Of a stretch of 64,000 nt of DNA, positions 1 to 64,000 are shown piece by piece. Made by a program: the position numbers and the translations under genes. The number at the start of each line of letters is the position of its first letter. Positions within the stretch are counted from its first letter, which is position 1. Source of the DNA: an uncultured Aquabacterium sp. GTDB lineage: Bacteria; Pseudomonadota; Gammaproteobacteria; Burkholderiales; Burkholderiaceae_C. The stretch covers positions 1-64,000 of the forward strand of contig NZ_CANBCC010000013.1 of assembly GCF_947366995.1 (NCBI RefSeq), given 5' to 3'. The notes under the pieces were generated by a model. It worked only from the letters and a program-made list of their open reading frames with translations, did not search any database and had not been told where the DNA came from.

Positions 1-74
1 CCGCGTTGGTGCGGGTTGCTCGGTTGTGGTGGGGGGGGTCTGCGCCAGTCTCGGGGCTGGCGCCATGCGGGGTG

Positions 75-94
75 GTCCTGCCTCACGGCAGGAC
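75..94. other. Perfect 8-bp hairpin downstream of the ABC importer operon
   Basis: GTCCTGCC and GGCAGGAC flank a 4-nt loop about 45 bp past the stop codon of the leftmost gene. There is no T-run, so it is not a classical Rho-independent terminator. It may protect the 3' end of the minus-strand operon transcript. The rest of the first 140 bases shows no gene. Confidence 0.35.
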
Positions 95-140
95 ACACCT
101 CGGTGCGGGGAAGGATGTGGGGCCGGGGAACGCGCGGCTG

Positions 141-1037
141 TTACTTCAGCAACCCCGTCGACCGCCCCACCTGCTCGATCACATCGAAGTCCTCGCCCTT
201 GGCCGGCACAAAGCGCTTCGCCCCCTGCAGCGCCATCACCGCCTGGTCGGCCGGGTCGCTCGCCTCCAGCGTCATGAAGGCATTGGCGAACTTCTGCACC
301 GTGGCCGCCGGCAGGTCCTTGCGGGCCGCCCACACATAGTCCACGAAGGCCGGCGTGGTCCAGATGGCCTTCACCTTCGTCTTGTCGAACTTGTCGCCGG
401 CCACCAGCCGGTTCCACACCTCGATGTTCAGTGCACCCGCCTGCACCTTGCCCGACTCCACCATCTTCACCGTCGCATCGTGCGCCCCGCTGTAGATGGG
501 CGCGCCGGCGAAGTCCTTGTCCGCATCGATGTGGAAGCGCGTGCTCAGGAAGTGGCGCGGGAACAGGTGGCCCGAGGTCGAGCTCTTGGCGCCGAACGCA
601 AAGCTCTTGCCGCGCAGCTCTTCCGGCTTGCTGATGCCCGAGGCCGTGTTGACGATGAACACGCTGTGGAACTCGCGGTCGATGTCGCGCATCACCACCG
701 GGCGCGCGCCGGCCAGCACGCGGGCCTGCACGAAGGTGAAGCCGCCCAGCCAGGCGAAATCAATCTTGCCCGCCGCCAGGGCCGACACGGCCGCGCCGTA
801 GTCGATGACCGGCACATAGACGACCTTGACGCCCAGGTGCTTCTGCAGGTGGTCGATCAGCGGCTGGTACTTGCGGGCCAGCTCGGTGGGGTTCTCGTCG
901 GGAATGCCCGAGACGCGGATCACGTCCTGAGCCTGGGCCTGCGCGACGGCAGGCAGCAGCGGCGCCAGGGCCAGTGCAGCCAGGGCAGCCAGCGTGGTGC
1001 GACGGGGACGGACGGACGGCGAAGACGGGTGGCTCAT
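141..1037 (-). CDS. PhnD-like periplasmic substrate-binding protein, putative selenium-oxyanion importer
   Basis: This is a 298-residue periplasmic binding protein of the phosphate/phosphonate-binding (PhnD-like) family. A basic start followed by an Ala/Leu-rich stretch ending near AQAQ at about residue 36 looks like a signal peptide, possibly Tat-like because of the RPRR run. The body has the family's typical course: DYGAAVSALAAGKIDFAWLGGF, an early ligand-side Ser/Thr cluster (AKSSTSGH) and the SGAHDATVKMV stretch. The start codon overlaps the stop of the upstream permease by 4 bp, so the two are translationally coupled. It is the last gene of an mnmH-ATPase-permease-binding protein operon facing away from selD. 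Families of this type beside selD and mnmH are annotated as putative selenate transporters. The substrate here is inferred from context only; phosphonate or another oxyanion remains possible. Confidence 0.8.
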   Translation of the reverse strand: MSHPSSPSVRPRRTTLAALAALALAPLLPAVAQAQAQDVIRVSGIPDENPTELARKYQPLIDHLQKHLGVKVVYVPVIDYGAAVSALAAGKIDFAWLGGFTFVQARVLAGARPVVMRDIDREFHSVFIVNTASGISKPEELRGKSFAFGAKSSTSGHLFPRHFLSTRFHIDADKDFAGAPIYSGAHDATVKMVESGKVQAGALNIEVWNRLVAGDKFDKTKVKAIWTTPAFVDYVWAARKDLPAATVQKFANAFMTLEASDPADQAVMALQGAKRFVPAKGEDFDVIEQVGRSTGLLK

Positions 1038-2755
1038 GGTGTGAGGATCCGGGTTGAGGATGAAAGGGGGGCGGGCAGGTGCGCTTCGGGCGCGCAGCCG
1101 GGCAGGGGCAGGCGCGCGCCATCGCCGCGCAGGATGCGGGCGCGCACGCGGTCGCCCAGGGCGTCCACGGCGGCCACCAGCAGCAGCATGGTCAGCAGCA
1201 GCATGCCCAGGTCATGCAGGTGGAACAGGCTGATCGCGGTGTTGAGCGCGTCGCCGATGCCGCCAGCGCCCACGAAGCCGACCATGGCGGTGGCGCGCAC
1301 ATTCACTTCGAAACGGTAGAGCGTGAGCGCCGCCAGCCGGGCCTGCACCTGCGGCAGCACGCCGAACAGGAAAGTGGCCAGCGTGCCTGCGCCCAGGCTC
1401 TGCAGGGCGGCGGGCGGGCCGGGCTCGGCTTCTTCCAGCACGTCGGCAAACAGGCGGCCCATCACGCCGATGTTGTGCACGGCAATCGCCAGGATGCCGG
1501 CCAGCGGGCCGCCGCCCACCCACACCACGAAGACCAGGGCCAGCGTCAGCTCGGGCATGACGCGGGTCAGCTGCTGCACCACCCGGCTCATCGCGGCGGC
1601 CAGCGGGCGCAGCCACCGTCCGATGCCGCGCGGCCGGGGCGGGTCGGGCAGGTAGCTGCCGGTGCTCAGCCGCGCTGCGCCCAGCGGCGCCAGCACGAAG
1701 GCCAGCGCGGCCGACAGCAGCGTGGCCACCCAGGCCATCAGCAGCGTGTCGCCAATCTGGCCCGCCGCGGTCTTCAGAAAGGCCAGGTCGATTGCCAGCG
1801 TGTCCATGCGCGGCATGAGCGCCAGGCCGGCGCCCGAGAACAGGTCGGCCCACGGCACGTCGAGCCGCACCCAGGCCCACAGCGTGCCGGCGGCGCTCAG
1901 GCCCAGCGTCCAGCCGATGGCGGCGCGGCGCAGGCGGTTGCTCAGCAGCTCGAGCGCGACCACGAAGGCCAGCACGGCGAGCAGCGTCGTGGCCAGCTTG
2001 TCGTACTGGAAGTAGCGCAGGCTCAGCGCGATCTCGCTGCCCAGGCCGCCCGCGCCCACCACGCCCAGGATGGTGCCGATGCGGATGTTGCACTCCAGGC
2101 AGAACAGCGCGTAGCCCGTCCACTGCCGGCCCACCTGGGGCAGCACGGCGTGCAGGAACAGCGCCCAGCGCGAGGCGCCGGCGGCCCGCAGGGCCTGAAC
2201 CGGGCGCGGGTCCACGGCTTCGGCCAGTTCGGCAAACAGCTTGCCGATGTTGCCGCCCACCGTCAGGCCGATGGCCAGCACCGCCGCGCCCGGGCCCAGG
2301 CCCAGCAGCTGCACAAACAGGTAGGCCCACACGATCTCGGGCACCGAGCGGCCCACGCCCAGCAGCACGCGCGCGGCGCTGCGAGTGGCCGCCAGCCCCG
2401 TGCGCGCCCAGGCGGGCGGGCCACGCGGCGGGTCGTCCAGCTCGGGCACGCGCGTGGCAAAGAAGGCCAGCACCGTGCCCAGCAGCGCGGCCAGTACCGT
2501 GCCCAGGATGCCGATCAGCAGGCTTTCGACCGAGAGGTCGAGCACGCGGGCCAGGAAGTCGGCCGACAGGTCTGGGTGCGCAAAGCCCGACAGGATCTCA
2601 CCGGCATTGCGCAGCCCGTCGGCGTCGAGCAGGCGGCGCAGGTCGGCGCCGGTCAGCGACAGGCACAGCAGGCCCGAGAGCGCGATCGCCAGCCACCCCG
2701 CAAAGCGCCACCGGGCCTGGCGCCGCGCGTCAGAGACGCTCGTCACTGCCGGCAT
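1034..2755 (-). CDS. Fused double PhnE-like ABC permease
   Basis: The 573-residue inner-membrane protein carries two complete BPD-transport permease modules in one chain. Each half has its own EAA loop: ALRAAGASRWALFLHAVLPQ near residue 195 and ALQSLGAGTLATFLFGVLPQ near residue 450. Each loop is followed by the GAGGLG/GAGGIG turn. A usual PhnE has one module of about 260-280 residues and works as a homodimer or as two separate subunits, so this is a tandem fusion. The start overlaps the end of the ATPase gene by 26 bp and the stop overlaps the binding-protein start by 4 bp. It should form the membrane channel of the importer on its own. Its fusion and its location beside mnmH/selD are the odd points; the transported ion is not shown by sequence. 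Confidence 0.85.
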   Translation of the reverse strand: MPAVTSVSDARRQARWRFAGWLAIALSGLLCLSLTGADLRRLLDADGLRNAGEILSGFAHPDLSADFLARVLDLSVESLLIGILGTVLAALLGTVLAFFATRVPELDDPPRGPPAWARTGLAATRSAARVLLGVGRSVPEIVWAYLFVQLLGLGPGAAVLAIGLTVGGNIGKLFAELAEAVDPRPVQALRAAGASRWALFLHAVLPQVGRQWTGYALFCLECNIRIGTILGVVGAGGLGSEIALSLRYFQYDKLATTLLAVLAFVVALELLSNRLRRAAIGWTLGLSAAGTLWAWVRLDVPWADLFSGAGLALMPRMDTLAIDLAFLKTAAGQIGDTLLMAWVATLLSAALAFVLAPLGAARLSTGSYLPDPPRPRGIGRWLRPLAAAMSRVVQQLTRVMPELTLALVFVVWVGGGPLAGILAIAVHNIGVMGRLFADVLEEAEPGPPAALQSLGAGTLATFLFGVLPQVQARLAALTLYRFEVNVRATAMVGFVGAGGIGDALNTAISLFHLHDLGMLLLTMLLLVAAVDALGDRVRARILRGDGARLPLPGCAPEAHLPAPLSSSTRILTP

Positions 2756-3485
2756 AGAGCTGTTCCAGGCGGGCCTCGGTGGCGTCCTCGGGGGCGCAGT
2801 CGAACAGGATGTCGCCGCGGCGCAGGCCGATGACCCGGGTGCAGTCGCGCCGTGCGATGTCGAACCAGTGCGTGCAGAACACCAGCGTCATGCCGCGCTG
2901 GCGAGCCTGTTCGGTGATGAGCCGCGTGACGGCCTTGGCCGTGTGCGGGTCGAGCGAGGCGGTGGGCTCGTCGGCCAGCAGGATGTCGGGCTCGGCGATC
3001 AGGGCGCGGGCAATGGCCACGCGCTGCATCTGCCCGCCACTGAGCGCGCTGGCCGCGGCCCACTGGTGCCCCCCCATGTCGAGCGACTGCAGCAGCGTGG
3101 CCACGCGCGCCGATTCCAGCGGCCACAGGGCCGCGGCCAGCGTGCGCCACCATGGCCAGTGCGGCAGCAACCCGGCCACCACATTGCGGTGCACCGTCGC
3201 CTGCGGCACCAGCAGGTTCTGCTGCTCGACGATGCGGCAGCGGGCGCGGTGGCGCTGCAGCGCGCGCCAGCCCATCGCGTCGAGCGCCACGCCGTCCACC
3301 CGCACGTGGCCCGCCGTCGCGCGCAGCGCGCCGGCCATCAGGCGGATCAAGGTGGACTTGCCGGCGCCGCTGGGGCCGATCAGGGCGATGCGCTCACCGG
3401 GCTGCACGCGCAGGCTGATGTCGCGCAGCACGGGCTTGCCGCCCCACTGGCGGCTGACGCCCTCCAGTTGAAGCTCAGCGGACAT
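2730..3485 (-). CDS. PhnC-like ABC transporter ATP-binding protein
   Basis: A 251-residue ABC ATPase. Walker A is GPSGAGKST near residue 37, the signature is LSGGQMQR near residue 145, Walker B is ILLADEPTASLD near residue 168, and the switch histidine lies in FCTHWFD near residue 202. All catalytic elements are intact. The size and the Q-loop spacing fit the PhnC/MetN-like importer ATPases. Its start codon overlaps the last 11 bp of mnmH, and its own 3' end overlaps the permease by 26 bp, so the four genes form one tightly packed transcription unit. It should energise the fused permease and the PhnD-like binding protein. The substrate is probably a selenium oxyanion by context, not by any residue seen here. 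Confidence 0.88.
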   Translation of the reverse strand: MSAELQLEGVSRQWGGKPVLRDISLRVQPGERIALIGPSGAGKSTLIRLMAGALRATAGHVRVDGVALDAMGWRALQRHRARCRIVEQQNLLVPQATVHRNVVAGLLPHWPWWRTLAAALWPLESARVATLLQSLDMGGHQWAAASALSGGQMQRVAIARALIAEPDILLADEPTASLDPHTAKAVTRLITEQARQRGMTLVFCTHWFDIARRDCTRVIGLRRGDILFDCAPEDATEARLEQLYAGSDERL

Positions 3486-4542
3486 CGTCGTTCACCTCGA
3501 CGGCCAGCACGGCGGCGGCCAGGGCGTCGATGCCCGCCTCGTCCAGCGTGTCACCCGGCACCGTCTGGCGCTGCGGCCAGTGGTGGAAGTGCTGGCTTTG
3601 CGAGCGGGCGTACTGTGGGTCGTAGTGCAGGCGGGCCAGTTCGTCGAACAGGGGCGGCAGCTCGCCGGCCAGGGCCCACTTCTGCCAGCGGTCGATGGCT
3701 TCGTTGCCCAGCAGCGGTCGCAGCGGGTCGATCCGGCGCGCGAGCAGCGCAGGGTCGTCGCCCAGGTAGGCGTAGTCGCGCAGCAGAAAGGCGAGCCGCG
3801 CCTCGAACGGCACGCTCAGCTCGATGCAGGGGCTGGCGCGCATGCGCTCGATCAGCGGCGCGGGCAGCGCGATGCGGCCGATGCGGCGGCTTTCGGCCTC
3901 CACGTAGATGGGCCGGCTCAGGTCGAGGCGTTCGAGGTGTTCGACGAGCTGCGTGTCGAACGCCTTCTGCGAAGGCTGTGGCTGGCCCGGCATGGCGCCG
4001 AGCAGCGAGCCCTTGTGGCAGGCCAGGCCCTCCAGGTCGAGCACCTGCGCACCCTGGGCGGCCATCGCGTGCAGCACGCGCGTCTTGGCGCTGCCGGTGG
4101 CGCCGCACACCACGCGCAGGCGCAGCCCGGCGCACTGCCGATCGAGCACTTCCAGCACGTGGTGGCGCCAGCGCTTGTAGCCGCCGGCCAGTTGCTGGGC
4201 GTCCCAGCCCACCAGGCGCAGCCAGGTCACCATCGAGCCGCTGCGCATGCCACCGCGCCAGCAGTACACCAGCGGCTTCCAGTTGGCGGGTTTGTCGGCC
4301 AGCTGTTCGCGCAGGTGCTTCGCGAGGTTGGCGGCCACCATGGCGCCCCCCACACGGCGGGCTTCGAAGGCGCCCTGCTGCTTGTAGATCGTGCCCACGA
4401 TGCAGCGCTCTTCGTCGTCCAGCACCGGCAGGTTGATGGCCCCTGGGATGTGATCCAGCGCGAACTCGGCGGGCGAGCGGGCGTCGATCAGGCAGTCGAA
4501 TGCATGGCGGTCCTCGACGCGGACCGGACCGCGTGCGCTCAT
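3475..4542 (-). CDS. mnmH: tRNA 2-selenouridine synthase MnmH (SelU/YbbB)
   Basis: MnmH replaces the sulfur of 2-thiouridine at the wobble position of certain tRNAs with selenium, through a geranylated intermediate, using selenophosphate made by SelD. The 355-residue protein has an N-terminal rhodanese domain with the catalytic cysteine in LVYCWRGGMRSGSM (near residue 90) and a C-terminal P-loop domain with GATGSAKT. Length matches the family (about 360). The reading frame is open further upstream, but I chose the ATG at 4542 because it leaves room for the divergent selD start at 4588 and begins where family similarity begins. It leads an operon with the PhnC/E/D-like importer. SelA and SelB are not in the window, so selenium here may serve tRNA modification only. 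Confidence 0.92.
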   Translation of the reverse strand: MSARGPVRVEDRHAFDCLIDARSPAEFALDHIPGAINLPVLDDEERCIVGTIYKQQGAFEARRVGGAMVAANLAKHLREQLADKPANWKPLVYCWRGGMRSGSMVTWLRLVGWDAQQLAGGYKRWRHHVLEVLDRQCAGLRLRVVCGATGSAKTRVLHAMAAQGAQVLDLEGLACHKGSLLGAMPGQPQPSQKAFDTQLVEHLERLDLSRPIYVEAESRRIGRIALPAPLIERMRASPCIELSVPFEARLAFLLRDYAYLGDDPALLARRIDPLRPLLGNEAIDRWQKWALAGELPPLFDELARLHYDPQYARSQSQHFHHWPQRQTVPGDTLDEAGIDALAAAVLAVEVNDDVR

Positions 4543-4587
4543 GCGGGGGCCCCCGCTGGCACAATCGCCTCGTACTTCTGTTGACCG
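4543..4587. promoter_or_regulatory. Divergent mnmH/selD promoter region
   Basis: Only 45 bp separate the two start codons, so both promoters must overlap or sit inside the coding ends. A CACAAT hexamer around 4559-4564 could be the selD -10 box. No clear Shine-Dalgarno precedes either start. Confidence 0.35.
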
Positions 4588-5640
4588 ATGATGTCCATTG
4601 CGCTGACCCAGTTCTCTCACGGTGGCGGCTGCGGCTGCAAGATCGCCCCGGGCCTCCTGTCCGAGATTTTGTCACGGGCCCCCCAGGGCCTCGTGCCGCC
4701 CGAGCTCATGGTCGGCCTGGAGACCAGCGACGACGCGGCCGTCTACCGGCTCAACGACCAGCAGGCATTGGTGGCCACCACCGATTTCTTCACCCCCATC
4801 GTCGACGACCCGCGGGATTTCGGTCGCATTGCGGCCACCAACGCGCTGTCGGACATCTATGCCATGGGCGGCACGCCCATCATGGCGCTGGCGCTGGTCG
4901 GCATGCCGATCGCCAAGCTGCCGCCCGAGGTGATCGGCCAGATTCTGGGCGGCGGTGCCGAGGTGTGCCGGGCCGCGGGCATCCCGATCGCCGGTGGCCA
5001 CTCCATCGACCTGCTGGAGCCGATCTACGGCCTGGTGGCGCTGGGCCTGGTGCACCCGGACCGCGTGCACCGCAACGCCGATGGCCGCGCGGGCGATGTG
5101 CTGGTGCTGGGCAAACCGCTGGGCGTGGGCGTGCTGTCGGCCGCGCTCAAGAAAGAGCGGCTGGATGAGGCAGGCTATGCGCAGATGATCCGCCACACCA
5201 CGCAGCTCAACCGGGTCGGTGTGACGCTGGGCGCGCTGCCCGGTGTGCACGCGATGACGGACGTGACGGGTTTTGGCCTGGCGGGCCACCTGCTCGAGGT
5301 GTGCCGTGGCTCGGGGCTGGATGCACAGGTGGCGCTGTCGCAGCTGCCGCTGATCGACGTGGCGGCGGGCTTTGCGCGCGAGGGCATCGTGACCGGGGCG
5401 TCGGGCCGCAACTGGGCGGCCTATGGTGCAGAGGTGAACTGGCCGGCCCACGCCGAGGCCTGGCAGCAGGCTCTGGTGTCCGACCCGCAGACCAGCGGCG
5501 GCCTGCTCGTGAGCTGCACACCGGAGGCGGTGCCCGCCGTGCTGACCGCCATGCAGGCCGAGGGCTGCGGCGAGGCAGCCGTGATCGGCACGCTGGCCGC
5601 GCCCGCGCAGGCCGGGGCCCCGCGTCTGCATTTCGCCTGA
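4588..5640 (+). CDS. selD: Selenide, water dikinase SelD (selenophosphate synthase)
   Basis: SelD makes selenophosphate from selenide and ATP, the selenium donor for MnmH and for selenocysteine synthesis. The 350-residue product has the N-terminal catalytic HGGGCGCK motif with Cys15 in the place where some homologues carry selenocysteine, and Lys18 equivalent to the essential lysine of the E. coli enzyme. Further family signatures are ETSDDAAVY, the DFFTPIVDDP stretch, AGGHSI and the DPQTSGGLL stretch near the C-terminus. A second ATG directly follows the first, so the start may be one codon later. It is divergent from mnmH and the putative selenium importer, which together give a complete selenouridine pathway in 5.5 kb. 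Confidence 0.95.
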   Translation: MMSIALTQFSHGGGCGCKIAPGLLSEILSRAPQGLVPPELMVGLETSDDAAVYRLNDQQALVATTDFFTPIVDDPRDFGRIAATNALSDIYAMGGTPIMALALVGMPIAKLPPEVIGQILGGGAEVCRAAGIPIAGGHSIDLLEPIYGLVALGLVHPDRVHRNADGRAGDVLVLGKPLGVGVLSAALKKERLDEAGYAQMIRHTTQLNRVGVTLGALPGVHAMTDVTGFGLAGHLLEVCRGSGLDAQVALSQLPLIDVAAGFAREGIVTGASGRNWAAYGAEVNWPAHAEAWQQALVSDPQTSGGLLVSCTPEAVPAVLTAMQAEGCGEAAVIGTLAAPAQAGAPRLHFA

Positions 5641-5691
5641 TTCGCCGGGGCCTCGGAGGCCCAGCAGGCACGGCCGTTGCCGGCCTTCGGC

Positions 5692-6345
5692 ATGGCCCGT
5701 CCTGTCCACTTCTTCGTCTACGACGGCTTCGCCGACTGGGAAGCTGCGTTCGCCCTTGCCGGCATCCAGCAACCGACCTTCCAGCGTGCCCCCGGACGCT
5801 ACACCGTGTGCACGGTGGGCCTGAGCCAGGCGCCCGTGCGCTCGATGGGCGGCGTGGCGGTGCTGCCCGACCAGCTGCTGGACACGCTGTCGCCTGCCGA
5901 CAGCGCCATGCTGATCCTGCCCGGTGGGCTGGGGTGGGAGGAGGGGCAGCACATGGCGGCCGTCGAGGCGGCGCGGCGCTTTCTCGCGGCCGACGTGCCG
6001 GTGGCGGCCATCTGCGGTGCCACCGCGGGGTTGGCGCGGGCCGGGCTGCTCAATGGGCGGCGGCACACCAGCAACGCCCTGGCGTATCTGAAAGGGGTGC
6101 CTGCCTACGAGGGCAGCGACCGCTATGAAGCCCAGCCAGCCTGGCGAGACGGGCCCCTGATCACGGCGGCGGGCATGGCGCCGCTCGAGTTCGCGCGCGA
6201 GATCTTCCGCTGCCTGGATCTGTACGACCCGCCGGTGCTCGACGCGTGGTACGACCTTTACCGCACCGGCCACTCCGAGCACTACGCCCGCATGCAGCAG
6301 GCGGCAGAGGCCTCGGCCGACGTGGCCGCCGAGCGCGCGGGCTGA
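5692..6345 (+). CDS. DJ-1/PfpI family protein
   Basis: A 217-residue class I glutamine-amidotransferase-like protein of the DJ-1/PfpI superfamily. The nucleophile elbow is [15 protein letters not shown] with Cys near residue 107, preceded by the [12 protein letters not shown] loop that usually carries the acidic partner. The [10 protein letters not shown] tail resembles the PfpI subgroup annotated as putative glutamine amidotransferases or transcriptional-regulator-like cores. The frame extends to a TTG at 5677, but the ATG at 5692 matches the start of the fold. It follows selD by 51 bp and precedes a TrxR-like flavoprotein by 14 bp, so it may share the selD transcript. Substrate unknown; glyoxalase, protease or amidase activity cannot be told apart. 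Confidence 0.75.
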
Positions 6346-6359
6346 ATCGGGGCCCCGCC

Positions 6360-7259
6360 ATGGACTCGGTGAGCCAGCCCCCGGTCGACTGCGTCATCGT
6401 GGGCGGTGGCCCCGCTGGGCTCACGGCGGCAATCTACCTGGCGCGCTTTCAGCGCACGATCCGTGTGCTCGACAGCGGGGAGGCCCGCGCGCTGCGCATC
6501 CCGCGCTCGCACAACGTGCCCGGCTTTCCGGACGGCATCGCGGGGCCCGAGTTGCTGGCGCGCCTGCGGGCGCAATTGCTGCGGCAGGGCGGGGCCGTGA
6601 CCGGGGCGCGGGCCACCGGGCTGGCGCAATACGATAACCTGTTCATGGTGCACGTGGGCGGGCTGCGGTGGCCTGCCCGCCGCGTGCTGCTGGCCACCGG
6701 CGCGCGCGACCGCGAGGTCGAGATCCCCGGGTTGCGCGCGGTCCGCTCGGTGGGCCTGCTGCGCGAGTGCCCGATCTGCGATGCGCACGAGCACCGCGGC
6801 CGCCGCATCGGCGTGATCGGCTGCAGCCCGCACGCGGTGCGCGAGGCGCTGTTCTTGCGGCATTTCAGCGAGGACGTGCAGCTCTTGCCGATTCGCCCCT
6901 CCGACATCCTCGCGCGTGAGGACTTCGAGGCGCTGCAGGCGCGCCAGATCGGCTGGCGACCGGGCGGCATCCACCATGTCGAGCACCGCAGCGGGCGGTT
7001 GCAGGTGCACCGCGTGGTCGGTGAGCCGCTGACCGTGGACGTGCTCTACGCGGCCCTCGGGTGCCAGCCGGCGGCCGACCTGGGCCGGGCCGTGAAGGCG
7101 CAGTGCGAGGCGGGCGGCAACCTGGTCATCGACACCCGGTGCCAGACCACCTGCCCAGGCCTGTTTGCCGCGGGCGATGTGACGAGCGGCCTCGACCAGA
7201 TCGTGGTGGCGATGGCGCAGGGCGCGGTGGCGGCCACGGCCATCCACAACAGCCTGTGA
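6360..7259 (+). CDS. Thioredoxin-reductase-like NAD(P)/FAD-dependent oxidoreductase
   Basis: The 299-residue flavoprotein has the low-molecular-weight thioredoxin reductase layout. The N-terminal FAD motif is [19 protein letters not shown], a CPIC redox pair sits at residues 137-140, then comes a second nucleotide-binding stretch ([13 protein letters not shown]) and the C-terminal FAD-closing [14 protein letters not shown]. True TrxB uses CAT/SC; here the motif is CPICD, and the NADP-binding site is degenerate (GCSPHA rather than GGGDSA). It is therefore more likely a relative that reduces a small thiol partner or a non-thioredoxin substrate. The start at 6360 lies 14 bp after the DJ-1-like gene. 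Context next to selD raises the possibility of a role in redox or selenite reduction, but this is inference. Confidence 0.8.
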
Positions 7260-7378
7260 CGCCGCCGCGCCAGGCGGATGGCCCCACGATCCCGGGGGGC
7301 CTCCCCTCATGTGTCACGCCACGCGGCGCGCTCTGCCTGATACTGTGTGCCACCACAAGCGACACAGGGGATTCAGGC

Positions 7379-8560
7379 ATGCAGGACACGGCGCGGGCCG
7401 CAGGACGGCCGGGGCAGCAGGGCAACGCGACGCGACGCTCATCCAGGCGCATGCGCCCGGTGCGATGGGCGATGGGTCTGCCACTGGCGATGGCGGCCGG
7501 CGCCGCGCTTGCCACGCCGCCCTCGCAGTGCGCCCGCCTGCCGGATGACGCAGCCCGGCTCGCGTGCTACGACGCCGTCTTCCGCCTGGGGCCGCAGCCG
7601 GCGCCAGGCGTGATGCCCGCCGCGGCTGCAGCGCCGGCCCCGGTGGGCGCCAGCCCCGAGGCACCGCCCGCAGCGGCGCTGCCCGGGGTGCCGCCCGAGC
7701 GCCAGCCGCTGGATCCGGCCGAGGCGCCGCCTGCCGCCACCCTGTTCGACAAGGCCTGGGAGCTGACGCCTGCCGAGAAGCGCGGCACCTTTTCGGTCAA
7801 GACCTACCTGCCGAACTTCGTGCTGCCGATGCACGTGAGCTCGCGCGTCAACCGCGCGCCCGGCTCGCCAACGCGCGGGGTGTCGCCTGCCCGCATCGAC
7901 TACAAGCCGGTCGAGGTCAAGGTGCAGGTCTCGCTGCGCACCAAGGTGGCCGAGGGCCTGCTGCTGCCCGACGCCGACCTGTGGTTTGCCTACACGCAGC
8001 GCTCGCTGTGGCAGCTGTGGAACGGCCGCGAGTCGGCCCCATTCCGCAGCACCGACCACGAGCCCGAGATGATCTATGTGGTGCCGATGAGCCGCTACCT
8101 GCCCGCGTTGCCCGGCGGCTGGCGCTGGCGGATGACGCAGGTAGGCCTGCTGCACCAGTCGAACGGGCAGAGCGATGCGCTGTCGCGCAGCTGGAACCGC
8201 AGCTACGTCAGCGCCGCGTTCGACAACGGCCCCTACGCGTTCACCTTGCGCATGTACCGCCGCCTGAAGGAAGAGGCCCGCAACGACGACAACCCCGACA
8301 TCCAGCGCTATCTGGGCAACGCCGAGCTGGTGGCCTCGTGGCTGGGCGGCCCGTCGACCGTGTCGCTGGCGTGGCGCACCCGGCTGCCCGAGGGCCGACG
8401 CGGCGCCTGGCAGCTGGACTGGACGCACCCGGTGCACCGCGACAAGCCGGCCGGCCTGCGCTGGTATGTGCAGCTGTTTTCCGGATACGGCGAGACGCTG
8501 CTCGACTACAACCACCGGCAGGACAGCCTGGGCGTCGGGCTCTCGCTCTTCCAGTTCTGA
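7379..8560 (+). CDS. pldA: Outer-membrane phospholipase A (PldA/OMPLA)
   Basis: PldA is an outer-membrane beta-barrel phospholipase that acts on phospholipids flipped to the outer leaflet. The catalytic triad is visible: His259 and Ser261 in HQSNGQSD, and Asn273 in SWNRSY, 14 residues after the His as in the E. coli enzyme. The protein ends in the barrel-type signature GLSLFQF with a terminal Phe. With the 7379 start it has 393 residues, including a basic leader, a hydrophobic signal peptide (MGLPLAMAAGAALA) and an Ala/Pro-rich linker at about 75-120. This start has an AGGGGA stretch upstream; the ATG at 7451 would give a more ordinary signal peptide and is a fair alternative. The gene stands alone between a flavoprotein and a convergent gene. 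Confidence 0.9.
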   Translation: MQDTARAAGRPGQQGNATRRSSRRMRPVRWAMGLPLAMAAGAALATPPSQCARLPDDAARLACYDAVFRLGPQPAPGVMPAAAAAPAPVGASPEAPPAAALPGVPPERQPLDPAEAPPAATLFDKAWELTPAEKRGTFSVKTYLPNFVLPMHVSSRVNRAPGSPTRGVSPARIDYKPVEVKVQVSLRTKVAEGLLLPDADLWFAYTQRSLWQLWNGRESAPFRSTDHEPEMIYVVPMSRYLPALPGGWRWRMTQVGLLHQSNGQSDALSRSWNRSYVSAAFDNGPYAFTLRMYRRLKEEARNDDNPDIQRYLGNAELVASWLGGPSTVSLAWRTRLPEGRRGAWQLDWTHPVHRDKPAGLRWYVQLFSGYGETLLDYNHRQDSLGVGLSLFQF

Positions 8561-8587
8561 CGCGTCCGGTGCGCGGCCCGAACGCGC

Positions 8588-9511
8588 TCAGCGGTCGATC
8601 GCGCGGAGCACCGACCGCACGCGGGCGTGCGCGTCCGGGGCGTCGGCGCTCGGGAGCTCGTCGTAGTCCCCACGCAAGGCCTTGATGGCATGGTGCTCGC
8701 GCTCGATCTCGCCCACCGTGCGCACGCCCAGCCGGCGGATCACCGGGATCGGCGGGCACCAGCCCTGCAGCGCGTGCTGCCCGAAGAAGCCGAGCACGGC
8801 CGCCGGCAGCAGCAGGAGGCGCCGGTCCACCAGGGTGCCCAGCGCCACGCCTGCCAGCACCAGGGTCGAGGCGTTCAGCTGCACCACCCGCTCCACATCC
8901 CACTCGTGCTCCAGCGTGACCACGTGCGCGTCGATGGCCTCGGGGGCGGCGTGCTGCAGCCGCATCAGTGTGCCTTCGGTGCGGCGGCGCAGCGCGGCGT
9001 TGATCGCCGGATCGGTGTGGCACGCCACACGCCGTGCCGTGTCGGGCAGCCGCGACTGGCATGCGGGCTCTGGCTCATTGGCTGAGCCGCTCTCGACCGG
9101 TTGCCCGGGGGCTTCCAGCGTGGGTTGGCCGCCGTGGCCGTCCGTCAGGCCGCTGAAGTCGCCGCGCAAGGCCTTGAGCGCGTAACGCTCGCGCGCGATC
9201 TCCCGGGCGGTGCGCACCCCGGCGCGCCGCAGCAGCGGCCGCAGTGGGTGCCAACCCTGCACCGCGTGCAGCCACACCGCACCACCGACAAAGGCTGTCA
9301 GGCCCAGCCAGCCCCGGCGGTGCAGTGCGCCCAGCAGCAGCCCCGTCAGGCCGGTCACGGCGGCATCCAGCTCAATCACCCGGTCGGTGTCCCACTCCCG
9401 GTCCAGGTCCTTCAGGCGTTGTGCGATCGCGGGCGGGCCGGCTTGCGCCACCTGCAGCAGGGTGCGCTCGGTCTCGTCCTCGATGCGGTGCGTCGTCACG
9501 ACAGCGGTCAT
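8588..9511 (-). CDS. Internally duplicated small membrane protein (tandem DUF2892-like halves)
   Basis: The 307-residue protein consists of two homologous halves. Each half runs: EWDxxRVxxL, a hydrophobic double span, a short loop with HAVQGW or HALQGW, then RRxGVRTxxEIxRExxAxKALRGD. The first copy spans about residues 35-118 and the second about 205-285, joined by an acidic, Pro-rich linker. The paired membrane spans followed by a W-P-rich motif resemble YgaP-like inner-membrane domains (DUF2892), which I suggest tentatively. An AGGAG Shine-Dalgarno lies 7 nt before the ATG. It sits 12 bp downstream of the DUF1264 gene on the same strand, so the two are probably co-transcribed. Function unknown. 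Confidence 0.65.
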   Translation of the reverse strand: MTAVVTTHRIEDETERTLLQVAQAGPPAIAQRLKDLDREWDTDRVIELDAAVTGLTGLLLGALHRRGWLGLTAFVGGAVWLHAVQGWHPLRPLLRRAGVRTAREIARERYALKALRGDFSGLTDGHGGQPTLEAPGQPVESGSANEPEPACQSRLPDTARRVACHTDPAINAALRRRTEGTLMRLQHAAPEAIDAHVVTLEHEWDVERVVQLNASTLVLAGVALGTLVDRRLLLLPAAVLGFFGQHALQGWCPPIPVIRRLGVRTVGEIEREHHAIKALRGDYDELPSADAPDAHARVRSVLRAIDR

Positions 9512-9523
9512 GGTGGGCTCCTG

Positions 9524-10360
9524 TCAACGTGGCGCGCTGGCGGCATCGGGTACCGGTTGCCCTGAGGGCGCCACCGCCCGGCTGTCCACCACACCCGGGA
9601 TGGGGCCGGTGTCCCGCGGGAAGGCGCCCAGCAACGCGTCCACGCCCTCCTGCGGCTTGGCCAGTTGCTGCAGGTCGGCCCGCTCCCGCCGCCGCTCGAC
9701 GCTTTGCTGGCGCAGGCGCTGATCCCGCTGCAACAGCAGGCCGGGGATGATCTCGCCGTCGCGGTTGAACGACCACGCCAGCCGCGGCTCGCCCATGGGC
9801 AGCGCGTCGCCCGGAATGCCGAAGGCGCCGGTGTGCCACACGTGCCAGGTCTTGCCATAGCTGTTGACCTTGTCGCGCATCAGCGCCTTCTCGGCCGCGC
9901 GTGGAATGCCCGGCGCGATCAGCTGGCCGGACAGAATCTCACCGTTGTGCGGGTGCCAGTAGCGGCGCTCGCCTTCGGGCAGCCGCAGGAAGAGCTTCTC
10001 GGAAATGATGTATTCGATGCCGGTCAGGTTGGCGGTGCGCGCGGCGCTGTCGAACAGCGCGCACTGCGCAAAATCCTCGTTGACCTGGCGGCAGAAGTGG
10101 TGCGCTTCCACCTGGTGCGCCGGATCGTCCTTCATCGGGTGGAAGCCGTTGAGGTAGATGTCCAGGGCACCCACGGGCGCATGGGTCTGCAGCGCCTTGG
10201 CGCCCAGCTCGAGCGCGCGGGTGCGTCGGGTCTTGTCGGCGCCGGGAGGCTGGGCGTCGGCCGTGATCTGGGCCAGCGTGGGGCCGGCCAGGGTGCAGAA
10301 GGCCAGCGCCATGCAGCTGGTGGCCAGCACCCGGTGGGCCGGGCAAAGCGATCGTGTCAT
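9524..10360 (-). CDS. DUF1264 protein, homologue of plant oil-body-associated proteins
   Basis: The 278-residue product has a signal peptide (hydrophobic run ending GPTLAQ) and then the DUF1264 core. Recognisable stretches are HHFCRQVNEDFAQCALFDS, TGIEYIISEKLFLRLP and RRYWHPHNGEILSGQLIAPG, which closely follow the plant oil-body-associated protein (OBAP) pattern. The conserved histidines and cysteines of the core are present. I chose the ATG at 10360, with GAGG 8-11 nt upstream, over two in-frame ATGs further upstream. The C-terminal 70 residues are charged, Gln/Arg-rich and probably disordered. It is followed by the duplicated membrane protein. The biochemical role of DUF1264 proteins is not established; a link to lipid inclusions is suggestive given the alkane genes nearby, but unproven. 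Confidence 0.72.
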   Translation of the reverse strand: MTRSLCPAHRVLATSCMALAFCTLAGPTLAQITADAQPPGADKTRRTRALELGAKALQTHAPVGALDIYLNGFHPMKDDPAHQVEAHHFCRQVNEDFAQCALFDSAARTANLTGIEYIISEKLFLRLPEGERRYWHPHNGEILSGQLIAPGIPRAAEKALMRDKVNSYGKTWHVWHTGAFGIPGDALPMGEPRLAWSFNRDGEIIPGLLLQRDQRLRQQSVERRRERADLQQLAKPQEGVDALLGAFPRDTGPIPGVVDSRAVAPSGQPVPDAASAPR

Positions 10361-10427
10361 CGGGGGCCTCATGCGGGGATCGTGGTGCCGCGCAGGCGGC
10401 AAACCCCGTGCCCGCAGGCCCCGCCAT

Positions 10428-10883
10428 TCAGGCCGGCTTCAGCACGGCAGGCGCGTAGGTCTGGAGGAAGCGCTCGGGCATGCGGCGCACGCGGCCCTGC
10501 TCGATGTCCACGCACACATAGTGCGTGCGCCCGCGAAACACCGTGGCGCCATCCGACACGCGCACGAACTGGAAGGCGCGGTGCAGCGAGAGCTTGTCCA
10601 CGCCGGTGATCCACGTTGCCAGCAGCAGGTCTTCGCCCAGCCGGGTGGCCTGCAGGTAGGTCAGCTCGTGCTGACGCACTACCACGCCGTGGCCCAGCTC
10701 CGCGTACTGCGCCGGGCCCAGGCCCAGCCCCACCGAATGGGCCCAGGCCACGTCCTCCAGCCACTTCAGATAAACGACGTTGTTGGTGTGGCCCATGAGG
10801 TCGATGCAGCTTGCATCGACGCGCAGAGGCAGGGTGAAGGGCTCGGGGTGATCCCAGGCGGGGGCATCAGACATGTCGGGCAT
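10428..10883 (-). CDS. Hot-dog acyl-CoA thioesterase (FadM/YbgC-like)
   Basis: A 151-residue single hot-dog-fold protein. The DLMGHTNNVVYLKWLED stretch carries the aspartate and the H-x-N-N helix start that define the 4-hydroxybenzoyl-CoA thioesterase family. It should hydrolyse an acyl-CoA thioester in the cytoplasm; chain-length preference cannot be read. Two possible ATG starts, 10883 and 10874, differ by three codons; neither has a clear Shine-Dalgarno. The gene lies 67 bp upstream of the DUF1264 gene on the same strand and may share its transcript. The nearby alkane-oxidation locus makes a fatty-acyl substrate plausible. Confidence 0.82.
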   Translation of the reverse strand: MPDMSDAPAWDHPEPFTLPLRVDASCIDLMGHTNNVVYLKWLEDVAWAHSVGLGLGPAQYAELGHGVVVRQHELTYLQATRLGEDLLLATWITGVDKLSLHRAFQFVRVSDGATVFRGRTHYVCVDIEQGRVRRMPERFLQTYAPAVLKPA

Positions 10884-10914
10884 CGGATCGAGCGGGCATG
10901 GCCCGATCATGCCA

Positions 10915-11715
10915 TCACACCCCGGTCGTGCGCGTCACGGCGTCCCAGGTCTCGGGGCCCACGGTGGGCAGGTGCTCGAAGCCCGGGCGGGCGAAGAAGT
11001 AGCCCTGGAAAAGGTGGATCCCCAGGTCCTGCAAGGCCAGGCATTCCTCGGCCGACTCGATGCCCTCGGCGATCAGGCGGATGCCCAGGTCCGCACACAT
11101 CCCTGCCGTGGCCTGCACGATGCTGCGGCGCACGCGGTCGCGGTGAATGTTGCGGGTCAGCGCCATGTCGAGCTTGACGATGTCGGGCTGGAATTCGGCC
11201 AACAGGTTCAAGCCCGAGTGGCCGGCGCCGAAGTCATCGATGGCGGTGGTGAAGCCCTGGCGGCGGTACTCGGTGAAGATCGCCTTGAGGTGGGCGTGGT
11301 CGGTCACCTGTTCGCTTTCAGTGACCTCGAACATCAGCCGCTCGGTGGGAAAGCCATGCGCGCGCGCGGCATTCAAGGTGGCGCGGATGCAGGTTTCTGG
11401 CCGGTACACCGCGTTGGGCAGGAAGTTGATGCTCAGCAGCCCCTGCAAACCGAGCCGCGCGGCCAACTCGATGGCGCACACCCTGCAGCCTTGGTCGAAT
11501 GCGTAGCGGTTGGTGTCATTCACCTGCGCCAGAACCTGCCCGGCGGGCTCCTGTGCCAGGCCGCGCACGAGCGCCTCGTATCCAATCACCGACCGGGTGC
11601 GGACGTCCACCAGCGGCTGGAAGGCCATGGTGATCGGAATGGGCGCGGCATCGCCCTCCCGGCAGGCGTGACAAGGCGGGGGCGTAGAAGCGGGGCGGGG
11701 GGCGGAATCGGTCAT
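10915..11715 (-). CDS. Stand-alone EAL-domain cyclic-di-GMP phosphodiesterase
   Basis: The 266-residue protein is essentially one EAL domain with a short N-terminal tail containing a CHAC pair. Key residues look intact: Glu in YEALVRG, Asn in SINFLPN, Glu in EVTES, the metal-binding DDFGAGHSG (loop 6), Lys in KLDM, Glu in EGIES and Gln in QGYFFARP. An active phosphodiesterase that opens c-di-GMP to pGpG is therefore expected. No sensory domain, transmembrane segment or GGDEF partner is present. The frame is open to an ATG at 11760; 11715 is preferred because extra residues have no family support. It lies 110 bp downstream of the AraC-type regulator on the same strand. Confidence 0.85.
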   Translation of the reverse strand: MTDSAPRPASTPPPCHACREGDAAPIPITMAFQPLVDVRTRSVIGYEALVRGLAQEPAGQVLAQVNDTNRYAFDQGCRVCAIELAARLGLQGLLSINFLPNAVYRPETCIRATLNAARAHGFPTERLMFEVTESEQVTDHAHLKAIFTEYRRQGFTTAIDDFGAGHSGLNLLAEFQPDIVKLDMALTRNIHRDRVRRSIVQATAGMCADLGIRLIAEGIESAEECLALQDLGIHLFQGYFFARPGFEHLPTVGPETWDAVTRTTGV

Positions 11716-11779
11716 CGTTGGACAAGAGGCAGACGGCCTGGGGTCACGGTCGACGGGCATTCGACGGGAGGCCTACAGC

Positions 11780-11790
11780 AATATGTCACA
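11780..11790. promoter_or_regulatory. Short palindrome TATGTcACATA upstream of the EAL gene
   Basis: An 11-bp palindrome with a single central base lies in an AT-richer patch between the AraC regulator and the EAL gene. It could be a binding site for a dimeric regulator, but there is only one copy and no clear promoter hexamers beside it. Confidence 0.2.
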
Positions 11791-11825
11791 TAACGACGTC
11801 GCCCGGAATCCTGGGAGAACACTGT

Positions 11826-12848
11826 TCAGGTGCGAGACCTCTGCCGGGCAGCCTCCAGCGCGTAGGCCGATGGCGCCACGCCCTCCCAGCGTTTGAACGC
11901 CCGTCGGAAGTTGGCCGGGTCGGTGTAGCCCAGGTGGAATGCAATCTCCTGCAGGCTCAGCTGACGTGCCTTCAGGTGCTGCAACGCCAGCTGGTGGCGT
12001 ACCTCATCCAGCAGCGCGGCAAACGATGTGCCCTCATCCTGAAGCCGGCGGTGCAAGGTGCGGGGTGTCATGTTGAACAGCCGGGCGGTCACCACCAGGG
12101 ACGGAAAGCCGGTGGGCTTGTCCAACAGCAGGCGTCGCACCCGGTTGGCGAGGCCATCTTCGGCGTGCCGCCGGTCGAGCTCGCGCTGGCACAGGCGCAC
12201 CGCTTCTTCGGCACTGGCCGGATCGGCGGTGCTCAGGGGCTGGTCGAGGCCGGCCAGAGGCAGCACCAGGCCGGACCATCCCGCGTCGTACCGGACGTCG
12301 CAGCGGAACATCGACGCGGCCAGCGCGACATAGGCGGGCTCGGGCCACCGGAAGCACGCCTGTCGTACCGGGCACGCCCCCATGGTGATGTGGTCCACCA
12401 GGTTCTTCACGGTCAGCATCACGGCTTCGCAGACCAGGGGCTCCAGTTCGTCCAGCGGGCGGGCGGGCTCGAAGTGCACCCGCACCTGCTCGCCCTCCAC
12501 CTCGTGGCGCACGGTGACCAGCGTCGTGCGCACCGGCACGAACCGCTCGAACAGCACCAGGGCTTCCCGCAGCGAGCGGCTGTTCATGGCGGCATAGCCC
12601 AGCATGCCGTGCGTGTTGATGCGCAGCCGTTCGCCCACCAGCAGACCGAGCGCGGGCTCGTCCGTGCTGGCCAGTGCATCGCGCATCAGTGCCTGGAAGG
12701 CCGCATAGGGCAGGGCGCCTTCGGCTTGCGCCAGGCCTGCCTCGTCCCATCCGTGGCGGCCCAGCCAGGCGGGCACGTCCACCCGCATGCCGGCCAGCAG
12801 TTCGGCAATCAGGCGCAGGTACTGGACGGGCAGGACGAAGTCGGCCAT
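11826..12848 (-). CDS. AraC-family transcriptional regulator of the adjacent oxidation genes
   Basis: A 340-residue regulator. Residues about 1-225 match the ligand-binding domain found in the OruR/ArgR-type AraC proteins (LRINTHGMLGYAAMNSRSLREAL). The C-terminal 100 residues hold the double helix-turn-helix: a first HTH around SLVVTARLFNMTPRTLHRRL and a second around EIAFHLGYTDPANFRRAFKRW ending GVAPSAY. It is divergent from the ferredoxin-reductase/AlkB-like genes, as expected for their activator, comparable with AraC-type alkane regulators such as AlkR of Acinetobacter. Its own promoter has a perfect TTGACA -35 box and overlaps repeats that could be its operator. The inducer is unknown. 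Confidence 0.85.
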   Translation of the reverse strand: MADFVLPVQYLRLIAELLAGMRVDVPAWLGRHGWDEAGLAQAEGALPYAAFQALMRDALASTDEPALGLLVGERLRINTHGMLGYAAMNSRSLREALVLFERFVPVRTTLVTVRHEVEGEQVRVHFEPARPLDELEPLVCEAVMLTVKNLVDHITMGACPVRQACFRWPEPAYVALAASMFRCDVRYDAGWSGLVLPLAGLDQPLSTADPASAEEAVRLCQRELDRRHAEDGLANRVRRLLLDKPTGFPSLVVTARLFNMTPRTLHRRLQDEGTSFAALLDEVRHQLALQHLKARQLSLQEIAFHLGYTDPANFRRAFKRWEGVAPSAYALEAARQRSRT

Positions 12849-12856
12849 GGGGCGCG

Positions 12857-12885
12857 ATTGTCAAAAAATGACCTGTGGATGTCAA
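12857..12885 (-). promoter_or_regulatory. Promoter of the AraC regulator, overlapping TGTCAA direct repeats
   Basis: On the minus strand a perfect TTGACA (12880-12885) is followed after 17 bp by GACAAT (12857-12862), 8 nt before the regulator ATG. Read on the plus strand the same bases form two GA(n)TGTCAA copies exactly 21 bp apart, the period typical of tandem AraC/XylS half-sites. The site could thus serve both as the regulator's promoter and as its binding site. Confidence 0.55.
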
Positions 12886-12917
12886 TCCGCGCCCTGTGCA
12901 GCGAGGGCCTTGATTTC

Positions 12918-12923
12918 TACGAT
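12918..12923 (+). promoter_or_regulatory. Possible -10 box for the ferredoxin-reductase/AlkB operon
   Basis: TACGAT lies 32 bp before the ATG at 12955 and has no good -35 partner, as expected of an activator-dependent promoter. With a start near 12930, the two TGTCAA repeats would be centred near -47 and -68. Confidence 0.35.
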
Positions 12924-12954
12924 CCCGTCATCCTCACGCCCCTCCTGACATCCC

Positions 12955-13998
12955 ATGCTGTCGCTTGTCACCCGTCTGTTTGCGCCCAAGGGGCCCGTCA
13001 CGGCCCACATCAACGCCCGCCCGGTGGCGGTGGCGCCGAAGGAAACGCTGCTGCAGGCGGCGCTGCGCGAGGGCATCGCCTTTCCGCACAGCTGCCGCGT
13101 CGGCGGCTGTGCCACCTGCAAGTGCAAGCTGGTGTCCGGCAAGGTGCGCGAGCTCACGCAGAGCGGCTACATCCTGTCCGATGAGGAGCTGGACCAGGGC
13201 TACATCCTCGCCTGCCAGGCGCTGCCGCAGACCGATGTGCGCATCGAGGTGGACCTCTCGGCCCTGCCAGCACGTCGGCAGGTGGGCGGCCGCATCGTGA
13301 GCCAGGAGCGGCTCACGCACGACATCGTGCAACTGCGCGTGCAGCTCGACGAGGCGCTGGCCTACAAGGCGGGCCAGTTCGCCGACCTCACGCTCGACAG
13401 CCTGCCCGGCGTGGCGCGCAGCTACTCGTTTGCAACGCCCGTGCAGCCTGATGCGCAGGTGAGCTTCTTCGTGCGCAAGGTGCCGGGCGGGCGCTTCTCG
13501 ACCCTGGTGGTCGACCACGACCTGAGCGGCCAGCGCCTGACGGTGCACGGCCCGGGCGGCGACTTCTGGCTGCGGCCGGCCGACGCACCGCTGGTGCTGG
13601 TGGCCGGCGGCAGCGGTCTGGCGCCCATGCTCGCGATGCTGGCCGATGCGCGGGCGCAGGGTGTGGCGCGCCCCGTCACGCTGCTGTTCGGCGCCCGCCT
13701 GCAGGCCGACCTGTATGGCATGGAGGCCATCGAGGCCTTCGCCCGGGGCTGGCCGGCTCCCTTCCGCTTCGTGCCGGTGCTGTCGGCCGAGACGCCGGGC
13801 AGCACCTGGCTCGGCGCCCGCGGGCTGGTCACCGACTTTCTGCCGGATGCCGTGCTGCCCGGCGCCCACGCCTACCTGTGCGGGCCACCGCCCATGGTCG
13901 ACAGCGCGCGCGAAGCCCTGCTGCGCCAGGGCGTGGCCGCCGCCGACATCCATGCCGACCGTTTCACCACGCTGTACGACCGTCCGCAGGCCGCCTGA
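12955..13998 (+). CDS. 2Fe-2S ferredoxin-NAD(P)H reductase (XylA-type electron-transfer component)
   Basis: The 347-residue protein joins an N-terminal plant-type ferredoxin domain to a ferredoxin-NADP+ reductase module. The cluster ligands are Cys47, Cys52, Cys55 and Cys87 (CRVGGCATC...C). The FAD-binding RSYSF motif is near residue 145, the NAD(P)-binding GGSGLAPM stretch near 208, and the terminal YLCGPPPM near 306. This is the organisation of XylA, the partner of xylene monooxygenase XylM, and of related hydroxylase reductases. It passes electrons from NAD(P)H to the diiron hydroxylase encoded 42 bp downstream, so no rubredoxin would be needed. It is divergent from an AraC regulator. Confidence 0.9.
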   Translation: MLSLVTRLFAPKGPVTAHINARPVAVAPKETLLQAALREGIAFPHSCRVGGCATCKCKLVSGKVRELTQSGYILSDEELDQGYILACQALPQTDVRIEVDLSALPARRQVGGRIVSQERLTHDIVQLRVQLDEALAYKAGQFADLTLDSLPGVARSYSFATPVQPDAQVSFFVRKVPGGRFSTLVVDHDLSGQRLTVHGPGGDFWLRPADAPLVLVAGGSGLAPMLAMLADARAQGVARPVTLLFGARLQADLYGMEAIEAFARGWPAPFRFVPVLSAETPGSTWLGARGLVTDFLPDAVLPGAHAYLCGPPPMVDSAREALLRQGVAAADIHADRFTTLYDRPQAA

Positions 13999-14040
13999 GG
14001 CCGGGCCCGCCATCCCACACCAAGAACACGGAGACACACC

Positions 14041-15237
14041 ATGGCCCTCTTCCACTACCTCAAGTATTTCCTCTTCCATGCCATCGGGCTGATGTCCCTG
14101 GCCTTCATCCTTGCAGGGGGCGCCTGGGTCACCGGCGGGCTGCTCACGGTCCTCGTCATCTACATGGTGGGCGATGCCGTCTGTGGCGATGACACGTCCA
14201 CGCCCGCCTTCCGTCATCCCGGCATCCTGACCTTCCAGCTTTGGATGGCGCTGCCCTTGCTGACGCTGATCGTGTTCGCGGCGGTGTGGTCCGTTAGCCC
14301 TGGGGATCCGCTGGGCTTCGGTGCGGCCGTCACCGGCCTCACTGGGTACGACGTGCTGGCCGCGCGCGAGGGCACTTTCTGGGCCCATCATGTCTCCACC
14401 ATCCTGCTCACGGGCCTGATGATCGGCATGGTCGGTACCATCACCGCGCACGAACTGACGCACCGCACCTGGGATCCGGTTTCGATGCTGATCGGCCGCT
14501 GGCTGCTGGCCTTCAGCTTCGACACCATCTTCTCGATCGAGCACGTCTACGGCCACCACCGCTACGTGTCCACCATCGACGACCCCGCTACCGCGCCGCG
14601 CGGCCGCAACGTGTACTTCCACGTGGTGGCCTCGACGATCAAGGGCAATGTGAGCGCGTGGCGCATCGAGCGCCGCCGCCTGCAACGCGCCGGCCAGGCC
14701 GTGTTCGGCCCGCACAACGCCGTGATGCGCGGACACCTGATGAGCGTGCTGCTGGTGGCAGGCGCGGGGGCTTTGGGCGGCTGGGTGGCGGCCGGCTTCT
14801 TTGTGGCCTGCGCGCTGTGGGGCAAGGCCCTGCTCGAGATCGTCAACTACATGGAGCACTATGGCATGGTGCGCGACCCGCAGACGCCGGTGCAGCCGCG
14901 CCATTCGTGGAACACCAACAAGCGCATCAGCTCGTGGTCGATGTTCAACCTGACGCGCCATTCGCACCACCACGCGCAGGGCGAGGTGCCCTACCAGGAT
15001 CTGAAGCCCTTCCCGGATGCGCCCATGATGATCAGCGGCTACCTCACCACCATCGTGGTCGCCATGATCCCGCCGCTGTGGCACCGGCTGATGACGCCCA
15101 AGGTGCTGGAGTGGGACCGCCGCTACGCCACGCCCGACGAGCGCCGCCTGGCCGCCGAAGCCAACGCCCGCAGCGGCATCCCGGCGCTGATGGCGCAGGT
15201 GTCGTCGCCCGCGCCTCAGCGTGCACGGGCCGCCTGA
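14041..15237 (+). CDS. AlkB/XylM-family membrane diiron hydroxylase
   Basis: A 398-residue integral membrane non-haem diiron monooxygenase. The histidine boxes are HELTHR (137-142), EHVYGHH (167-173), the AlkB-type NYMEHYG (269-275) and RHSHHHA (306-312), the last differing from the usual RHSDHHA. Hydrophobic spans precede and separate the boxes. It should hydroxylate a terminal methyl or alkyl group using O2 and electrons from the XylA-like protein encoded just upstream. Overall it is AlkB-like (QPRHSWNTN, PPLWHRLMTPKVL), but the XylA-type partner makes a substituted or aromatic alkyl substrate as likely as an n-alkane. A good purine-rich stretch (ACACGGAGACAC) precedes the ATG. Confidence 0.88.
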   Translation: MALFHYLKYFLFHAIGLMSLAFILAGGAWVTGGLLTVLVIYMVGDAVCGDDTSTPAFRHPGILTFQLWMALPLLTLIVFAAVWSVSPGDPLGFGAAVTGLTGYDVLAAREGTFWAHHVSTILLTGLMIGMVGTITAHELTHRTWDPVSMLIGRWLLAFSFDTIFSIEHVYGHHRYVSTIDDPATAPRGRNVYFHVVASTIKGNVSAWRIERRRLQRAGQAVFGPHNAVMRGHLMSVLLVAGAGALGGWVAAGFFVACALWGKALLEIVNYMEHYGMVRDPQTPVQPRHSWNTNKRISSWSMFNLTRHSHHHAQGEVPYQDLKPFPDAPMMISGYLTTIVVAMIPPLWHRLMTPKVLEWDRRYATPDERRLAAEANARSGIPALMAQVSSPAPQRARAA

Positions 15238-15243
15238 GCCACA

Positions 15244-15270
15244 CGCCCCGCACCCAGGGGGGCGGGTTTT
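15244..15270 (+). terminator. Weak Rho-independent terminator after the hydroxylase gene
   Basis: A GC-only stem (CGCCCC paired with GGGGCG, or the shifted CCCGC/GCGGG) is followed by TTTT just after the hydroxylase stop codon. It would separate this operon from the following monooxygenase gene. Confidence 0.45.
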
Positions 15271-15275
15271 CATTC

Positions 15276-15305
15276 TGACAATGACCGTGGTCAATTGCGC
15301 ACAAT
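15276..15305 (+). promoter_or_regulatory. Promoter region with TGACC-GT-GGTCA operator-like palindrome
   Basis: CTGACA around 15276 resembles a -35 box, and CACAAT (15300-15305) ends 6 nt before the ATG of the monooxygenase gene. The perfect inverted repeat TGACC-GT-GGTCA (15282-15293) sits between them, where a repressor would block transcription. No Shine-Dalgarno is visible, so the message may be leaderless. Confidence 0.4.
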
Positions 15306-15311
15306 GCCGCG

Positions 15312-16769
15312 ATGCAGTACCACACCGCCCTCATCATCGGCAGCGGCTTCGGCGGCCAGGCTGCCGCCGTCAACCTGCGACGCATCGGCATCGAAGACTT
15401 CCTGATCCTCGAGCGCCGGCCGTGGATGGGCGGCACCTGGAGTCAGAACAGCTACCCCGGCGCCGCGGTCGACGTGCAGTCGCCACTGTATTCGCTCTCG
15501 TTCGAACCCTATCCGTGGACGCAGATGTTTGCCGAGCAGCACGAACTGGTCGAGTACACCAACCACGTGCTGGCGAAACACGGCTTGCGCGACAAGACCC
15601 GGCTCAATGCGAACGTCACGCAGGTTCAATGGGACGAGTCCCGTCAGCTCTGGCAGGTGCACACGGCAGGGGCGGGCACGTTCGAGGCGAAGTACGTCAT
15701 CAACGCCTCGGGTCCGCTGAGCACGCCGGTGATCCCGAACTTCAAGGGCCGCGACACCTTCCAGGGCCGCAGCTTCCACACCAATGCCTGGGACCACGGC
15801 TACGACCTGAAGGGCAAGCGGGTGGCGATCGTCGGCAGTGGGGCGAGTGCGGCCCAGGTCATCCCGGCCATTGCCCCGGAGGTCGGGCAGCTGCACGTGT
15901 TCCAGCGCACGCCGCACTGGGTGTTGCCTCGACCCGATCATGTCTTCTCGCGCTTCGAGCGCGCGCTGCTGAAGAACCGCGTCATCTACAAGCTGCTGCG
16001 CACGGCCATCTACTGGGGGCTGGAAAGCCGCGTGATCGGCTTCAAGTACTCCAAGACCATGCTGAACGTGGTCGCGCAGCGGGTGGCGCTCAAGCACATC
16101 GAGCGGCAGATTGCCGACCCGAAGATCCGCGCTGCCGTCACGCCCGACTACACCATCGGCTGCAAGCGCATCATCCTGTCGAGCACGCTCTACCCCGCGC
16201 TGTGCCGCCCCAACGTGCAACTGCACCCCAAGGACGACGGCATCGCCGAGATCAACGAGAAGGGCATCCTCACCGCCACAGGCCAGCAGATCGACCTCGA
16301 TCTCATCGTGTACTCCACCGGCTACGACGCCACCGACGGCGTCATCTCCTATCCCGTGGTGGGCAAGGGCGGCAAGTCGGTGCAGGACTTCTGGGCCGCC
16401 TACCCGCGTGCCTACCTGGGCACGACCATGCCGGGCTTTCCCAACCTGTTCGTCGTCACAGGCCCGAACACCGGCATCGGCCACACCTCGGCGATCTTCG
16501 TGATCGAGGCGCAGATGGAGTACATCCGCCGCGCCATCGCTGCCACCGAGAAGCATGGCGCGAAAGCCATCGAGGTCAAGGCGGAGGCCGAGGCCGACTA
16601 CACCGCCATGATCCACCGCGAGATGAAGCAGACCGTGTGGCAGGCAGGGGGCTGTCGCAGCTGGTACCAGAGCAAGAGCGGCCATGTGATTGCCATGTTC
16701 CCTGGCTTCAGCTTCACCTTCCGCCAGCTTGCCAAGGCCTTCAAGCCCGCGCACCACCGTTTCAGCTGA
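15312..16769 (+). CDS. Flavin-dependent Baeyer-Villiger-type monooxygenase
   Basis: The 485-residue enzyme has the N-terminal FAD motif IIGSGFGG (residues 9-15), the diagnostic Baeyer-Villiger/flavin-monooxygenase fingerprint F-x-G-x-x-x-H-x-x-x-W at 150-160 (FQGRSFHTNAW), and a second Rossmann motif VAIVGSGASAAQ near 172. Later conserved stretches are IVYSTGYDAT and GPNTGIGHTSAIFVIEAQ. The family converts ketones to esters; relatives such as AlmA attack long-chain alkanes. Placed directly after the diiron hydroxylase it may handle sub-terminal oxidation products, although it has its own promoter. Substrate not readable. Confidence 0.88.
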   Translation: MQYHTALIIGSGFGGQAAAVNLRRIGIEDFLILERRPWMGGTWSQNSYPGAAVDVQSPLYSLSFEPYPWTQMFAEQHELVEYTNHVLAKHGLRDKTRLNANVTQVQWDESRQLWQVHTAGAGTFEAKYVINASGPLSTPVIPNFKGRDTFQGRSFHTNAWDHGYDLKGKRVAIVGSGASAAQVIPAIAPEVGQLHVFQRTPHWVLPRPDHVFSRFERALLKNRVIYKLLRTAIYWGLESRVIGFKYSKTMLNVVAQRVALKHIERQIADPKIRAAVTPDYTIGCKRIILSSTLYPALCRPNVQLHPKDDGIAEINEKGILTATGQQIDLDLIVYSTGYDATDGVISYPVVGKGGKSVQDFWAAYPRAYLGTTMPGFPNLFVVTGPNTGIGHTSAIFVIEAQMEYIRRAIAATEKHGAKAIEVKAEAEADYTAMIHREMKQTVWQAGGCRSWYQSKSGHVIAMFPGFSFTFRQLAKAFKPAHHRFS

Positions 16770-16840
16770 GCCGGCCCGGACCTGTACCATCGCGGTCCCG
16801 CGGCCCGTCGGCTGCGGTGCACCGGCCGATGGGGTCTCTC

Positions 16841-18286
16841 ATGAAAGCTTCACACCTGCGGGCCGATGTGCTCGCCGGCATCACCACGTCGTTCGCGCTC
16901 GTGCCCGAGTGCATTGCCTTCGCGCTGGTGGCCCACCTGCACCCGCTGATGGGGCTGTACGGGGCCTTCATCCTGTGCACGATCACGGCGCTGTTCGGTG
17001 GCCGGCCCGGCATGGTGTCGGGCGCGGCCGGGTCGATGGCCGTGGTCATCGTGGCCCTGGTGGTGCAGCACGGCGTGCAGCACCTGCTGGCCACCGTGCT
17101 GCTGTCCGGGCTCATCATGCTGGCGTTCGGCCTTCTGAAGCTGGGCAAGCTGGTGCGCATGGTGCCCCACCCGGTCATGCTCGGCTTCGTCAACGGGCTG
17201 GCCATCGTCATCGCCACGGCCCAGCTCGAACACTTCAAGCGCGATGGCGCCTGGCTGACCGGCACGCCGCTGGCGTTGATGGCCGGGCTGGTGGCCGCCA
17301 CCATGGCGGTGGTCTACCTTCTGCCCCGCCTGACCCGCGCGGTGCCACCCGCCCTGGTGGCCATCGTGGGCGTGGGGCTGGCCGTGGCCATGCTGGGTCT
17401 GCCCACGCGCACCCTGGGCGACATGGCGCACATTGCCGGCGGCCTGCCGGTGCTCGCCTGGCCCGACCTCGCCTGGAACCTCGACACGCTGAAGACGATT
17501 GCGCCTTACGCGATCGTGATGGCCATGGTCGGTCTGCTCGAGACCCTGCTGACGCTCAACCTCACCGACGAACTCACGGAAAGCCGGGGTGACCCCGACC
17601 GCGAGTGCGTCGCGCTCGGCAGCGCCAACATCGTGTCGGGCCTGTTCGGTGGCATGGGCGGCTGCGCCATGATCGGCCAGACCGTGATCAACCTGCGCTC
17701 CGGCGGGCGAGGGCGCCTCTCGGGTGTTGTGGCCGGCGTGATGGTGCTGCTGTTCGTGCTGTTCCTGTCGCCCCTGATCGAGCGCATTCCGCTGGCCGCA
17801 CTGGTCGGGGTGATGTTCGTGGTGGCGCAGCAGACCTTTGCGTGGGCCTCGCTGCGGGTGATCCGCAAGGTGCCGCTCAATGACGCGCTGATGATCGTCG
17901 CGGTCACCGTGATCACCGTGCTGACCGACCTGGCGGCGGCCGTGCTGTGCGGCATCGTGCTGGCGGCGTTGAACTTTGCCTGGCAGCACGCCCGCGCGCT
18001 CTACGCCGACAGCCACGTCGAGCCCGATGGCAGCAAACGCTACCGCGTGCACGGCACGCTCTTCTTCGCATCGGTCACGCCGTTCCTGCAGCAGTTCGAT
18101 CCGGCCGGCGACCCGCCCCTGGTCACGCTCGACTGCGCTCACCTGAGCTTCGTCGACTACTCGGCCGTGGAGGCCCTGCGCACCCTGCGTGAGCGCTACG
18201 AGCGCGCCGGCAAACACCTGCGTGTGGAGCATCTGTCCCCCCGCTCCCGGCAACTGCTCAAGCGGGCCGGTGTGGCGAGGGGGTAG
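16841..18286 (+). CDS. SulP (SLC26) family anion transporter with STAS domain
   Basis: A 481-residue permease beginning at residue 1 with the SulP entry signature (DVLAGITTSFALVPECIAFALVA) and about ten to twelve hydrophobic spans. It ends in a short cytoplasmic STAS domain (residues about 400-481) with CAHLSFVDYSAVEALRTL, including the conserved Ser of the STAS phospho-loop. Members carry sulfate, bicarbonate or dicarboxylates; the substrate cannot be read from sequence. The N-terminus is short compared with family averages of about 550. I prefer the ATG at 16841, with GGGG upstream, over one four codons earlier. No linked cysteine-biosynthesis or carbonic-anhydrase gene is present. Confidence 0.85.
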   Translation: MKASHLRADVLAGITTSFALVPECIAFALVAHLHPLMGLYGAFILCTITALFGGRPGMVSGAAGSMAVVIVALVVQHGVQHLLATVLLSGLIMLAFGLLKLGKLVRMVPHPVMLGFVNGLAIVIATAQLEHFKRDGAWLTGTPLALMAGLVAATMAVVYLLPRLTRAVPPALVAIVGVGLAVAMLGLPTRTLGDMAHIAGGLPVLAWPDLAWNLDTLKTIAPYAIVMAMVGLLETLLTLNLTDELTESRGDPDRECVALGSANIVSGLFGGMGGCAMIGQTVINLRSGGRGRLSGVVAGVMVLLFVLFLSPLIERIPLAALVGVMFVVAQQTFAWASLRVIRKVPLNDALMIVAVTVITVLTDLAAAVLCGIVLAALNFAWQHARALYADSHVEPDGSKRYRVHGTLFFASVTPFLQQFDPAGDPPLVTLDCAHLSFVDYSAVEALRTLRERYERAGKHLRVEHLSPRSRQLLKRAGVARG

Positions 18287-18297
18287 TCGAAGGCCCG

Positions 18298-18327
18298 AAA
18301 AAAAACCGACTCAGAAGAGCCGGTCTT
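18298..18327 (-). terminator. Rho-independent terminator of the RRM gene
   Basis: The stem ACCGACTC/GAGCCGGT has one mismatch and an AGAA loop. On the minus strand it is followed by eight to nine U residues, immediately downstream of the RRM gene. The opposite strand has only a short U-run, so it may weakly stop the SulP transcript too. Confidence 0.7.
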
Positions 18328-18346
18328 TCAAAGGGCGCGATGAGCC

Positions 18347-18685
18347 TCAGTAGCGACCGCCACCGTAGCCGCCCGTGCCATAACCCACGTCCGAACGTTT
18401 GGTGGCGGTGTAGCCGCCCGAGCCGCTGCCCTTGTCTTCGCGGGGACGCGCCAGGCTGACGACAATCGAACGTCCATCCACGGACATGCCATTCAACCCG
18501 GTGATGGCGGCCTGGGCGGCTGCGGCAGAAGCCATCTCCACGAAGCCGAAGCCCTTGGAGTTGCCGGTGTCACGGTCCGTCATGACCTTGGCAGACGACA
18601 CGCCGCCGAATTCGGCGAAGTTGCTTTTGAGGCTGGCGTCGGTCACGGAGTAGGGCAGGTTGCCCACGTAGATCTTGCTGCTCAT
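18347..18685 (-). CDS. Small glycine-rich RRM RNA-binding protein
   Basis: A 112-residue protein with a single RNA-recognition motif: RNP2 is IYVGNLPY at residues 4-11 and RNP1 is KGFGFVEM near residue 44. It ends in a Gly/Tyr-rich tail (GYGTGGYGGGRY). This is the architecture of the cold-inducible cyanobacterial and proteobacterial Rbp proteins. The open frame continues upstream to 18874, but the ATG at 18685 is exactly where the RRM begins. A long leader of about 220 nt and the strong terminator support a monocistronic, leader-regulated gene. Role in RNA chaperoning or cold adaptation is inferred from the family. Confidence 0.88.
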   Translation of the reverse strand: MSSKIYVGNLPYSVTDASLKSNFAEFGGVSSAKVMTDRDTGNSKGFGFVEMASAAAAQAAITGLNGMSVDGRSIVVSLARPREDKGSGSGGYTATKRSDVGYGTGGYGGGRY

Positions 18686-19003
18686 GGAAGAGCCTTTCTG
18701 GAGGAAGTGCACCGTCGCGATGCGGGTGAGCGAATCTGCGTCCGCAGCGACGGGATGTGTGAAGGGAGCTGCGGGGGGCAGCTCGCTCGGCACGGGGGAG
18801 GGCGGCCAGCGCGCGGGCTGCCTGCCATGAGTCGGGAAGGGGGCGCGGGCGCGCAGGAGGGCGCGGTCGGCCAAGAGGTGGCGCGGGCTCGGGCGGCCAG
18901 CGCAGGCGGTCTTTATATCACCGAATAATGTTTTGGGTGATGAATATCATCGCTGGTTTTAAAGGCGGTCAACGCATCCCGCGTGGAGCCGCCTCCGTTC
19001 CGG
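18686..19003. other. Intergenic region: long RRM leader and AT-rich promoter patch
   Basis: 318 bp without a gene. Bases 18686-18905 are GC-rich and would be the leader of the RRM transcript. An AT-rich patch at 18910-18960 contains TATAAA on the minus strand (18912-18917) and the inverted repeat ATCACC/GGTGAT (18917-18922, 18936-18941). No consensus -35 box is present. Confidence 0.4.
18958..18994 (-). terminator. Possible terminator of the exonuclease III gene
   Basis: On the minus strand AGGCGG and CCGCCT pair around an inner ACGC/GCGT stem. They are followed only by TT and AAAA, so termination would be weak. Confidence 0.35.
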
Positions 19004-19816
19004 TCACAGGCTGAAGTCGTAATCCACCGTCAGCGGCGCATGGTCGCTGAACCACGTGTCCTTGTAGATGCTGGCGGCGCGGGCGGTTTCGGCCAGGGCC
19101 GGCGTGGCCAGGTGGTAGTCGATCCGCCACCCCACGTTCTTCGCCCGGGCCTGGCCGCGGTTGCTCCACCACGTGTAGCAGGCGTCGGTCGTGTCGGGGT
19201 GCAGCCGGCGGTACACGTCGATCAGTCCCGCGCCGCCGGCCGGGTCGAGCAGCGCCGTCATCCAGGCGCGCTCTTCCGGCAGAAAGCCCGAGTTCTTCAG
19301 GTTGCCCTTCCAGTTCTTGAGGTCGGCTTCCTTGTGCGCGATGTTGACGTCGCCCACCAGGATGAACTCGCGCTCGGCGCGCAGCCGCGCCAGGTGCGGC
19401 GCGATCATGTCCAGAAAGCGGTACTTCGCCGCCTGGCGTTCGTCACCGCTCGAGCCGCTCGGAAAGTAGCAACTGATCAGCGAAAGCTTGCGCCCCGGCT
19501 TGTCGAAGCGCAGTTCCACCCAGCGCCCCTCGGCGTCGAACTGCGTGGTCACGTCGTGCGTGCCCAGGCCGATCAGCACGTCCGACGGCTCATGGCGCGT
19601 GTAGATGCCCACGCCCGAGTAGCCCTTCTTCTCGGCGTGGTGGAAGTGGCCCTGCATGCCCGCGATCGTGCGGAGTGCCGGCGGCATGTCGTCGGCGTGG
19701 ACCTTCAGTTCCTGCACGCCCATACAATCGGCCGACACCGATTCTGCCCAGGGCACCAGGCCCTTCGTGGCCGCAGAGCGGATGCCATTGACGTTCAGAG
19801 AGACCAGACGAAACAC
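19004..19816 (-). CDS. xth: Exodeoxyribonuclease III
   Basis: Exonuclease III is the main AP endonuclease and 3'-exonuclease of base-excision repair. The 270-residue protein has the family landmarks: SLNVNGIRSA at the start, the metal-binding Glu in GVQELKV, the catalytic Tyr in YTR, Asp and Asn in VGDVNIAHKEAD, and the terminal His pair region FSDHAPLTVDYDF. The start is a GTG at 19816; the longer open frame upstream overlaps pyrE and is a shadow. It is divergent from pyrE with only 15 bp between start codons, an arrangement widespread in related proteobacteria. Confidence 0.93.
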   Translation of the reverse strand: MFRLVSLNVNGIRSAATKGLVPWAESVSADCMGVQELKVHADDMPPALRTIAGMQGHFHHAEKKGYSGVGIYTRHEPSDVLIGLGTHDVTTQFDAEGRWVELRFDKPGRKLSLISCYFPSGSSGDERQAAKYRFLDMIAPHLARLRAEREFILVGDVNIAHKEADLKNWKGNLKNSGFLPEERAWMTALLDPAGGAGLIDVYRRLHPDTTDACYTWWSNRGQARAKNVGWRIDYHLATPALAETARAASIYKDTWFSDHAPLTVDYDFSL

Positions 19817-19831
19817 GAGACACCATCCATC

Positions 19832-20509
19832 ATGAGCACCACCCTTTCGAACGACTCTCTGGCCCAGGACTTCGTGGCCTTCGCGGTGCAATCGCAGGTG
19901 CTGCGGTTCGGGGAATTCAAGACCAAGGCAGGGCGCCTGTCGCCCTATTTCTTCAACGCCGGCCTGTTCGACGACGGCGCCAAGCTCGGCCGTCTGGCTG
20001 AATTCTATGCACGTCGGCTGATCGCGTCCGGCCTGCAGTTCGACATGCTGTTCGGCCCGGCCTACAAGGGCATCACGCTGGCGGCGGCCGTGTCGATCGA
20101 GCTGGCCCGCCTGGGCCACAACAAACCGTTCGCCTACAACCGCAAGGAAGCCAAGGACCACGGCGAGGGCGGCACCCTCGTGGGCGCGCCCGTGCAGGGC
20201 CGCGTGCTGATCATCGACGACGTGATCTCGGCCGGCACCTCGGTGCGCGAGTCCATCGAGATGATCAAGGCCGCCGGCGCCACCCCTTGTGGCGTGACCA
20301 TTGCCCTGGACCGCCAGGAAAAGGCCACGGCCAACGGCCAGGATGCCGCCGAGAGCGCCGTTCAGCAGGTCGAGCAGCACTACGGCCTTCCGGTCGTGGC
20401 CATTGCCACGCTGCGCGATCTGCTGCAGTACCTGTCAGCCCAGTCCGACCCGTCGCTGTCAGCGTTCCACCCTTCGGTGGAGGCCTATCGCCAGCGCTAC
20501 GGCGTCTGA
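19832..20509 (+). CDS. pyrE: Orotate phosphoribosyltransferase PyrE
   Basis: PyrE joins orotate and PRPP to make orotidine monophosphate in de novo pyrimidine synthesis. The 225-residue product shows the substrate loop YNRKEAKDHGEGG near residue 98 and the PRPP-binding motif RVLIIDDVISAGTS near residue 124. Length is slightly above the E. coli enzyme (213). It starts 15 bp from the divergent xth start, so the promoter must lie partly within the xth coding region or the two promoters overlap. Confidence 0.95.
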   Translation: MSTTLSNDSLAQDFVAFAVQSQVLRFGEFKTKAGRLSPYFFNAGLFDDGAKLGRLAEFYARRLIASGLQFDMLFGPAYKGITLAAAVSIELARLGHNKPFAYNRKEAKDHGEGGTLVGAPVQGRVLIIDDVISAGTSVRESIEMIKAAGATPCGVTIALDRQEKATANGQDAAESAVQQVEQHYGLPVVAIATLRDLLQYLSAQSDPSLSAFHPSVEAYRQRYGV

Positions 20510-20572
20510 GCCACCGATGATGGCAGACTGAGGTGGCCGCCACCGGCGGTCTGCGTCATGATGGAGTCCGTG

Positions 20573-21325
20573 ATGAGCCCGATTGCCTTTCGCCGTTCCG
20601 TGTCCCGCGTCCGCGCCCTGTGCAGCGGTGCCGGCGTGCGCGGGCGGCGGCGCGGCCCGGGCCTCGCGGCCCTGGGGCTGGCCCTGCTCGGAGGCGTCGA
20701 TCTGGCTGTTGCGGCGGCCTCCGGCTCTGGCATCTACTCCTGTGTCGACAGTGCCGGCCGCCGTTACACGTCCGACCGACCGATTCCCGAGTGCCTGGAT
20801 CGCGAGCAGCGTGTGCTTAACCGCGATGGCTCCCAGCGTCAGGTGCTGCCCCCGCGGATGAATGCCGAGGAGCGCGCGGCCGAGGAGGAGCGCCAGCGTC
20901 AGCGCGCGCACGCCGAGGCCGCCCGCAAGGACGCCATCCGGCGTGATCGCAACCTGGTGCTTCGGTACCCGAACGAGGCCGCCCACCAGCGCGCGCGCGA
21001 AGGGGCGCTCGACGACCTCCGCAAGGCCATTGCCTCGTCCGAGCGCCAGGTGGCGCAGCTGCAGGACGAGCGCAAAGGCCTGATGGCCGAGGCGGAGTTC
21101 TACAAGGGCAAGCGGCTGCCCGTCAAGCTGAAAGCCCAGCTCGATGCCAACGAGGCGCAGCAGCAGGCCCAGCGCGACATCATCCTCAACCAGCAGGCCG
21201 AGATGGGGCGCATCAACGCGTTCTACGACACCGAGCTGGCGCGCCTGCGCAAGCTGTGGGCGGGGGCCACCCCAGGGTCACTGGAGGCCGATCCGCCCAG
21301 CGCCGCCGCGTCGGCGGGGCGGTGA
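20573..21325 (+). CDS. DUF4124 domain envelope protein with coiled coil
   Basis: A 250-residue secreted or periplasmic protein. A basic, Arg-rich start leads into a hydrophobic signal peptide (LAALGLALLGGVDLAVAAA), then the DUF4124 motif IYSCVDSAGRRYTSDRPIPEC with its two cysteines, and then a long Glu/Arg/Gln-rich helix that is almost certainly coiled coil (residues about 95-235). The ATG at 20573 has GGAG 7 nt upstream and is preferred over the ATG at 20558. The function of DUF4124 proteins is unknown. It stands alone downstream of pyrE. Confidence 0.7.
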   Translation: MSPIAFRRSVSRVRALCSGAGVRGRRRGPGLAALGLALLGGVDLAVAAASGSGIYSCVDSAGRRYTSDRPIPECLDREQRVLNRDGSQRQVLPPRMNAEERAAEEERQRQRAHAEAARKDAIRRDRNLVLRYPNEAAHQRAREGALDDLRKAIASSERQVAQLQDERKGLMAEAEFYKGKRLPVKLKAQLDANEAQQQAQRDIILNQQAEMGRINAFYDTELARLRKLWAGATPGSLEADPPSAAASAGR

Positions 21326-21362
21326 ATCAGGGCCTGCAGGCTGCTTAGTGTTTTCTTAAGGT

Positions 21363-21374
21363 TCTGCTAGCAGA
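21363..21374. promoter_or_regulatory. Perfect 12-bp palindrome TCTGCTAGCAGA upstream of the hemerythrin gene
   Basis: The palindrome lies 64 bp before the hemerythrin-domain start, in an AT-richer stretch, and a second TTAGCAG half-site follows at once. It could be an operator; no matching regulator gene is adjacent. Confidence 0.3.
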
Positions 21375-21437
21375 GTCTTAGCAGCGGGCCGGCAGCAGCC
21401 TTTCTAAGCTGCGCTCTCCACAACACGGAGAGCAGAC

Positions 21438-22172
21438 ATGCCCGATCACCCCCACACCTCGAGCCAGGCGGCCCCGCGTCTGGATCTGTATGCCCCCATT
21501 CACAAGGCCTTGCGCGCCTGGATGTTCGACACGCTGCAAAGGGTGGGGCGCACGGATGGGCACGATGCACGCACCTTCGAGCAGACCTTGTCTTGCGTGG
21601 CGTCGCTGCTGGCCATCTGCGAGAGCCACATTCGCCATGAGCAAGCCTTTCTGCATCCGCTGCTGGAGCAGGCTCGCCACGATGCGGCCAAGGAGGCAGA
21701 CGGTGCGCATCTCGACCATGCGCGCGAGATCGCCCACCTGCGTCAGCGGGTCGACTCTCTGAAGCAGGCCGCCCCGGCTGTGCGTCACGCCGCCTTGACG
21801 CAGCTGTACCGCGAGCTGGCGCTGTTCGTGGCCGAGAACCTGACGCACATGCACTGGGAAGAGACCGTGCACAACGAGACGCTGTGGGCCTGCTACACCG
21901 ATGCCCAGCTCATGCAGACCCACGATGCGCTGGTGCAGAGCATCGCTCCACAGGAAATGGCCGAGACCTTGCGCCACATGCTGCCGGCCCTTGCGCCATG
22001 CGAGCGCCTCGGCATGCTGTCCGACATGCGCGCGAAGATGCCGGCCGGTGCATTCGAGGGCGTGCTGGCCCTGATTCACGAAGCGCTGAATGTGCACGAT
22101 GCGGCCGCCTTGCTGCAGGGCCTCGGGCTCCCGCCCGCCCTGCCCGCGGTTTGTTTGCCGGCGCAGGGCTGA
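21438..22172 (+). CDS. Hemerythrin-domain protein
   Basis: The 244-residue cytoplasmic protein has a hemerythrin-like four-helix core in residues about 15-160. Candidate iron ligands are His22, His64/His67-Glu68 (SHIRHEQAFLHPLLE), His91/His94 and the HMHWEETVHNE segment near residue 140. The remaining 80 residues form an extra helical domain (DALVQSIAPQEMAETLRHMLPAL) often seen behind hemerythrin domains in betaproteobacteria. A GGAGAG Shine-Dalgarno precedes the ATG. Roles known for such domains are O2/NO sensing or iron handling; which applies is not shown. It converges with the GAF-domain gene. Confidence 0.8.
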   Translation: MPDHPHTSSQAAPRLDLYAPIHKALRAWMFDTLQRVGRTDGHDARTFEQTLSCVASLLAICESHIRHEQAFLHPLLEQARHDAAKEADGAHLDHAREIAHLRQRVDSLKQAAPAVRHAALTQLYRELALFVAENLTHMHWEETVHNETLWACYTDAQLMQTHDALVQSIAPQEMAETLRHMLPALAPCERLGMLSDMRAKMPAGAFEGVLALIHEALNVHDAAALLQGLGLPPALPAVCLPAQG

Positions 22173-22188
22173 TCTGAGCGGCCGACCG

Positions 22189-23565
22189 TCAGAGGCGCTC
22201 GATGAGGTCCAGCGCAGCCTGAACATCCAGCCGGAAACGCCCCCTCCCGGTCTTCACGATCTGAATGGGGGCGGCACGCTCGGCCAGGCGACGTTGCAGC
22301 AGAATCAGCCGGGCTTCGAGGTTGTCTGCCACATCCGGCAGACCGAGGCTGGCATCCAGACGCAATTCGCGGTTGCTGAAGTCCTGTCGCCCATCGTGAT
22401 GCCAACTCCGCAGCAGGCGCCACAGGATGGCGCCGGCCACGCCCTTGATCAGGTACTCCTGACCCACGAACACGCTGTGCGTGTGCGGGTGGTGGTGAAC
22501 GGCCACCCTCTGGAGGTCGGCGTGCGCTGTCGGAGAGCGGGCCGCTGAGGGCGCGGAGTCCGCCGCGACATCGGGCGCGGGCGTCTCCATCGGCTGCAAC
22601 AGGGACAGGGCCAGGGCCAGCGGCGCGGCCACCGAGACCAGGGCATCCTCATCATCGTGGCTGAAGTGCTGGTCCTCAGTGCTCTCGACCATCAGCACGC
22701 CGACCACCCGCCCCATGAGCTTGAGCGGCACGGCCAGCTGGCTGCGTGGGGCCGCCAGGCCAGGCAGGGGGATTTCTTCGCGCAGGCCGCCGTCCAACCC
22801 CACGTCCTCGCTGCGTTGCCGGATGGCCCGGGCGTAGGTCTGGGACATCGCCATGTGGCCGATGCGGATGGGCACCCCTTCGCGTGCCGCAATGCCTGCC
22901 ACCCCCTGACCCAGAGGCACCTCCGCCCCCACGCCCGATGTCTCGTATCCCAGGCTCGCCACCGTGTACAGGCTGTGCTGCGGCGGGTCGATCAGCAGGA
23001 TCATGCTGTGCTCGATGCGCAGGTGGTCCCGCATGGCAGCGAGGGTTTCGTCGAGCAGCGTTGCCATGTCGTGACAGGCGCTCAGCCGGTCCATCACGGC
23101 GCGGGTGCCGGCCGCGATGTCGCAGCGGGGCGCCGGCGCCTGCAGCGTCCTGCGACCCGGAATCATCTCCACCGACTCGACCTCATAGAAGTCAGCGCCC
23201 TGCAGGTGATAGACCTTTTCCATGCCGCAGTGCGCGGCAATGCCGGCGAGCTTGGCCTTCATCCGCTCGAAGACGGGGCCGCCGTGCTCGGTGCGCAGGT
23301 AGCGCAGCTGCAGACGCACGCCGGCCGCGGTGTAGGGGTCGTCGACCGTGACCGCACAACGCCGCGTGGCGAGGATGTTCTCGCGGCTGCGGTTGAAGAA
23401 CTGGAAGGACAGGGCCACATGGGCCTCGTCCACGTACTCCACCTGCGACAGGTAGCACAGGTGCGGCACGCCCTCTGCCGAGACCGTGCACATGGTGGCG
23501 GGGATCACACCCTCGAACATCCGGCGCAGCCCGCCGAGCGTGATCGCCTGCGTGCCGGTGCTCAC
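22189..23565 (-). CDS. FMN-split-barrel/GAF/winged-helix-like fusion protein
   Basis: The 458-residue protein has three parts. Residues about 10-135 resemble a pyridoxamine-phosphate-oxidase-like split barrel (GVPHLCYLSQVEYVDEAHVALSFQFF). Residues 150-320 are a GAF domain (LLDETLAAMRDHLRIEHSMILLID, then VPLGQGVAGIAAREGVP). The C-terminal 90 residues (FSNRELRLDASLGLPDVADNLEARLILLQRRL, then IVKTGRGRFRL) look like a winged-helix-type DNA-binding fold. Together this suggests a one-component sensor-regulator binding a flavin or haem-like ligand. The start is GTG, overlapping the stop of the upstream split-barrel gene by 4 bp, so the pair is coupled. Target genes unknown. Confidence 0.65.
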   Translation of the reverse strand: MSTGTQAITLGGLRRMFEGVIPATMCTVSAEGVPHLCYLSQVEYVDEAHVALSFQFFNRSRENILATRRCAVTVDDPYTAAGVRLQLRYLRTEHGGPVFERMKAKLAGIAAHCGMEKVYHLQGADFYEVESVEMIPGRRTLQAPAPRCDIAAGTRAVMDRLSACHDMATLLDETLAAMRDHLRIEHSMILLIDPPQHSLYTVASLGYETSGVGAEVPLGQGVAGIAAREGVPIRIGHMAMSQTYARAIRQRSEDVGLDGGLREEIPLPGLAAPRSQLAVPLKLMGRVVGVLMVESTEDQHFSHDDEDALVSVAAPLALALSLLQPMETPAPDVAADSAPSAARSPTAHADLQRVAVHHHPHTHSVFVGQEYLIKGVAGAILWRLLRSWHHDGRQDFSNRELRLDASLGLPDVADNLEARLILLQRRLAERAAPIQIVKTGRGRFRLDVQAALDLIERL

Positions 23566-24047
23566 GCGTGCACCTCGATCGGGCGGCCCGCGCCGGGGCC
23601 GGGGCTCTGGTTCCAGGCCCCATAGGGCGTGAACGTCACGGCGTGCAGGCGGTCCGGGCTGTCGACATCGAGCCAGGCCGACGCGAACACCTCATCGAAT
23701 CCGAAGGGGCGGATCTCCGTCACGAAGCGCAGCTTGTGTTCGCTCCGGTGCAGCCAGTCTTCGGGCCGTGCCGGCGACACCACCGCGTCCCGCCCCTTGA
23801 TCTGCACGGTTCTGTGCGTGGTCGGCTGGCACAGCACCACGGCCACCTGGGGCACCTCGCGAATGGCGTCCAGCAGGGTGTCCGCCGCGGGCGAGGAGAG
23901 CAGCACCGACAGGCGGTGGTCGGACTCGACCCGGAGGGCCAGCGCCCGGTTCAGCAATGGCAGACCTTGCGCCGTGCGGCCGCCGAGGTGGATCGACAGG
24001 CCGATGCGCAGGTAGTCCAGCAGGTCGGGGTGAAGGGGGCGGCTCAC
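23562..24047 (-). CDS. Small pyridoxamine-phosphate-oxidase-like protein
   Basis: About 161 residues (GTG start at 24047; a GTG at 24101 is equally open). The sequence HRLSVLLSSPAADTLLDAIREVPQVAVVLCQPTTHRTVQIKGRDAVV is typical of split-barrel flavin-binding proteins. It is coupled to the downstream split-barrel/GAF gene, so the two probably act together. It lies 81 bp after gatB on the same strand and may be read from the gat transcript. Cofactor and substrate are unknown, and the start is uncertain. Confidence 0.55.
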   Translation of the reverse strand: MSRPLHPDLLDYLRIGLSIHLGGRTAQGLPLLNRALALRVESDHRLSVLLSSPAADTLLDAIREVPQVAVVLCQPTTHRTVQIKGRDAVVSPARPEDWLHRSEHKLRFVTEIRPFGFDEVFASAWLDVDSPDRLHAVTFTPYGAWNQSPGPGAGRPIEVHA

Positions 24048-24128
24048 GCGCAGGTCCGGTGAGGGGGATGGCCGATTCTGGAGGAAAGCCGGCCCCCTCA
24101 CAACGCGCGGCCACCCCGCATCGGGGGA

Positions 24129-25607
24129 TCAGCCCGCCAGCTTCTTCTTCAGCAGCTCGTTGACGGCCGCAGGGTTGGCCTTGCCCTTGGTGGCCTTCAT
24201 GGCCTGGCCCACCAGCGCGTTGAAGGCCTTGTCCTTGCCGGCGCGGAACTCCTCCACCGACTTGGCGTTGGCCGCCAGCACCTCGTCGAGGATGCGCTCG
24301 AGCTCGCCGGTGTCGCTCATCTGCTTGAGGCCCTTGGCCTCGATCAACGCATCGACCCGGGCCAGGCCGTCGCCCGCGCCTTCGCCGTTCCACAGCGCGT
24401 CGAACACCTGCTTGGCGCCGGCGTTCGAGATCGTGCCGTCGCTGATGCGGCCGATCATGGCGGCAAGCAGTTCGGGCGACACGGGCGAGGCATCCAGCGT
24501 CTGCTCGGCCGCATTCAGCCTGCGCGAGACCTCGCCCATCAGCCAGTTCGACACCAGCTTCGGCTGACCGCAGGCCTTGGCCGCCGTCTCGAAGAAGGCG
24601 CCGAAGGCCTTGGACTGCGTCATCATCGTCGCGTCGTACTCGGGCAGGCCGTAGTCCTTCACGAAGCGCTCGGCCATCACGCGCGGCAGCTCGGGCATCG
24701 TCGCCTTCACGCGCTCCACCCACTCGGGGGCGATCACCAGCGGCGGCAGGTCGGGGTCGGGGAAGTAGCGGTAGTCGTGCGCGTCTTCCTTGGTGCGCAT
24801 GGCCCGCGTCTCGCCCGTGTCCGGGTTGAACAGCACGGTGGCCTGCTGGATGGCGTAGCCGTCCTCGATCTGGTCGATCTGCCAGTTGATCTCGAAGTCG
24901 GTGGCCTGCTGCAGGAACTTGAAGCTGTTGAGGTTCTTGATCTCGCGGCGCGTGCCCAGCGGGCCGCCCGGCTTGCGCACCGACACGTTCACGTCGCAGC
25001 GGAACGAGCCTTCCTGCATGTTGCCGTCGCAGATGCCCAGCCACACCACCAGCGCGTGCAGCGCGCGCGCGTACTCGGCGGCCTCGGCGCTGCTGCGCAT
25101 GTCGGGCTCGGTCACGATCTCCAGCAGCGGCGTGCCGGCGCGGTTCAGGTCGATGCCCGACGACTTCTCGCCGTTGAAGCCGGCGAAGTCCTCGTGCAGC
25201 GACTTGCCCGCGTCTTCTTCCAGGTGCGCGCGCACCAGGCGCACCGTGTGGGGCTTGTCGCCCACGAAGAAGCTGACCGTGCCGCCCTGCACGACGGGGA
25301 TCTCGTACTGGCTGATCTGGTAGCCCTTGGGCAGGTCGGGGTAGAAGTAGTTCTTGCGCGCGAAGATCGAGCGCGGCGCAATGTGCGAGCCGACCGACAG
25401 GCCGAACGCGATCGCGCGCTCGACGGCGCCGTGGTTCATCACGGGCAGCGTGCCGGGCAGGGCCATGTCCACCGGACAGGCCTGGGTGTTGGGCTCGGCG
25501 CCGAAGCGCGTCGAGGCGCCCGAGAAGATCTTCGATTGGGTCGAGAGCTGGACGTGGGTTTCGATGCCGATCACGACCTCGTAGCCACGGACAAGAAGGG
25601 AACTCAT
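24129..25607 (-). CDS. gatB: Asp/Glu-tRNA amidotransferase subunit B
   Basis: GatB activates misacylated Glu-tRNA(Gln) or Asp-tRNA(Asn) with ATP for transamidation by GatA. The 492-residue protein begins with the family signature [22 protein letters not shown] and continues with the metal-binding region [37 protein letters not shown] and the C-terminal YqeY-like tRNA-binding tail ending LLKKKLAG. Complete. It is the third gene of gatCAB, 26 bp after gatA. Its presence suggests that glutaminyl- or asparaginyl-tRNA is made by the indirect route. Confidence 0.95.
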
Positions 25608-25633
25608 GGTGTGTGTCTCGCTGGGCGTTCGGG

Positions 25634-27190
25634 TCAGGCCAGGGCGGCGGGCACGCGCTGGTGCCAGTCGGTCACCTGCTGGAAGGCGTGGGCCGCGTGC
25701 AGCAGGCGGGCCTCCTGCCAGTAGTTGCCGATCAGCTGCAGGCCCACGGGCATGCCGTGCTCACCAAAGCCGCAGGGCACGCTCATGCCCGGCAGGCCGG
25801 CCAGCGAGGCGGGCAGCGTGAAGATGTCGGCCAGGTACTCGGCCACTGGATCAGTCTGTGAGCCAGACGTGGTTGCGATCGGGCGGGCCACCGTGGGCGC
25901 CACCGGGCCGGCGATCACGTCGCACTGCTGGAAGGCCGCCTGGAAGTCGTCGGCAATCATGCGGCGCAGCTTCTGGGCCTGCAGGTAGTAGGCGTCGTAA
26001 TAGCCGTGGCTCAGCACATAGGTGCCGATCATGATCCGGCGCTTGACCTCGGCGCCGAAACCTTCGGCGCGGGTCTTGCGGTACATGTCGTTCAGGTCGC
26101 TGTACTTGGCCGCGCGGTGGCCGAACTTGACGCCGTCGTAGCGGCTCAGGTTGGACGAGGCCTCGGCCGGCGCAATGATGTAGTACACGGGAATCGACAG
26201 CTCGGTGCGCGGCAGGCTGATGTCGACCAGCGTGGCGCCCATGGCTTCGAGCTGGGCCAGTGCGGCGCGCGTGGCGGCCAGCACGCCGGCTTCCACGCCC
26301 TCGCCGAAGAATTCCTTGGGCACGCCCACGCGCAGGCCGGCCAGCGGGCGGGCCTTGTCGGCGAGTTCGGCCGACAGGGTCAGCGCGGCGAGGTCCTTGC
26401 CGATCACGCCGGGCTGGTTGGCGGCCAGGCTGCCGTCATGCAGTCGCACCTGCTCGGCGCTGGTGGCATCACGCGGGTCGAAGCCGCTCATGGCATCCAG
26501 CATCAGCGCGCAGTCTTCGGCGGTGCGGGCCATCGGGCCTGCCTGGTCGAGCGACGAGGCAAAGGCGATCATGCCGTAGCGCGAGCAGCGGCCGTAGGTC
26601 GGCTTGATGCCGGTGATGCCGGTCAGCGCCGCGGGCTGGCGGATCGAGCCGCCGGTGTCGGTGCCGGTGGTGGCCGCCACCAGGCGCGCGGCCACGGCCA
26701 CGGCCGAGGCGCCCGACGAGCCGCCGGGAATGCGGCTGGTGTCCCACGGGTTGCGGGCCACGCCATAGGCCGAGTTCTCGTTGGCGCCGCCCATCGCGAA
26801 CTCGTCGCAGTTGAGCTTGCCCAGGTTCACCACGCCGGCGGCCTTGAGCCGGGCCACCACCGTGGCGTCGAACGGGCTCTGGTAGCCCTGCAGCATCTTC
26901 GAGGCGGCGGTGGTCGGCTGCCCTTCGGTCACGAAGATGTCCTTGTGGGCGATGGGCACGCCGTCCAGCCGGCTCAGGGCCTGGCCGGCCGCGCGGCGGG
27001 CGTCCGACGCGGCTGCGGCGGCCAGGGCGCCCTCGGCGTCGACGTGCAGGAAGGCACCCAGCTGGGTGTGCGCGGCAATGCGGTCGAGCGCGTGCTGCGT
27101 GAGGGCCACGGAGGTGGTCTGGCCGGCGGCCAGGGCATCGGCCTGACGGGCCAGGGTCAGGTCGTGCAGTGCAGTGGAAGCGGCGGTCAT
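25634..27190 (-). CDS. gatA: Asp/Glu-tRNA amidotransferase subunit A
   Basis: GatA releases ammonia from glutamine for the transamidation. The 518-residue amidase has the full Ser-cisSer-Lys triad: Lys in [12 protein letters not shown], the cis-Ser in GGSSGASA and the nucleophile in [11 protein letters not shown]. Length and ends match the family. Its start codon overlaps the gatC stop by 4 bp, so translation is coupled and equal subunit amounts are favoured. Confidence 0.95.
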
Positions 27191-27486
27191 TCGATCACCT
27201 TCGGAACCAGGAACAGGCCGCCGTCGCGGGCGGGGGCGTTGGCCATGTTGGCCTCGCGTGCGTCACCTTCGGTGACCGCATCCTCGCGCAGGCGCAGGGT
27301 CACGTCCTGGATGGCAGACAGGGGGGTGTACAGGGGCGCGACACCGGAGGTGTCGACGGCGCGCATCTTCTCGACGATGGCGAAGAAATCATTGAGCTGC
27401 GTGAGCATCGCAGCCTGCTCGTCGTCGCGCAGTTCAAGGCGCGCGAGCTGGGCGATGCGGCTGACGTCGGTGGGGGTCAGGGCCAT
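27187..27486 (-). CDS. gatC: Asp/Glu-tRNA amidotransferase subunit C
   Basis: The 99-residue GatC wraps around GatA and GatB and stabilises the complex. Diagnostic stretches are [16 protein letters not shown] at the start and [19 protein letters not shown] followed by FLVPKVIE at the end. It is the first gene of gatCAB and divergent from mreB. Confidence 0.93.
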
Positions 27487-27635
27487 GGGTGCTGTCCAGG
27501 TTCTCGAATGGATTGCCGACCGCCCGTGGCGTGTCGCGCTGCACAGACGGGGTCATGCCTGTGTGCAAGTGCAAGCACGCGTTTCCGCACCCCTTCGAGG
27601 GCGGCAAAGGCGGGGCCTTGGGGTATTATCCTAGG

Positions 27636-27644
27636 TTATCCACA
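27636..27644 (+). promoter_or_regulatory. DnaA-box consensus TTATCCACA in the mreB upstream region
   Basis: A perfect strict-consensus DnaA box lies 227 bp before mreB, just after a possible -10 box. A single box cannot be an origin; it could let DnaA influence mre transcription, or be chance. Confidence 0.35.
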
Positions 27645-27738
27645 AGCCACGTTTCTGCAGGGAAAGCGGGTCGCGTGTTCTTCACAAAAGAGCCCGGCCG
27701 GAGACGCGCAGAAAGGTGGCCTGGGGGATGCTTTCATG

Positions 27739-27774
27739 ACGCGCAGCCGGGGTCTTCGGACACAGGCTGCGCGT
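27739..27774 (+). promoter_or_regulatory. Stable stem-loop with cUUCGg tetraloop in the mreB leader
   Basis: ACGCGCAGCC and GGCTGCGCGT form a perfect 10-bp stem. Inside its 16-nt loop a second short hairpin GTC-TTCG-GAC closes with the very stable cUUCGg tetraloop. No T-run follows, so it is a structured leader element rather than a terminator. Confidence 0.5.
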
Positions 27775-27867
27775 GTCGTTTTCCGAGGGGCTGCGCTGTC
27801 CGCCTGCCGCCGCACGTGAGTCCGCCGTGCCGCCCGCAGGGATGCGCCGCCCGCGCTGGAGCCCTGA

Positions 27868-28914
<1,047 letters not shown>

Positions 28915-28996
28915 TTCCCGCTTGGCGCAGGCGGAAGGCGCAGGCATCCTGCCGCATCCCCGTTTGCCGACGCCTTGCCCGGGTTGAGCCGCCGAC

Positions 28997-29956
28997 ATGC
29001 CCCTGGCCACGCTGGACCGCACGCCGCCGCCCTTCTTCAAGCAGGGGCCGTCGGCGTTCACGCGCCTGATGTTTTTTGCTGCGCTGGCTGTTTTCCTCAT
29101 GGTGGCCGACGCCCGCTGGCAGATGACGCAGCCGCTGCGTGCGCTGGTGGCCACCGTGCTGCACCCGGTGCAGGAGGTGCTGCTGGCGCCCTCGCGCTGG
29201 TGGGACGGCGCCAGCCAGTATCTGGCCGGCGTCGATGAAGCCAGGCGCACGCAGGCCCGCGCCGAGCTGCTGCTGGCAGCCCAGTCCGAGCGTGTGACCC
29301 GCATGAGCCAGCTCGAACGCGAGAACGACCGCCTGCGCGCGCTGCTCGAACTCCGTCCGCGCATCGAGGTCGGCACCCGCGCCGCCGAAATCCTGTACGA
29401 CGCCCCCGACCCCTACACCCGCAAGGTCGTCATCGACCAGGGCAGTCGCCATGGCGCGGTGCTGGGCTCGCCCGTCATCGACGAGACCGGGGTGCTGGGG
29501 CAGGTCACGCGGGTCTACCCGCTCACATCCGAAGTCACGTTGGTGACGGACAAGGACGCGGCCGTGCCGGTGGTGAACGTGCGAACCCGGCAGCGGGGCG
29601 TGGCTTACGGCCAGCCGGAAAACAGTGGCATGGAGTTGCGCTTCATGGCGGGCAACGCCGATGTGCAGGCGGGCGACGTGCTGCAGACCTCGGGCCTGGA
29701 CGGGGTCTACCCGCCCGGGCTGCCCGTGGCCCGCGTGGTGCGTGTCGACCGGCGCGCGGACTCGGCTTTCGCGCGCATCGCGCTGGGCCCGCTGGCTCAC
29801 CCGGACAGCGCCCGCCATGTCCTGCTGCTCGAGCCGCTGTCATCGCAGATGCCCGCCAAGCCGGCCGATGCGGCTGCTTCGGGCGCGTCGGCCGCGGGCG
29901 GACGCCACAAGGCGGCCTCGTCGGTCACCGTCACGCCGTCGGGGGTGCGACCATGA
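28997..29956 (+). CDS. mreC: Rod-shape-determining protein MreC
   Basis: MreC is a bitopic periplasmic scaffold that links MreB/MreD to PBP2. The 319-residue product has one N-terminal membrane span (FTRLMFFAALAVFLMVA), a coiled coil (SQLERENDRLRALLEL near residue 100) and the beta-domain with VIDQGSRHGAVLGSPVIDETGVLGQV. The C-terminal 45 residues are an Ala/Pro/Ser-rich tail. The stop overlaps the mreD start by 4 bp. Confidence 0.95.
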   Translation: MPLATLDRTPPPFFKQGPSAFTRLMFFAALAVFLMVADARWQMTQPLRALVATVLHPVQEVLLAPSRWWDGASQYLAGVDEARRTQARAELLLAAQSERVTRMSQLERENDRLRALLELRPRIEVGTRAAEILYDAPDPYTRKVVIDQGSRHGAVLGSPVIDETGVLGQVTRVYPLTSEVTLVTDKDAAVPVVNVRTRQRGVAYGQPENSGMELRFMAGNADVQAGDVLQTSGLDGVYPPGLPVARVVRVDRRADSAFARIALGPLAHPDSARHVLLLEPLSSQMPAKPADAAASGASAAGGRHKAASSVTVTPSGVRP

Positions 29957-30468
29957 TGCCGCGTGGCAGCGAGCTGCTGCTGCCGGTCAACCCGGTCTTC
30001 ATCTGGTTTTCGCTGCTCCTGGCGATGCTTTTCAACATGTTGCCGTGGGGGCGCTGGGCCGGCGTGCCGGACCTGCTGGCCGTGGTGCTGGTGTTCTGGA
30101 ACGTGCACCAGCCGCGGCGCGTCGGGGTGGGCGCGGCCTTCGTCTTCGGGCTGCTGATGGACGTGCACCAGGGCGCCTTGCTGGGACAGCACGCGCTGGC
30201 CTACACGCTGCTGAGCTTCTTCGCCATCACGGTGCACCGCCGCCTGTTGTGGTTCGCGGTGCCTTCGCAGGCGGCGCAGATCGTGCCACTGTTCATCGCC
30301 GCGCATGCCGTCTCGTTGCTGGTGCGGCTGATGGCAGGGGCCGGCTGGCCCGGCTGGCCGCTGGTGCTCGCGCCGCTGTTCGAGTCGCTGCTGTGGCCGG
30401 TCGCGAACTGGTTGCTGCTGGCCCCGCAGCGCCGCCCGCCCGACCGGGACAAGAACCGGCCGCTGTGA
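29953..30468 (+). CDS. mreD: Rod-shape-determining protein MreD
   Basis: The 171-residue polytopic inner-membrane protein has about five hydrophobic spans and the MreD signature around FGLLMDVHQGALLGQHALAYTLL. It overlaps mreC by 4 bp. In most Burkholderiales mrdA follows directly; here the next 4.7 kb carry unrelated surface-protein genes before mrdA resumes at 35171. Confidence 0.93.
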   Translation: MMPRGSELLLPVNPVFIWFSLLLAMLFNMLPWGRWAGVPDLLAVVLVFWNVHQPRRVGVGAAFVFGLLMDVHQGALLGQHALAYTLLSFFAITVHRRLLWFAVPSQAAQIVPLFIAAHAVSLLVRLMAGAGWPGWPLVLAPLFESLLWPVANWLLLAPQRRPPDRDKNRPL

Positions 30469-30616
30469 CTGCCGATCCTGGAAGCCGATTTTTTGTGGGT
30501 TTTTGGTTTCCTTTGTCCGGTTAACGGGGGGGGCGTCGCATCATGACCCCCTCTGTTTCGGGGTGGCGCCAAACGGATACCGCAGACACAATCTGTTTCA
30601 AATGAAGGAGTGTCTG

Positions 30617-31453
30617 ATGCGGTTTGCAATGTCTTCCGTTCTGGTGTCTGTTGCCCTCTTGGGTGGCGCCTCGGCCCAGGCCGCCACGTTTTCGAACTGG
30701 GATCTTGACGGCTCGGCGGCGTTGATCGAAGGCGGCAACACCGTGCGCCTGACAGCGAACCAGTCCAGTCAAGTCGGTGTCACCTGGGGCCCCGGTTCGC
30801 TGAACTTGAGCAACCTGCTTGCCCGTGAAGAAAAGAAGCCTGTCGAAGTCTTTTTCGACTTCCGCGTCACCGGGACCGGGGCGCAGAGCAGCTGGGGCGA
30901 TGGATTCGCGGTGTTCGTCTCCAGCCAGGCGCCGGTCGGCACCGCGTCAGGTGCCTTCGGCCTCAACGCGTTCGACGACGGCATGGCCTTTCTGATCGAC
31001 CCGGCCGCCAACAAGGCCCTGTCGCGGCAGGCTGGTGCTTCCAGCGACCCGGTCGCCGCGCTGGCTGCCTCCAAGCTCAAGTTCGGTGCCGACAAGGTCA
31101 ACATGCTTGACAGCATGCTGGTGCACGCCAAGCTTCAGTTCATCTGGAAGGACAAGGGCTGGGCGCTGAACCTGTCGATGGACGACAGCCGCCCTGGCGA
31201 GGCATGGCGCACCTTCGCGACGTCGACCGTCTCGCAAAGCACTTTCTCCGACTGGAGTGACGTTCGCATCGGCTTTGGCGCCAGCACGCTGGGCGGCGAG
31301 CGTGCCAACTTCGACATTCTGTCGTTCTCGGCGCCGGACATGCGTTATCCGGCTGCGCCCGTGCCCGAGGCGTCGACGATGGCCCTCGCGGTGGTCGGCC
31401 TCGGCGTGTTGGCCTGGTCGGCGCGCCGTCGCCGCGCGGCTGCGGGCCACTGA
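30617..31453 (+). CDS. PEP-CTERM sorting-signal surface protein
   Basis: The 278-residue secreted protein has a clear signal peptide (cleavage near AQAATF) and a C-terminal sorting signal. The latter is a VPEAST motif, a hydrophobic span (MALAVVGLGVLAW) and the basic stop SARRRR. This is the PEP-CTERM type recognised by exosortase, with Ala in the third motif position. The body is a beta-rich domain with GDGFAVFVSSQ that recalls L-type lectin or glucanase folds. AAGGAG lies 7 nt before the ATG at 30617. The upstream extension of the frame has no signal-peptide logic. It heads a three-gene group with a TPS exoprotein and transporter. Export and sorting would need an exosortase encoded elsewhere. 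Function unknown; exopolysaccharide-associated matrix protein is the usual guess. Confidence 0.8.
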   Translation: MRFAMSSVLVSVALLGGASAQAATFSNWDLDGSAALIEGGNTVRLTANQSSQVGVTWGPGSLNLSNLLAREEKKPVEVFFDFRVTGTGAQSSWGDGFAVFVSSQAPVGTASGAFGLNAFDDGMAFLIDPAANKALSRQAGASSDPVAALAASKLKFGADKVNMLDSMLVHAKLQFIWKDKGWALNLSMDDSRPGEAWRTFATSTVSQSTFSDWSDVRIGFGASTLGGERANFDILSFSAPDMRYPAAPVPEASTMALAVVGLGVLAWSARRRRAAAGH

Positions 31454-31482
31454 GCGCGCCGTCCCTTTTCTGAACCGTGTCG

Positions 31483-31501
31483 CGGCCCGCATTGCGGGCC
31501 G
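31483..31501 (+). other. Hairpin between PEP-CTERM gene and tpsA-like gene
   Basis: CGGCCCGC and GCGGGCCG form a perfect 8-bp stem with a 3-nt loop, 12 nt before the next start codon and overlapping the Shine-Dalgarno area. No T-run follows. It may limit read-through or translation of the next gene. Confidence 0.4.
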
Positions 31502-31513
31502 ATTGGAGCTTCC

Positions 31514-33328
31514 ATGTCTCATCGTTTTCAACGGGGCGCGCTGGCGCTGGCTGCCGCCTTTGTCTGCCAGGCACCGGCCTGGGCGCTGACGCTGGACGCG
31601 TCGCAGGCCACCGTGGTGTCCGGCACGGGCTCGGTCAGCACCAGCGGCACGACGACCACCGTGACGCAGGGCAGCGCGGTGCTGCGCCTGAACTGGACCT
31701 CGCTTGATGTGCCGACCGGGCACACGCTGGCCTTCGCGCAGGGCAGCGCCACGCAGGTGGCCGTCAACGTCGTGACGGGCAACACCGGTTCGCAGGTGCT
31801 CGGCACGGTGACGGCCCCCGGCTCGGTCTACTGGATCAACCCGAACGGCCTCTTCATCGCCAAGGGCGCCCGCGTGGACGTCGGCAGCTTCGTCGGCAGC
31901 GCGCTTGGCCTGTCCGTCCTCGAGCCGGCAACCGGCAAGGTCGTGCTCAAGAGCACCGGCAGCGCTGGCGTCGTGACGAACGAAGGCGAGATCGTGGCCA
32001 GCGGCGGCGGCACGGTGGTCCTGGTCGGCCGGCAGGTCACGAACAGCGGCCTGATCTCGGCGCCGCAAGGGCAGGCGCTGATGCTGGCGGGCGACCGCGT
32101 GGTCTTCAAGCCCAATGGCGAAAGCGGGGCGCTGTCTTACGTGCTGGACAAGGCGGCGGTCGATGCGCTGGTGCAACAGTCCGGCACGGTGTCGGCACAG
32201 GGCGGAACCGTCGTGCTCGACGCGCGTTCGCTTCAGCAGGCCGTGGTGAACACTTCGGGCGTGCTCGAAGCCGGCAGCATCGAATCCGGGACCCAGGGCG
32301 TGATCCGGCTCGTGGCGCTCGGTGCACCGGGCAGCCAGATCGATGTCCAGGGGCAGTTGCGGGCCGGTGATCTGGAAACCGTGGATTGGCGCACCATGCC
32401 GGTGAGCGCAGAGCTGGCCGAAGGCGGTGTGCTGCGCTGGCAGGCCGCGCTTGAAGGCGCCGGCTGGAACTGGGGCGAGTACTTCGTTGCGGCCCAGGCG
32501 ATGGACAAGGTGTACGACGGCACCGACGTGGCGTCGCTGCGCTTCGATCTGCGTGGGCTGCCGAGCAAGGTGCCGACCACGATCGAGGTGGTGAAGGCGC
32601 GCTTCGATGCCTCCTTCGTGTCCGACGAATCGGATCCGCGCTGGGACGTGGCGACCGAGATCCGGGCCAGCCTCGACGGCGAGGGCTTCATCATGGCGGC
32701 GCCGCGCGAATCGGATGACGGCCGTGTGCTGGCCGCCATTCTTCCCAAGGAGCTCGACGTGCTGGTGAAGACCAAGGTGGTCGACGGCACCCGCACTGCC
32801 GAGTTGATCGACATCGACCGCAGCCAGTTGATTGACGGCGACAACGTCGATCCCCTGCGTGTGGAAGACATCATGTTCGATTCGGCCGAGGCCAGTGCCG
32901 AGCACATTCGCGTGCAGTTCCGTGGGCTGACGTTCTCCGGTTCGGAAGCTGGCAACTACACCTTCGCCCTGCTCCCCGAAGGCGCGGCCACCAGCCTGTC
33001 CCCCGGCCCGGTCTTCGTGACCAGCGGGCGCATCGTGCCGGCCGTGGTTGTGCCCGAAACGCCGACCACCCCCACCACCCCGACCACCCCCACCACACCG
33101 ACGACCCCGTCCGTGCCGGGCACCGTGATCGGCACCGTGCAGCAGGGCGGCCAGCCCACCGGCCTGGGCGCCAACCTGGCCGGTCTCTCCGACCTGCTGA
33201 GCCGCTTCCCGGCCACCGCAGCGGGTGAGGAAGAGGACCCGGACCTGCTCGGCACGGTGCGCCTGTCGGGCAACAGCCCGCTGCAGGTGAAGGACGGCGG
33301 CGTGCGCGTGCCGGCCACGCTGCGCTGA
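31514..33328 (+). CDS. Two-partner secretion exoprotein (TpsA, filamentous-haemagglutinin N-domain)
   Basis: The 604-residue product has a signal peptide (to about residue 24, QAPAWA). A TPS secretion domain of about 230 residues follows, with the family hallmark INPNGLF at 108-114, VDVGSFVGSAL and VVLVGRQVTNSG. Then comes a KVYDGTDVA motif (Tyr334) marking a YDG-type repeat domain, a TTP x5 linker (518-532) and a short C-terminal region. TpsA adhesins usually exceed 1,000 residues, so this one is short and has only one YDG unit. The partner TpsB follows 94 bp downstream. Likely role: exported surface or secreted beta-helix protein, possibly cell-cell or surface adhesion. Confidence 0.8.
   Translation: MSHRFQRGALALAAAFVCQAPAWALTLDASQATVVSGTGSVSTSGTTTTVTQGSAVLRLNWTSLDVPTGHTLAFAQGSATQVAVNVVTGNTGSQVLGTVTAPGSVYWINPNGLFIAKGARVDVGSFVGSALGLSVLEPATGKVVLKSTGSAGVVTNEGEIVASGGGTVVLVGRQVTNSGLISAPQGQALMLAGDRVVFKPNGESGALSYVLDKAAVDALVQQSGTVSAQGGTVVLDARSLQQAVVNTSGVLEAGSIESGTQGVIRLVALGAPGSQIDVQGQLRAGDLETVDWRTMPVSAELAEGGVLRWQAALEGAGWNWGEYFVAAQAMDKVYDGTDVASLRFDLRGLPSKVPTTIEVVKARFDASFVSDESDPRWDVATEIRASLDGEGFIMAAPRESDDGRVLAAILPKELDVLVKTKVVDGTRTAELIDIDRSQLIDGDNVDPLRVEDIMFDSAEASAEHIRVQFRGLTFSGSEAGNYTFALLPEGAATSLSPGPVFVTSGRIVPAVVVPETPTTPTTPTTPTTPTTPSVPGTVIGTVQQGGQPTGLGANLAGLSDLLSRFPATAAGEEEDPDLLGTVRLSGNSPLQVKDGGVRVPATLR
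33065..33109 (+). repeat. 9-bp tandem repeat encoding (Thr-Thr-Pro)x5
   Basis: Five ACC-ACC-CCN-type units encode a TTP linker inside the TpsA-like protein. Such short in-frame repeats can change length by slippage without a frameshift. Confidence 0.75.
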
Positions 33329-33373
33329 AATGAGTTGCGCCGGCCCGTCGGGTCTGGCGCGCCTGAGACCTCT

Positions 33374-33403
33374 CACGGCGGCCGGCCGATGTCGGCCGCC
33401 GTG
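33374..33403 (+). other. Strong hairpin between tpsA-like and tpsB-like genes
   Basis: CACGGCGGCCG pairs perfectly with CGGCCGCCGTG (11 bp, 8-nt loop), 19 nt before the tpsB start. No T-run follows. It could tune the exoprotein-to-transporter ratio. Confidence 0.45.
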
Positions 33404-33422
33404 CTCATTCCCTCCGATTACC

Positions 33423-35099
33423 ATGTCCCGACCGATTCCCTTCCGCCCGCGTGACCTCGGTGTGGCCGCAGCCGGCCTGATGGCCGCCGTGGGGCTGCAT
33501 GCCCAGACGCCGGCATTGCCAGGTGCGGGTGACGTGCAGCGTGCGCTCACGCCCCCCGTGGCCCCGGCCGTGCCACAAGACCGTGCCGCCCCGCTGACCC
33601 CGCCCGTCGCTCCGGCTGCCCAGGCCGATGCAGCCGGCCCTCGCGTGCACGTGCGGGCGGTGCGCCTGACCGGCGTCACCGTGCTGCCCGAAGCCGACGT
33701 TCGAGCGCCGCTGGACGAACTGGTGGGCCGCAGCTGGTCCCTGGTCGAACTTCAGCGTGCCGTCGCCCGCGTGACCCGCCTGTACCAGGAGCGTGGCTAC
33801 CCCATCGCCCGCGCCATCCTGCCCGCGCAGGACATCGTCGACGGCGCGATCGAGGTGCGGGTGCTGGAAGGCCAGGTCGGCCAGGTTCGGCTGGAGAACA
33901 CCTCCCGCCTGACCGATGCCACCGTGGCCCGCCTGCTCGGCGACATCCCCGGCGGCTCGGTGGTGCGCGGCCCCGAGCTCGAGGCCCGCTTGCTCACGCT
34001 GGGCGACATCCCCGGGACCAGCCGCGCCAGCGTCGTGCTCGAACCCGGCACCCGCACCGGTGAATCCGACCTCACGGTGCGCGTCGACCCGGCGCCGGCC
34101 GTCACCGGCCAGCTGGATTTCGACAACCACGGAAACCGCTACACCGGTTACTGGCGCGCGGCGGCGCAGCTTGCCTGGAACAGCCCGCTGGGCCTGGGCG
34201 ACCAGCTCACGGCCCGCGCGCTGGTCACCGACGAGTCGACCCAGAACCTGCGTCTGGGCTGGCGTGTGCCGGTGGCGCGCCCAGGCGTGACGGTCGGCGC
34301 GGCCTATTCGCAGGTCGACTACCAGCTGCGCCGCGAGTACGAAAACCTGCGCGCCAGCGGAACCGCCCGCATGGGCACGGTGGACGTGGCCGCCACGCTG
34401 GCCCGTTCGCCAGGCGCCGGCCTGCTCGGTCGCCTCAGCTGGGATCAGAAGCTGTACGCCGACAAGATCGCCGTGCTGAGCAACCACTTCAACCGCAAGC
34501 AGGCAGACGTCGTGTCGGCGAGCTTCAACGGCTTCGGCACCCAGGGCGCCACCAGCCACGCGTGGACGGCCGTGCTGTCCCGCGGCAAGCTGAACCTGCC
34601 GGCCGCCGAGCAGGTGGCCAGCGACAGCCGCCGCACCCTGGGTTACTTCAGCAAGGCGGTGCTGACCGCCAACCTGAATGCGACGCTGCGTCCGGGCTGG
34701 TCGGTGTTCGGCTCGGTCTACGGCCAGGCCACATCGCGCAACCTCGATCCGTCCGAGAAGATGTCCATCGGGGGCGTCAACGGTGTGCGCGCCTATCCGG
34801 AGGGCGAGGCCCTGGGCGACCAGGGCGTGCTGGGCACGGCCGAACTGCGCTACACCCTGCCGCTGCAGCCGGTGCAGCTGGGCCTGTTCGTCGATTCGGG
34901 CCATGTGCGCTTCGACCGGTTCCAGTCGGCCGGCCGCCACGGCCGCACCCTCACCGGGGCCGGGCTGTCGCTGGTGTGGGCGCCCACGCCGGACATCGGC
35001 CTGAAGGCCATGGTCGCCACCCGCCTGGGCGACGCGCGCATCGAGACGGAGCCCGAAAGCCGCACCCGCCTGTGGGTGCAGAGCGTGGTGCGTTTCTGA
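33423..35099 (+). CDS. Two-partner secretion outer-membrane transporter (TpsB, ShlB/FhaC family)
   Basis: The 558-residue protein has a signal peptide, a Pro/Ala-rich linker, two POTRA-like modules (about 75-240; VRAVRLTGVTVLPEADV, then RGYPIARAILPAQDI) and a C-terminal barrel ending VQSVVRF with terminal Phe. The barrel loop motif GGVNGVRAYPEGEALGDQG corresponds to the VRGY/F motif of the Omp85/TpsB superfamily, here VRAY. It should export the TpsA-like protein encoded just upstream. The open frame upstream of 33423 is not counted, as the signal peptide begins here. Together with that gene and the PEP-CTERM gene it separates mreD from mrdA. Confidence 0.88.
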   Translation: MSRPIPFRPRDLGVAAAGLMAAVGLHAQTPALPGAGDVQRALTPPVAPAVPQDRAAPLTPPVAPAAQADAAGPRVHVRAVRLTGVTVLPEADVRAPLDELVGRSWSLVELQRAVARVTRLYQERGYPIARAILPAQDIVDGAIEVRVLEGQVGQVRLENTSRLTDATVARLLGDIPGGSVVRGPELEARLLTLGDIPGTSRASVVLEPGTRTGESDLTVRVDPAPAVTGQLDFDNHGNRYTGYWRAAAQLAWNSPLGLGDQLTARALVTDESTQNLRLGWRVPVARPGVTVGAAYSQVDYQLRREYENLRASGTARMGTVDVAATLARSPGAGLLGRLSWDQKLYADKIAVLSNHFNRKQADVVSASFNGFGTQGATSHAWTAVLSRGKLNLPAAEQVASDSRRTLGYFSKAVLTANLNATLRPGWSVFGSVYGQATSRNLDPSEKMSIGGVNGVRAYPEGEALGDQGVLGTAELRYTLPLQPVQLGLFVDSGHVRFDRFQSAGRHGRTLTGAGLSLVWAPTPDIGLKAMVATRLGDARIETEPESRTRLWVQSVVRF

Positions 35100-35144
35100 G
35101 GCCGGCCGGCTGCCCTCGCGGGGGCGCCGGCAACCTGCTCGCGC

Positions 35145-35168
35145 TACGATAGCGGGTTGCGCACCCGC
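35145..35168 (+). promoter_or_regulatory. Possible mrdA promoter and leader hairpin
   Basis: TACGAT (35145-35150) could be a -10 box, and GCGGGT/ACCCGC (35152-35157, 35163-35168) forms a small stem just before the mrdA ATG. A separate promoter would be needed if the inserted genes do not pass transcription through. Confidence 0.3.
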
Positions 35169-35170
35169 CC

Positions 35171-37312
35171 ATGACCGAACTCAAGAACCTCGAAGCCGAA
35201 CTCAGCCGCTTCCGGCTCCGCCTGTGGGCCGCGGCCGGCTTCGTGCTGCTCTGTTTCAGCCTGCTGGTCTTTCGCCTGGTCACGCTGCAGGTGGTGCGCC
35301 ACGAACAACTCGCCACGCAGGCCGAAAGCAACCGCATCGCGGTCGTGCCCATCGTGCCGAACCGCGGCCTCATCGTCGACCGCAACGGCGCGGTACTGGC
35401 CAACGACTACTCGGCCTACACACTCGAGATCACGCCCTCCAAGGTGCAGGATGTCGAGGCCACGATCGACGCGCTGGCCGAGATCGTCGACATCCAGGCC
35501 CGTGACCGTCGCCGCTTCAAGCGCCTGCGCGAAGAATCCAAGAGCTTCGAGTCCATCCCGATCCGCACGCGACTCAGCGACGAAGAGGTGGCCCGCTTCA
35601 CCGCCCAGCGCTACCGCTTCCCCGGGGTCGACATCCAGGCGCGCCTGTTCCGCCACTACCCGTACGGTGCGCTCGCCAGCCACGTGCTGGGCTACATCGG
35701 GCGCATCAACCAGCGTGAGGCCGCCGCGATGGAGGACTGGCCGGAAGAGGACCAGGCCAACTACCGCGGCACCGAGCACATCGGCAAGCTCGGCATCGAG
35801 CAGAGCTACGAGCGCGAGCTGCACGGCATCACCGGGGTCGAAGAGGTCGAGACCAGCGCGGGCGGTCGGGCCGTGCGCCGCCTGCGCTCCACCCCCGCCA
35901 CGCCGGGCAACACGGTCCACCTGTCGATCGACATCAAGCTGCAGGGCCTGATCGAGCGCCTGTACGGCAACCGCCGTGGCGCGCTGGTGGCCATCGACCC
36001 TCGCAACGGCGAGGTGCTGGCCTTCGTCTCCAAGCCCACGTTCGACCCCAACCTGTTCGTCGACGGCATCGACAGCGAGAACTGGAAGGAGCTCAACGAA
36101 AGCACCGACAAGCCGCTGCTGAACCGCGCCCTGCGCGGCACCTACCCGCCGGGCTCGACCTACAAGCCCTTCATGGCCCTGGCCGCGCTGAACACCGGCA
36201 AGCGCAACCCCAACACCATCATCATGGACAACGGGGTGTTCCTGTTCGGCGGACACCGCTTTCGCAGTCCCGAGAACGAGCGCGGGGGCGCCATGGACAT
36301 GCGCCGCGCCATCGTCGAGTCCAGCAACGTCTACTTCTATTCACTGGCCAACGAAATGGGTGTGGACCTGATCCACGACCAGATGGCGCAGCTGGGCTTC
36401 GGCCGGCACACCGGCATCGACCTCAAGGGCGAGGTCACGGGCATCCTCCCGTCGACCGAATGGAAGCGCAAGGCCTACCGCCGACCCGAACAGAAGAAGT
36501 GGTACGCCGGCGAGACCATCTCGCTGGGCATCGGCCAGGGCTACAACAACTTCACCATGCTGCAGATCGCGACCGCGCTGGGCACGATGGTGAGCGATGG
36601 CCAGCGCCATCAGCCGCGCATCGTGCGCGAGATCGAAAACGTCGTGACCCGCGAACGCCACGTGCCCGAGCGCACGCAGCTGACACCGCTGCGCTTCCAG
36701 CCGGGGCACACCAGCCTGATCCGCGAGGCCATGCAGGGCGTGACGCTGCAGGGCACCTCCACCCGTGTGTTCCTGGGCGCGGGCTACACCAGCGGCGGCA
36801 AGACCGGCACGGCGCAGGCCGTGGGGCTGCGGCAGAACGAGAAGTACGTGGCCTCGCGGCTTGACGAGTACCGGCGCGACCATTCGCTCTACGAGGCCTT
36901 TGCCCCGGTCGACAGCCCCCGCGTGGCGCTGGCCGTCATCGTGGAGAACGCCGGTTTCGGCGCCGCCGCGGCCGCCCCCATTGCCCGCCGCGTGCTCGAT
37001 TACCTGCTGCTCGGCGTCTACCCCAGCGAGGAAGACATCGCGCTGGTGCAGCAAGGCAAGGCCGCTGCGCCGGTCGGCACGCCGCGCCGCGTTGCCGACG
37101 TGCCGCTGCCGCGCGCCACCGATGTGTTCGGTGCCGAGCCACCCCGGCTCGTCGGCAGTGCGCCGGCCTCCGCCAGCGCGCCTTCCTCGGTGGCGTCGTC
37201 GCCGTCTGCGCCAGCGCCTGCCCCGGTGCCGGCGCCCGCTCCGGCGCCCTCGGTTCCCGCCGCGCCACCCCCCGCGGCCGTCAACGCTTCTTCGCCCCGC
37301 GTGCAGCCATGA
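35171..37312 (+). CDS. mrdA: Penicillin-binding protein 2 (peptidoglycan transpeptidase, elongasome)
   Basis: PBP2 cross-links new lateral-wall peptidoglycan. The 713-residue class B PBP has one N-terminal membrane span, the dimerisation region (PNRGLIVDRNGAVLAND) and the transpeptidase domain with the catalytic STYK (Ser329), SSN (384-386) and KTGT (544-547), all intact. After about residue 640 comes an unusually long Pro/Ala/Ser tail rich in APAP repeats, probably disordered in the periplasm. It overlaps mrdB by 4 bp. Its normal neighbour mreD is 4.7 kb away. Confidence 0.96.
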   Translation: MTELKNLEAELSRFRLRLWAAAGFVLLCFSLLVFRLVTLQVVRHEQLATQAESNRIAVVPIVPNRGLIVDRNGAVLANDYSAYTLEITPSKVQDVEATIDALAEIVDIQARDRRRFKRLREESKSFESIPIRTRLSDEEVARFTAQRYRFPGVDIQARLFRHYPYGALASHVLGYIGRINQREAAAMEDWPEEDQANYRGTEHIGKLGIEQSYERELHGITGVEEVETSAGGRAVRRLRSTPATPGNTVHLSIDIKLQGLIERLYGNRRGALVAIDPRNGEVLAFVSKPTFDPNLFVDGIDSENWKELNESTDKPLLNRALRGTYPPGSTYKPFMALAALNTGKRNPNTIIMDNGVFLFGGHRFRSPENERGGAMDMRRAIVESSNVYFYSLANEMGVDLIHDQMAQLGFGRHTGIDLKGEVTGILPSTEWKRKAYRRPEQKKWYAGETISLGIGQGYNNFTMLQIATALGTMVSDGQRHQPRIVREIENVVTRERHVPERTQLTPLRFQPGHTSLIREAMQGVTLQGTSTRVFLGAGYTSGGKTGTAQAVGLRQNEKYVASRLDEYRRDHSLYEAFAPVDSPRVALAVIVENAGFGAAAAAPIARRVLDYLLLGVYPSEEDIALVQQGKAAAPVGTPRRVADVPLPRATDVFGAEPPRLVGSAPASASAPSSVASSPSAPAPAPVPAPAPAPSVPAAPPPAAVNASSPRVQP

Positions 37313-38463
37313 GCATCGCCTTCGACAAGCCCTCGTTGTGGCAACGAATCCGCCCGGTCTTCCAGGGCTTCGACCTGCCGCTGCTGCTGATCGTGATGGC
37401 GCTGTGTGCCACCGGTCTGGTCACCATGTACTCGGCCGGCTTCGACCACGGCACGCGGTTCGCCGACCAGTCGCGCAACATGGTGCTGGCTGCCCTGGTG
37501 ATGTTCGCCGTGGCCCAGATCCCGCCCCAGCGCCTCATGAGCCTCGCCGTGCCGCTGTACGTGCTGGGCGTGGTGCTGCTGGTCGCCACCGAGCTGTTCG
37601 GCATCACCAAGAAGGGCTCGACCCGCTGGCTGAACGTCGGCATGGTCATCCAGCCGTCCGAGATCCTGAAGATTGCCGCGCCGCTGATGTTGGCGTGGTG
37701 GTTCCAGCGGCGCGAGGGGCAGCTGCGGGGCCCCGATTTCGCGATGGCCGGTGCCATCCTGATGCTGCCCGTGGGCCTGATTCTGAAGCAGCCCGACCTG
37801 GGCACGGCCATGCTGGTGCTGTCGTCCGGCCTGTACGTGATCTTCTTTGCCGGCCTCAGCTGGCGCCTCATCGTGCCGGTGCTGCTGGCCGGTTTCATCG
37901 GCATCAGCCTGATCATCTGGTACGAGCCGCAGCTGTGCCAGCCGGGCGTGAAGTGGGTCGGCCTGCACGACTACCAGAAGACCCGTGTCTGCACGCTGCT
38001 GGACCCGACCGCCGACCCGCTGGGCAAGGGCTTCCACATCATCCAGGGCATGATCGCCATCGGCTCCGGCGGGGTCACGGGCAAGGGCTTCATGCAGGGC
38101 ACACAGACCCACCTCGAGTTCATCCCCGAGCGCACCACCGACTTCGTCTTCGCGGCCTTCTCCGAGGAATTCGGCCTGATCGGCTGCCTCGGCCTGATGG
38201 CCGGCTTCCTGGCGCTGATCTTCCGCGGGCTCTACATCGCCTCGCAGGCACCCGTGCTGTTTTCCCGGCTGCTGGCCGGCGCGATCTCGCTGAGCTTCCT
38301 GACCTACTCCTTCGTCAACATGGGCATGGTCAGCGGCATCCTGCCGGTGGTCGGCGTGCCGCTGCCCTTCATCAGCTATGGTGGCACCGCCATGGTCACG
38401 CTCGGCCTGGCGCTGGGCATCCTGATGTCGATCGCCAAGAGCCGCGGTCTGATGCAGCGCTGA
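37309..38463 (+). CDS. mrdB: Rod-shape peptidoglycan glycosyltransferase RodA
   Basis: RodA is the SEDS-family glycosyltransferase partner of PBP2. The 384-residue polytopic protein has the SEDS hallmarks: VTMYSAGFD near the start, a long periplasmic loop with [18 protein letters not shown], and [18 protein letters not shown] near the end. It overlaps mrdA by 4 bp, so the two enzymes are translationally coupled. Last gene of the shape operon. Confidence 0.95.
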
Positions 38464-38473
38464 GTCGCGCCCG

Positions 38474-38491
38474 CCCCGGATGCGGGGTTTT
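38474..38491 (+). terminator. Weak terminator after mrdB
   Basis: CCCCG-GATG-CGGGG is followed by TTTT, 11 bp after the mrdB stop codon. Short stem, so termination is probably partial. Confidence 0.45.
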
Positions 38492-38539
38492 GCGTACGAT
38501 CAGGGTCGGCCCTCCTCCAACCTGTCACCATCGGCGACC

Positions 38540-39202
38540 ATGCACACCGCCTCCTCTTCCCCTGCCGCCGTCCAGCATGACGGCCTGGACCGCCTGCTCA
38601 TCTCGTTCGATTCGGCCATCCGCACTGTGTTTGCCGAGCACACGGCGGCGCGTCCGTGCCCGCAGCCCGAGACGGAAGGCAGCGCCCTGAGCGACGAGCA
38701 GAAGCGCCTGTCTGCCGCGCTGATGCGTGTGAACCACGTCGGGGAAGTCTGCGCCCAGGCGCTCTATGCCTCGCAAGCCTGGGGCACGAAGGACCCGGTG
38801 CTGAAAGCGCAGTTCGACGCTGCCGCGCGCGAAGAAACCGACCACCTGGCGTGGACCGAGCAGCGCCTGAAGGAGCTGGGCGGGCGCACCAGCCTGCTCA
38901 ACCCGCTGTGGTACGCCGGCGCCTTCGGCATCGGCCTGCTCGCCGCGCGCGCGGGCGACGGCGTCAGCCTGGGCTTTGTCGTCGAGACGGAGCGCCAGGT
39001 CGAGGCCCACCTCAACAGCCACCTCGACCGGCTGCCCGAGGGCGACACCGCCTCGCGGGCCATCGTGCGCCAGATGCGCGACGACGAGGTCGAGCACGCC
39101 GACGCCGCGCTGGCGGCCGGCGGTCAGGCGCTGCCGGGGCCGGTGCGCGGGCTCATGAAGCTGGCGGCCAAGGTGATGACCTTCACCGCCCACCGCATCT
39201 GA
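38540..39202 (+). CDS. coq7: 3-Demethoxyubiquinol 3-hydroxylase Coq7
   Basis: Coq7 carries out the penultimate hydroxylation of ubiquinone synthesis with a carboxylate-bridged diiron centre. The 220-residue protein shows the paired E-x-x-H-type ligands: [35 protein letters not shown] and [11 protein letters not shown]. The first 50 residues are a variable tail. Presence of Coq7 rather than UbiF is common in betaproteobacteria. It ends 12 bp from the convergent OsmC-like gene. Confidence 0.92.
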
Positions 39203-39214
39203 GCCCTCGGCGGC

Positions 39215-39637
39215 TCAGGCCGCCACCACCTCGAAGCTGGTCGTGATCTCGGCGGTCTTGCCGATCATGATCGAGGCCGAGCAGTACTTCTCATGCGACA
39301 TCTGGATGGCGCGGGCCACCGCGGTTTCCGGCAGGTTCACCCCCGTCACCACGAAGTGCATGTTGACCTTCGTGAACACCTTGGGGTCGACCTCGGCGCG
39401 GTCGGCCGTGATCTTCACCTGACAGCCGCGCACGTCGTGGCGCCCGCGCTTGAGGATGAGCACGACGTCGTAGGCGGTGCAACCGCCGGTGCCCGCCAGC
39501 ACGGTTTCCATCGGCCGGGGGGCCAGGTTGCGGCCGCCGCCTTCGGGCGCACCGTCCATGTTGATGATGTGGCCACTGCCCGTTTCAGCCATGAAGGCCA
39601 TGCCGGAGGCGGGTTGCCAGTTGATCGTGCATTCCAT
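39215..39637 (-). CDS. OsmC/YhfA-family protein
   Basis: The 140-residue protein belongs to the OsmC superfamily: the first cysteine lies in GTGGCTAYDVVLILKRGRHDV and the second in SHEKYCSASIMIGKTAEI, the usual peroxidatic and resolving positions. The pattern is closest to the YhfA-like subgroup. AGGA precedes the ATG at 39637 by about 8 nt. It probably reduces organic hydroperoxides with a thiol partner, but YhfA-type members are not well characterised. A promoter lies just upstream, antiparallel to that of the small RNA. Confidence 0.85.
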   Translation of the reverse strand: MECTINWQPASGMAFMAETGSGHIINMDGAPEGGGRNLAPRPMETVLAGTGGCTAYDVVLILKRGRHDVRGCQVKITADRAEVDPKVFTKVNMHFVVTGVNLPETAVARAIQMSHEKYCSASIMIGKTAEITTSFEVVAA

Positions 39638-39655
39638 TTGTCGGTCCTGCTGCGG

Positions 39656-39684
39656 GTGATATCCGTAAAAACCCTTGTGAACAA
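39656..39684 (-). promoter_or_regulatory. Promoter of the OsmC-like gene
   Basis: On the minus strand TTGTTC (39679-39684) and TATCAC (39656-39661) are 17 bp apart, just upstream of the gene. The -35 overlaps that of the plus-strand small-RNA promoter, so the two should compete. Confidence 0.45.
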
Positions 39685-39703
39685 TCGCGGGCGGTTGTAC
39701 ACT
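39675..39703 (+). promoter_or_regulatory. Promoter of the intergenic small RNA
   Basis: TTGTGA (39675-39680), 17 bp spacer and TACACT (39698-39703) form a reasonable sigma-70 promoter on the plus strand, although both annotated neighbours lie on the minus strand. Confidence 0.5.
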
Positions 39704-39709
39704 TGGCGA

Positions 39710-39829
39710 CATCGCGATGGAACTTTTCCTGCTGACGCGGAGTCGTTCCACTGCTTGTTTCGTTTGTCTCCTCCACCCATCTCCTTTGGTGGATTTAAAC
39801 CCGAGTCTGCAAGGACTCGGGTTTTTTTT
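39710..39829 (+). ncRNA. Probable small RNA of about 120 nt
   Basis: A plus-strand unit has its own promoter and ends at a perfect intrinsic terminator, in the gap between two minus-strand genes. No plus-strand gene reads into it. The transcript would be C/U-rich in the middle (around 39745-39790: CUUGUUUCGUUUGUCUCC), with the short hairpin CCACC-CATCTCCTTT-GGTGG before the terminator. Such single-stranded pyrimidine stretches and U-tailed stems fit an Hfq-type trans-acting sRNA. A reading frame from the ATG at 39717 runs on through the terminator and is not a credible gene. I cannot assign it to a known RNA family. Confidence 0.55.
39798..39829 (+). terminator. Strong Rho-independent terminator of the small RNA
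   Basis: AACCCGAGTC pairs perfectly with GACTCGGGTT (6-nt loop TGCAAG) and runs into eight Ts. On the opposite strand only TTT follows, so it serves plus-strand transcription mainly; it may slow the helicase transcript. Confidence 0.88.
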
Positions 39830-39843
39830 CGCCCCGATGGCGG

Positions 39844-41934
39844 CTAGAGCTGCGATTTCGCCGCGGCGGCGCTCAGCTTGGCCTTGGCGGCCATCTCTTC
39901 GCGCAGGCGCTTCAGCTTCTCGCGCGGGTCCTCCCGGGGCCCGCCGCCTTCCTCCAGCTTCATCTCCGCAATGAAGCGGCTGGGCGTGGCCTGCACGTAC
40001 TCGCGGCCCTTCTTGCGGCGCTTGAGCACGCTCACGCCCAGCGTCAGCCGCGCGCGGGTGATGCCCACGTACATCAGCCGGCGCTCTTCTTCGACCTGCT
40101 GGCCGCTGATCTCGCCGTCCTCGCGCGAGAAGGGCAGCAGCCCCTCGTTGACGCCGGCCAGCACCACGTGCGGCCACTCGAGGCCCTTCGACGCATGCAG
40201 CGTGGTCAGCGTCACCTGTTTCTGGTCGCTCTCGCGCTCGGCGAGGCTGGTGATCAGCGAGATCAGCTGCGCCACCTCCAGCACGTTCTTGCGCTCGCTC
40301 TCGACCGCCATGCCGCCGTCGTTCTCGATCTCGCCCCCACAGCGCTTGGCCACCCAGTCGACGAAATCGAGTACGTTGGCCCAGCGCGCGGCCGCGACCT
40401 TCTCGTTTTCTTCGTTGTCGTAGAGGTGCTGCTCGTAGCCGATCTCCTTCAGCCACTCCAGCAGCAGCTCCTTGGCCGCTTCAGCGCCCACGGTCTGGCG
40501 GGCGCGGTACTCCAGGTCGTTCACGTAGCGGCCGAACTCGTGCAGGCCATCAAGGGCCCGCCGGTTCAGCGCCGTGCCCAGCGACTCCGAGAACAGCGCC
40601 TCGAACAGGCTGACCTTCCACTTGCCCGCGAACTCGCCGAGGGCGCCCAGCGTCTGATGACCGATGCCGCGCTTGGGCGTGGTCACCGCGCGCAGGAAGG
40701 CCGGGTCGTCGTCGTTGTTGATCAGCAGGCGCAGCCAGGCGCACAGGTCCTTGATCTCGGCCTTGTCGAAAAAGCTCTGGCCGCCCGACACCTTGTACGG
40801 GATGTTGGCCTTGCGCAGCGCCTGCTCGAAGGGCCGCGCCTGGTGGTTGGCGCGGTACAGGATGGCGAAGTTGCTCCAGTCGGCCTTGTCGCTGCCCGGG
40901 TGGTCGTGCAGCAGGCGGTTGCGCAGCAACTGGAAGTGGGCCACGGTGCGCTCGGCCTCATGCTCTTCGTTGTCGCACGCCATCAGCTTGATGGGCTCGC
41001 CTTCGCCCAGGTCCGACCACAGCGTCTTCTGGAACAGCTTGGGGTTGAGCTGGATGACGTGGTTGGCCGCCCGCAGGATGGCGCTGGTCGAGCGGTAGTT
41101 CTGCTCCAGCGGAATGACCTTGAGGCTGGGGAAGTCCTGCGGCAGGCGCTTGAGGTTGTCCAGCGTGGCGCCGCGCCAGCCGTAGATGGACTGGTCGTCG
41201 TCGCCCACGGCGGTGAAGATGCCGTCCGGCCCCACCAGCAGCTTGAGCAGCTCGTACTGCGTCGCGTTGGTGTCCTGGTATTCGTCGACCAGCACGTGGC
41301 GCAGCTGGCGCTGCCACTTCTGGCGCACGGCCTCGTGCTCCTGCAGCAGCTTCAGCGGCAGGCCGATCAGGTCGTCGAAGTCGACCGCCTGGTAGGCCAG
41401 CAGGCGCTCTTCGTACAGCTTCATCACCCGGGCGGCCACCACGTCGTCGTCGGTCTTGCAGTGGCTCAGCGCGGCGTTCGAATCCAGCCCCTGGTTCTTC
41501 CACAGGCTGATCGTCCACTGCCAGCTGCGCGCCAGCTTGGCGTCGGTCGTGGCGCCGCAGTCGCGCAGGATGCTGGTGACGTCGTCGCTGTCGAGGATGG
41601 AAAAGCCCTGCTTCAGTCCGAGCGCGGTGCCGTCCTCGCGCAACAGCTTGACGCCCAGCGAGTGGAAGGTGCTGACCAGCAGCTTGGCTGCGGCCCGCGG
41701 GCCGATGAGGCTCTTGACGCGCTCGCGCATTTCCGCGGCGGCCTTGTTGGTGAAGGTGATGGCGCCGATCTGCGACGGGGCCAGGTCGGCCCCGTAGCCC
41801 GGCTGCAGCAGCCGCGCGATCTTGTGCGTGATCACGCGGGTCTTGCCCGAGCCGGCGCCGGCCAGCACCAGGCAAGGCGTGTCCAGGTGCTCCACGGCCG
41901 CCATCTGGGCCGGGTTCATGGTCGGAACAGACAT
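39844..41934 (-). CDS. rep: UvrD/Rep-family ATP-dependent DNA helicase
   Basis: The 696-residue superfamily 1A helicase has all motifs: Walker A AGAGSGKTRVITHKI near residue 25, Ia AITFTNKAAAEMRERV, II VDEYQDTN, III VGDDDQSIYGWRGA, IV LEQNYRSTSAILRAAN, V LTTLHASKGLEWPHV and VI EEERRLMYVGITRAR. Length and the GGQSFFDKAEIKD region fit Rep more closely than UvrD, which usually has a longer C-terminus. It starts at 41934 with a 1-nt overlap (TGATG) with the PcaC-PcaD fusion gene. Function: fork restart or accessory replication helicase. Confidence 0.9.
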   Translation of the reverse strand: MSVPTMNPAQMAAVEHLDTPCLVLAGAGSGKTRVITHKIARLLQPGYGADLAPSQIGAITFTNKAAAEMRERVKSLIGPRAAAKLLVSTFHSLGVKLLREDGTALGLKQGFSILDSDDVTSILRDCGATTDAKLARSWQWTISLWKNQGLDSNAALSHCKTDDDVVAARVMKLYEERLLAYQAVDFDDLIGLPLKLLQEHEAVRQKWQRQLRHVLVDEYQDTNATQYELLKLLVGPDGIFTAVGDDDQSIYGWRGATLDNLKRLPQDFPSLKVIPLEQNYRSTSAILRAANHVIQLNPKLFQKTLWSDLGEGEPIKLMACDNEEHEAERTVAHFQLLRNRLLHDHPGSDKADWSNFAILYRANHQARPFEQALRKANIPYKVSGGQSFFDKAEIKDLCAWLRLLINNDDDPAFLRAVTTPKRGIGHQTLGALGEFAGKWKVSLFEALFSESLGTALNRRALDGLHEFGRYVNDLEYRARQTVGAEAAKELLLEWLKEIGYEQHLYDNEENEKVAAARWANVLDFVDWVAKRCGGEIENDGGMAVESERKNVLEVAQLISLITSLAERESDQKQVTLTTLHASKGLEWPHVVLAGVNEGLLPFSREDGEISGQQVEEERRLMYVGITRARLTLGVSVLKRRKKGREYVQATPSRFIAEMKLEEGGGPREDPREKLKRLREEMAAKAKLSAAAAKSQL

Positions 41935-43193
41935 CAGAGGCTGGCCACGAACTCGCTGAGCAGCTCGGCAAAGGCCTGCGGTTGCTCGACTGCGCTCAGG
42001 TGGGCGCAGCCCTCCAGCACCGCCAGCTGCGCGCCCGGGATGGCCCGTGCGAGCGCCTGGGCTGCGGCCACCGGCGTGGTCTGGTCGACGCTGCCGGCCA
42101 CCACCAGGGTGGGCAGCCGGAGCTGGCCCAGGCGGTAGCCGTAGTCGGCCTCGCACAGCGCGGCGGCGCAGGCGGTGTAGCCCTCGGGGTCGGTGGATTC
42201 GAGCAGACGCTGGTGGCGGGCCACGGCGGCAGCCTGGGTGCGGCGGAACGCCTCGCTGAAGAAGCGGGCCATGGTCGAGGTGCCGATGGCGCTCAGACCA
42301 TGCGATTCGACGGTGGCAATACGCTGCCCGATGGCCTCGCGGCCGGCCTCGTCGTAGCCGGCTGTCGTGTTGGCCAGCACCAGGGCCTTGACCTTGTCCG
42401 GGTGGCGCAGGGCCAGTTCCTGCCCAATCAGGCCGCCCATCGACAGGCCCACCCACACCACGGGCTCGCCACCGGCCACTTCGTCGATCAGGCGGGCGGC
42501 GTCGGCGGCCAGTTCGGTGAGCGTCAGCGGCTCCGAGGGCGTCTGTGAGCGGCCATGGCCCCGGGTGTCCGGGCAGATCACGCGGTGCCCGGCGGCCAGC
42601 TCATTGGCCACCAGGTCCCACATGCTGCCGTCCTGGCCCAGCGCGTGGCTCAGCACCAGCGTGTGGGCCGGCGCCTTGTTGCGGGCGTCGCGCACCGTGG
42701 CATGCAGCTTGGGGCGGGTGTGCGTGAACACCGATCGGCCCACGCCCGTGTGCCAGGCCTGGTCCGCCGGGTGGGGTTCCGGCTCCATGCCCAGTTCGCG
42801 CAGGATCTGCACCGCCTTGGCAAAGCCGGTGTTGGCGGCCGGCACGCCGGCGTAGATGGCGATCTGGATCAGCGCCTCGCGCACCTCTTCCGGGGTCAGC
42901 GTGTGGGCATTGCCGGGAGTCAGCGAGCCGCGGAGATGGATCTCGAATTCGTCCCAGCGACCCAGCGCACTGGTGACGGCCAGAACCAGCACGCGGCGGG
43001 TCTTCCAGTCCAGGCCGGGGCGCCCCCAGGCGCCATGCCAGGCGTATTCGGTGATGAAGTGCTGGAACTCGGCGTTGAAGGTGTTGGCCTTGGCAATCGA
43101 CTTGTCCACCCAGGCGTCACCCAGGGCGGCGCGGCGGTTGCGCATGCCGCGCTCGAAGTCGTGCTGGAAAACGGGGTCCTCTGTTCGTGACAT
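41934..43193 (-). CDS. PcaC-PcaD fusion: 4-carboxymuconolactone decarboxylase / 3-oxoadipate enol-lactonase
   Basis: The 419-residue protein joins two consecutive steps of protocatechuate (beta-ketoadipate) breakdown. Residues about 5-130 are the decarboxylase (GMRNRRAALGDAWVDKSIAKA, GRPGLDWKTRRVLVLA, EVREALIQIAIYAGVPAAN). Residues 165-419 are an alpha/beta-hydrolase with nucleophile VGLSMGGLIGQ, acid AGSVDQTTP and His GCAHLSAVEQ. The domain order is decarboxylase first; the known actinobacterial fusion PcaL has the lactonase first. No other pca gene is in the window, so it either completes a pathway encoded elsewhere or acts on a different lactone. It is followed by the helicase with a 1-nt overlap. 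Confidence 0.82.
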   Translation of the reverse strand: MSRTEDPVFQHDFERGMRNRRAALGDAWVDKSIAKANTFNAEFQHFITEYAWHGAWGRPGLDWKTRRVLVLAVTSALGRWDEFEIHLRGSLTPGNAHTLTPEEVREALIQIAIYAGVPAANTGFAKAVQILRELGMEPEPHPADQAWHTGVGRSVFTHTRPKLHATVRDARNKAPAHTLVLSHALGQDGSMWDLVANELAAGHRVICPDTRGHGRSQTPSEPLTLTELAADAARLIDEVAGGEPVVWVGLSMGGLIGQELALRHPDKVKALVLANTTAGYDEAGREAIGQRIATVESHGLSAIGTSTMARFFSEAFRRTQAAAVARHQRLLESTDPEGYTACAAALCEADYGYRLGQLRLPTLVVAGSVDQTTPVAAAQALARAIPGAQLAVLEGCAHLSAVEQPQAFAELLSEFVASL

Positions 43194-43396
43194 GGCGGCG
43201 TGGGCAGGCTGGGCAATCGGGAAAGGGCGGCCGGGTGGCGGCAACGAGATGCGAATTGTGCCGCGTTGCCTTCCTTGCCGTGCACATCGGGGCAAGTCGG
43301 TGGGGGCGTCGTGTAACACCAGGGCGCGCCCCGGCCGCCTGTTCGGGCGGAAACGACCTGTCACTTCAGCCGGTGCGCTTGCGGTATCGTGCGCGC

Positions 43397-44476
43397 ATGC
43401 TCCGCCTCCTGCCCTCCGCCCCGACCGTGAACGCGCTGTGCCGCGGTGCCGACGTGGCCATCTGGCTGGCCCTGCTAAGCGTGCTGGCTGGCTGTGCCAG
43501 CGGTCCGGGCAGCGACCGCGGGGCAGGGCCGACGGCCCGGACGCCGGCCGGCGTGCCCCCGGTGGTCGCGCGTCACCCCGACCGCGATGGCCCCCCCGTG
43601 AACCCGCCTGCCGAACTGCTGGCGGCCGCTGCCTCCGAGCCGCGTATCGAGCCCATCCGCTCCGGTGGCGCCAACAAGCCTTACACCGCGCTGGGTCAGC
43701 GTTACACGCCGGAACGCGAAGACCTGGCATTCCGCGAACGCGGGCTCGCGTCGTGGTACGGCACGCGTTTTCATGGCCGCCGCACCGCCAGTGGCGAGCT
43801 GTACAGCGTCTACGGCCTCACGGCCGCGCACCGCACCCTGCCCATCCCGAGCTACGCCCGCGTCCGCCATGTGGCTTCCGGCAAGGAGGTCATCGTGCGC
43901 ATCAACGACCGCGGGCCCTTCCACCGCGAGCGCGTCATCGATCTCAGCTATGCGGCCGCCCACCGGCTGGGCATCACCGGCGGGCTCAGTGAGGTCGAGG
44001 TCGAGCGCCTGACCTTTGACGAGATCCGCTCGGGGGCCTGGCGCCGCGGCACCCCGCTCGACCCGACGCTGCCCGGTTCGCCGGAAAGCGAGGCCGCGAC
44101 CCTGGCTTCGGGCCGCATCGAGGGCGGCGCGGAGCCTGTCACGCTGACCGCAGGATCGACCGCGCCCGCCGTGGCCACGCCGCCGGCAACTCCCCCGGTG
44201 GCCACCGAGCCGGCTCCCGCGCGGGCCTACACGACCGCCGCGCGCGGTTTCTGGGTCCAGCTGGCCGCGCTGACGCGCCGAGACGGCGTCGAGCGCTTGC
44301 AGCAGCGCATCGCCACCGATCTGCACGCACTTCAACCGCTGCTGGCGGTGTTCCAGGAGGCTTCGCTGTTCAAGCTGCAGGTCGGGCCGTATGCCTCGCG
44401 CGAGCAGGCGCACGCGGCAGCCCGCCAGGCGCAGCATGCGCTGCAGGTGCGCCCGGTCGTGATCGAGCGGCGCTGA
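43397..44476 (+). CDS. rlpA: Septal-ring lytic transglycosylase RlpA (lipoprotein)
   Basis: RlpA cleaves peptidoglycan strands lacking stem peptides during daughter-cell separation. The 359-residue product has a lipoprotein signal ending at the LAGC lipobox (about residue 30), a double-psi beta-barrel domain (GLASWYGTRFHGRRTASGELY, then RVRHVASGKEVIVRINDRGPF, then IDLSYAAAHRLGI), an Ala/Pro/Thr linker and a C-terminal SPOR domain (FWVQLAALTRRDGVERLQQRI) that binds denuded septal glycan. TATCGT lies 6 nt before the ATG with no Shine-Dalgarno, so the message may be leaderless. In many relatives rlpA follows mrdB; here it is 5 kb away. Confidence 0.88.
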   Translation: MLRLLPSAPTVNALCRGADVAIWLALLSVLAGCASGPGSDRGAGPTARTPAGVPPVVARHPDRDGPPVNPPAELLAAAASEPRIEPIRSGGANKPYTALGQRYTPEREDLAFRERGLASWYGTRFHGRRTASGELYSVYGLTAAHRTLPIPSYARVRHVASGKEVIVRINDRGPFHRERVIDLSYAAAHRLGITGGLSEVEVERLTFDEIRSGAWRRGTPLDPTLPGSPESEAATLASGRIEGGAEPVTLTAGSTAPAVATPPATPPVATEPAPARAYTTAARGFWVQLAALTRRDGVERLQQRIATDLHALQPLLAVFQEASLFKLQVGPYASREQAHAAARQAQHALQVRPVVIERR

Positions 44477-44503
44477 TCGACGTCGATCGGCCGCCCGGAT
44501 GGG

Positions 44504-45616
44504 TCAGCCGTGCAGCGCGCGGCTGTGGGCGTGCACCGTGTCCACCAGCACCGAGACGTTTTCCGGCGGAGTGAACTGGCTGATGCCGTGGCCCAGGTTG
44601 AACACGTGGCCCGATTGCGCCGTGTGCTTGCCGAAGGCGTCCAGCGTGCGCTTGACCTCGGCCTGCACCTGCTCGGGGTTGGCAAACAGCACGTTCGGAT
44701 CCAGGTTGCCTTGCAGGGCCACGCGGTCGCCGGTCAGGGCGCGGGCCTTGTCCAGCCCCATGGTCCAGTCGAGGCCCACCACGTCAGCGCCGCTGTCGGC
44801 GATCTCGTTCAACCAGATGCCGCCGCCCTTGGTGAACACGATGTGCGGGATGCGGAAGCCGTTGTGTTCCTTCTTCAGCTGGGCGAGCACGCGCTGCGTG
44901 TAGGCCAGGCTGAACTGCTGGAAGGCACCGTCGGCCAGCACGCCACCCCACGAGTCGAACACCATCACGGCCTGCGCGCCGGCTTCGATCTGCGTGTTCA
45001 GATACAGCGCCACGGCGTCGGCGTTGACGCTCAGGATGCGGTGCATCAGGTCCGGGCGCTGGTACATCAGCGTCTTGACGGCGCGGTAGTCGTCCGAGCC
45101 GCCGCCTTCGACCATGTAGCAGGCCAGCGTCCAGGGGCTGCCCGAGAAACCAATCAGCGGCACCTTGCCCACGCCGTTGGCGTCCGACAGCTCGCGGCGG
45201 ATGGTGCGCACGGCATCGAACACATAGCGCAGCTTGTCCATGTCCGGCACGGCCAGCGCGGCCACGGCGGCCTCGTCGCGCACCACCTTGGCGAACTTCG
45301 GGCCTTCTCCGACGGCAAAGCTCAGACCCAGGCCCATGGCGTCGGGCACGGTCAGGATGTCGCTGAACAGGATGGCCGCGTCGAGGTCATAGCGGCGCAG
45401 CGGCTGCATCGTCACCTCGCAGGCCAGCTCCGGGTTGGTGGCCAGGCCCATGAAGCTGCCAGCCTGGTCGCGCGTGGCGCGGTACTCCGGAAGGTAGCGG
45501 CCGGCCTGGCGCATCAGCCACACAGGCGTGCAGTCGGTGGGCAGGCGCAGGCAGGCGCGCAGAAAGCGGTCGTTGGCCAGAGGGGGCAGCGAGGGGGATG
45601 AGGTGGCGACGGTCAT
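44504..45616 (-). CDS. hemE: Uroporphyrinogen decarboxylase HemE
   Basis: HemE removes four carboxyl groups from uroporphyrinogen III to give coproporphyrinogen III. The 370-residue enzyme has the family signatures [15 protein letters not shown] near the start, [13 protein letters not shown] with the catalytic Asp, [13 protein letters not shown], and [15 protein letters not shown] near the end. TACAAT sits 6 nt before the ATG at 45616 with no Shine-Dalgarno, suggesting a near-leaderless message. Divergent from the acyltransferase gene. Confidence 0.95.
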
Positions 45617-45622
45617 CCGCGC

Positions 45623-45628
45623 ATTGTA
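45623..45628 (-). promoter_or_regulatory. hemE -10 box adjoining the start codon
   Basis: On the minus strand TACAAT, five of six to consensus, ends 6 nt before the hemE ATG. A start site 6-7 nt downstream would fall on the ATG itself. An inverted repeat CCCCCT/AGGGGG (45635-45640, 45651-45656) lies just upstream. Confidence 0.45.
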
Positions 45629-45710
45629 GGCAGTCCCCCTCAGCGCACTCAGGGGGGAGGGCGCGCAAGTCCTGAGCCAGATCACATCCGGCTCTGCCAG
45701 CATGCGTTGT

Positions 45711-47126
45711 ATGTCACACGTTTTGTCTGATGAGCCTCCTTCGACGGTGCCGATGAACCGCACCGAGCACGGCTATGCCGCCATCGAGGGCCTGGCGGGC
45801 ACGATGATCCAGCCCTATCTGGTGCGCCTGAGCGCCCCCGTCGACGAGGCTACGCTGCGCGGCGTGCTACGCGCGCTGATCACGGCCTACCCCAAGCTGA
45901 GGACGGTGGTCGAGCCGGGCCTGCATCGCTGCCAGTTCCGCGTGCTGCCCGAGGGGCGGCTGATCGACCAGCTGTTCGAGCGCGTGCTGCGTGTCCACCC
46001 CGGCCTTGAGCTCGATGACCCGGATGTCCTGCTGGCCTGGCACCGCGACGCCCTGCATGAGGTCGTGCCGCTCGAGCGCGGCCTGGGTGTGCGGGTTCAC
46101 TTCGCTCCCCATCCGGCGCGCCCCGCGCTGATCTTCGGCGTGCCCCACATCTTTGCCGATGGCATGACCATGGTGCACCTCGTGTCACAACTGCTGCGGG
46201 GCCTCGAGGGCGGCCCCATCGAGCCGATGCCGCTCGAGGCACCCTCGATGCTGGGCGCCATCGCGCCCACGCACTGGTGGCAGTGGCCGCGTCAACTCTG
46301 GCGGTCGCGCGCCCACCGCGTTGCCGAGCGACGGCAGTTGGCCGCGCTGCACGTGCAGCAACTGCCCACCCGCCTGCAGCCGCACTACACCACCACCGGC
46401 CTGTGCCACCACCAGGTGCCTGTCGGCACAGCGCGGCTGCGCGCTGCCGCCCGGGGGCGCGGTGTGTCGCTCAACACCCTGGTCGTGGCCGCGCTGGCCC
46501 AGGCCTTTCTCGAGCAGGCGCCCGATGACCCGCTGGCCGCGGCCGTCATCCGCATCTCCGTCAACCTGCGCCGGCATTACCCTGCATCGGCCGGCCACGG
46601 TCCGCTGTGGGGCAACCACGTCGGCGCCTTCCTCGTGATCGAAGCGGATCCCCGCAAGCCGCTGCTCGCCCGCGTGCGCTCGGTCGACGCCGCCATCCGC
46701 GAAGGCCAGGCCCGCTACGCCCGCCGCGAAATGGCCTGGACCTACCTGTGGGACGAGCTGACGCCCTGGCTGGGCCGCACGCTCATCGGCCACATCGCGG
46801 TGAAGATGATGCGCGCCGGTCGATTCCCGAAAATCAGCTGCCACGCGACCAGCCTGGGCGATGTCGCCGCGATCCAGCCGCCTGCCGGGCGCGTGCGTGT
46901 CGAGCAGATGGTCGGTGTGGTCAACAGCATCTCGCCGCTGCCAGTGCTCACCGAGCTCGATGGCCGCCTCGGCATCCCCATGACCTGGCAGCGCGCCGAA
47001 ACCGACGAGGCCGATGTGCGCGCCTTCCTGACCCGGGTGGACGCGGTGCTGGCCCGCATGGCGGACGAGGTCCTGTCCGCCACGGAGGGGCCACCCGAGT
47101 TGCCCGTCGCCCGCGCCGCCGCCTGA
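45711..47126 (+). CDS. HxxxD (condensation/WS-DGAT-like) acyltransferase
   Basis: The 471-residue protein has the fold and motif of the condensation/acyltransferase superfamily that includes wax-ester synthases and PapA-like enzymes: [11 protein letters not shown] carries His146 and Asp150 of the HxxxDG active site. Later conserved stretches are [29 protein letters not shown] and [10 protein letters not shown]. No adenylation or carrier domain is attached, so it is stand-alone rather than part of an NRPS. Start candidates are ATG 45702, 45711 and 45753. Its neighbours on the opposite strand are GNAT-like and GH3-family genes, which together suggest acyl transfer to an amine or alcohol. Donor and acceptor are unknown. 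Confidence 0.7.
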
Positions 47127-47152
47127 CGGCCGGGCTTCACGCCCGGGGTGGA

Positions 47153-48250
47153 TCAGAGCCGGCCCAGCTCCACATACAGCGGCCGTGCATCGATGCCGGG
47201 CCGCGGGTCGTCGCCATAGCTCAGCCAGAAGTTGCTCGAGATGAGCTTCTGCCGTTTGTAGCCGCGTGGCACCTCTGCCAGCGGGTCGCCGTGCGTGAAT
47301 GCCGTCGCGATCGCATCGTATTTCTGGCCCTGGTGCGCCATCAACCAGTCCAGCAGCGCGCGGTGCACGGCCGGGTCGTCCTCGCTCACCAGCGTGTTGT
47401 AGACCGTCAGGTAGTTCAGCACGCCGCCCACCGGCGGCAGCCGGAAGCCGCCCGCCAGCCCCACGTAGAGGTTGTAGAGCGGCCGCAGCACCTTCACCAC
47501 CGGCTTGAAGCCCACGATGCGCGTCTGCTTGTAGGCCTTCTGATCCCAACCCGCCAGCATCCCGACGATCTCGCCGTGCCGTTCGGCCAGCACATAGTCC
47601 TCAATGCGCAGCCCGGTGTAGTACGGGTCACCGGCCAGCAGCTTGCCGAAGTCGTATACCGGGTAGCCGTTGCGACGCGGTGCCTCGCGGTCGAAGTAGG
47701 CCTGCATGCGCGGCGCATCGGCGCGCGTGGCCTGCCGCAAGGTCACGCCCTTCGGGATGCGCGGGGCCTGCTTGCGGACATAGATGAAGCTCGTTTCGAT
47801 CGTGTGGCTCACCCAGAAGCGGAACAGCACGCCGTCGGCCACGTTGGCCGCAGCCTCCAGCGGGGCCGTGTTGTCCTTGAGCACGATGCCCTGCAGCAAC
47901 TCCTGGTCGGTGCGGTACTTCTTCTGCTCCATGAACAGCGACGAGGCAATGCCCCGCCGCCGGTAGAAGGGGTCGACCCGCGTGTCACCCGAGTAGTACA
48001 CACGGCGCTTCTGGCCGCTGATGTAGAGGTCGCGCCCCGAGATCACGGTGAGCCCCGCGAGCACCTCCGGGCGCTCGTCGTCCTCGGCCACGGCGAGGAT
48101 GAACTCGTCACCGATCACCCGCGCACCGGTGAAGAAGTCGGGCGTGCGCTGAAAGCACATCTGCGCCAGGCCCGGCATGGTGATCTTGGTGATCAGGTCC
48201 TGGATGCGGGGGTTGTCGGCGGGGGTGCCCAGACGGATGGTGATGGCCAT
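47153..48250 (-). CDS. GNAT-like acyltransferase (365 aa)
   Basis: The N-terminal half is a GNAT fold: IRLGTPADNPRIQDLI, then SGDTRVDPFYRRRGIASSLF with the R-R-x-G-I/A acyl-CoA loop. The C-terminal half is a second, degenerate GNAT-like module (VTLRQATRADAPRMQAYF, then VLAERHGEIVGMLAGWDQ). It shares the SGDTxVDPxY motif with the GNAT-like protein two genes upstream, so the two are probably paralogues. It is 50 bp downstream of the GH3 gene and co-directional with it. Substrate unknown; transfer of an acyl group made by the GH3 enzyme is a possibility. Confidence 0.68.
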   Translation of the reverse strand: MAITIRLGTPADNPRIQDLITKITMPGLAQMCFQRTPDFFTGARVIGDEFILAVAEDDERPEVLAGLTVISGRDLYISGQKRRVYYSGDTRVDPFYRRRGIASSLFMEQKKYRTDQELLQGIVLKDNTAPLEAAANVADGVLFRFWVSHTIETSFIYVRKQAPRIPKGVTLRQATRADAPRMQAYFDREAPRRNGYPVYDFGKLLAGDPYYTGLRIEDYVLAERHGEIVGMLAGWDQKAYKQTRIVGFKPVVKVLRPLYNLYVGLAGGFRLPPVGGVLNYLTVYNTLVSEDDPAVHRALLDWLMAHQGQKYDAIATAFTHGDPLAEVPRGYKRQKLISSNFWLSYGDDPRPGIDARPLYVELGRL

Positions 48251-48300
48251 GGCGAGACTGCTTGAAATGGGAGCGACAGAGGCGGTGGGGCGAAGGGGGT

Positions 48301-49944
48301 TCAGGCGGCCGACAGCACGCAGCCATCCAGTGCGTCGCGCAGCACGGCGGGTGCGGGGCCCGTCCAGTGGCGCAGCGGTTCGATCTTGATGTTGCCCTCG
48401 ATCATTCCGCGCTCGCGGCATTGCTCGAGGTAGATGGCCCGCATGTGGGGCAGTGCCACGCAGGCAGCCGGCTGCAGCTGACCCAGCTCGCGCGCGAGCT
48501 TGTAATGGAAGTTGGCCTGCAGGGCCTGCTCCACCTGTCTCGCCAGATCGTGCTCGAGTGCGGCCCGTGGCCGCGTGCCATCGCACTCCACCAGCAGCAC
48601 ATAGCCAGGCTGGCCGCGGCGCGCCTCATCAAGGGCCAGCAGCGTCACGGGCAGGGCGCCGTCCAGCGTCAGACTGTCCTGAACGGCCTGTGCCGTCTGG
48701 GCGCTCGTCTTCTCGCCCACCAGGTCGACCCCGTCGTTGCGGCCAAGAAAGGTGAAGCACGGCACCTGGCCCAGCGGCGCATCCACCCGCAACACGTCGC
48801 TCATGCGATAGCGCGCAAAGCCGCTGCCCGTGGTCAGCAGGGGAATCACCTCCTGACCCGTGCGCAGTTGCCACGGCGCCAGCACACGGCCATCGTGTGC
48901 ATCCTCGAACTCGTAGACATGGCTCAGGTAGGCCAGCGGATAGCGCCCCTCGAAGGGAAACGTCACCACCCCTTCGGTCGCCCACAGGCCCTTGCCCTGA
49001 AAGGCCGCATGCGGCAGCAGACCTTGCAGGCGCCGCGCCCACGGGGCCGCCGCGGCCGTGTCCCAGGCGCTCAGCACCGCAAGCTCCGGCCACAGCTGCT
49101 GAAAGAAGCCGCCGTCCGGCACCCCATTCCAGGCGGCCAGAAGCCGTGCTGCATGGGGCGCGCGCGGACAGGGCACGCCGGTCATGCGAGGGGCACGCGC
49201 CCCCCAGTCTCCCCGCTGCAGCACCTCGGCCAGTTCGGCACGCCAGGCCCCCATCTGCTCGAGCAGCCCGATGCCGAAGGTCGGGCTCCACACTGACATG
49301 AAGCCCAGCGAACGGTCGGCGGCCAGCCAGGCCGCCGTGGCGAACAGCGAATCCTCCGAGGTCTCGGCCAGCGCGATCTCCTGCGGCGCCGCCTGCGTCA
49401 GATAGGCCAGCAGGCGCTTGCCCCACGACAGCATCTTCATGTCATCGTTGATGTCGCCCGCGGTCTGGCCCCGCAACGCCGTCGGGATCCACGACAGCGA
49501 CCAGTAATGCGTCCCGTGGCCCTGGTTCGGGAACTGCCGGTACAGGTCACCCACCCACGCGGTGATGACCTGATCGAGCTCGTCGAGAAACAGCCGCGTG
49601 TACGGGATCCACTTCACCGCCGAGGTCGACCCGCTGGTGGGTTGGTAGCGCATCACCGGCGAATCGATCAGCAGCGCCTGCCGCTGCTGGCGCTGGGCGC
49701 TCAGTGCGGTCGCGTAGTCTGCATAGGTGGTCACCGGCTGCTGGCGGGCAAACTCTTCCCACGACCAGTCGGCCCGCACGCCACGCCGCTGTCCCTCGGG
49801 TGAGCGCGCCGCCGCCGACAGCCAGCGCGCCAGCCTGGCCCGCTGCACCGACTCCAGCTCGCTCACGTGCCGTGCAAACCGCCGCCGCCCTGGTTCAACC
49901 AGCGCCTTCAGCAGGTGGTGCCCCAACGTCGCGCCTGCTCCCAT
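48301..49944 (-). CDS. GH3-family acyl-adenylating amido synthetase
   Basis: The 547-residue protein belongs to the GH3 family, best known for plant enzymes that join jasmonate, auxin or benzoates to amino acids through an acyl-AMP. The ATP-binding TSGSTSAVKWIPYT lies near residues 103-116, and the C-terminal YRMSDVLRV...CFTFLGRNDGVDLVGEKTS matches the GH3 YR-GDV...F-R-...K pattern near residue 390. The DINDDMKML and TEGVVTFPFEG stretches also fit. Bacterial GH3 proteins are largely uncharacterised. The ATG at 49944 is preferred; a GTG at 49950 overlaps the upstream gene by 4 bp. It is flanked on both sides by GNAT-like genes on the same strand. Substrate unknown. Confidence 0.78.
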   Translation of the reverse strand: MGAGATLGHHLLKALVEPGRRRFARHVSELESVQRARLARWLSAAARSPEGQRRGVRADWSWEEFARQQPVTTYADYATALSAQRQQRQALLIDSPVMRYQPTSGSTSAVKWIPYTRLFLDELDQVITAWVGDLYRQFPNQGHGTHYWSLSWIPTALRGQTAGDINDDMKMLSWGKRLLAYLTQAAPQEIALAETSEDSLFATAAWLAADRSLGFMSVWSPTFGIGLLEQMGAWRAELAEVLQRGDWGARAPRMTGVPCPRAPHAARLLAAWNGVPDGGFFQQLWPELAVLSAWDTAAAAPWARRLQGLLPHAAFQGKGLWATEGVVTFPFEGRYPLAYLSHVYEFEDAHDGRVLAPWQLRTGQEVIPLLTTGSGFARYRMSDVLRVDAPLGQVPCFTFLGRNDGVDLVGEKTSAQTAQAVQDSLTLDGALPVTLLALDEARRGQPGYVLLVECDGTRPRAALEHDLARQVEQALQANFHYKLARELGQLQPAACVALPHMRAIYLEQCRERGMIEGNIKIEPLRHWTGPAPAVLRDALDGCVLSAA

Positions 49945-49946
49945 GC

Positions 49947-50801
49947 TCACAAGGTCCGGCCCTGCTCGATGCCTTCGGCGTCGGACTCACGCCACACCAC
50001 GCTGCGCGCCGGCTTGCGCTCGACGTCCAGCCCCGCCGGCCGGTGGGTGCCCAGCAGGTGCTTGCGCACCCACTTCACCGGCACGTCCACGATGGATCGG
50101 AACAGGCTCTCGTAGTCGCAGGCGCCGATGCATGGCACCTCCGTGCCGCGCCGCCATGTCGGGTTCACCTTCTCGAAGAACGCGATGTGCGGATTGGTCG
50201 CGCGCAGCTCCGGCGTGATGTCGGCGACGTCGCCCTTCAGGCGCACATAGTCGTCGCCGAAATCCAGCAGCATCTTCTCGCGGTCGAAGTACTGTGGGAA
50301 CAGCTGCTCGCAATACGCCTCGGTGATGCGGCGGTACTTCTCGTCCTGCCCGCGCACATTCGGGTAGTAGTTATAGAAGTTGTTGGTCAGCAGCAGGTAG
50401 GTCTTGTAGCCCTTCGAGATCAGGAACCAGTAGAAGGGCACGAACGGCTGCTTGATCCGCTCGATCACCAGCCGCCGGTAGAACGTGTTGGCCAGCGCGT
50501 TGTTGCCCCAGTAGGCGGGGTCGACGATCGTGTCGCCACTGAAGATGCCGCGCACACGCCTGCCGTCCACCTTCAGGTCGAAGAAGGTCTGCGTCGAGAA
50601 ACCCACCACCCGGTCGTCGGCCTTGCGCGTCACGAGGATCACGCCCGACTTCTTGCTCAGGTCATTGAGAAAGACATCCAGCGAGGTGTTCTCGTAGAAG
50701 CCGGCGTACAGGTCGTACATCTGCCGGATGTGGGTGACCGTGACGGCTGAGATCGGCCTGAAGAACGTGCTGACCTTGTCGCGAGAGGCTGAAGAAGACA
50801 T
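49947..50801 (-). CDS. GNAT-like protein (284 aa), first gene of the GH3 group
   Basis: The protein has a GNAT-like core: DRVVGFSTQTFFDLKVDGRRV, SGDTIVDPAYWGNNALANTFYRR, then a Tyr/Asn-rich segment (YKTYLLLTNNFYNYYPNV). The usual R/Q-x-x-G-x-G/A acyl-CoA loop is replaced by YWGNNALA, so it may not bind acetyl-CoA in the usual way. SGDTxVDPxY is shared with the other GNAT-like gene of the group. CGGAG stands about 8 nt before the ATG at 50801. Its stop overlaps or abuts the GH3 start, giving a coupled pair. Function not known; N-acyl transfer suspected. Confidence 0.62.
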   Translation of the reverse strand: MSSSASRDKVSTFFRPISAVTVTHIRQMYDLYAGFYENTSLDVFLNDLSKKSGVILVTRKADDRVVGFSTQTFFDLKVDGRRVRGIFSGDTIVDPAYWGNNALANTFYRRLVIERIKQPFVPFYWFLISKGYKTYLLLTNNFYNYYPNVRGQDEKYRRITEAYCEQLFPQYFDREKMLLDFGDDYVRLKGDVADITPELRATNPHIAFFEKVNPTWRRGTEVPCIGACDYESLFRSIVDVPVKWVRKHLLGTHRPAGLDVERKPARSVVWRESDAEGIEQGRTL

Positions 50802-51199
50802 CGCGGGCTCCGGGGAGGAACGCGGCCTGTGTGCGAGCACGGCCGTGTGGGTGACTGCATCTGCGACCCGTTGTTGGCCGCTTGTTAAACACAGGATGCC
50901 GGCCGACCGCGGGGGCAGGCACCGGGCTTGCCCTCAGTGCACCGCGACATGAGGGGGCGGGTGATCAAGTGCGTCGCCAGTGCGCCGCGACGCGGACGTC
51001 CGTGTAAGGGATGTGTCAACTCAGTACAGTGCCGGGGCTTGGTTCGGCTCCGGGTAACCGCGTATAATCTTTAGGTTTTGCCGACGCAGGTCGGTGTCTT
51101 GCTCCACTGTCGCCGCTGTTCACGCGTGCGCTGCGTCTTCTGTCAGATCCAGGAGGCCGGGCGCCCAGTCAGCGGGTTGAATGCGCCAAGCGAGTCGTC
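50802..51199. other. Intergenic region upstream of the ATP synthase operon
   Basis: 398 bp without a gene. It holds the promoters of the minus-strand GH3 group and of the plus-strand atp operon. A hairpin GGGCAGGC/GCTTGCCC (50913-50933) stands in the left part. Nothing protein-coding is convincing. Confidence 0.5.
51039..51068 (+). promoter_or_regulatory. Promoter of the atp operon
   Basis: A perfect TATAAT at 51063-51068 is preceded after 18 bp by TTGGTT (51039-51044). The start site would lie near 51075, giving a leader of about 125 nt before atpI. Confidence 0.65.
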
Positions 51200-51709
51200 A
51201 TGCAGCCACCTCAGAGTCACAAGCCGGGAGGTCAGCATGCAGCGCAACAGGCCTTCGACGATTCCGATTGGACCGAAGACATCGATCCCCCCGTCCGGCC
51301 GCTGACGCGACAGGAGGCGCAAGCCCTTGTTGCCAGGCACCCTTCCATGTCGGTCTGGCGAATTCTCGCCTGGCAGGCATCGGTGGCGGTGCTGGTCGCG
51401 CTGGTCTGGGGTGTCCTGTCGCAAAGCCCGGCTTCTGCTGTGTCTGCCCTGTATGGCGGTGCGGTGGTCGTGATACCCAATGCCCTGATGGCGCGCGGGA
51501 TCTTCGGGCGGGGCGCGGGACGCAGTGTGGGGGCGCTCCTCGTGTGGGAGTTGCTCAAGCTCGGGTTGAGCGGGGCCATGTTGGCGCTGTCGCCCGTGCT
51601 GCTCCGTCCGATCGACTGGGCGGCCATGCTGGTGACCCTGGTGTTGTGCCTGAAAGTGATTGGAGTGGTTCTGCTCTTGGGGCAGGGCCGCGCGAAGAAA
51701 TCTGTTTAA
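51200..51709 (+). CDS. atpI: ATP synthase assembly protein AtpI
   Basis: AtpI is a small membrane protein that helps assemble the c-ring. The 169-residue product has a charged cytoplasmic N-terminus of about 50 residues and then four hydrophobic spans (WRILAWQASVAVLVALVWGVL, GGAVVVIPNALMARG, VWELLKLGLSGAMLAL, AAMLVTLVLCLKVIGVVLLL). The sequence PNALMARG and the WELLK stretch match AtpI of betaproteobacteria. First gene of the atp operon, 12 bp before atpB. Confidence 0.88.
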   Translation: MQPPQSHKPGGQHAAQQAFDDSDWTEDIDPPVRPLTRQEAQALVARHPSMSVWRILAWQASVAVLVALVWGVLSQSPASAVSALYGGAVVVIPNALMARGIFGRGAGRSVGALLVWELLKLGLSGAMLALSPVLLRPIDWAAMLVTLVLCLKVIGVVLLLGQGRAKKSV

Positions 51710-51721
51710 CGAGAACTGCCG

Positions 51722-52618
51722 ATGTCTGCCGAAGCTCACGCCGCTGAACACGCGCTCACTGCACCCGAGTACATCGGGCACCACCTCCGTCACCTGCAGA
51801 ACAAGGTCGAGCCGCAGGCCATCGTCGACTGGTCCTACATCAACATCGACTCGGTGTTCTGGTCCGTCGTGATGGGTGCCCTGGGTGTCTTCCTGCTGTG
51901 GAAGGCAGCCCGCAAGGCCACCTCTGGCGTGCCCGGCCGCTTCCAGGCTGCCGTTGAACTGCTGGTCGAGTTGGTCGACACCCAGGCCAAGGGCATCGTG
52001 CACAACGCCACCTCGCGCAAGGCCGTGGCCCCGGCGGCCCTGACCGTGTTCATCTGGATCTTCTTCATGAACGCGATGGACCTGCTGCCCGTCGACCTGC
52101 TGCCCCGTGTCTGGGAAGGCGTCTACGCTGCGGCCGGCCACGACCCGCACCACGCCTACATGCGCGTCGTGCCCACCGCTGACCTGTCCATCACCCTGGG
52201 CATGTCCATCTCCGTGCTGCTGATCTGCCTGTACTACAACATGAAGATCAAGGGTGTCGGCGGCTGGATCAAGGAGCTGTTCACGGCCCCGTTCCACGCC
52301 CATGGCCCCGTCGGCACCATCCTGCTGCTGATCCCGAACTTCTTCCTGAACCTGGTCGAGTTCGGCGCCAAGACCATCTCCCACGGCATGCGACTGTGGG
52401 GCAACATGTACGCTGGCGAACTCGTGTTCATGCTGATCGCCCTGCTCGGCGCCGCTGTCGGTGCGTCCCTGTCGGCTGGAGGCGTCGGCCTCTGGATGCT
52501 GGGCGTGCTGGCCGGTTCGGCCTGGGCCATCTTCCACATCCTGATCATTGCGCTGCAAGCGTTCATCTTCATGATGTTGACCCTGGTGTACATCGGTCAG
52601 GCCCACGAAGGTCACTGA
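51722..52618 (+). CDS. atpB: F0F1 ATP synthase subunit a
   Basis: Subunit a forms the proton half-channels next to the c-ring. The 298-residue polytopic protein carries the essential arginine in [20 protein letters not shown] and the conserved Glu/His/Gln positions of the last helix ([20 protein letters not shown]). Complete. Confidence 0.96.
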
Positions 52619-52942
<324 letters not shown>

Positions 52943-52992
52943 TCGGTCCGTTCTCGACTGAACATCCCATTTAACCGAGAAAGGTCCGAGCC

Positions 52993-53463
52993 GTGAATCT
53001 GAACGCAACGCTGTTCGCGCAGATCGTGGTCTTCGGGATCCTGTGGTGGTTCACGATGAAATTCGTGTGGCCGCCGATCACGAAGGCGCTCGACGAGCGC
53101 GCAAGCAAGATCGCCGACGGTCTGGCTGCCGCCGACAAGGCCAAGCTGGAACTGGCGAATGCCAACAAGAGCGTCCAGGAACAGCTCGCCCAATCCCGTG
53201 ACGAGATCGCCCAACGACTGGCCGACGCTGAAAAGCGTGCCGCGGCCATCGTTGAGGAGGCCAAGCAGCGCGCTTCGCAAGAAGCCGCCAAGATCGTAGC
53301 CGACGCCAAGGCCGAAGCCGATCAGCAGGCCATCCAGGCCCGTGAAGCCCTGCGCGAGCAGGTCGCCGGTCTGGCCGTCAAGGGTGCCGAGCAGATTCTG
53401 CGTCGTGAGGTGTCTCCGGAGGTCCATGCCGACCTGCTGAGCCGCCTGAAGTCGGAGCTGTGA
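52993..53463 (+). CDS. atpF: F0F1 ATP synthase subunit b
   Basis: The 156-residue peripheral-stalk subunit has an N-terminal membrane anchor ([22 protein letters not shown]) and a long Ala/Glu/Lys-rich helix for dimerisation. It starts with GTG, preceded by GAAAGG. The stop lies 2 bp before the atpH start. Confidence 0.95.
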
Positions 53464-53465
53464 TC

Positions 53466-53999
53466 ATGGCCGAGCTTGCCACCATCGCCCGTCCTTACGC
53501 CGAAGCGCTGTTCAAGGCCACACCGGAGGCGGAGCAATCCGCCTGGGTGGCGCAAGTCGCTGCCCTGGCCCAGGTCGCCAGCGACGCCGCTGTGCAGAGC
53601 TTCGCCGACAACCCCCGTGTCACTCAGGACCAGGTGTTCGGCGTGCTCACCGAGGCTGCCAAGGTGGCTCTCGCGCCGGTCGTGGCCAACTTCCTGCGTA
53701 CCGTTCTGGAGAACGGCCGTCTGGCGGCATTGCCGCTGATGGCCGAGCAGTTCCAAGCGCTCGTGCAAGCCCGCCAGGGCGTGTCTGAAGCCCGCATCGT
53801 CAGCGCTTTCCCGATCTCGGACGCCCAGGTGGCCGACATCGTGACGCCGCTCGAGAAGCGCTTCGGCCGCAAGCTGGAAGCCAAGGTGGAGGTCGATGCC
53901 GGCCTCATCGGTGGCGTGCGCGTCGTGGTCGGTGACGAGGTGCTCGACACCTCGGTCAAGGCCCGCCTGGAACGCATGAAGTCGGCCCTCCTGGCGTGA
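53466..53999 (+). CDS. atpH: F0F1 ATP synthase subunit delta
   Basis: The 177-residue subunit links the peripheral stalk to F1. Typical stretches are IARPYAEALFKAT at the start and GRKLEAKVEVDAGLIGGVRVVVGDEVLDTSVKARLERM at the end. The ATG at 53466 immediately follows atpF. Confidence 0.95.
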   Translation: MAELATIARPYAEALFKATPEAEQSAWVAQVAALAQVASDAAVQSFADNPRVTQDQVFGVLTEAAKVALAPVVANFLRTVLENGRLAALPLMAEQFQALVQARQGVSEARIVSAFPISDAQVADIVTPLEKRFGRKLEAKVEVDAGLIGGVRVVVGDEVLDTSVKARLERMKSALLA

Positions 54000-54040
54000 T
54001 CCGGAGCCCGGCCTCAACCAAGAACAGTCGCTCAACCCCG

Positions 54041-54061
54041 CCGGTGGCTTCGTGCCACCGG
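54041..54061 (+). other. Hairpin between atpH and atpA
   Basis: CCGGTGGC/GCCACCGG with a TTCGT loop sits in the 118-nt atpH-atpA gap. No T-run follows; likely an mRNA processing or stability element. Confidence 0.45.
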
Positions 54062-54117
54062 TTGCCGTCAACGAGGTTTGCCAAGGTGCAGCCCTTGACC
54101 AGACTGGGAGCTAAGCA

Positions 54118-55671
54118 ATGCAATTGAATCCCGCAGAAATTTCCGAACTGATCAAGAGCCGCATCGAAGGTCTCGGCGCGGCTGCCGACATTCGCAACCA
54201 GGGTACCGTCATCTCCGTGACGGACGGTATCGTGCGCGTCCACGGCTTGTCCGATGCGATGCAAGGCGAAATGCTGGAGTTCCCCGCCAACGCCGCTGGC
54301 GTGCCCACTTTCGGCCTGGCCCTGAACCTCGAGCGCGACTCCGTCGGCGCCGTGATTCTGGGCGAGTACGAGCACATCTCCGAAGGCGACACCGTGAAGT
54401 GCACGGGCCGCATCCTGGAAGTGCCCGTGGGCCCCGAGCTGGTCGGCCGCGTGGTGAACGCCCTGGGTCAGCCCATCGACGGCAAGGGCCCGATCAACGC
54501 CAAGCTGTCTTCTCCCATCGAGAAGATCGCCCCCGGCGTGATCGCACGTCAGTCCGTTGACCAGCCGCTGCAGACCGGCATCAAGTCGATCGACTCGATG
54601 GTGCCGATCGGCCGTGGCCAGCGCGAGCTGATCATCGGTGACCGTCAGACCGGCAAGACCGCCGTCGCCATCGACGCGATCATCAACCAGAAGGGCCAGG
54701 GCGTCACCTGTATCTACGTCGCCATCGGTCAGAAGGCTTCGTCGATCAAGAACGTCGTGCGCTCGCTGGAACAGGCTGGCGCCATGGAGTACACCATCGT
54801 GGTGGCCGCCTCGGCTTCTGACTCGGCTGCCATGCAGTTCGTGTCCGCCTACTCTGGCTGCGCCATGGGCGAGTACTTCCGCGACCGCGGTCAAGACGCC
54901 CTGATTGTGTACGACGACCTGTCCAAGCAGGCCGTGGCCTACCGTCAGGTCTCGCTGCTGCTGCGTCGTCCGCCCGGCCGTGAAGCCTTCCCCGGCGACG
55001 TGTTCTACATCCACTCGCGCCTGCTCGAGCGCGCCGCCCGCGTGAACGCCGACTACGTCGAAGCCTTCACCAATGGCGAAGTCAAGGGCAAGACCGGTTC
55101 GCTGACGGCCCTGCCGATCATCGAAACCCAAGCCGGTGACGTGTCCGCTTTCGTTCCGACCAACGTGATCTCGATCACCGACGGTCAGATCTTCCTGGAA
55201 ACCAGCCTGTTCAACGCTGGCATCCGCCCCGCCATCAACGCCGGTATCTCGGTGTCGCGCGTCGGTGGTGCTGCTCAGACCAAGGTCATCAAGAGCCTGT
55301 CCGGCGGTATCCGTACCGACCTGGCCCAGTACCGTGAACTGGCTGCCTTCGCGCAGTTCGCTTCCGATCTGGACGCAGCCACCCGCAAGCAGCTGGACCG
55401 CGGTGCCCGCGTGACCGAACTGCTGAAGCAGGCTCAGTACCAGCCGCTGTCGATCTCGCTGATGGGTGCCACGCTGTTCGCCGTGAACAAGGGCTTCATG
55501 GACGACATCGACGTCAAGAAGGTTCTGGCTTTTGAAACTGGTCTGCACCAGTTCCTGAAGACGAGCCACGGCGCGCTGCTGGCCAAGATCGAAGAGAAGA
55601 AGGCCTTGGACAAGGACGCCGAAGCCGAGCTGCAAGCAGCCATCGTCGCGTTCAAGAAGACCTTTGCCTAA
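54118..55671 (+). CDS. atpA: F0F1 ATP synthase subunit alpha
   Basis: The 517-residue regulatory nucleotide-binding subunit has the P-loop GDRQTGKTA near residue 170 and the alpha signature [24 protein letters not shown]. It carries the Arg finger region VGGAAQ. Complete. Confidence 0.97.
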
Positions 55672-55682
55672 AGGAGCACGCC

Positions 55683-57987
<2,305 letters not shown>

Positions 57988-58024
57988 GCGGCGCATTCGG
58001 GCCGGGCTCTGCGTTGCCGTGCTC

Positions 58025-58043
58025 GCCGGACTTTGAGTCCGGC
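58025..58043 (+). other. Hairpin in the atpD-atpC gap
   Basis: GCCGGACT-TTG-AGTCCGGC is a perfect 8-bp stem in an unusually long 167-nt gap. A T-run (CTTTTTTT) occurs later, at 58136-58143, but is not attached to it. It may reduce epsilon-subunit yield or mark an mRNA cleavage point. Confidence 0.45.
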
Positions 58044-58154
58044 TGTGCGCGGCGCCTTGATCCCGACCCGACTGCTTGCTTACGGCAGCGTTTCCACAGG
58101 CGCAAGTCGGTCAAGGCGCTGCCAGACTCGTTAACCTTTTTTTGAAAGCTCGAT

Positions 58155-58571
58155 ATGTCCACCATTCACGTTGACGTCGTTTCGGCAGAAGAGTCGATCT
58201 TCGCGGGCGAGGCCACGCTGGTGTCCCTGCCGGGTGAATCGGGCGAACTGGGCATCCTGCCGCGCCACACCCCGCTGATCACCCGCATCAAGCCGGGCGC
58301 CGTGCGCATCCAGCGTGCCGACAACGGTCAGGAAGAGTTCGTCTTCGTGGCCGGCGGCATCCTGGAAGTGCAACCGCACTGCGTGACCGTTCTGGCCGAC
58401 ACCGCCATCCGCGGCAAGGACCTGGACGAAGCGAAGGCGCTGGAAGCCAAGCGTCTGGCCGAGGAAGCCATCCAGTCCGCCAAGGGCGAGCTGGACCTGG
58501 CCCGGGCTCAGAGCGAACTGGCCGAGCTGGTCGCCCAGCTGGCCGCCATCCGCCGCCTGCGCAAGAAGTGA
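58155..58571 (+). CDS. atpC: F0F1 ATP synthase subunit epsilon
   Basis: The 138-residue subunit has the beta-sandwich signature [24 protein letters not shown] and the C-terminal helical inhibitor hairpin. Last gene of the operon, separated from atpD by 167 nt. Confidence 0.95.
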
Positions 58572-58607
58572 TCCGTCGCTCGCCCGTCACCGGGCGGTGC
58601 ACGCAAG

Positions 58608-58634
58608 AGCCCGTGGCATGCCACGGGCTTTTTT
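58608..58634 (+). terminator. Rho-independent terminator of the atp operon
   Basis: AGCCCGTGGC and GCCACGGGCT pair perfectly over 10 bp with a 2-nt loop and run into six Ts, 36 bp after atpC. Confidence 0.9.
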
Positions 58635-58723
58635 CATGGCGCGACCGCGCGTGATGGGCGATGACACCCGGGTAGACTGTGGGGTTTCCCGCCCCCGGGC
58701 CTGCGTTTTTTCGGAGTGTTCTG

Positions 58724-60346
<1,623 letters not shown>

Positions 60347-60363
60347 GCCAGAGGCGTCTCGGC

Positions 60364-61005
60364 TCACACCGCCGAGTCGGCGCCCGGTTGCCCCCGCTGC
60401 GCGGGGGACGGATTAGCCGGCACGGGCGGCGGCGGCATGGCGTTGCCCTGCATCTGTTGCTCGGGCGAGGCCAGGGTGCCGCGTGCGGCGGGTGGGCCAT
60501 CGATCGGGTTGGCGGGCCGGGCGCCTTCGCGCGAGAAGCCGCTCACGGGGGGCAGGCTGCCCGCAGCGGGCGCCGGTAGCAGCGGCAGGTCGAGCGTGAT
60601 GACCCCGTCGCCTTGTGCCGGGCCAATGTCCACGCCACGTTGGGTGAGGGCCTTGACGATCAGATCGCCATCGACGCGGTCGCCCGGGCGCAACGCGCGT
60701 GGGGGCTTGCCGTCGACCGAAACCAGGGCCACGCCGCGGCCGCCCGGTGTGCGGGGCGCCACGACGCCCAGGACCTTGATGCGTGCCAGCAAGTCCGCCG
60801 AGGCGTTCACGACGGGCGTGGCCTCGACCGCCCTGGCCGGTCCGGCGAGCAGGCGGCGCAGGTCGCCGCGGGCGGCAGAGTCGAGCGAGACCGGGCTGGC
60901 ATTCGCAGGCACCCCGGTGGGCGGCGCCAGCCAACGCAGGCCCCAGAAGGCCAGGCTGGCCGCCACCGCGGCCCACATCAGGAGGGCGAAGAAACGAGAT
61001 GCCAT
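60364..61005 (-). CDS. gspC: Type II secretion inner-membrane protein GspC
   Basis: GspC couples the inner-membrane platform to the secretin GspD. The 213-residue protein has an N-terminal membrane span (FFALLMWAAVAASLAFWGL), the HR domain near residues 70-145 (LLARIKVLGVVAPRTPGGRGVALVSVDGKPP, PGDRVDGDLIVKAL) and a Pro-rich tail without a PDZ domain. It is divergent from gspG, an order known in Burkholderia. CATAAT lies 8 nt before the ATG. Confidence 0.85.
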   Translation of the reverse strand: MASRFFALLMWAAVAASLAFWGLRWLAPPTGVPANASPVSLDSAARGDLRRLLAGPARAVEATPVVNASADLLARIKVLGVVAPRTPGGRGVALVSVDGKPPRALRPGDRVDGDLIVKALTQRGVDIGPAQGDGVITLDLPLLPAPAAGSLPPVSGFSREGARPANPIDGPPAARGTLASPEQQMQGNAMPPPPVPANPSPAQRGQPGADSAV

Positions 61006-61164
61006 ATTGGCCCATTATGATGGGTGTTGCCTGGCGGACGTGCCGGAAACTGCGGGGGCAACCCCGGGTACATCCGGCGTCGGGCCCCGCATGGCGTCGG
61101 GCATGCTGACGCCAGGACACGCCACAGGGCGGCGCAACGCGTGATGTGTGTATCGGAAAGCAAG
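61006..61164. promoter_or_regulatory. Divergent gspC/gspG promoter region
   Basis: 159 bp. On the minus strand CATAAT (61014-61019) is a good -10 for gspC, almost touching its start codon. For gspG no clear hexamers are seen; GGAAAG precedes its ATG. Confidence 0.4.
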
Positions 61165-61623
61165 ATGAGCAAGTTTCACAGGATTTCTCAAGGCGGCCGG
61201 GCCGCGGCCCGGCTGGTGCAGCGCGGCTTCACGCTGATCGAGCTGATGGTGGTGCTGGTGATCATCGGCTTGCTGGCCGCGCTGATCGTGCCCAACGTGC
61301 TGGACCGCGCCGACGATGCCCGCGTGACCGCGGCGCGCACCGACGTGGGCAACCTGATGCAGGCACTCAAGCTGTATCGCCTGGACAACCAGCGCTACCC
61401 GACGGGCGAGCAGGGCCTCAAGGCCCTCGTGGCCAAGCCCACCACCGCGCCTATTCCGCCGAACTGGAAGCCCTACCTGGAAAAGCTCCCCACCGACCCG
61501 TGGGGCAACGCCTACCAGTACGTGAACCCCGGCGTGAAGGGCCAGGTCGACGTCTTCAGCTTCGGGGCCGACGGCCAGAGCGGGGGCGAAGGCCGTGATG
61601 CGGACGTCGGCTCCTGGCAGTGA
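61165..61623 (+). CDS. gspG: Type II secretion major pseudopilin GspG
   Basis: The 152-residue pseudopilin has the type III signal QRG|FTLIELMVVLVIIGLLAALIVP (cleavage after Gly at about residue 20, Glu5 present), the YRLDNQRYPTGEQGLKALV segment and the calcium-loop-type C-terminus (DPWGNAYQYVNPG...SFGADGQSGGEGRDADVGSW). ATG at 61165 preferred; ATG 61144 is possible. Its 3' end overlaps gspH by 26 bp. Confidence 0.95.
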   Translation: MSKFHRISQGGRAAARLVQRGFTLIELMVVLVIIGLLAALIVPNVLDRADDARVTAARTDVGNLMQALKLYRLDNQRYPTGEQGLKALVAKPTTAPIPPNWKPYLEKLPTDPWGNAYQYVNPGVKGQVDVFSFGADGQSGGEGRDADVGSWQ

Positions 61624-62095
61624 GGCCCGTCACCGGCAGCGCGGTTTCACGCTGCTGGAGCTGATGGTCGTCATCGCGATGATCGGGCTGACGACGGCCG
61701 TGGTGTCGCTGGCCCTGCCTGATCCGGCTGCCACGCGGCTGGACAGAGAAGCCGCGCGGCTGGTGGCCTTGCTCGAGTCGGCGCGCACGCAGGCAAGGGC
61801 TGGCGCGCTGACCGTGTTGTGGGTGCCGCAGCCGGGCGCGGCCGACACCGATTACCAGTTTCTCGGATTGCCGCCGGCATTTCAGCCGCCGCTGCAGTGG
61901 CAGACCCGCGAGGTCCGGGCCGAGGTCATCGGCGCGCGCAGCATCGTGCTGGGCCCCGAGCCCGTCATCGGGCCGCAGAGCGTCGTGTTGCGCCTGCAGG
62001 ACAGGCAGATCGTCGTGGCCAGCGACGGGCTGTCGCCGTTCGATGTCGTGACGGGCGAGGCCCGCGATGAAGGGGCAGTCGGTGCGCCGCGCTGA
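61598..62095 (+). CDS. gspH: Type II secretion minor pseudopilin GspH
   Basis: The 165-residue protein has the prepilin signal RQRG|FTLLELMVVIAMIGL near residue 15 and the variable beta-domain of GspH. Start is ATG 61598 or the adjacent GTG 61595, both inside gspG. The end overlaps gspI by 29 bp, so translation is coupled through the operon. Confidence 0.9.
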   Translation: MRTSAPGSEARHRQRGFTLLELMVVIAMIGLTTAVVSLALPDPAATRLDREAARLVALLESARTQARAGALTVLWVPQPGAADTDYQFLGLPPAFQPPLQWQTREVRAEVIGARSIVLGPEPVIGPQSVVLRLQDRQIVVASDGLSPFDVVTGEARDEGAVGAPR

Positions 62096-62456
62096 GCCCG
62101 CTTGCAACCGCGGCATGACGCTGATCGAGGTGCTGGTGGCGCTCGCGATCGTGGCCGTCACGCTGTCGGCGGGCATCAAGGCGGCAGGCGGCTTGGGGGT
62201 CAATGCCCAGCGCATGACCGACCTGACGCTGGCGCAGATGTGCGCCGAGAACCAGTTGACCGCGATGAAGCTGTCGCGCCTGTTCCCGCCCGTTGGCGAC
62301 AGCGACTTCACCTGTCAGCAGATGGGCCGCACGCTGCCCGGCCGCCTCGTGGTCCGACCCACACCGAACCTCAACTTCCGTCGCGTCGATGCGCAGGTGC
62401 TCGATGAGGCGAATCAGCCCATTGTGCGCCTGTCGACCATCCTGCCGCGCTTCTGA
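62067..62456 (+). CDS. gspI: Type II secretion minor pseudopilin GspI
   Basis: The 129-residue protein has the prepilin motif CNRG|MTLIEVLVALAIVAVTLSAG and the GspI-typical AENQLTAMKL, then FTCQQMGR. GspI initiates the pseudopilus tip with GspJ and GspK. Confidence 0.92.
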   Translation: MKGQSVRRAEPACNRGMTLIEVLVALAIVAVTLSAGIKAAGGLGVNAQRMTDLTLAQMCAENQLTAMKLSRLFPPVGDSDFTCQQMGRTLPGRLVVRPTPNLNFRRVDAQVLDEANQPIVRLSTILPRF

Positions 62457-62467
62457 GGCTTATTCCG

Positions 62468-63163
62468 ATGCCCTTCTCCCCGTGCTCTCCTCCCGCCCGT
62501 TCCGGCCCTGTGCTGGCTGTGCAGGCGCGGGCGCACGGCTTCACGCTGGTGGAGGTGCTGGTGTCCCTGATGATTCTGTCGGTGCTGGCAGCGACGGCAT
62601 GGAAGGGCCTGGATGCGATCAGCTCGGCGCGGACCGTGGCCGACGACAACCTGCGCCGCACGCTGAGGCTGCAGTCGGTGATGGTGCAGTGGGAGGCCGA
62701 CATGGCGCAGGTGCTGGACACCCAGGTGGTGCCCGGGCTGGAGTACGACGGCGGCACGATGCGTTTGACGCGCCGGCACTCCGCGGGCGTGCAGGTGGTG
62801 GCCTGGGTGCTGCGAAGCGGGCGCTGGGTGCGCTGGGCCAGCCCGCCTGCCGTGCGCGTGGGCGAACTGAAACAGGCGTGGCAGACGACGTATCAGCTGC
62901 AGGGCACCGAGCCTGGCGCGCTGACGGCCTTGCACGGCGTGGCGCAGTGGCAGGTGTTCTGCTTCCGCAATGGGTCATTGACGAACTGCCAGTCCACCGG
63001 CAATGTGGCGGCGGCCCCGGTGGTGGCCCCGGGCGCCAGCGCGCCGGGGGTGCTGCGGCAGCAACTGCCCGAGGCCGTGCGTCTGCAGATGGTGTTTGAG
63101 GATGGCAGTGGCCAGAGTGGCCGTCTGCAACGCGACGTCATGCTGGCGCCACAACCCAACTGA
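62468..63163 (+). CDS. gspJ: Type II secretion minor pseudopilin GspJ
   Basis: The 231-residue protein has the prepilin motif AHG|FTLVEVLVSLMILSVLAATAW near residue 24 and the GspJ core (QWEADMAQVLDTQVVPGLEYDGGTMRLTRR). Eleven bp after gspI. Confidence 0.92.
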   Translation: MPFSPCSPPARSGPVLAVQARAHGFTLVEVLVSLMILSVLAATAWKGLDAISSARTVADDNLRRTLRLQSVMVQWEADMAQVLDTQVVPGLEYDGGTMRLTRRHSAGVQVVAWVLRSGRWVRWASPPAVRVGELKQAWQTTYQLQGTEPGALTALHGVAQWQVFCFRNGSLTNCQSTGNVAAAPVVAPGASAPGVLRQQLPEAVRLQMVFEDGSGQSGRLQRDVMLAPQPN

Positions 63164-63172
63164 GTGGCCGCG

Positions 63173-64000
63173 ATGCAGATCCGACCCCCTCGTGCACCGT
63201 CCTCGCGCCCTGCCCAGCGCGGGGCGGCCTTGCTCATGGCGATGGTCATCGTCACGCTGGTCGCCACGTTTGCGGCCTCGATGGTGTGGCAGCAATGGCG
63301 GGCGGTGCAGGTGGAGGGCGCCGAACGGGTGCGCGCCCAGGCGATGTGGGTGCTCAGCGGCGCGCTGGACTGGGCGCGCCTGATCCTGCGCGAGGACGCC
63401 CGCAACGGTGGCGCCGATCACCTGGGTGAGGCCTGGGCCACGCCGCTGGCGGAGGCGCGGCTCTCCACCTTCCTGGCCGTGGACAACGTCAACACCGACG
63501 ATGCCCCGGAGGCCTTTCTGTCGGGCCGGGTGGAGGACGCCACCTCGCGCTACAACCTGCGCAACGTGGTCGACGGCAACGGCGAGCTCGACCCGCAGGA
63601 AACGGCCGTGCTGCGCCGCTTGTGCGAGACGTTGGGGCTGCCGTCGTCACTGGGCGATGGGCTGGCGGCCAGCTATCGCCGGGCCTGGCTGGCGCAGCAA
63701 TCGGCCGATCCGGCGATGCTGGCAAGGCTGGGGGGCGAGAGCGGCCTGACGCAGGCGGCCCTGATGCCGCAGGCGGTCGACCAGCTGGTGTGGCTGGGGC
63801 TGGACGCTGCCACGGTCGAACGCCTGCGCCCCTATCTGACGGTGCTGCCCGACGCGACGGGCGTGAACGCCAACACCGCGCCCAAGGAAGTCATTGCCGC
63901 GGTGGTCGAGCGGCTGGACCTTGCCAGTGCCGAGCGCCTGGTCCAGGCTCGCCAGCGGGCCGCGTTCAAGGACACGGGTGACGTGGGGCGGGCGCTGGGC
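63173..64000 (+). CDS. gspK: Type II secretion minor pseudopilin GspK (cut by window end)
   Basis: The first 276 residues are present and the frame is open at the last base. The prepilin-like start is QRG|AALLMAMVIVTLVA, lacking Glu5 as is normal for GspK. The large alpha-domain begins with GALDWARLILRED and continues with DATSRYNLRNVVDGNGELDPQE. GspK caps the pseudopilus tip with GspI/J. The missing part is only the C-terminus. Confidence 0.9.
   Translation, partial: MQIRPPRAPSSRPAQRGAALLMAMVIVTLVATFAASMVWQQWRAVQVEGAERVRAQAMWVLSGALDWARLILREDARNGGADHLGEAWATPLAEARLSTFLAVDNVNTDDAPEAFLSGRVEDATSRYNLRNVVDGNGELDPQETAVLRRLCETLGLPSSLGDGLAASYRRAWLAQQSADPAMLARLGGESGLTQAALMPQAVDQLVWLGLDAATVERLRPYLTVLPDATGVNANTAPKEVIAAVVERLDLASAERLVQARQRAAFKDTGDVGRALG

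Follow-up and report, generated by a model that had tools for sequence, protein, structure and literature searches.

In a window of 64,000 nucleotides from an uncultured Aquabacterium sp., we identified a gene cluster that we read, with a probability of about 0.55, as directing the synthesis of a fatty-acyl amide lipid, either a lipoamino acid or an acylated amine, which many relatives would secrete. A series on the minus strand runs in the order GNAT2, GH3, GNAT1. The first gene, GNAT2 (positions 49947-50801), encodes a GNAT-fold protein of 284 aa; its stop is overlapped by 4 bp by the open reading frame (ORF) of GH3 (48301-49950), which encodes an acyl-acid amido synthetase-like adenylating enzyme of 549 aa with the Pfam GH3 N, middle, and C domains. 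GNAT1 (47153-48250) encodes a protein of 365 aa with an N-terminal GNAT domain. On the plus strand, convergent with GNAT1 and tail to tail with it, lies a gene (45711-47126, with a second possible start at 45753) for an HxxxD acyltransferase-like protein (PapA/condensation-like) of 471 aa. These ORF coordinates agree with the original prediction, which had placed GH3 between two GNAT-like genes and the HxxxD gene 26 bp away on the opposite strand. A search of positions 45500 to 51250 gave no sites resembling promoters or terminators, and the only repeat was one 33-bp pair (79%) within the two GNAT genes.

A gene-neighborhood survey strongly supports the view that this is a conserved acyl-conjugation unit. 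We used whole-genome samples at the levels of order (n = 300), class (n = 369), and phylum (n = 388), with the genome of the window included in each. All genomes with GNAT2 also had GH3 (9/9, 9/9, and 6/6, respectively), mostly adjacent. With the window's own genome left out and kinship among genomes ignored, Fisher's exact test gave P values of 4.5e-12 for the order sample and 5.7e-12 for the class sample. GNAT2 was missing from 7/16 and 10/19 of the genomes with GH3, and no GH3 was found within the 20 kb seen around a distant relative of the GNAT2 family (genome G116). Among 80 loci selected for GH3, 78 had GNAT2, GH3, and GNAT1 together, and the remaining two end at contig ends. The same trio occurs in Alcanivorax, Marinobacter, Acinetobacter, Moritella, and others, usually with an exporter of one of several types nearby. 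Sequence distances of GNAT2, GH3, and GNAT1 correlated over 85 loci (r = 0.87 to 0.93, these linked genes being the only ones compared). The co-occurrence counts in the three genome samples rule out a chance neighborhood. We found no description of the cluster in the full text of open-license papers on bacterial GH3 enzymes, which is compatible with the system being undescribed.

The GH3 protein matched PF03321, PF23571, and PF23572 above the cut-off (N domain, 96.8 bits; middle, 42.1; C, 29.7; cut-off, 23.6). Its nucleotide motifs are TSGSTSAVK (residues 105 to 113), ATE (324 to 326), and GFARYRMSD (377 to 385), and residues G107, K113, T325, E326, G377, R380, Y381, and D385 were invariant in all 92 GH3 proteins of the cluster type. 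With these motifs intact, a dead enzyme is unlikely. The sequence relatives in the PDB are plant GH3 enzymes (best E value, 3e-5), which conjugate hormones and aromatic acids. In a midpoint-rooted FastTree phylogeny, which contained many long branches, six GH3 proteins from loci lacking GNAT2 stood apart from 94 others, and the Aquabacterium proteins nested with that of Pseudomonas segetis among gammaproteobacterial sequences (support, 96). The original prediction had named two findings that would count against it, absence of co-occurrence in other genomes and a GH3 inactive through missing catalytic residues. Both refutations fail because GNAT2-GH3 co-occurrence is conserved and widespread and the key GH3 residues are intact on alignment.

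The predicted structure of GNAT2 has the GNAT fold, and none of 56 members of its family matched a Pfam model. GNAT1 scored just above the cut-off for Acetyltransf_9 (25.2 bits; cut-off, 25) and above that for Acetyltransf_1 (24.6 bits; cut-off, 20.7). The acyl-CoA pyrophosphate loop of GNAT enzymes has the motif Q/R-x-x-G-x-G/A. GNAT2 lacks this motif; W98-G99 occupies the site in 55/56 aligned members, and position 101, a glycine of the loop motif, is mostly R, N, or Q. Since W-G replaces the canonical loop, use of acyl-CoA by GNAT2 appears doubtful on the basis of the alignment. The protein thus adds to the GNAT fold a family that has no Pfam model and lacks the usual acyl-CoA loop. No N-acyl amino acid or acyl-homoserine lactone synthases were among the 50 fold matches listed for each GNAT2 search. 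Calling the two GNAT proteins twins goes too far; the relation is weak. They can be aligned over only about 46 to 60 residues (BLASTP E value, 1e-4; hhalign probability, 83.7). Each position of S-G-D-T is nearly invariant among GNAT2 proteins (54 to 55 of 56 rows), but the GNAT1 family does not conserve the motif, T90 being L in 37/51 rows and T in 10/51. From the family alignments and the hhalign comparison, we reject the shared SGDTxVDP motif as proof that the two are closely related.

The HxxxD protein of the window has the HxxxDG motif (as HIFADG) and a structure model with a pLDDT of 77.3; its Pfam matches were weak and fell below the cut-offs for PapA_C (27.4 versus 30 bits) and Condensation (15.5 versus 30.6 bits). 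Three HxxxD families recur at GH3 loci, and every member of F16 (n = 17), F7 (n = 24), and F46 (n = 7) matched H-x-x-x-D-G/A. F7, an in-operon relative, reached 30.7 bits against a cut-off of 30, and F16 and F7 matched each other with an hhalign probability of 96.3. The family of the window protein was present in 18/25 Aquabacterium-like loci; Alcanivorax and others have a distinct HxxxD family inside the operon. No HxxxD gene was found in 7/25 Aquabacterium-like and 26/55 other loci, and we therefore consider it optional or replaced. In three Moritella loci, a single protein has the HxxxDG motif near its start and matches the F7 model, and both of the loci checked have an HlyD domain behind the HxxxD part. 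Judging from these sequences, one recurring HxxxD family is apparently fused to an efflux adaptor in Moritella.

A Pfam search identified the flanking genes as hemE and atpI. The original prediction had described an accessory insertion between these two genes; the flanks are correct, but hemE is not always adjacent in Aquabacterium. It lies on a different contig from the cluster in genome G453 and beyond the atp genes, on their far side, in G451. No hemE-atpI adjacency was seen in the two outgroup stretches examined. The HxxxD gene is unlikely to be a mere neighbor of hemE; in G453 and G451, where hemE is elsewhere, it lies 3.5 to 4.8 kb from GNAT1. A phage origin was rejected, as no GH3 relative was confirmed in viral contigs (close relatives only), and so was a plasmid origin, given the few matches in a plasmid collection (12 records for GNAT2 and 4 for GH3); two of the matches were Acinetobacter records of ~4 Mb.

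We counted exporter genes anywhere in the stored stretch of each of 25 Aquabacterium-like and 55 other loci. The 55 others included 44 with an HlyD-type adaptor, 37 with an RND permease, and 9 with an MFS transporter. No exporter was found in 16/25 Aquabacterium-like and 8/55 other loci, some of which end at contig ends. No linked exporter was found in the window cluster, and the sole exporter-type relatives in the window's genome were ABC-2 paralogues with 25 to 30% identity. The clusters of Acinetobacter include an MFS pump together with an outer-membrane efflux protein (OEP), which suggests a product destined for the outside of the cell. Other members of the cluster class contain desaturases, Rieske oxygenases, or B12-radical SAM enzymes; since these accessory enzymes differ, the products probably differ too. 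Three distant clusters (L028, L032, and L034) have fatty-acid desaturases and a gene of the Asp/Asn beta-hydroxylase family (PF05118 in L034; assigned by clustering in the others), the family of OlsC and LpxO.

We propose that GH3 would use ATP to activate a free fatty acid and join it to an amino acid or another amine through the amine group, as its family and intact motifs suggest. From their fold, GNAT2 and GNAT1 might add or exchange acyl groups on nitrogen, and the HxxxD acyltransferase could attach one more acyl group, probably through an ester bond. In relatives, the linked membrane-fusion protein and RND, MFS, or ABC pump would export the product, probably a surfactant or envelope lipid. 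We infer the product and the enzyme activities alike.

A pathway for membrane aminolipids akin to ornithine lipids, with GH3 in the place of OlsH and another acyltransferase in that of OlsI, would instead keep its product in the envelope, and the pumps would shuttle it between membranes. The precedent of OlsH, the missing exporter of the window cluster, and the hydroxylase-family genes and desaturases of L028, L032, and L034 speak for such a pathway. We nevertheless consider it unlikely, as no OlsI-like alpha/beta-hydrolase and no OlsG were found among the genes of the window cluster, and the OEP and MFS pump of Acinetobacter point outside the cell. GNAT-related enzymes also make acyl-homoserine lactones and N-acyl amino acids, and in 24/80 loci an AraC-type regulator gene (family F6) is no more than 1 kb away from GNAT2, as might be expected if the product were an acyl-amide signal, as originally suggested. 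The remaining 56/80 loci, those of Aquabacterium and Acinetobacter among them, showed no member of F6 next to the cluster, and a signal is not specifically supported; because exporters recur, we favor a secreted lipid or surfactant and regard a signal as very improbable. Almost as improbable is detoxification by conjugation and efflux, in which GH3 and the GNATs would tag toxic fatty, aromatic, or xenobiotic acids or amines and varied pumps would expel the conjugate. The pumps resemble drug-efflux families, and the conjugating chemistry of plant GH3 enzymes (covered in part by the available text of PMC12493201) fits this explanation, but two features are more in keeping with biosynthesis: three enzymes recur in synteny, and relatives add HxxxD acyltransferases, desaturases, and radical SAM enzymes.

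Alcanivorax offers a comparison. The operon is present in a genome of 4,928,223 bp, which we take to be that of A. dieselolei B5, and GH3 was not found in a genome of 3,120,143 bp. The latter is the genome size of A. borkumensis SK2 (available text of PMC5174103). SK2, a glucolipid producer, is the apparent non-producer in this comparison. For A. dieselolei, the accessible part of the literature describes a proline lipid with C14 to C18 acids. This known lipid may be the product of the A. dieselolei cluster, a hypothesis to which we give a low probability. One enzyme would suffice for plain acyl-proline, and the two GNATs and the HxxxD protein thus suggest a more complex product. Surface tension drops further with SK2 than with A. 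dieselolei KS 293, and the statements on proline metabolism differ, one giving it as equally regulated and another as upregulated (both from the available part of PMC5174103). The greater drop caused by SK2, which lacks GH3, counts against a surfactant.

Tentatively, we put forward a joint reading in which GNAT2-GH3-GNAT1 may form the core of a class of bacterial acyl-amide clusters that is widespread and undescribed, with interchangeable exporters and equally interchangeable tailoring sets (HxxxD acyltransferase; desaturase, Rieske oxygenase, and Asp-hydroxylase; B12-radical SAM enzyme), GNAT2 may draw its acyl group from a carrier other than acyl-CoA, perhaps directly from the acyl adenylate or amide made by GH3, and the Alcanivorax cluster may make the lipoamino acid surfactants. 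Such clusters would provide candidate genes for the lipoamino acid surfactants of oil-degrading bacteria, with GH3 present in a presumed cultured producer and missing from an apparent non-producer, and would extend bacterial GH3 chemistry beyond ornithine lipids.

Plant GH3 amido synthetases (GH3.6, GH3.15, and others), whose substrates are hormones, belong to the same family by Pfam and PDB searches but are very distant and have no operon. The HxxxD protein shares the HxxxDG motif and a weak profile similarity with PapA5 and condensation-domain acyltransferases; it differs in scoring below the Pfam cut-off, and there is no PKS or NRPS among the four genes. FeeM-type N-acyl amino acid synthases, which are named in PMC6669457, possibly make the same class of product. 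They are single enzymes that use acyl-ACP. The closest known relative system is planctomycete OlsH, a bacterial GH3 enzyme of Singulisphaera acidiphila that makes N-acyl ornithine from free fatty acid and ornithine with ATP (this and the following comparisons draw on the available text of PMC12493201). The OlsH-OlsI pathway and the one proposed here both start from a GH3-like bacterial enzyme, and the nucleotide motifs of the two enzymes correspond; relative to the plant and OlsH sequences, the window protein has one residue fewer in motif I and a T in place of S in motif II. The word GNAT does not occur in the main text of that paper. OlsH works with an alpha/beta-hydrolase O-acyltransferase (OlsI) and an N-methyltransferase (OlsG), whereas GH3 in the window is surrounded by GNAT2, GNAT1, the HxxxD gene, hemE, and atpI, and in relatives the two GNATs and the HxxxD protein are joined by pumps.

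The four genes of the candidate acyl-conjugation system lie in the window where the original prediction placed them, as confirmed by a check of the open reading frames. Genes for GNAT2 (49947-50801), GH3 (48301-49950) and GNAT1 (47153-48250) form a minus-strand series: GNAT2 and GH3 share 4 bp at the GNAT2 stop, and a 50-bp gap precedes GNAT1. The HxxxD acyltransferase-like gene (45711-47126) runs along the plus strand, with 26 bp between its end and the stop of GNAT1; hence, it is outside the transcript of this series. Pfam profiles gave full support for GH3, which has intact motifs, a score barely over the cut-off for GNAT1, weak support for HxxxD and none for GNAT2, whose predicted structure has a GNAT fold.

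We determined the co-occurrence of GNAT2 and GH3 in samples of the order, class and phylum, all of which include the window's own genome. GNAT2 was found in 9/300, 9/369 and 6/388 genomes, respectively, and GH3 in 16/300 genomes of the order and 19/369 of the class. Every genome with GNAT2 also had GH3 (9/9, 9/9 and 6/6), so the proposed grouping is conserved. The two genes adjoined in five of the nine order-level genomes (the window genome, G154, G208, G415 and G422) and in the remaining four (G348, G334, G298 and G364) were separated by 1.3 to 6.9 kb. They were adjacent in 7/9 genomes of the class and 6/6 of the phylum; in class genome G779, GH3 was on a different contig from GNAT2, and in G646 both were at contig ends. 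The converse failed: 7 of 16 GH3 genomes in the order and 10 of 19 in the class lacked GNAT2. A single GNAT2 sequence, used as the query against 150 genomes of the same family, matched in five, with GH3 beside it in four (the window genome, G033, G015 and G121). The GNAT2 relative in G116 was 25% identical and had no GH3 within the surrounding 20 kb. Within the genus, 38/41 genomes had a GH3 match, including one of 32% identity (G462) and, where a contig stops, a fragment of 63 residues (G443). The same-genus genome G033 also encodes a second, stand-alone GNAT2 paralogue (L027:9221-9988; 41% identical), with neither GH3 nor GNAT1 nearby in the stored stretch.

A GH3-profile scan of 84,980 species genomes yielded at least 545 confirmed relatives, of which we kept the best 80. 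GNAT2, GH3 and GNAT1 occurred together in 78 of these 80 loci, a sample picked by GH3 similarity that gives no frequency estimate; the exceptions, L048 and L067, are both cut by contig ends. The closest named loci among the 80 are from Aquabacterium (GH3 identity, 88% and 87%), which marks the genome of the window as Aquabacterium-type. The genera represented also include Alcanivorax, Alloalcanivorax, Marinobacter, Moritella, Acinetobacter, Alkanindiges and Pseudomonas (P. segetis). Pairwise distances of the three proteins were correlated across 85 loci (r = 0.93, 0.87 and 0.92; highest permuted value, 0.20), part of which may reflect shared descent of the genomes.

Many of these loci carry exporter genes. 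Across the whole stored stretch, 44 of the 55 non-Aquabacterium loci had an HlyD-type adaptor, 37 had an RND permease and 9 had an MFS protein; some Aquabacterium loci instead had an adaptor (9/25) and an ABC-2 permease, F32 (7/25). Within 6 kb of GH3, 53 of the 80 loci had an adaptor, 37 an RND permease, 9 an MFS protein and 7 an ABC-2 permease. Representatives matched the HlyD, ACR_tran, MFS_1, ABC-2 and outer-membrane efflux protein profiles. The window cluster has no linked exporter gene of these types; matches in its genome to the ABC-2 permease of the Aquabacterium loci were 25-30% identical.

HxxxD proteins were present in 18/25 Aquabacterium-like and 29/55 other loci. They fall into three families, for which profile comparison gave probabilities of 96.3 (F16-F7), 95.9 (F7-F46) and, weakly, 57.5 (F16-F46). 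Three Moritella loci (L092, L094 and L095) have a single reading frame of 795-837 aa that best matches F7 (e.g., L095:12902-15307), with HxxxDG at residue 45 and, in both proteins checked (L092 and L095), an HlyD domain near residue 580-634. Judged by sequence, an acyltransferase and a pump adaptor appear to be fused in this protein.

Among the more distant clusters, some include desaturases together with a Rieske oxygenase and a protein of the Asp/Asn hydroxylase family; others include several radical SAM proteins, with a B12-binding domain in 2/2 checked. On a Citrobacter portucalensis plasmid, GNAT2, GH3 and GNAT1 occur at L023:11986-24081 together with five genes for radical SAM proteins, as well as a PAP2 phosphatase gene and a fatty acid desaturase gene. 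This lipid-type cluster is unusual, and the plasmid that carries it is typed as mobilizable (IncFIB, IncFII). L036-L038, from one Burkholderiales family, each have GH3, GNAT2 and, by clustering, two Rieske-family genes; L036 also encodes a weakly AurF-like protein, below the cut-off (8222-9100), and a Fer2 ferredoxin (14883-15176). A different GH3 type, in proteins of 845-846 aa without GNAT2, occurs in L040 and L042-L044; the next gene, F41, belongs to the enolase superfamily, and its match to the MR_MLE profile was verified in L039.

Some relatives belong to species with described lipid products. In the family of the Alloalcanivorax xenomutans genome (G846, source of L080), 34/46 genomes had a cluster-type GH3 at an E value of 1e-30. 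All 30 loci compared had GNAT2 and GNAT1, and 28 had an F7 HxxxD gene. One genome with the operon is presumably that of A. dieselolei B5; its order is GNAT2-GH3-GNAT1-F7, with convergent HlyD-RND genes adjoining. The same search found no GH3 match in the putative A. borkumensis SK2 genome. A. hongdengensis strain A-11-3 has the cluster (L071). The reported product is a proline lipid in A. dieselolei, a glucose lipid in A. borkumensis and a lipopeptide of unknown structure in A. hongdengensis (PMC6669457, PMC5174103). The possible proline-lipid link comes from one presence-absence pair, which falls short of a test: GH3 is missing in 12/46 genomes, product data cover few species, and the drop in surface tension is reportedly larger with SK2 than with A. 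dieselolei KS 293 (PMC5174103).

We propose that GH3 would make a fatty-acyl amide, that the acyltransferases would complete it and that the pumps would export the finished product. Among the matches listed from open-licence full-text literature on bacterial GH3, judged by titles and abstract beginnings, we did not recognise this gene set. GH3-dependent aminolipid synthesis is already known: OlsH, of the planctomycete ornithine lipid pathway, provides an experimental precedent, using ATP to convert free fatty acid into N-acyl ornithine (PMC12493201), although that bacterial GH3 belongs to a different gene set.
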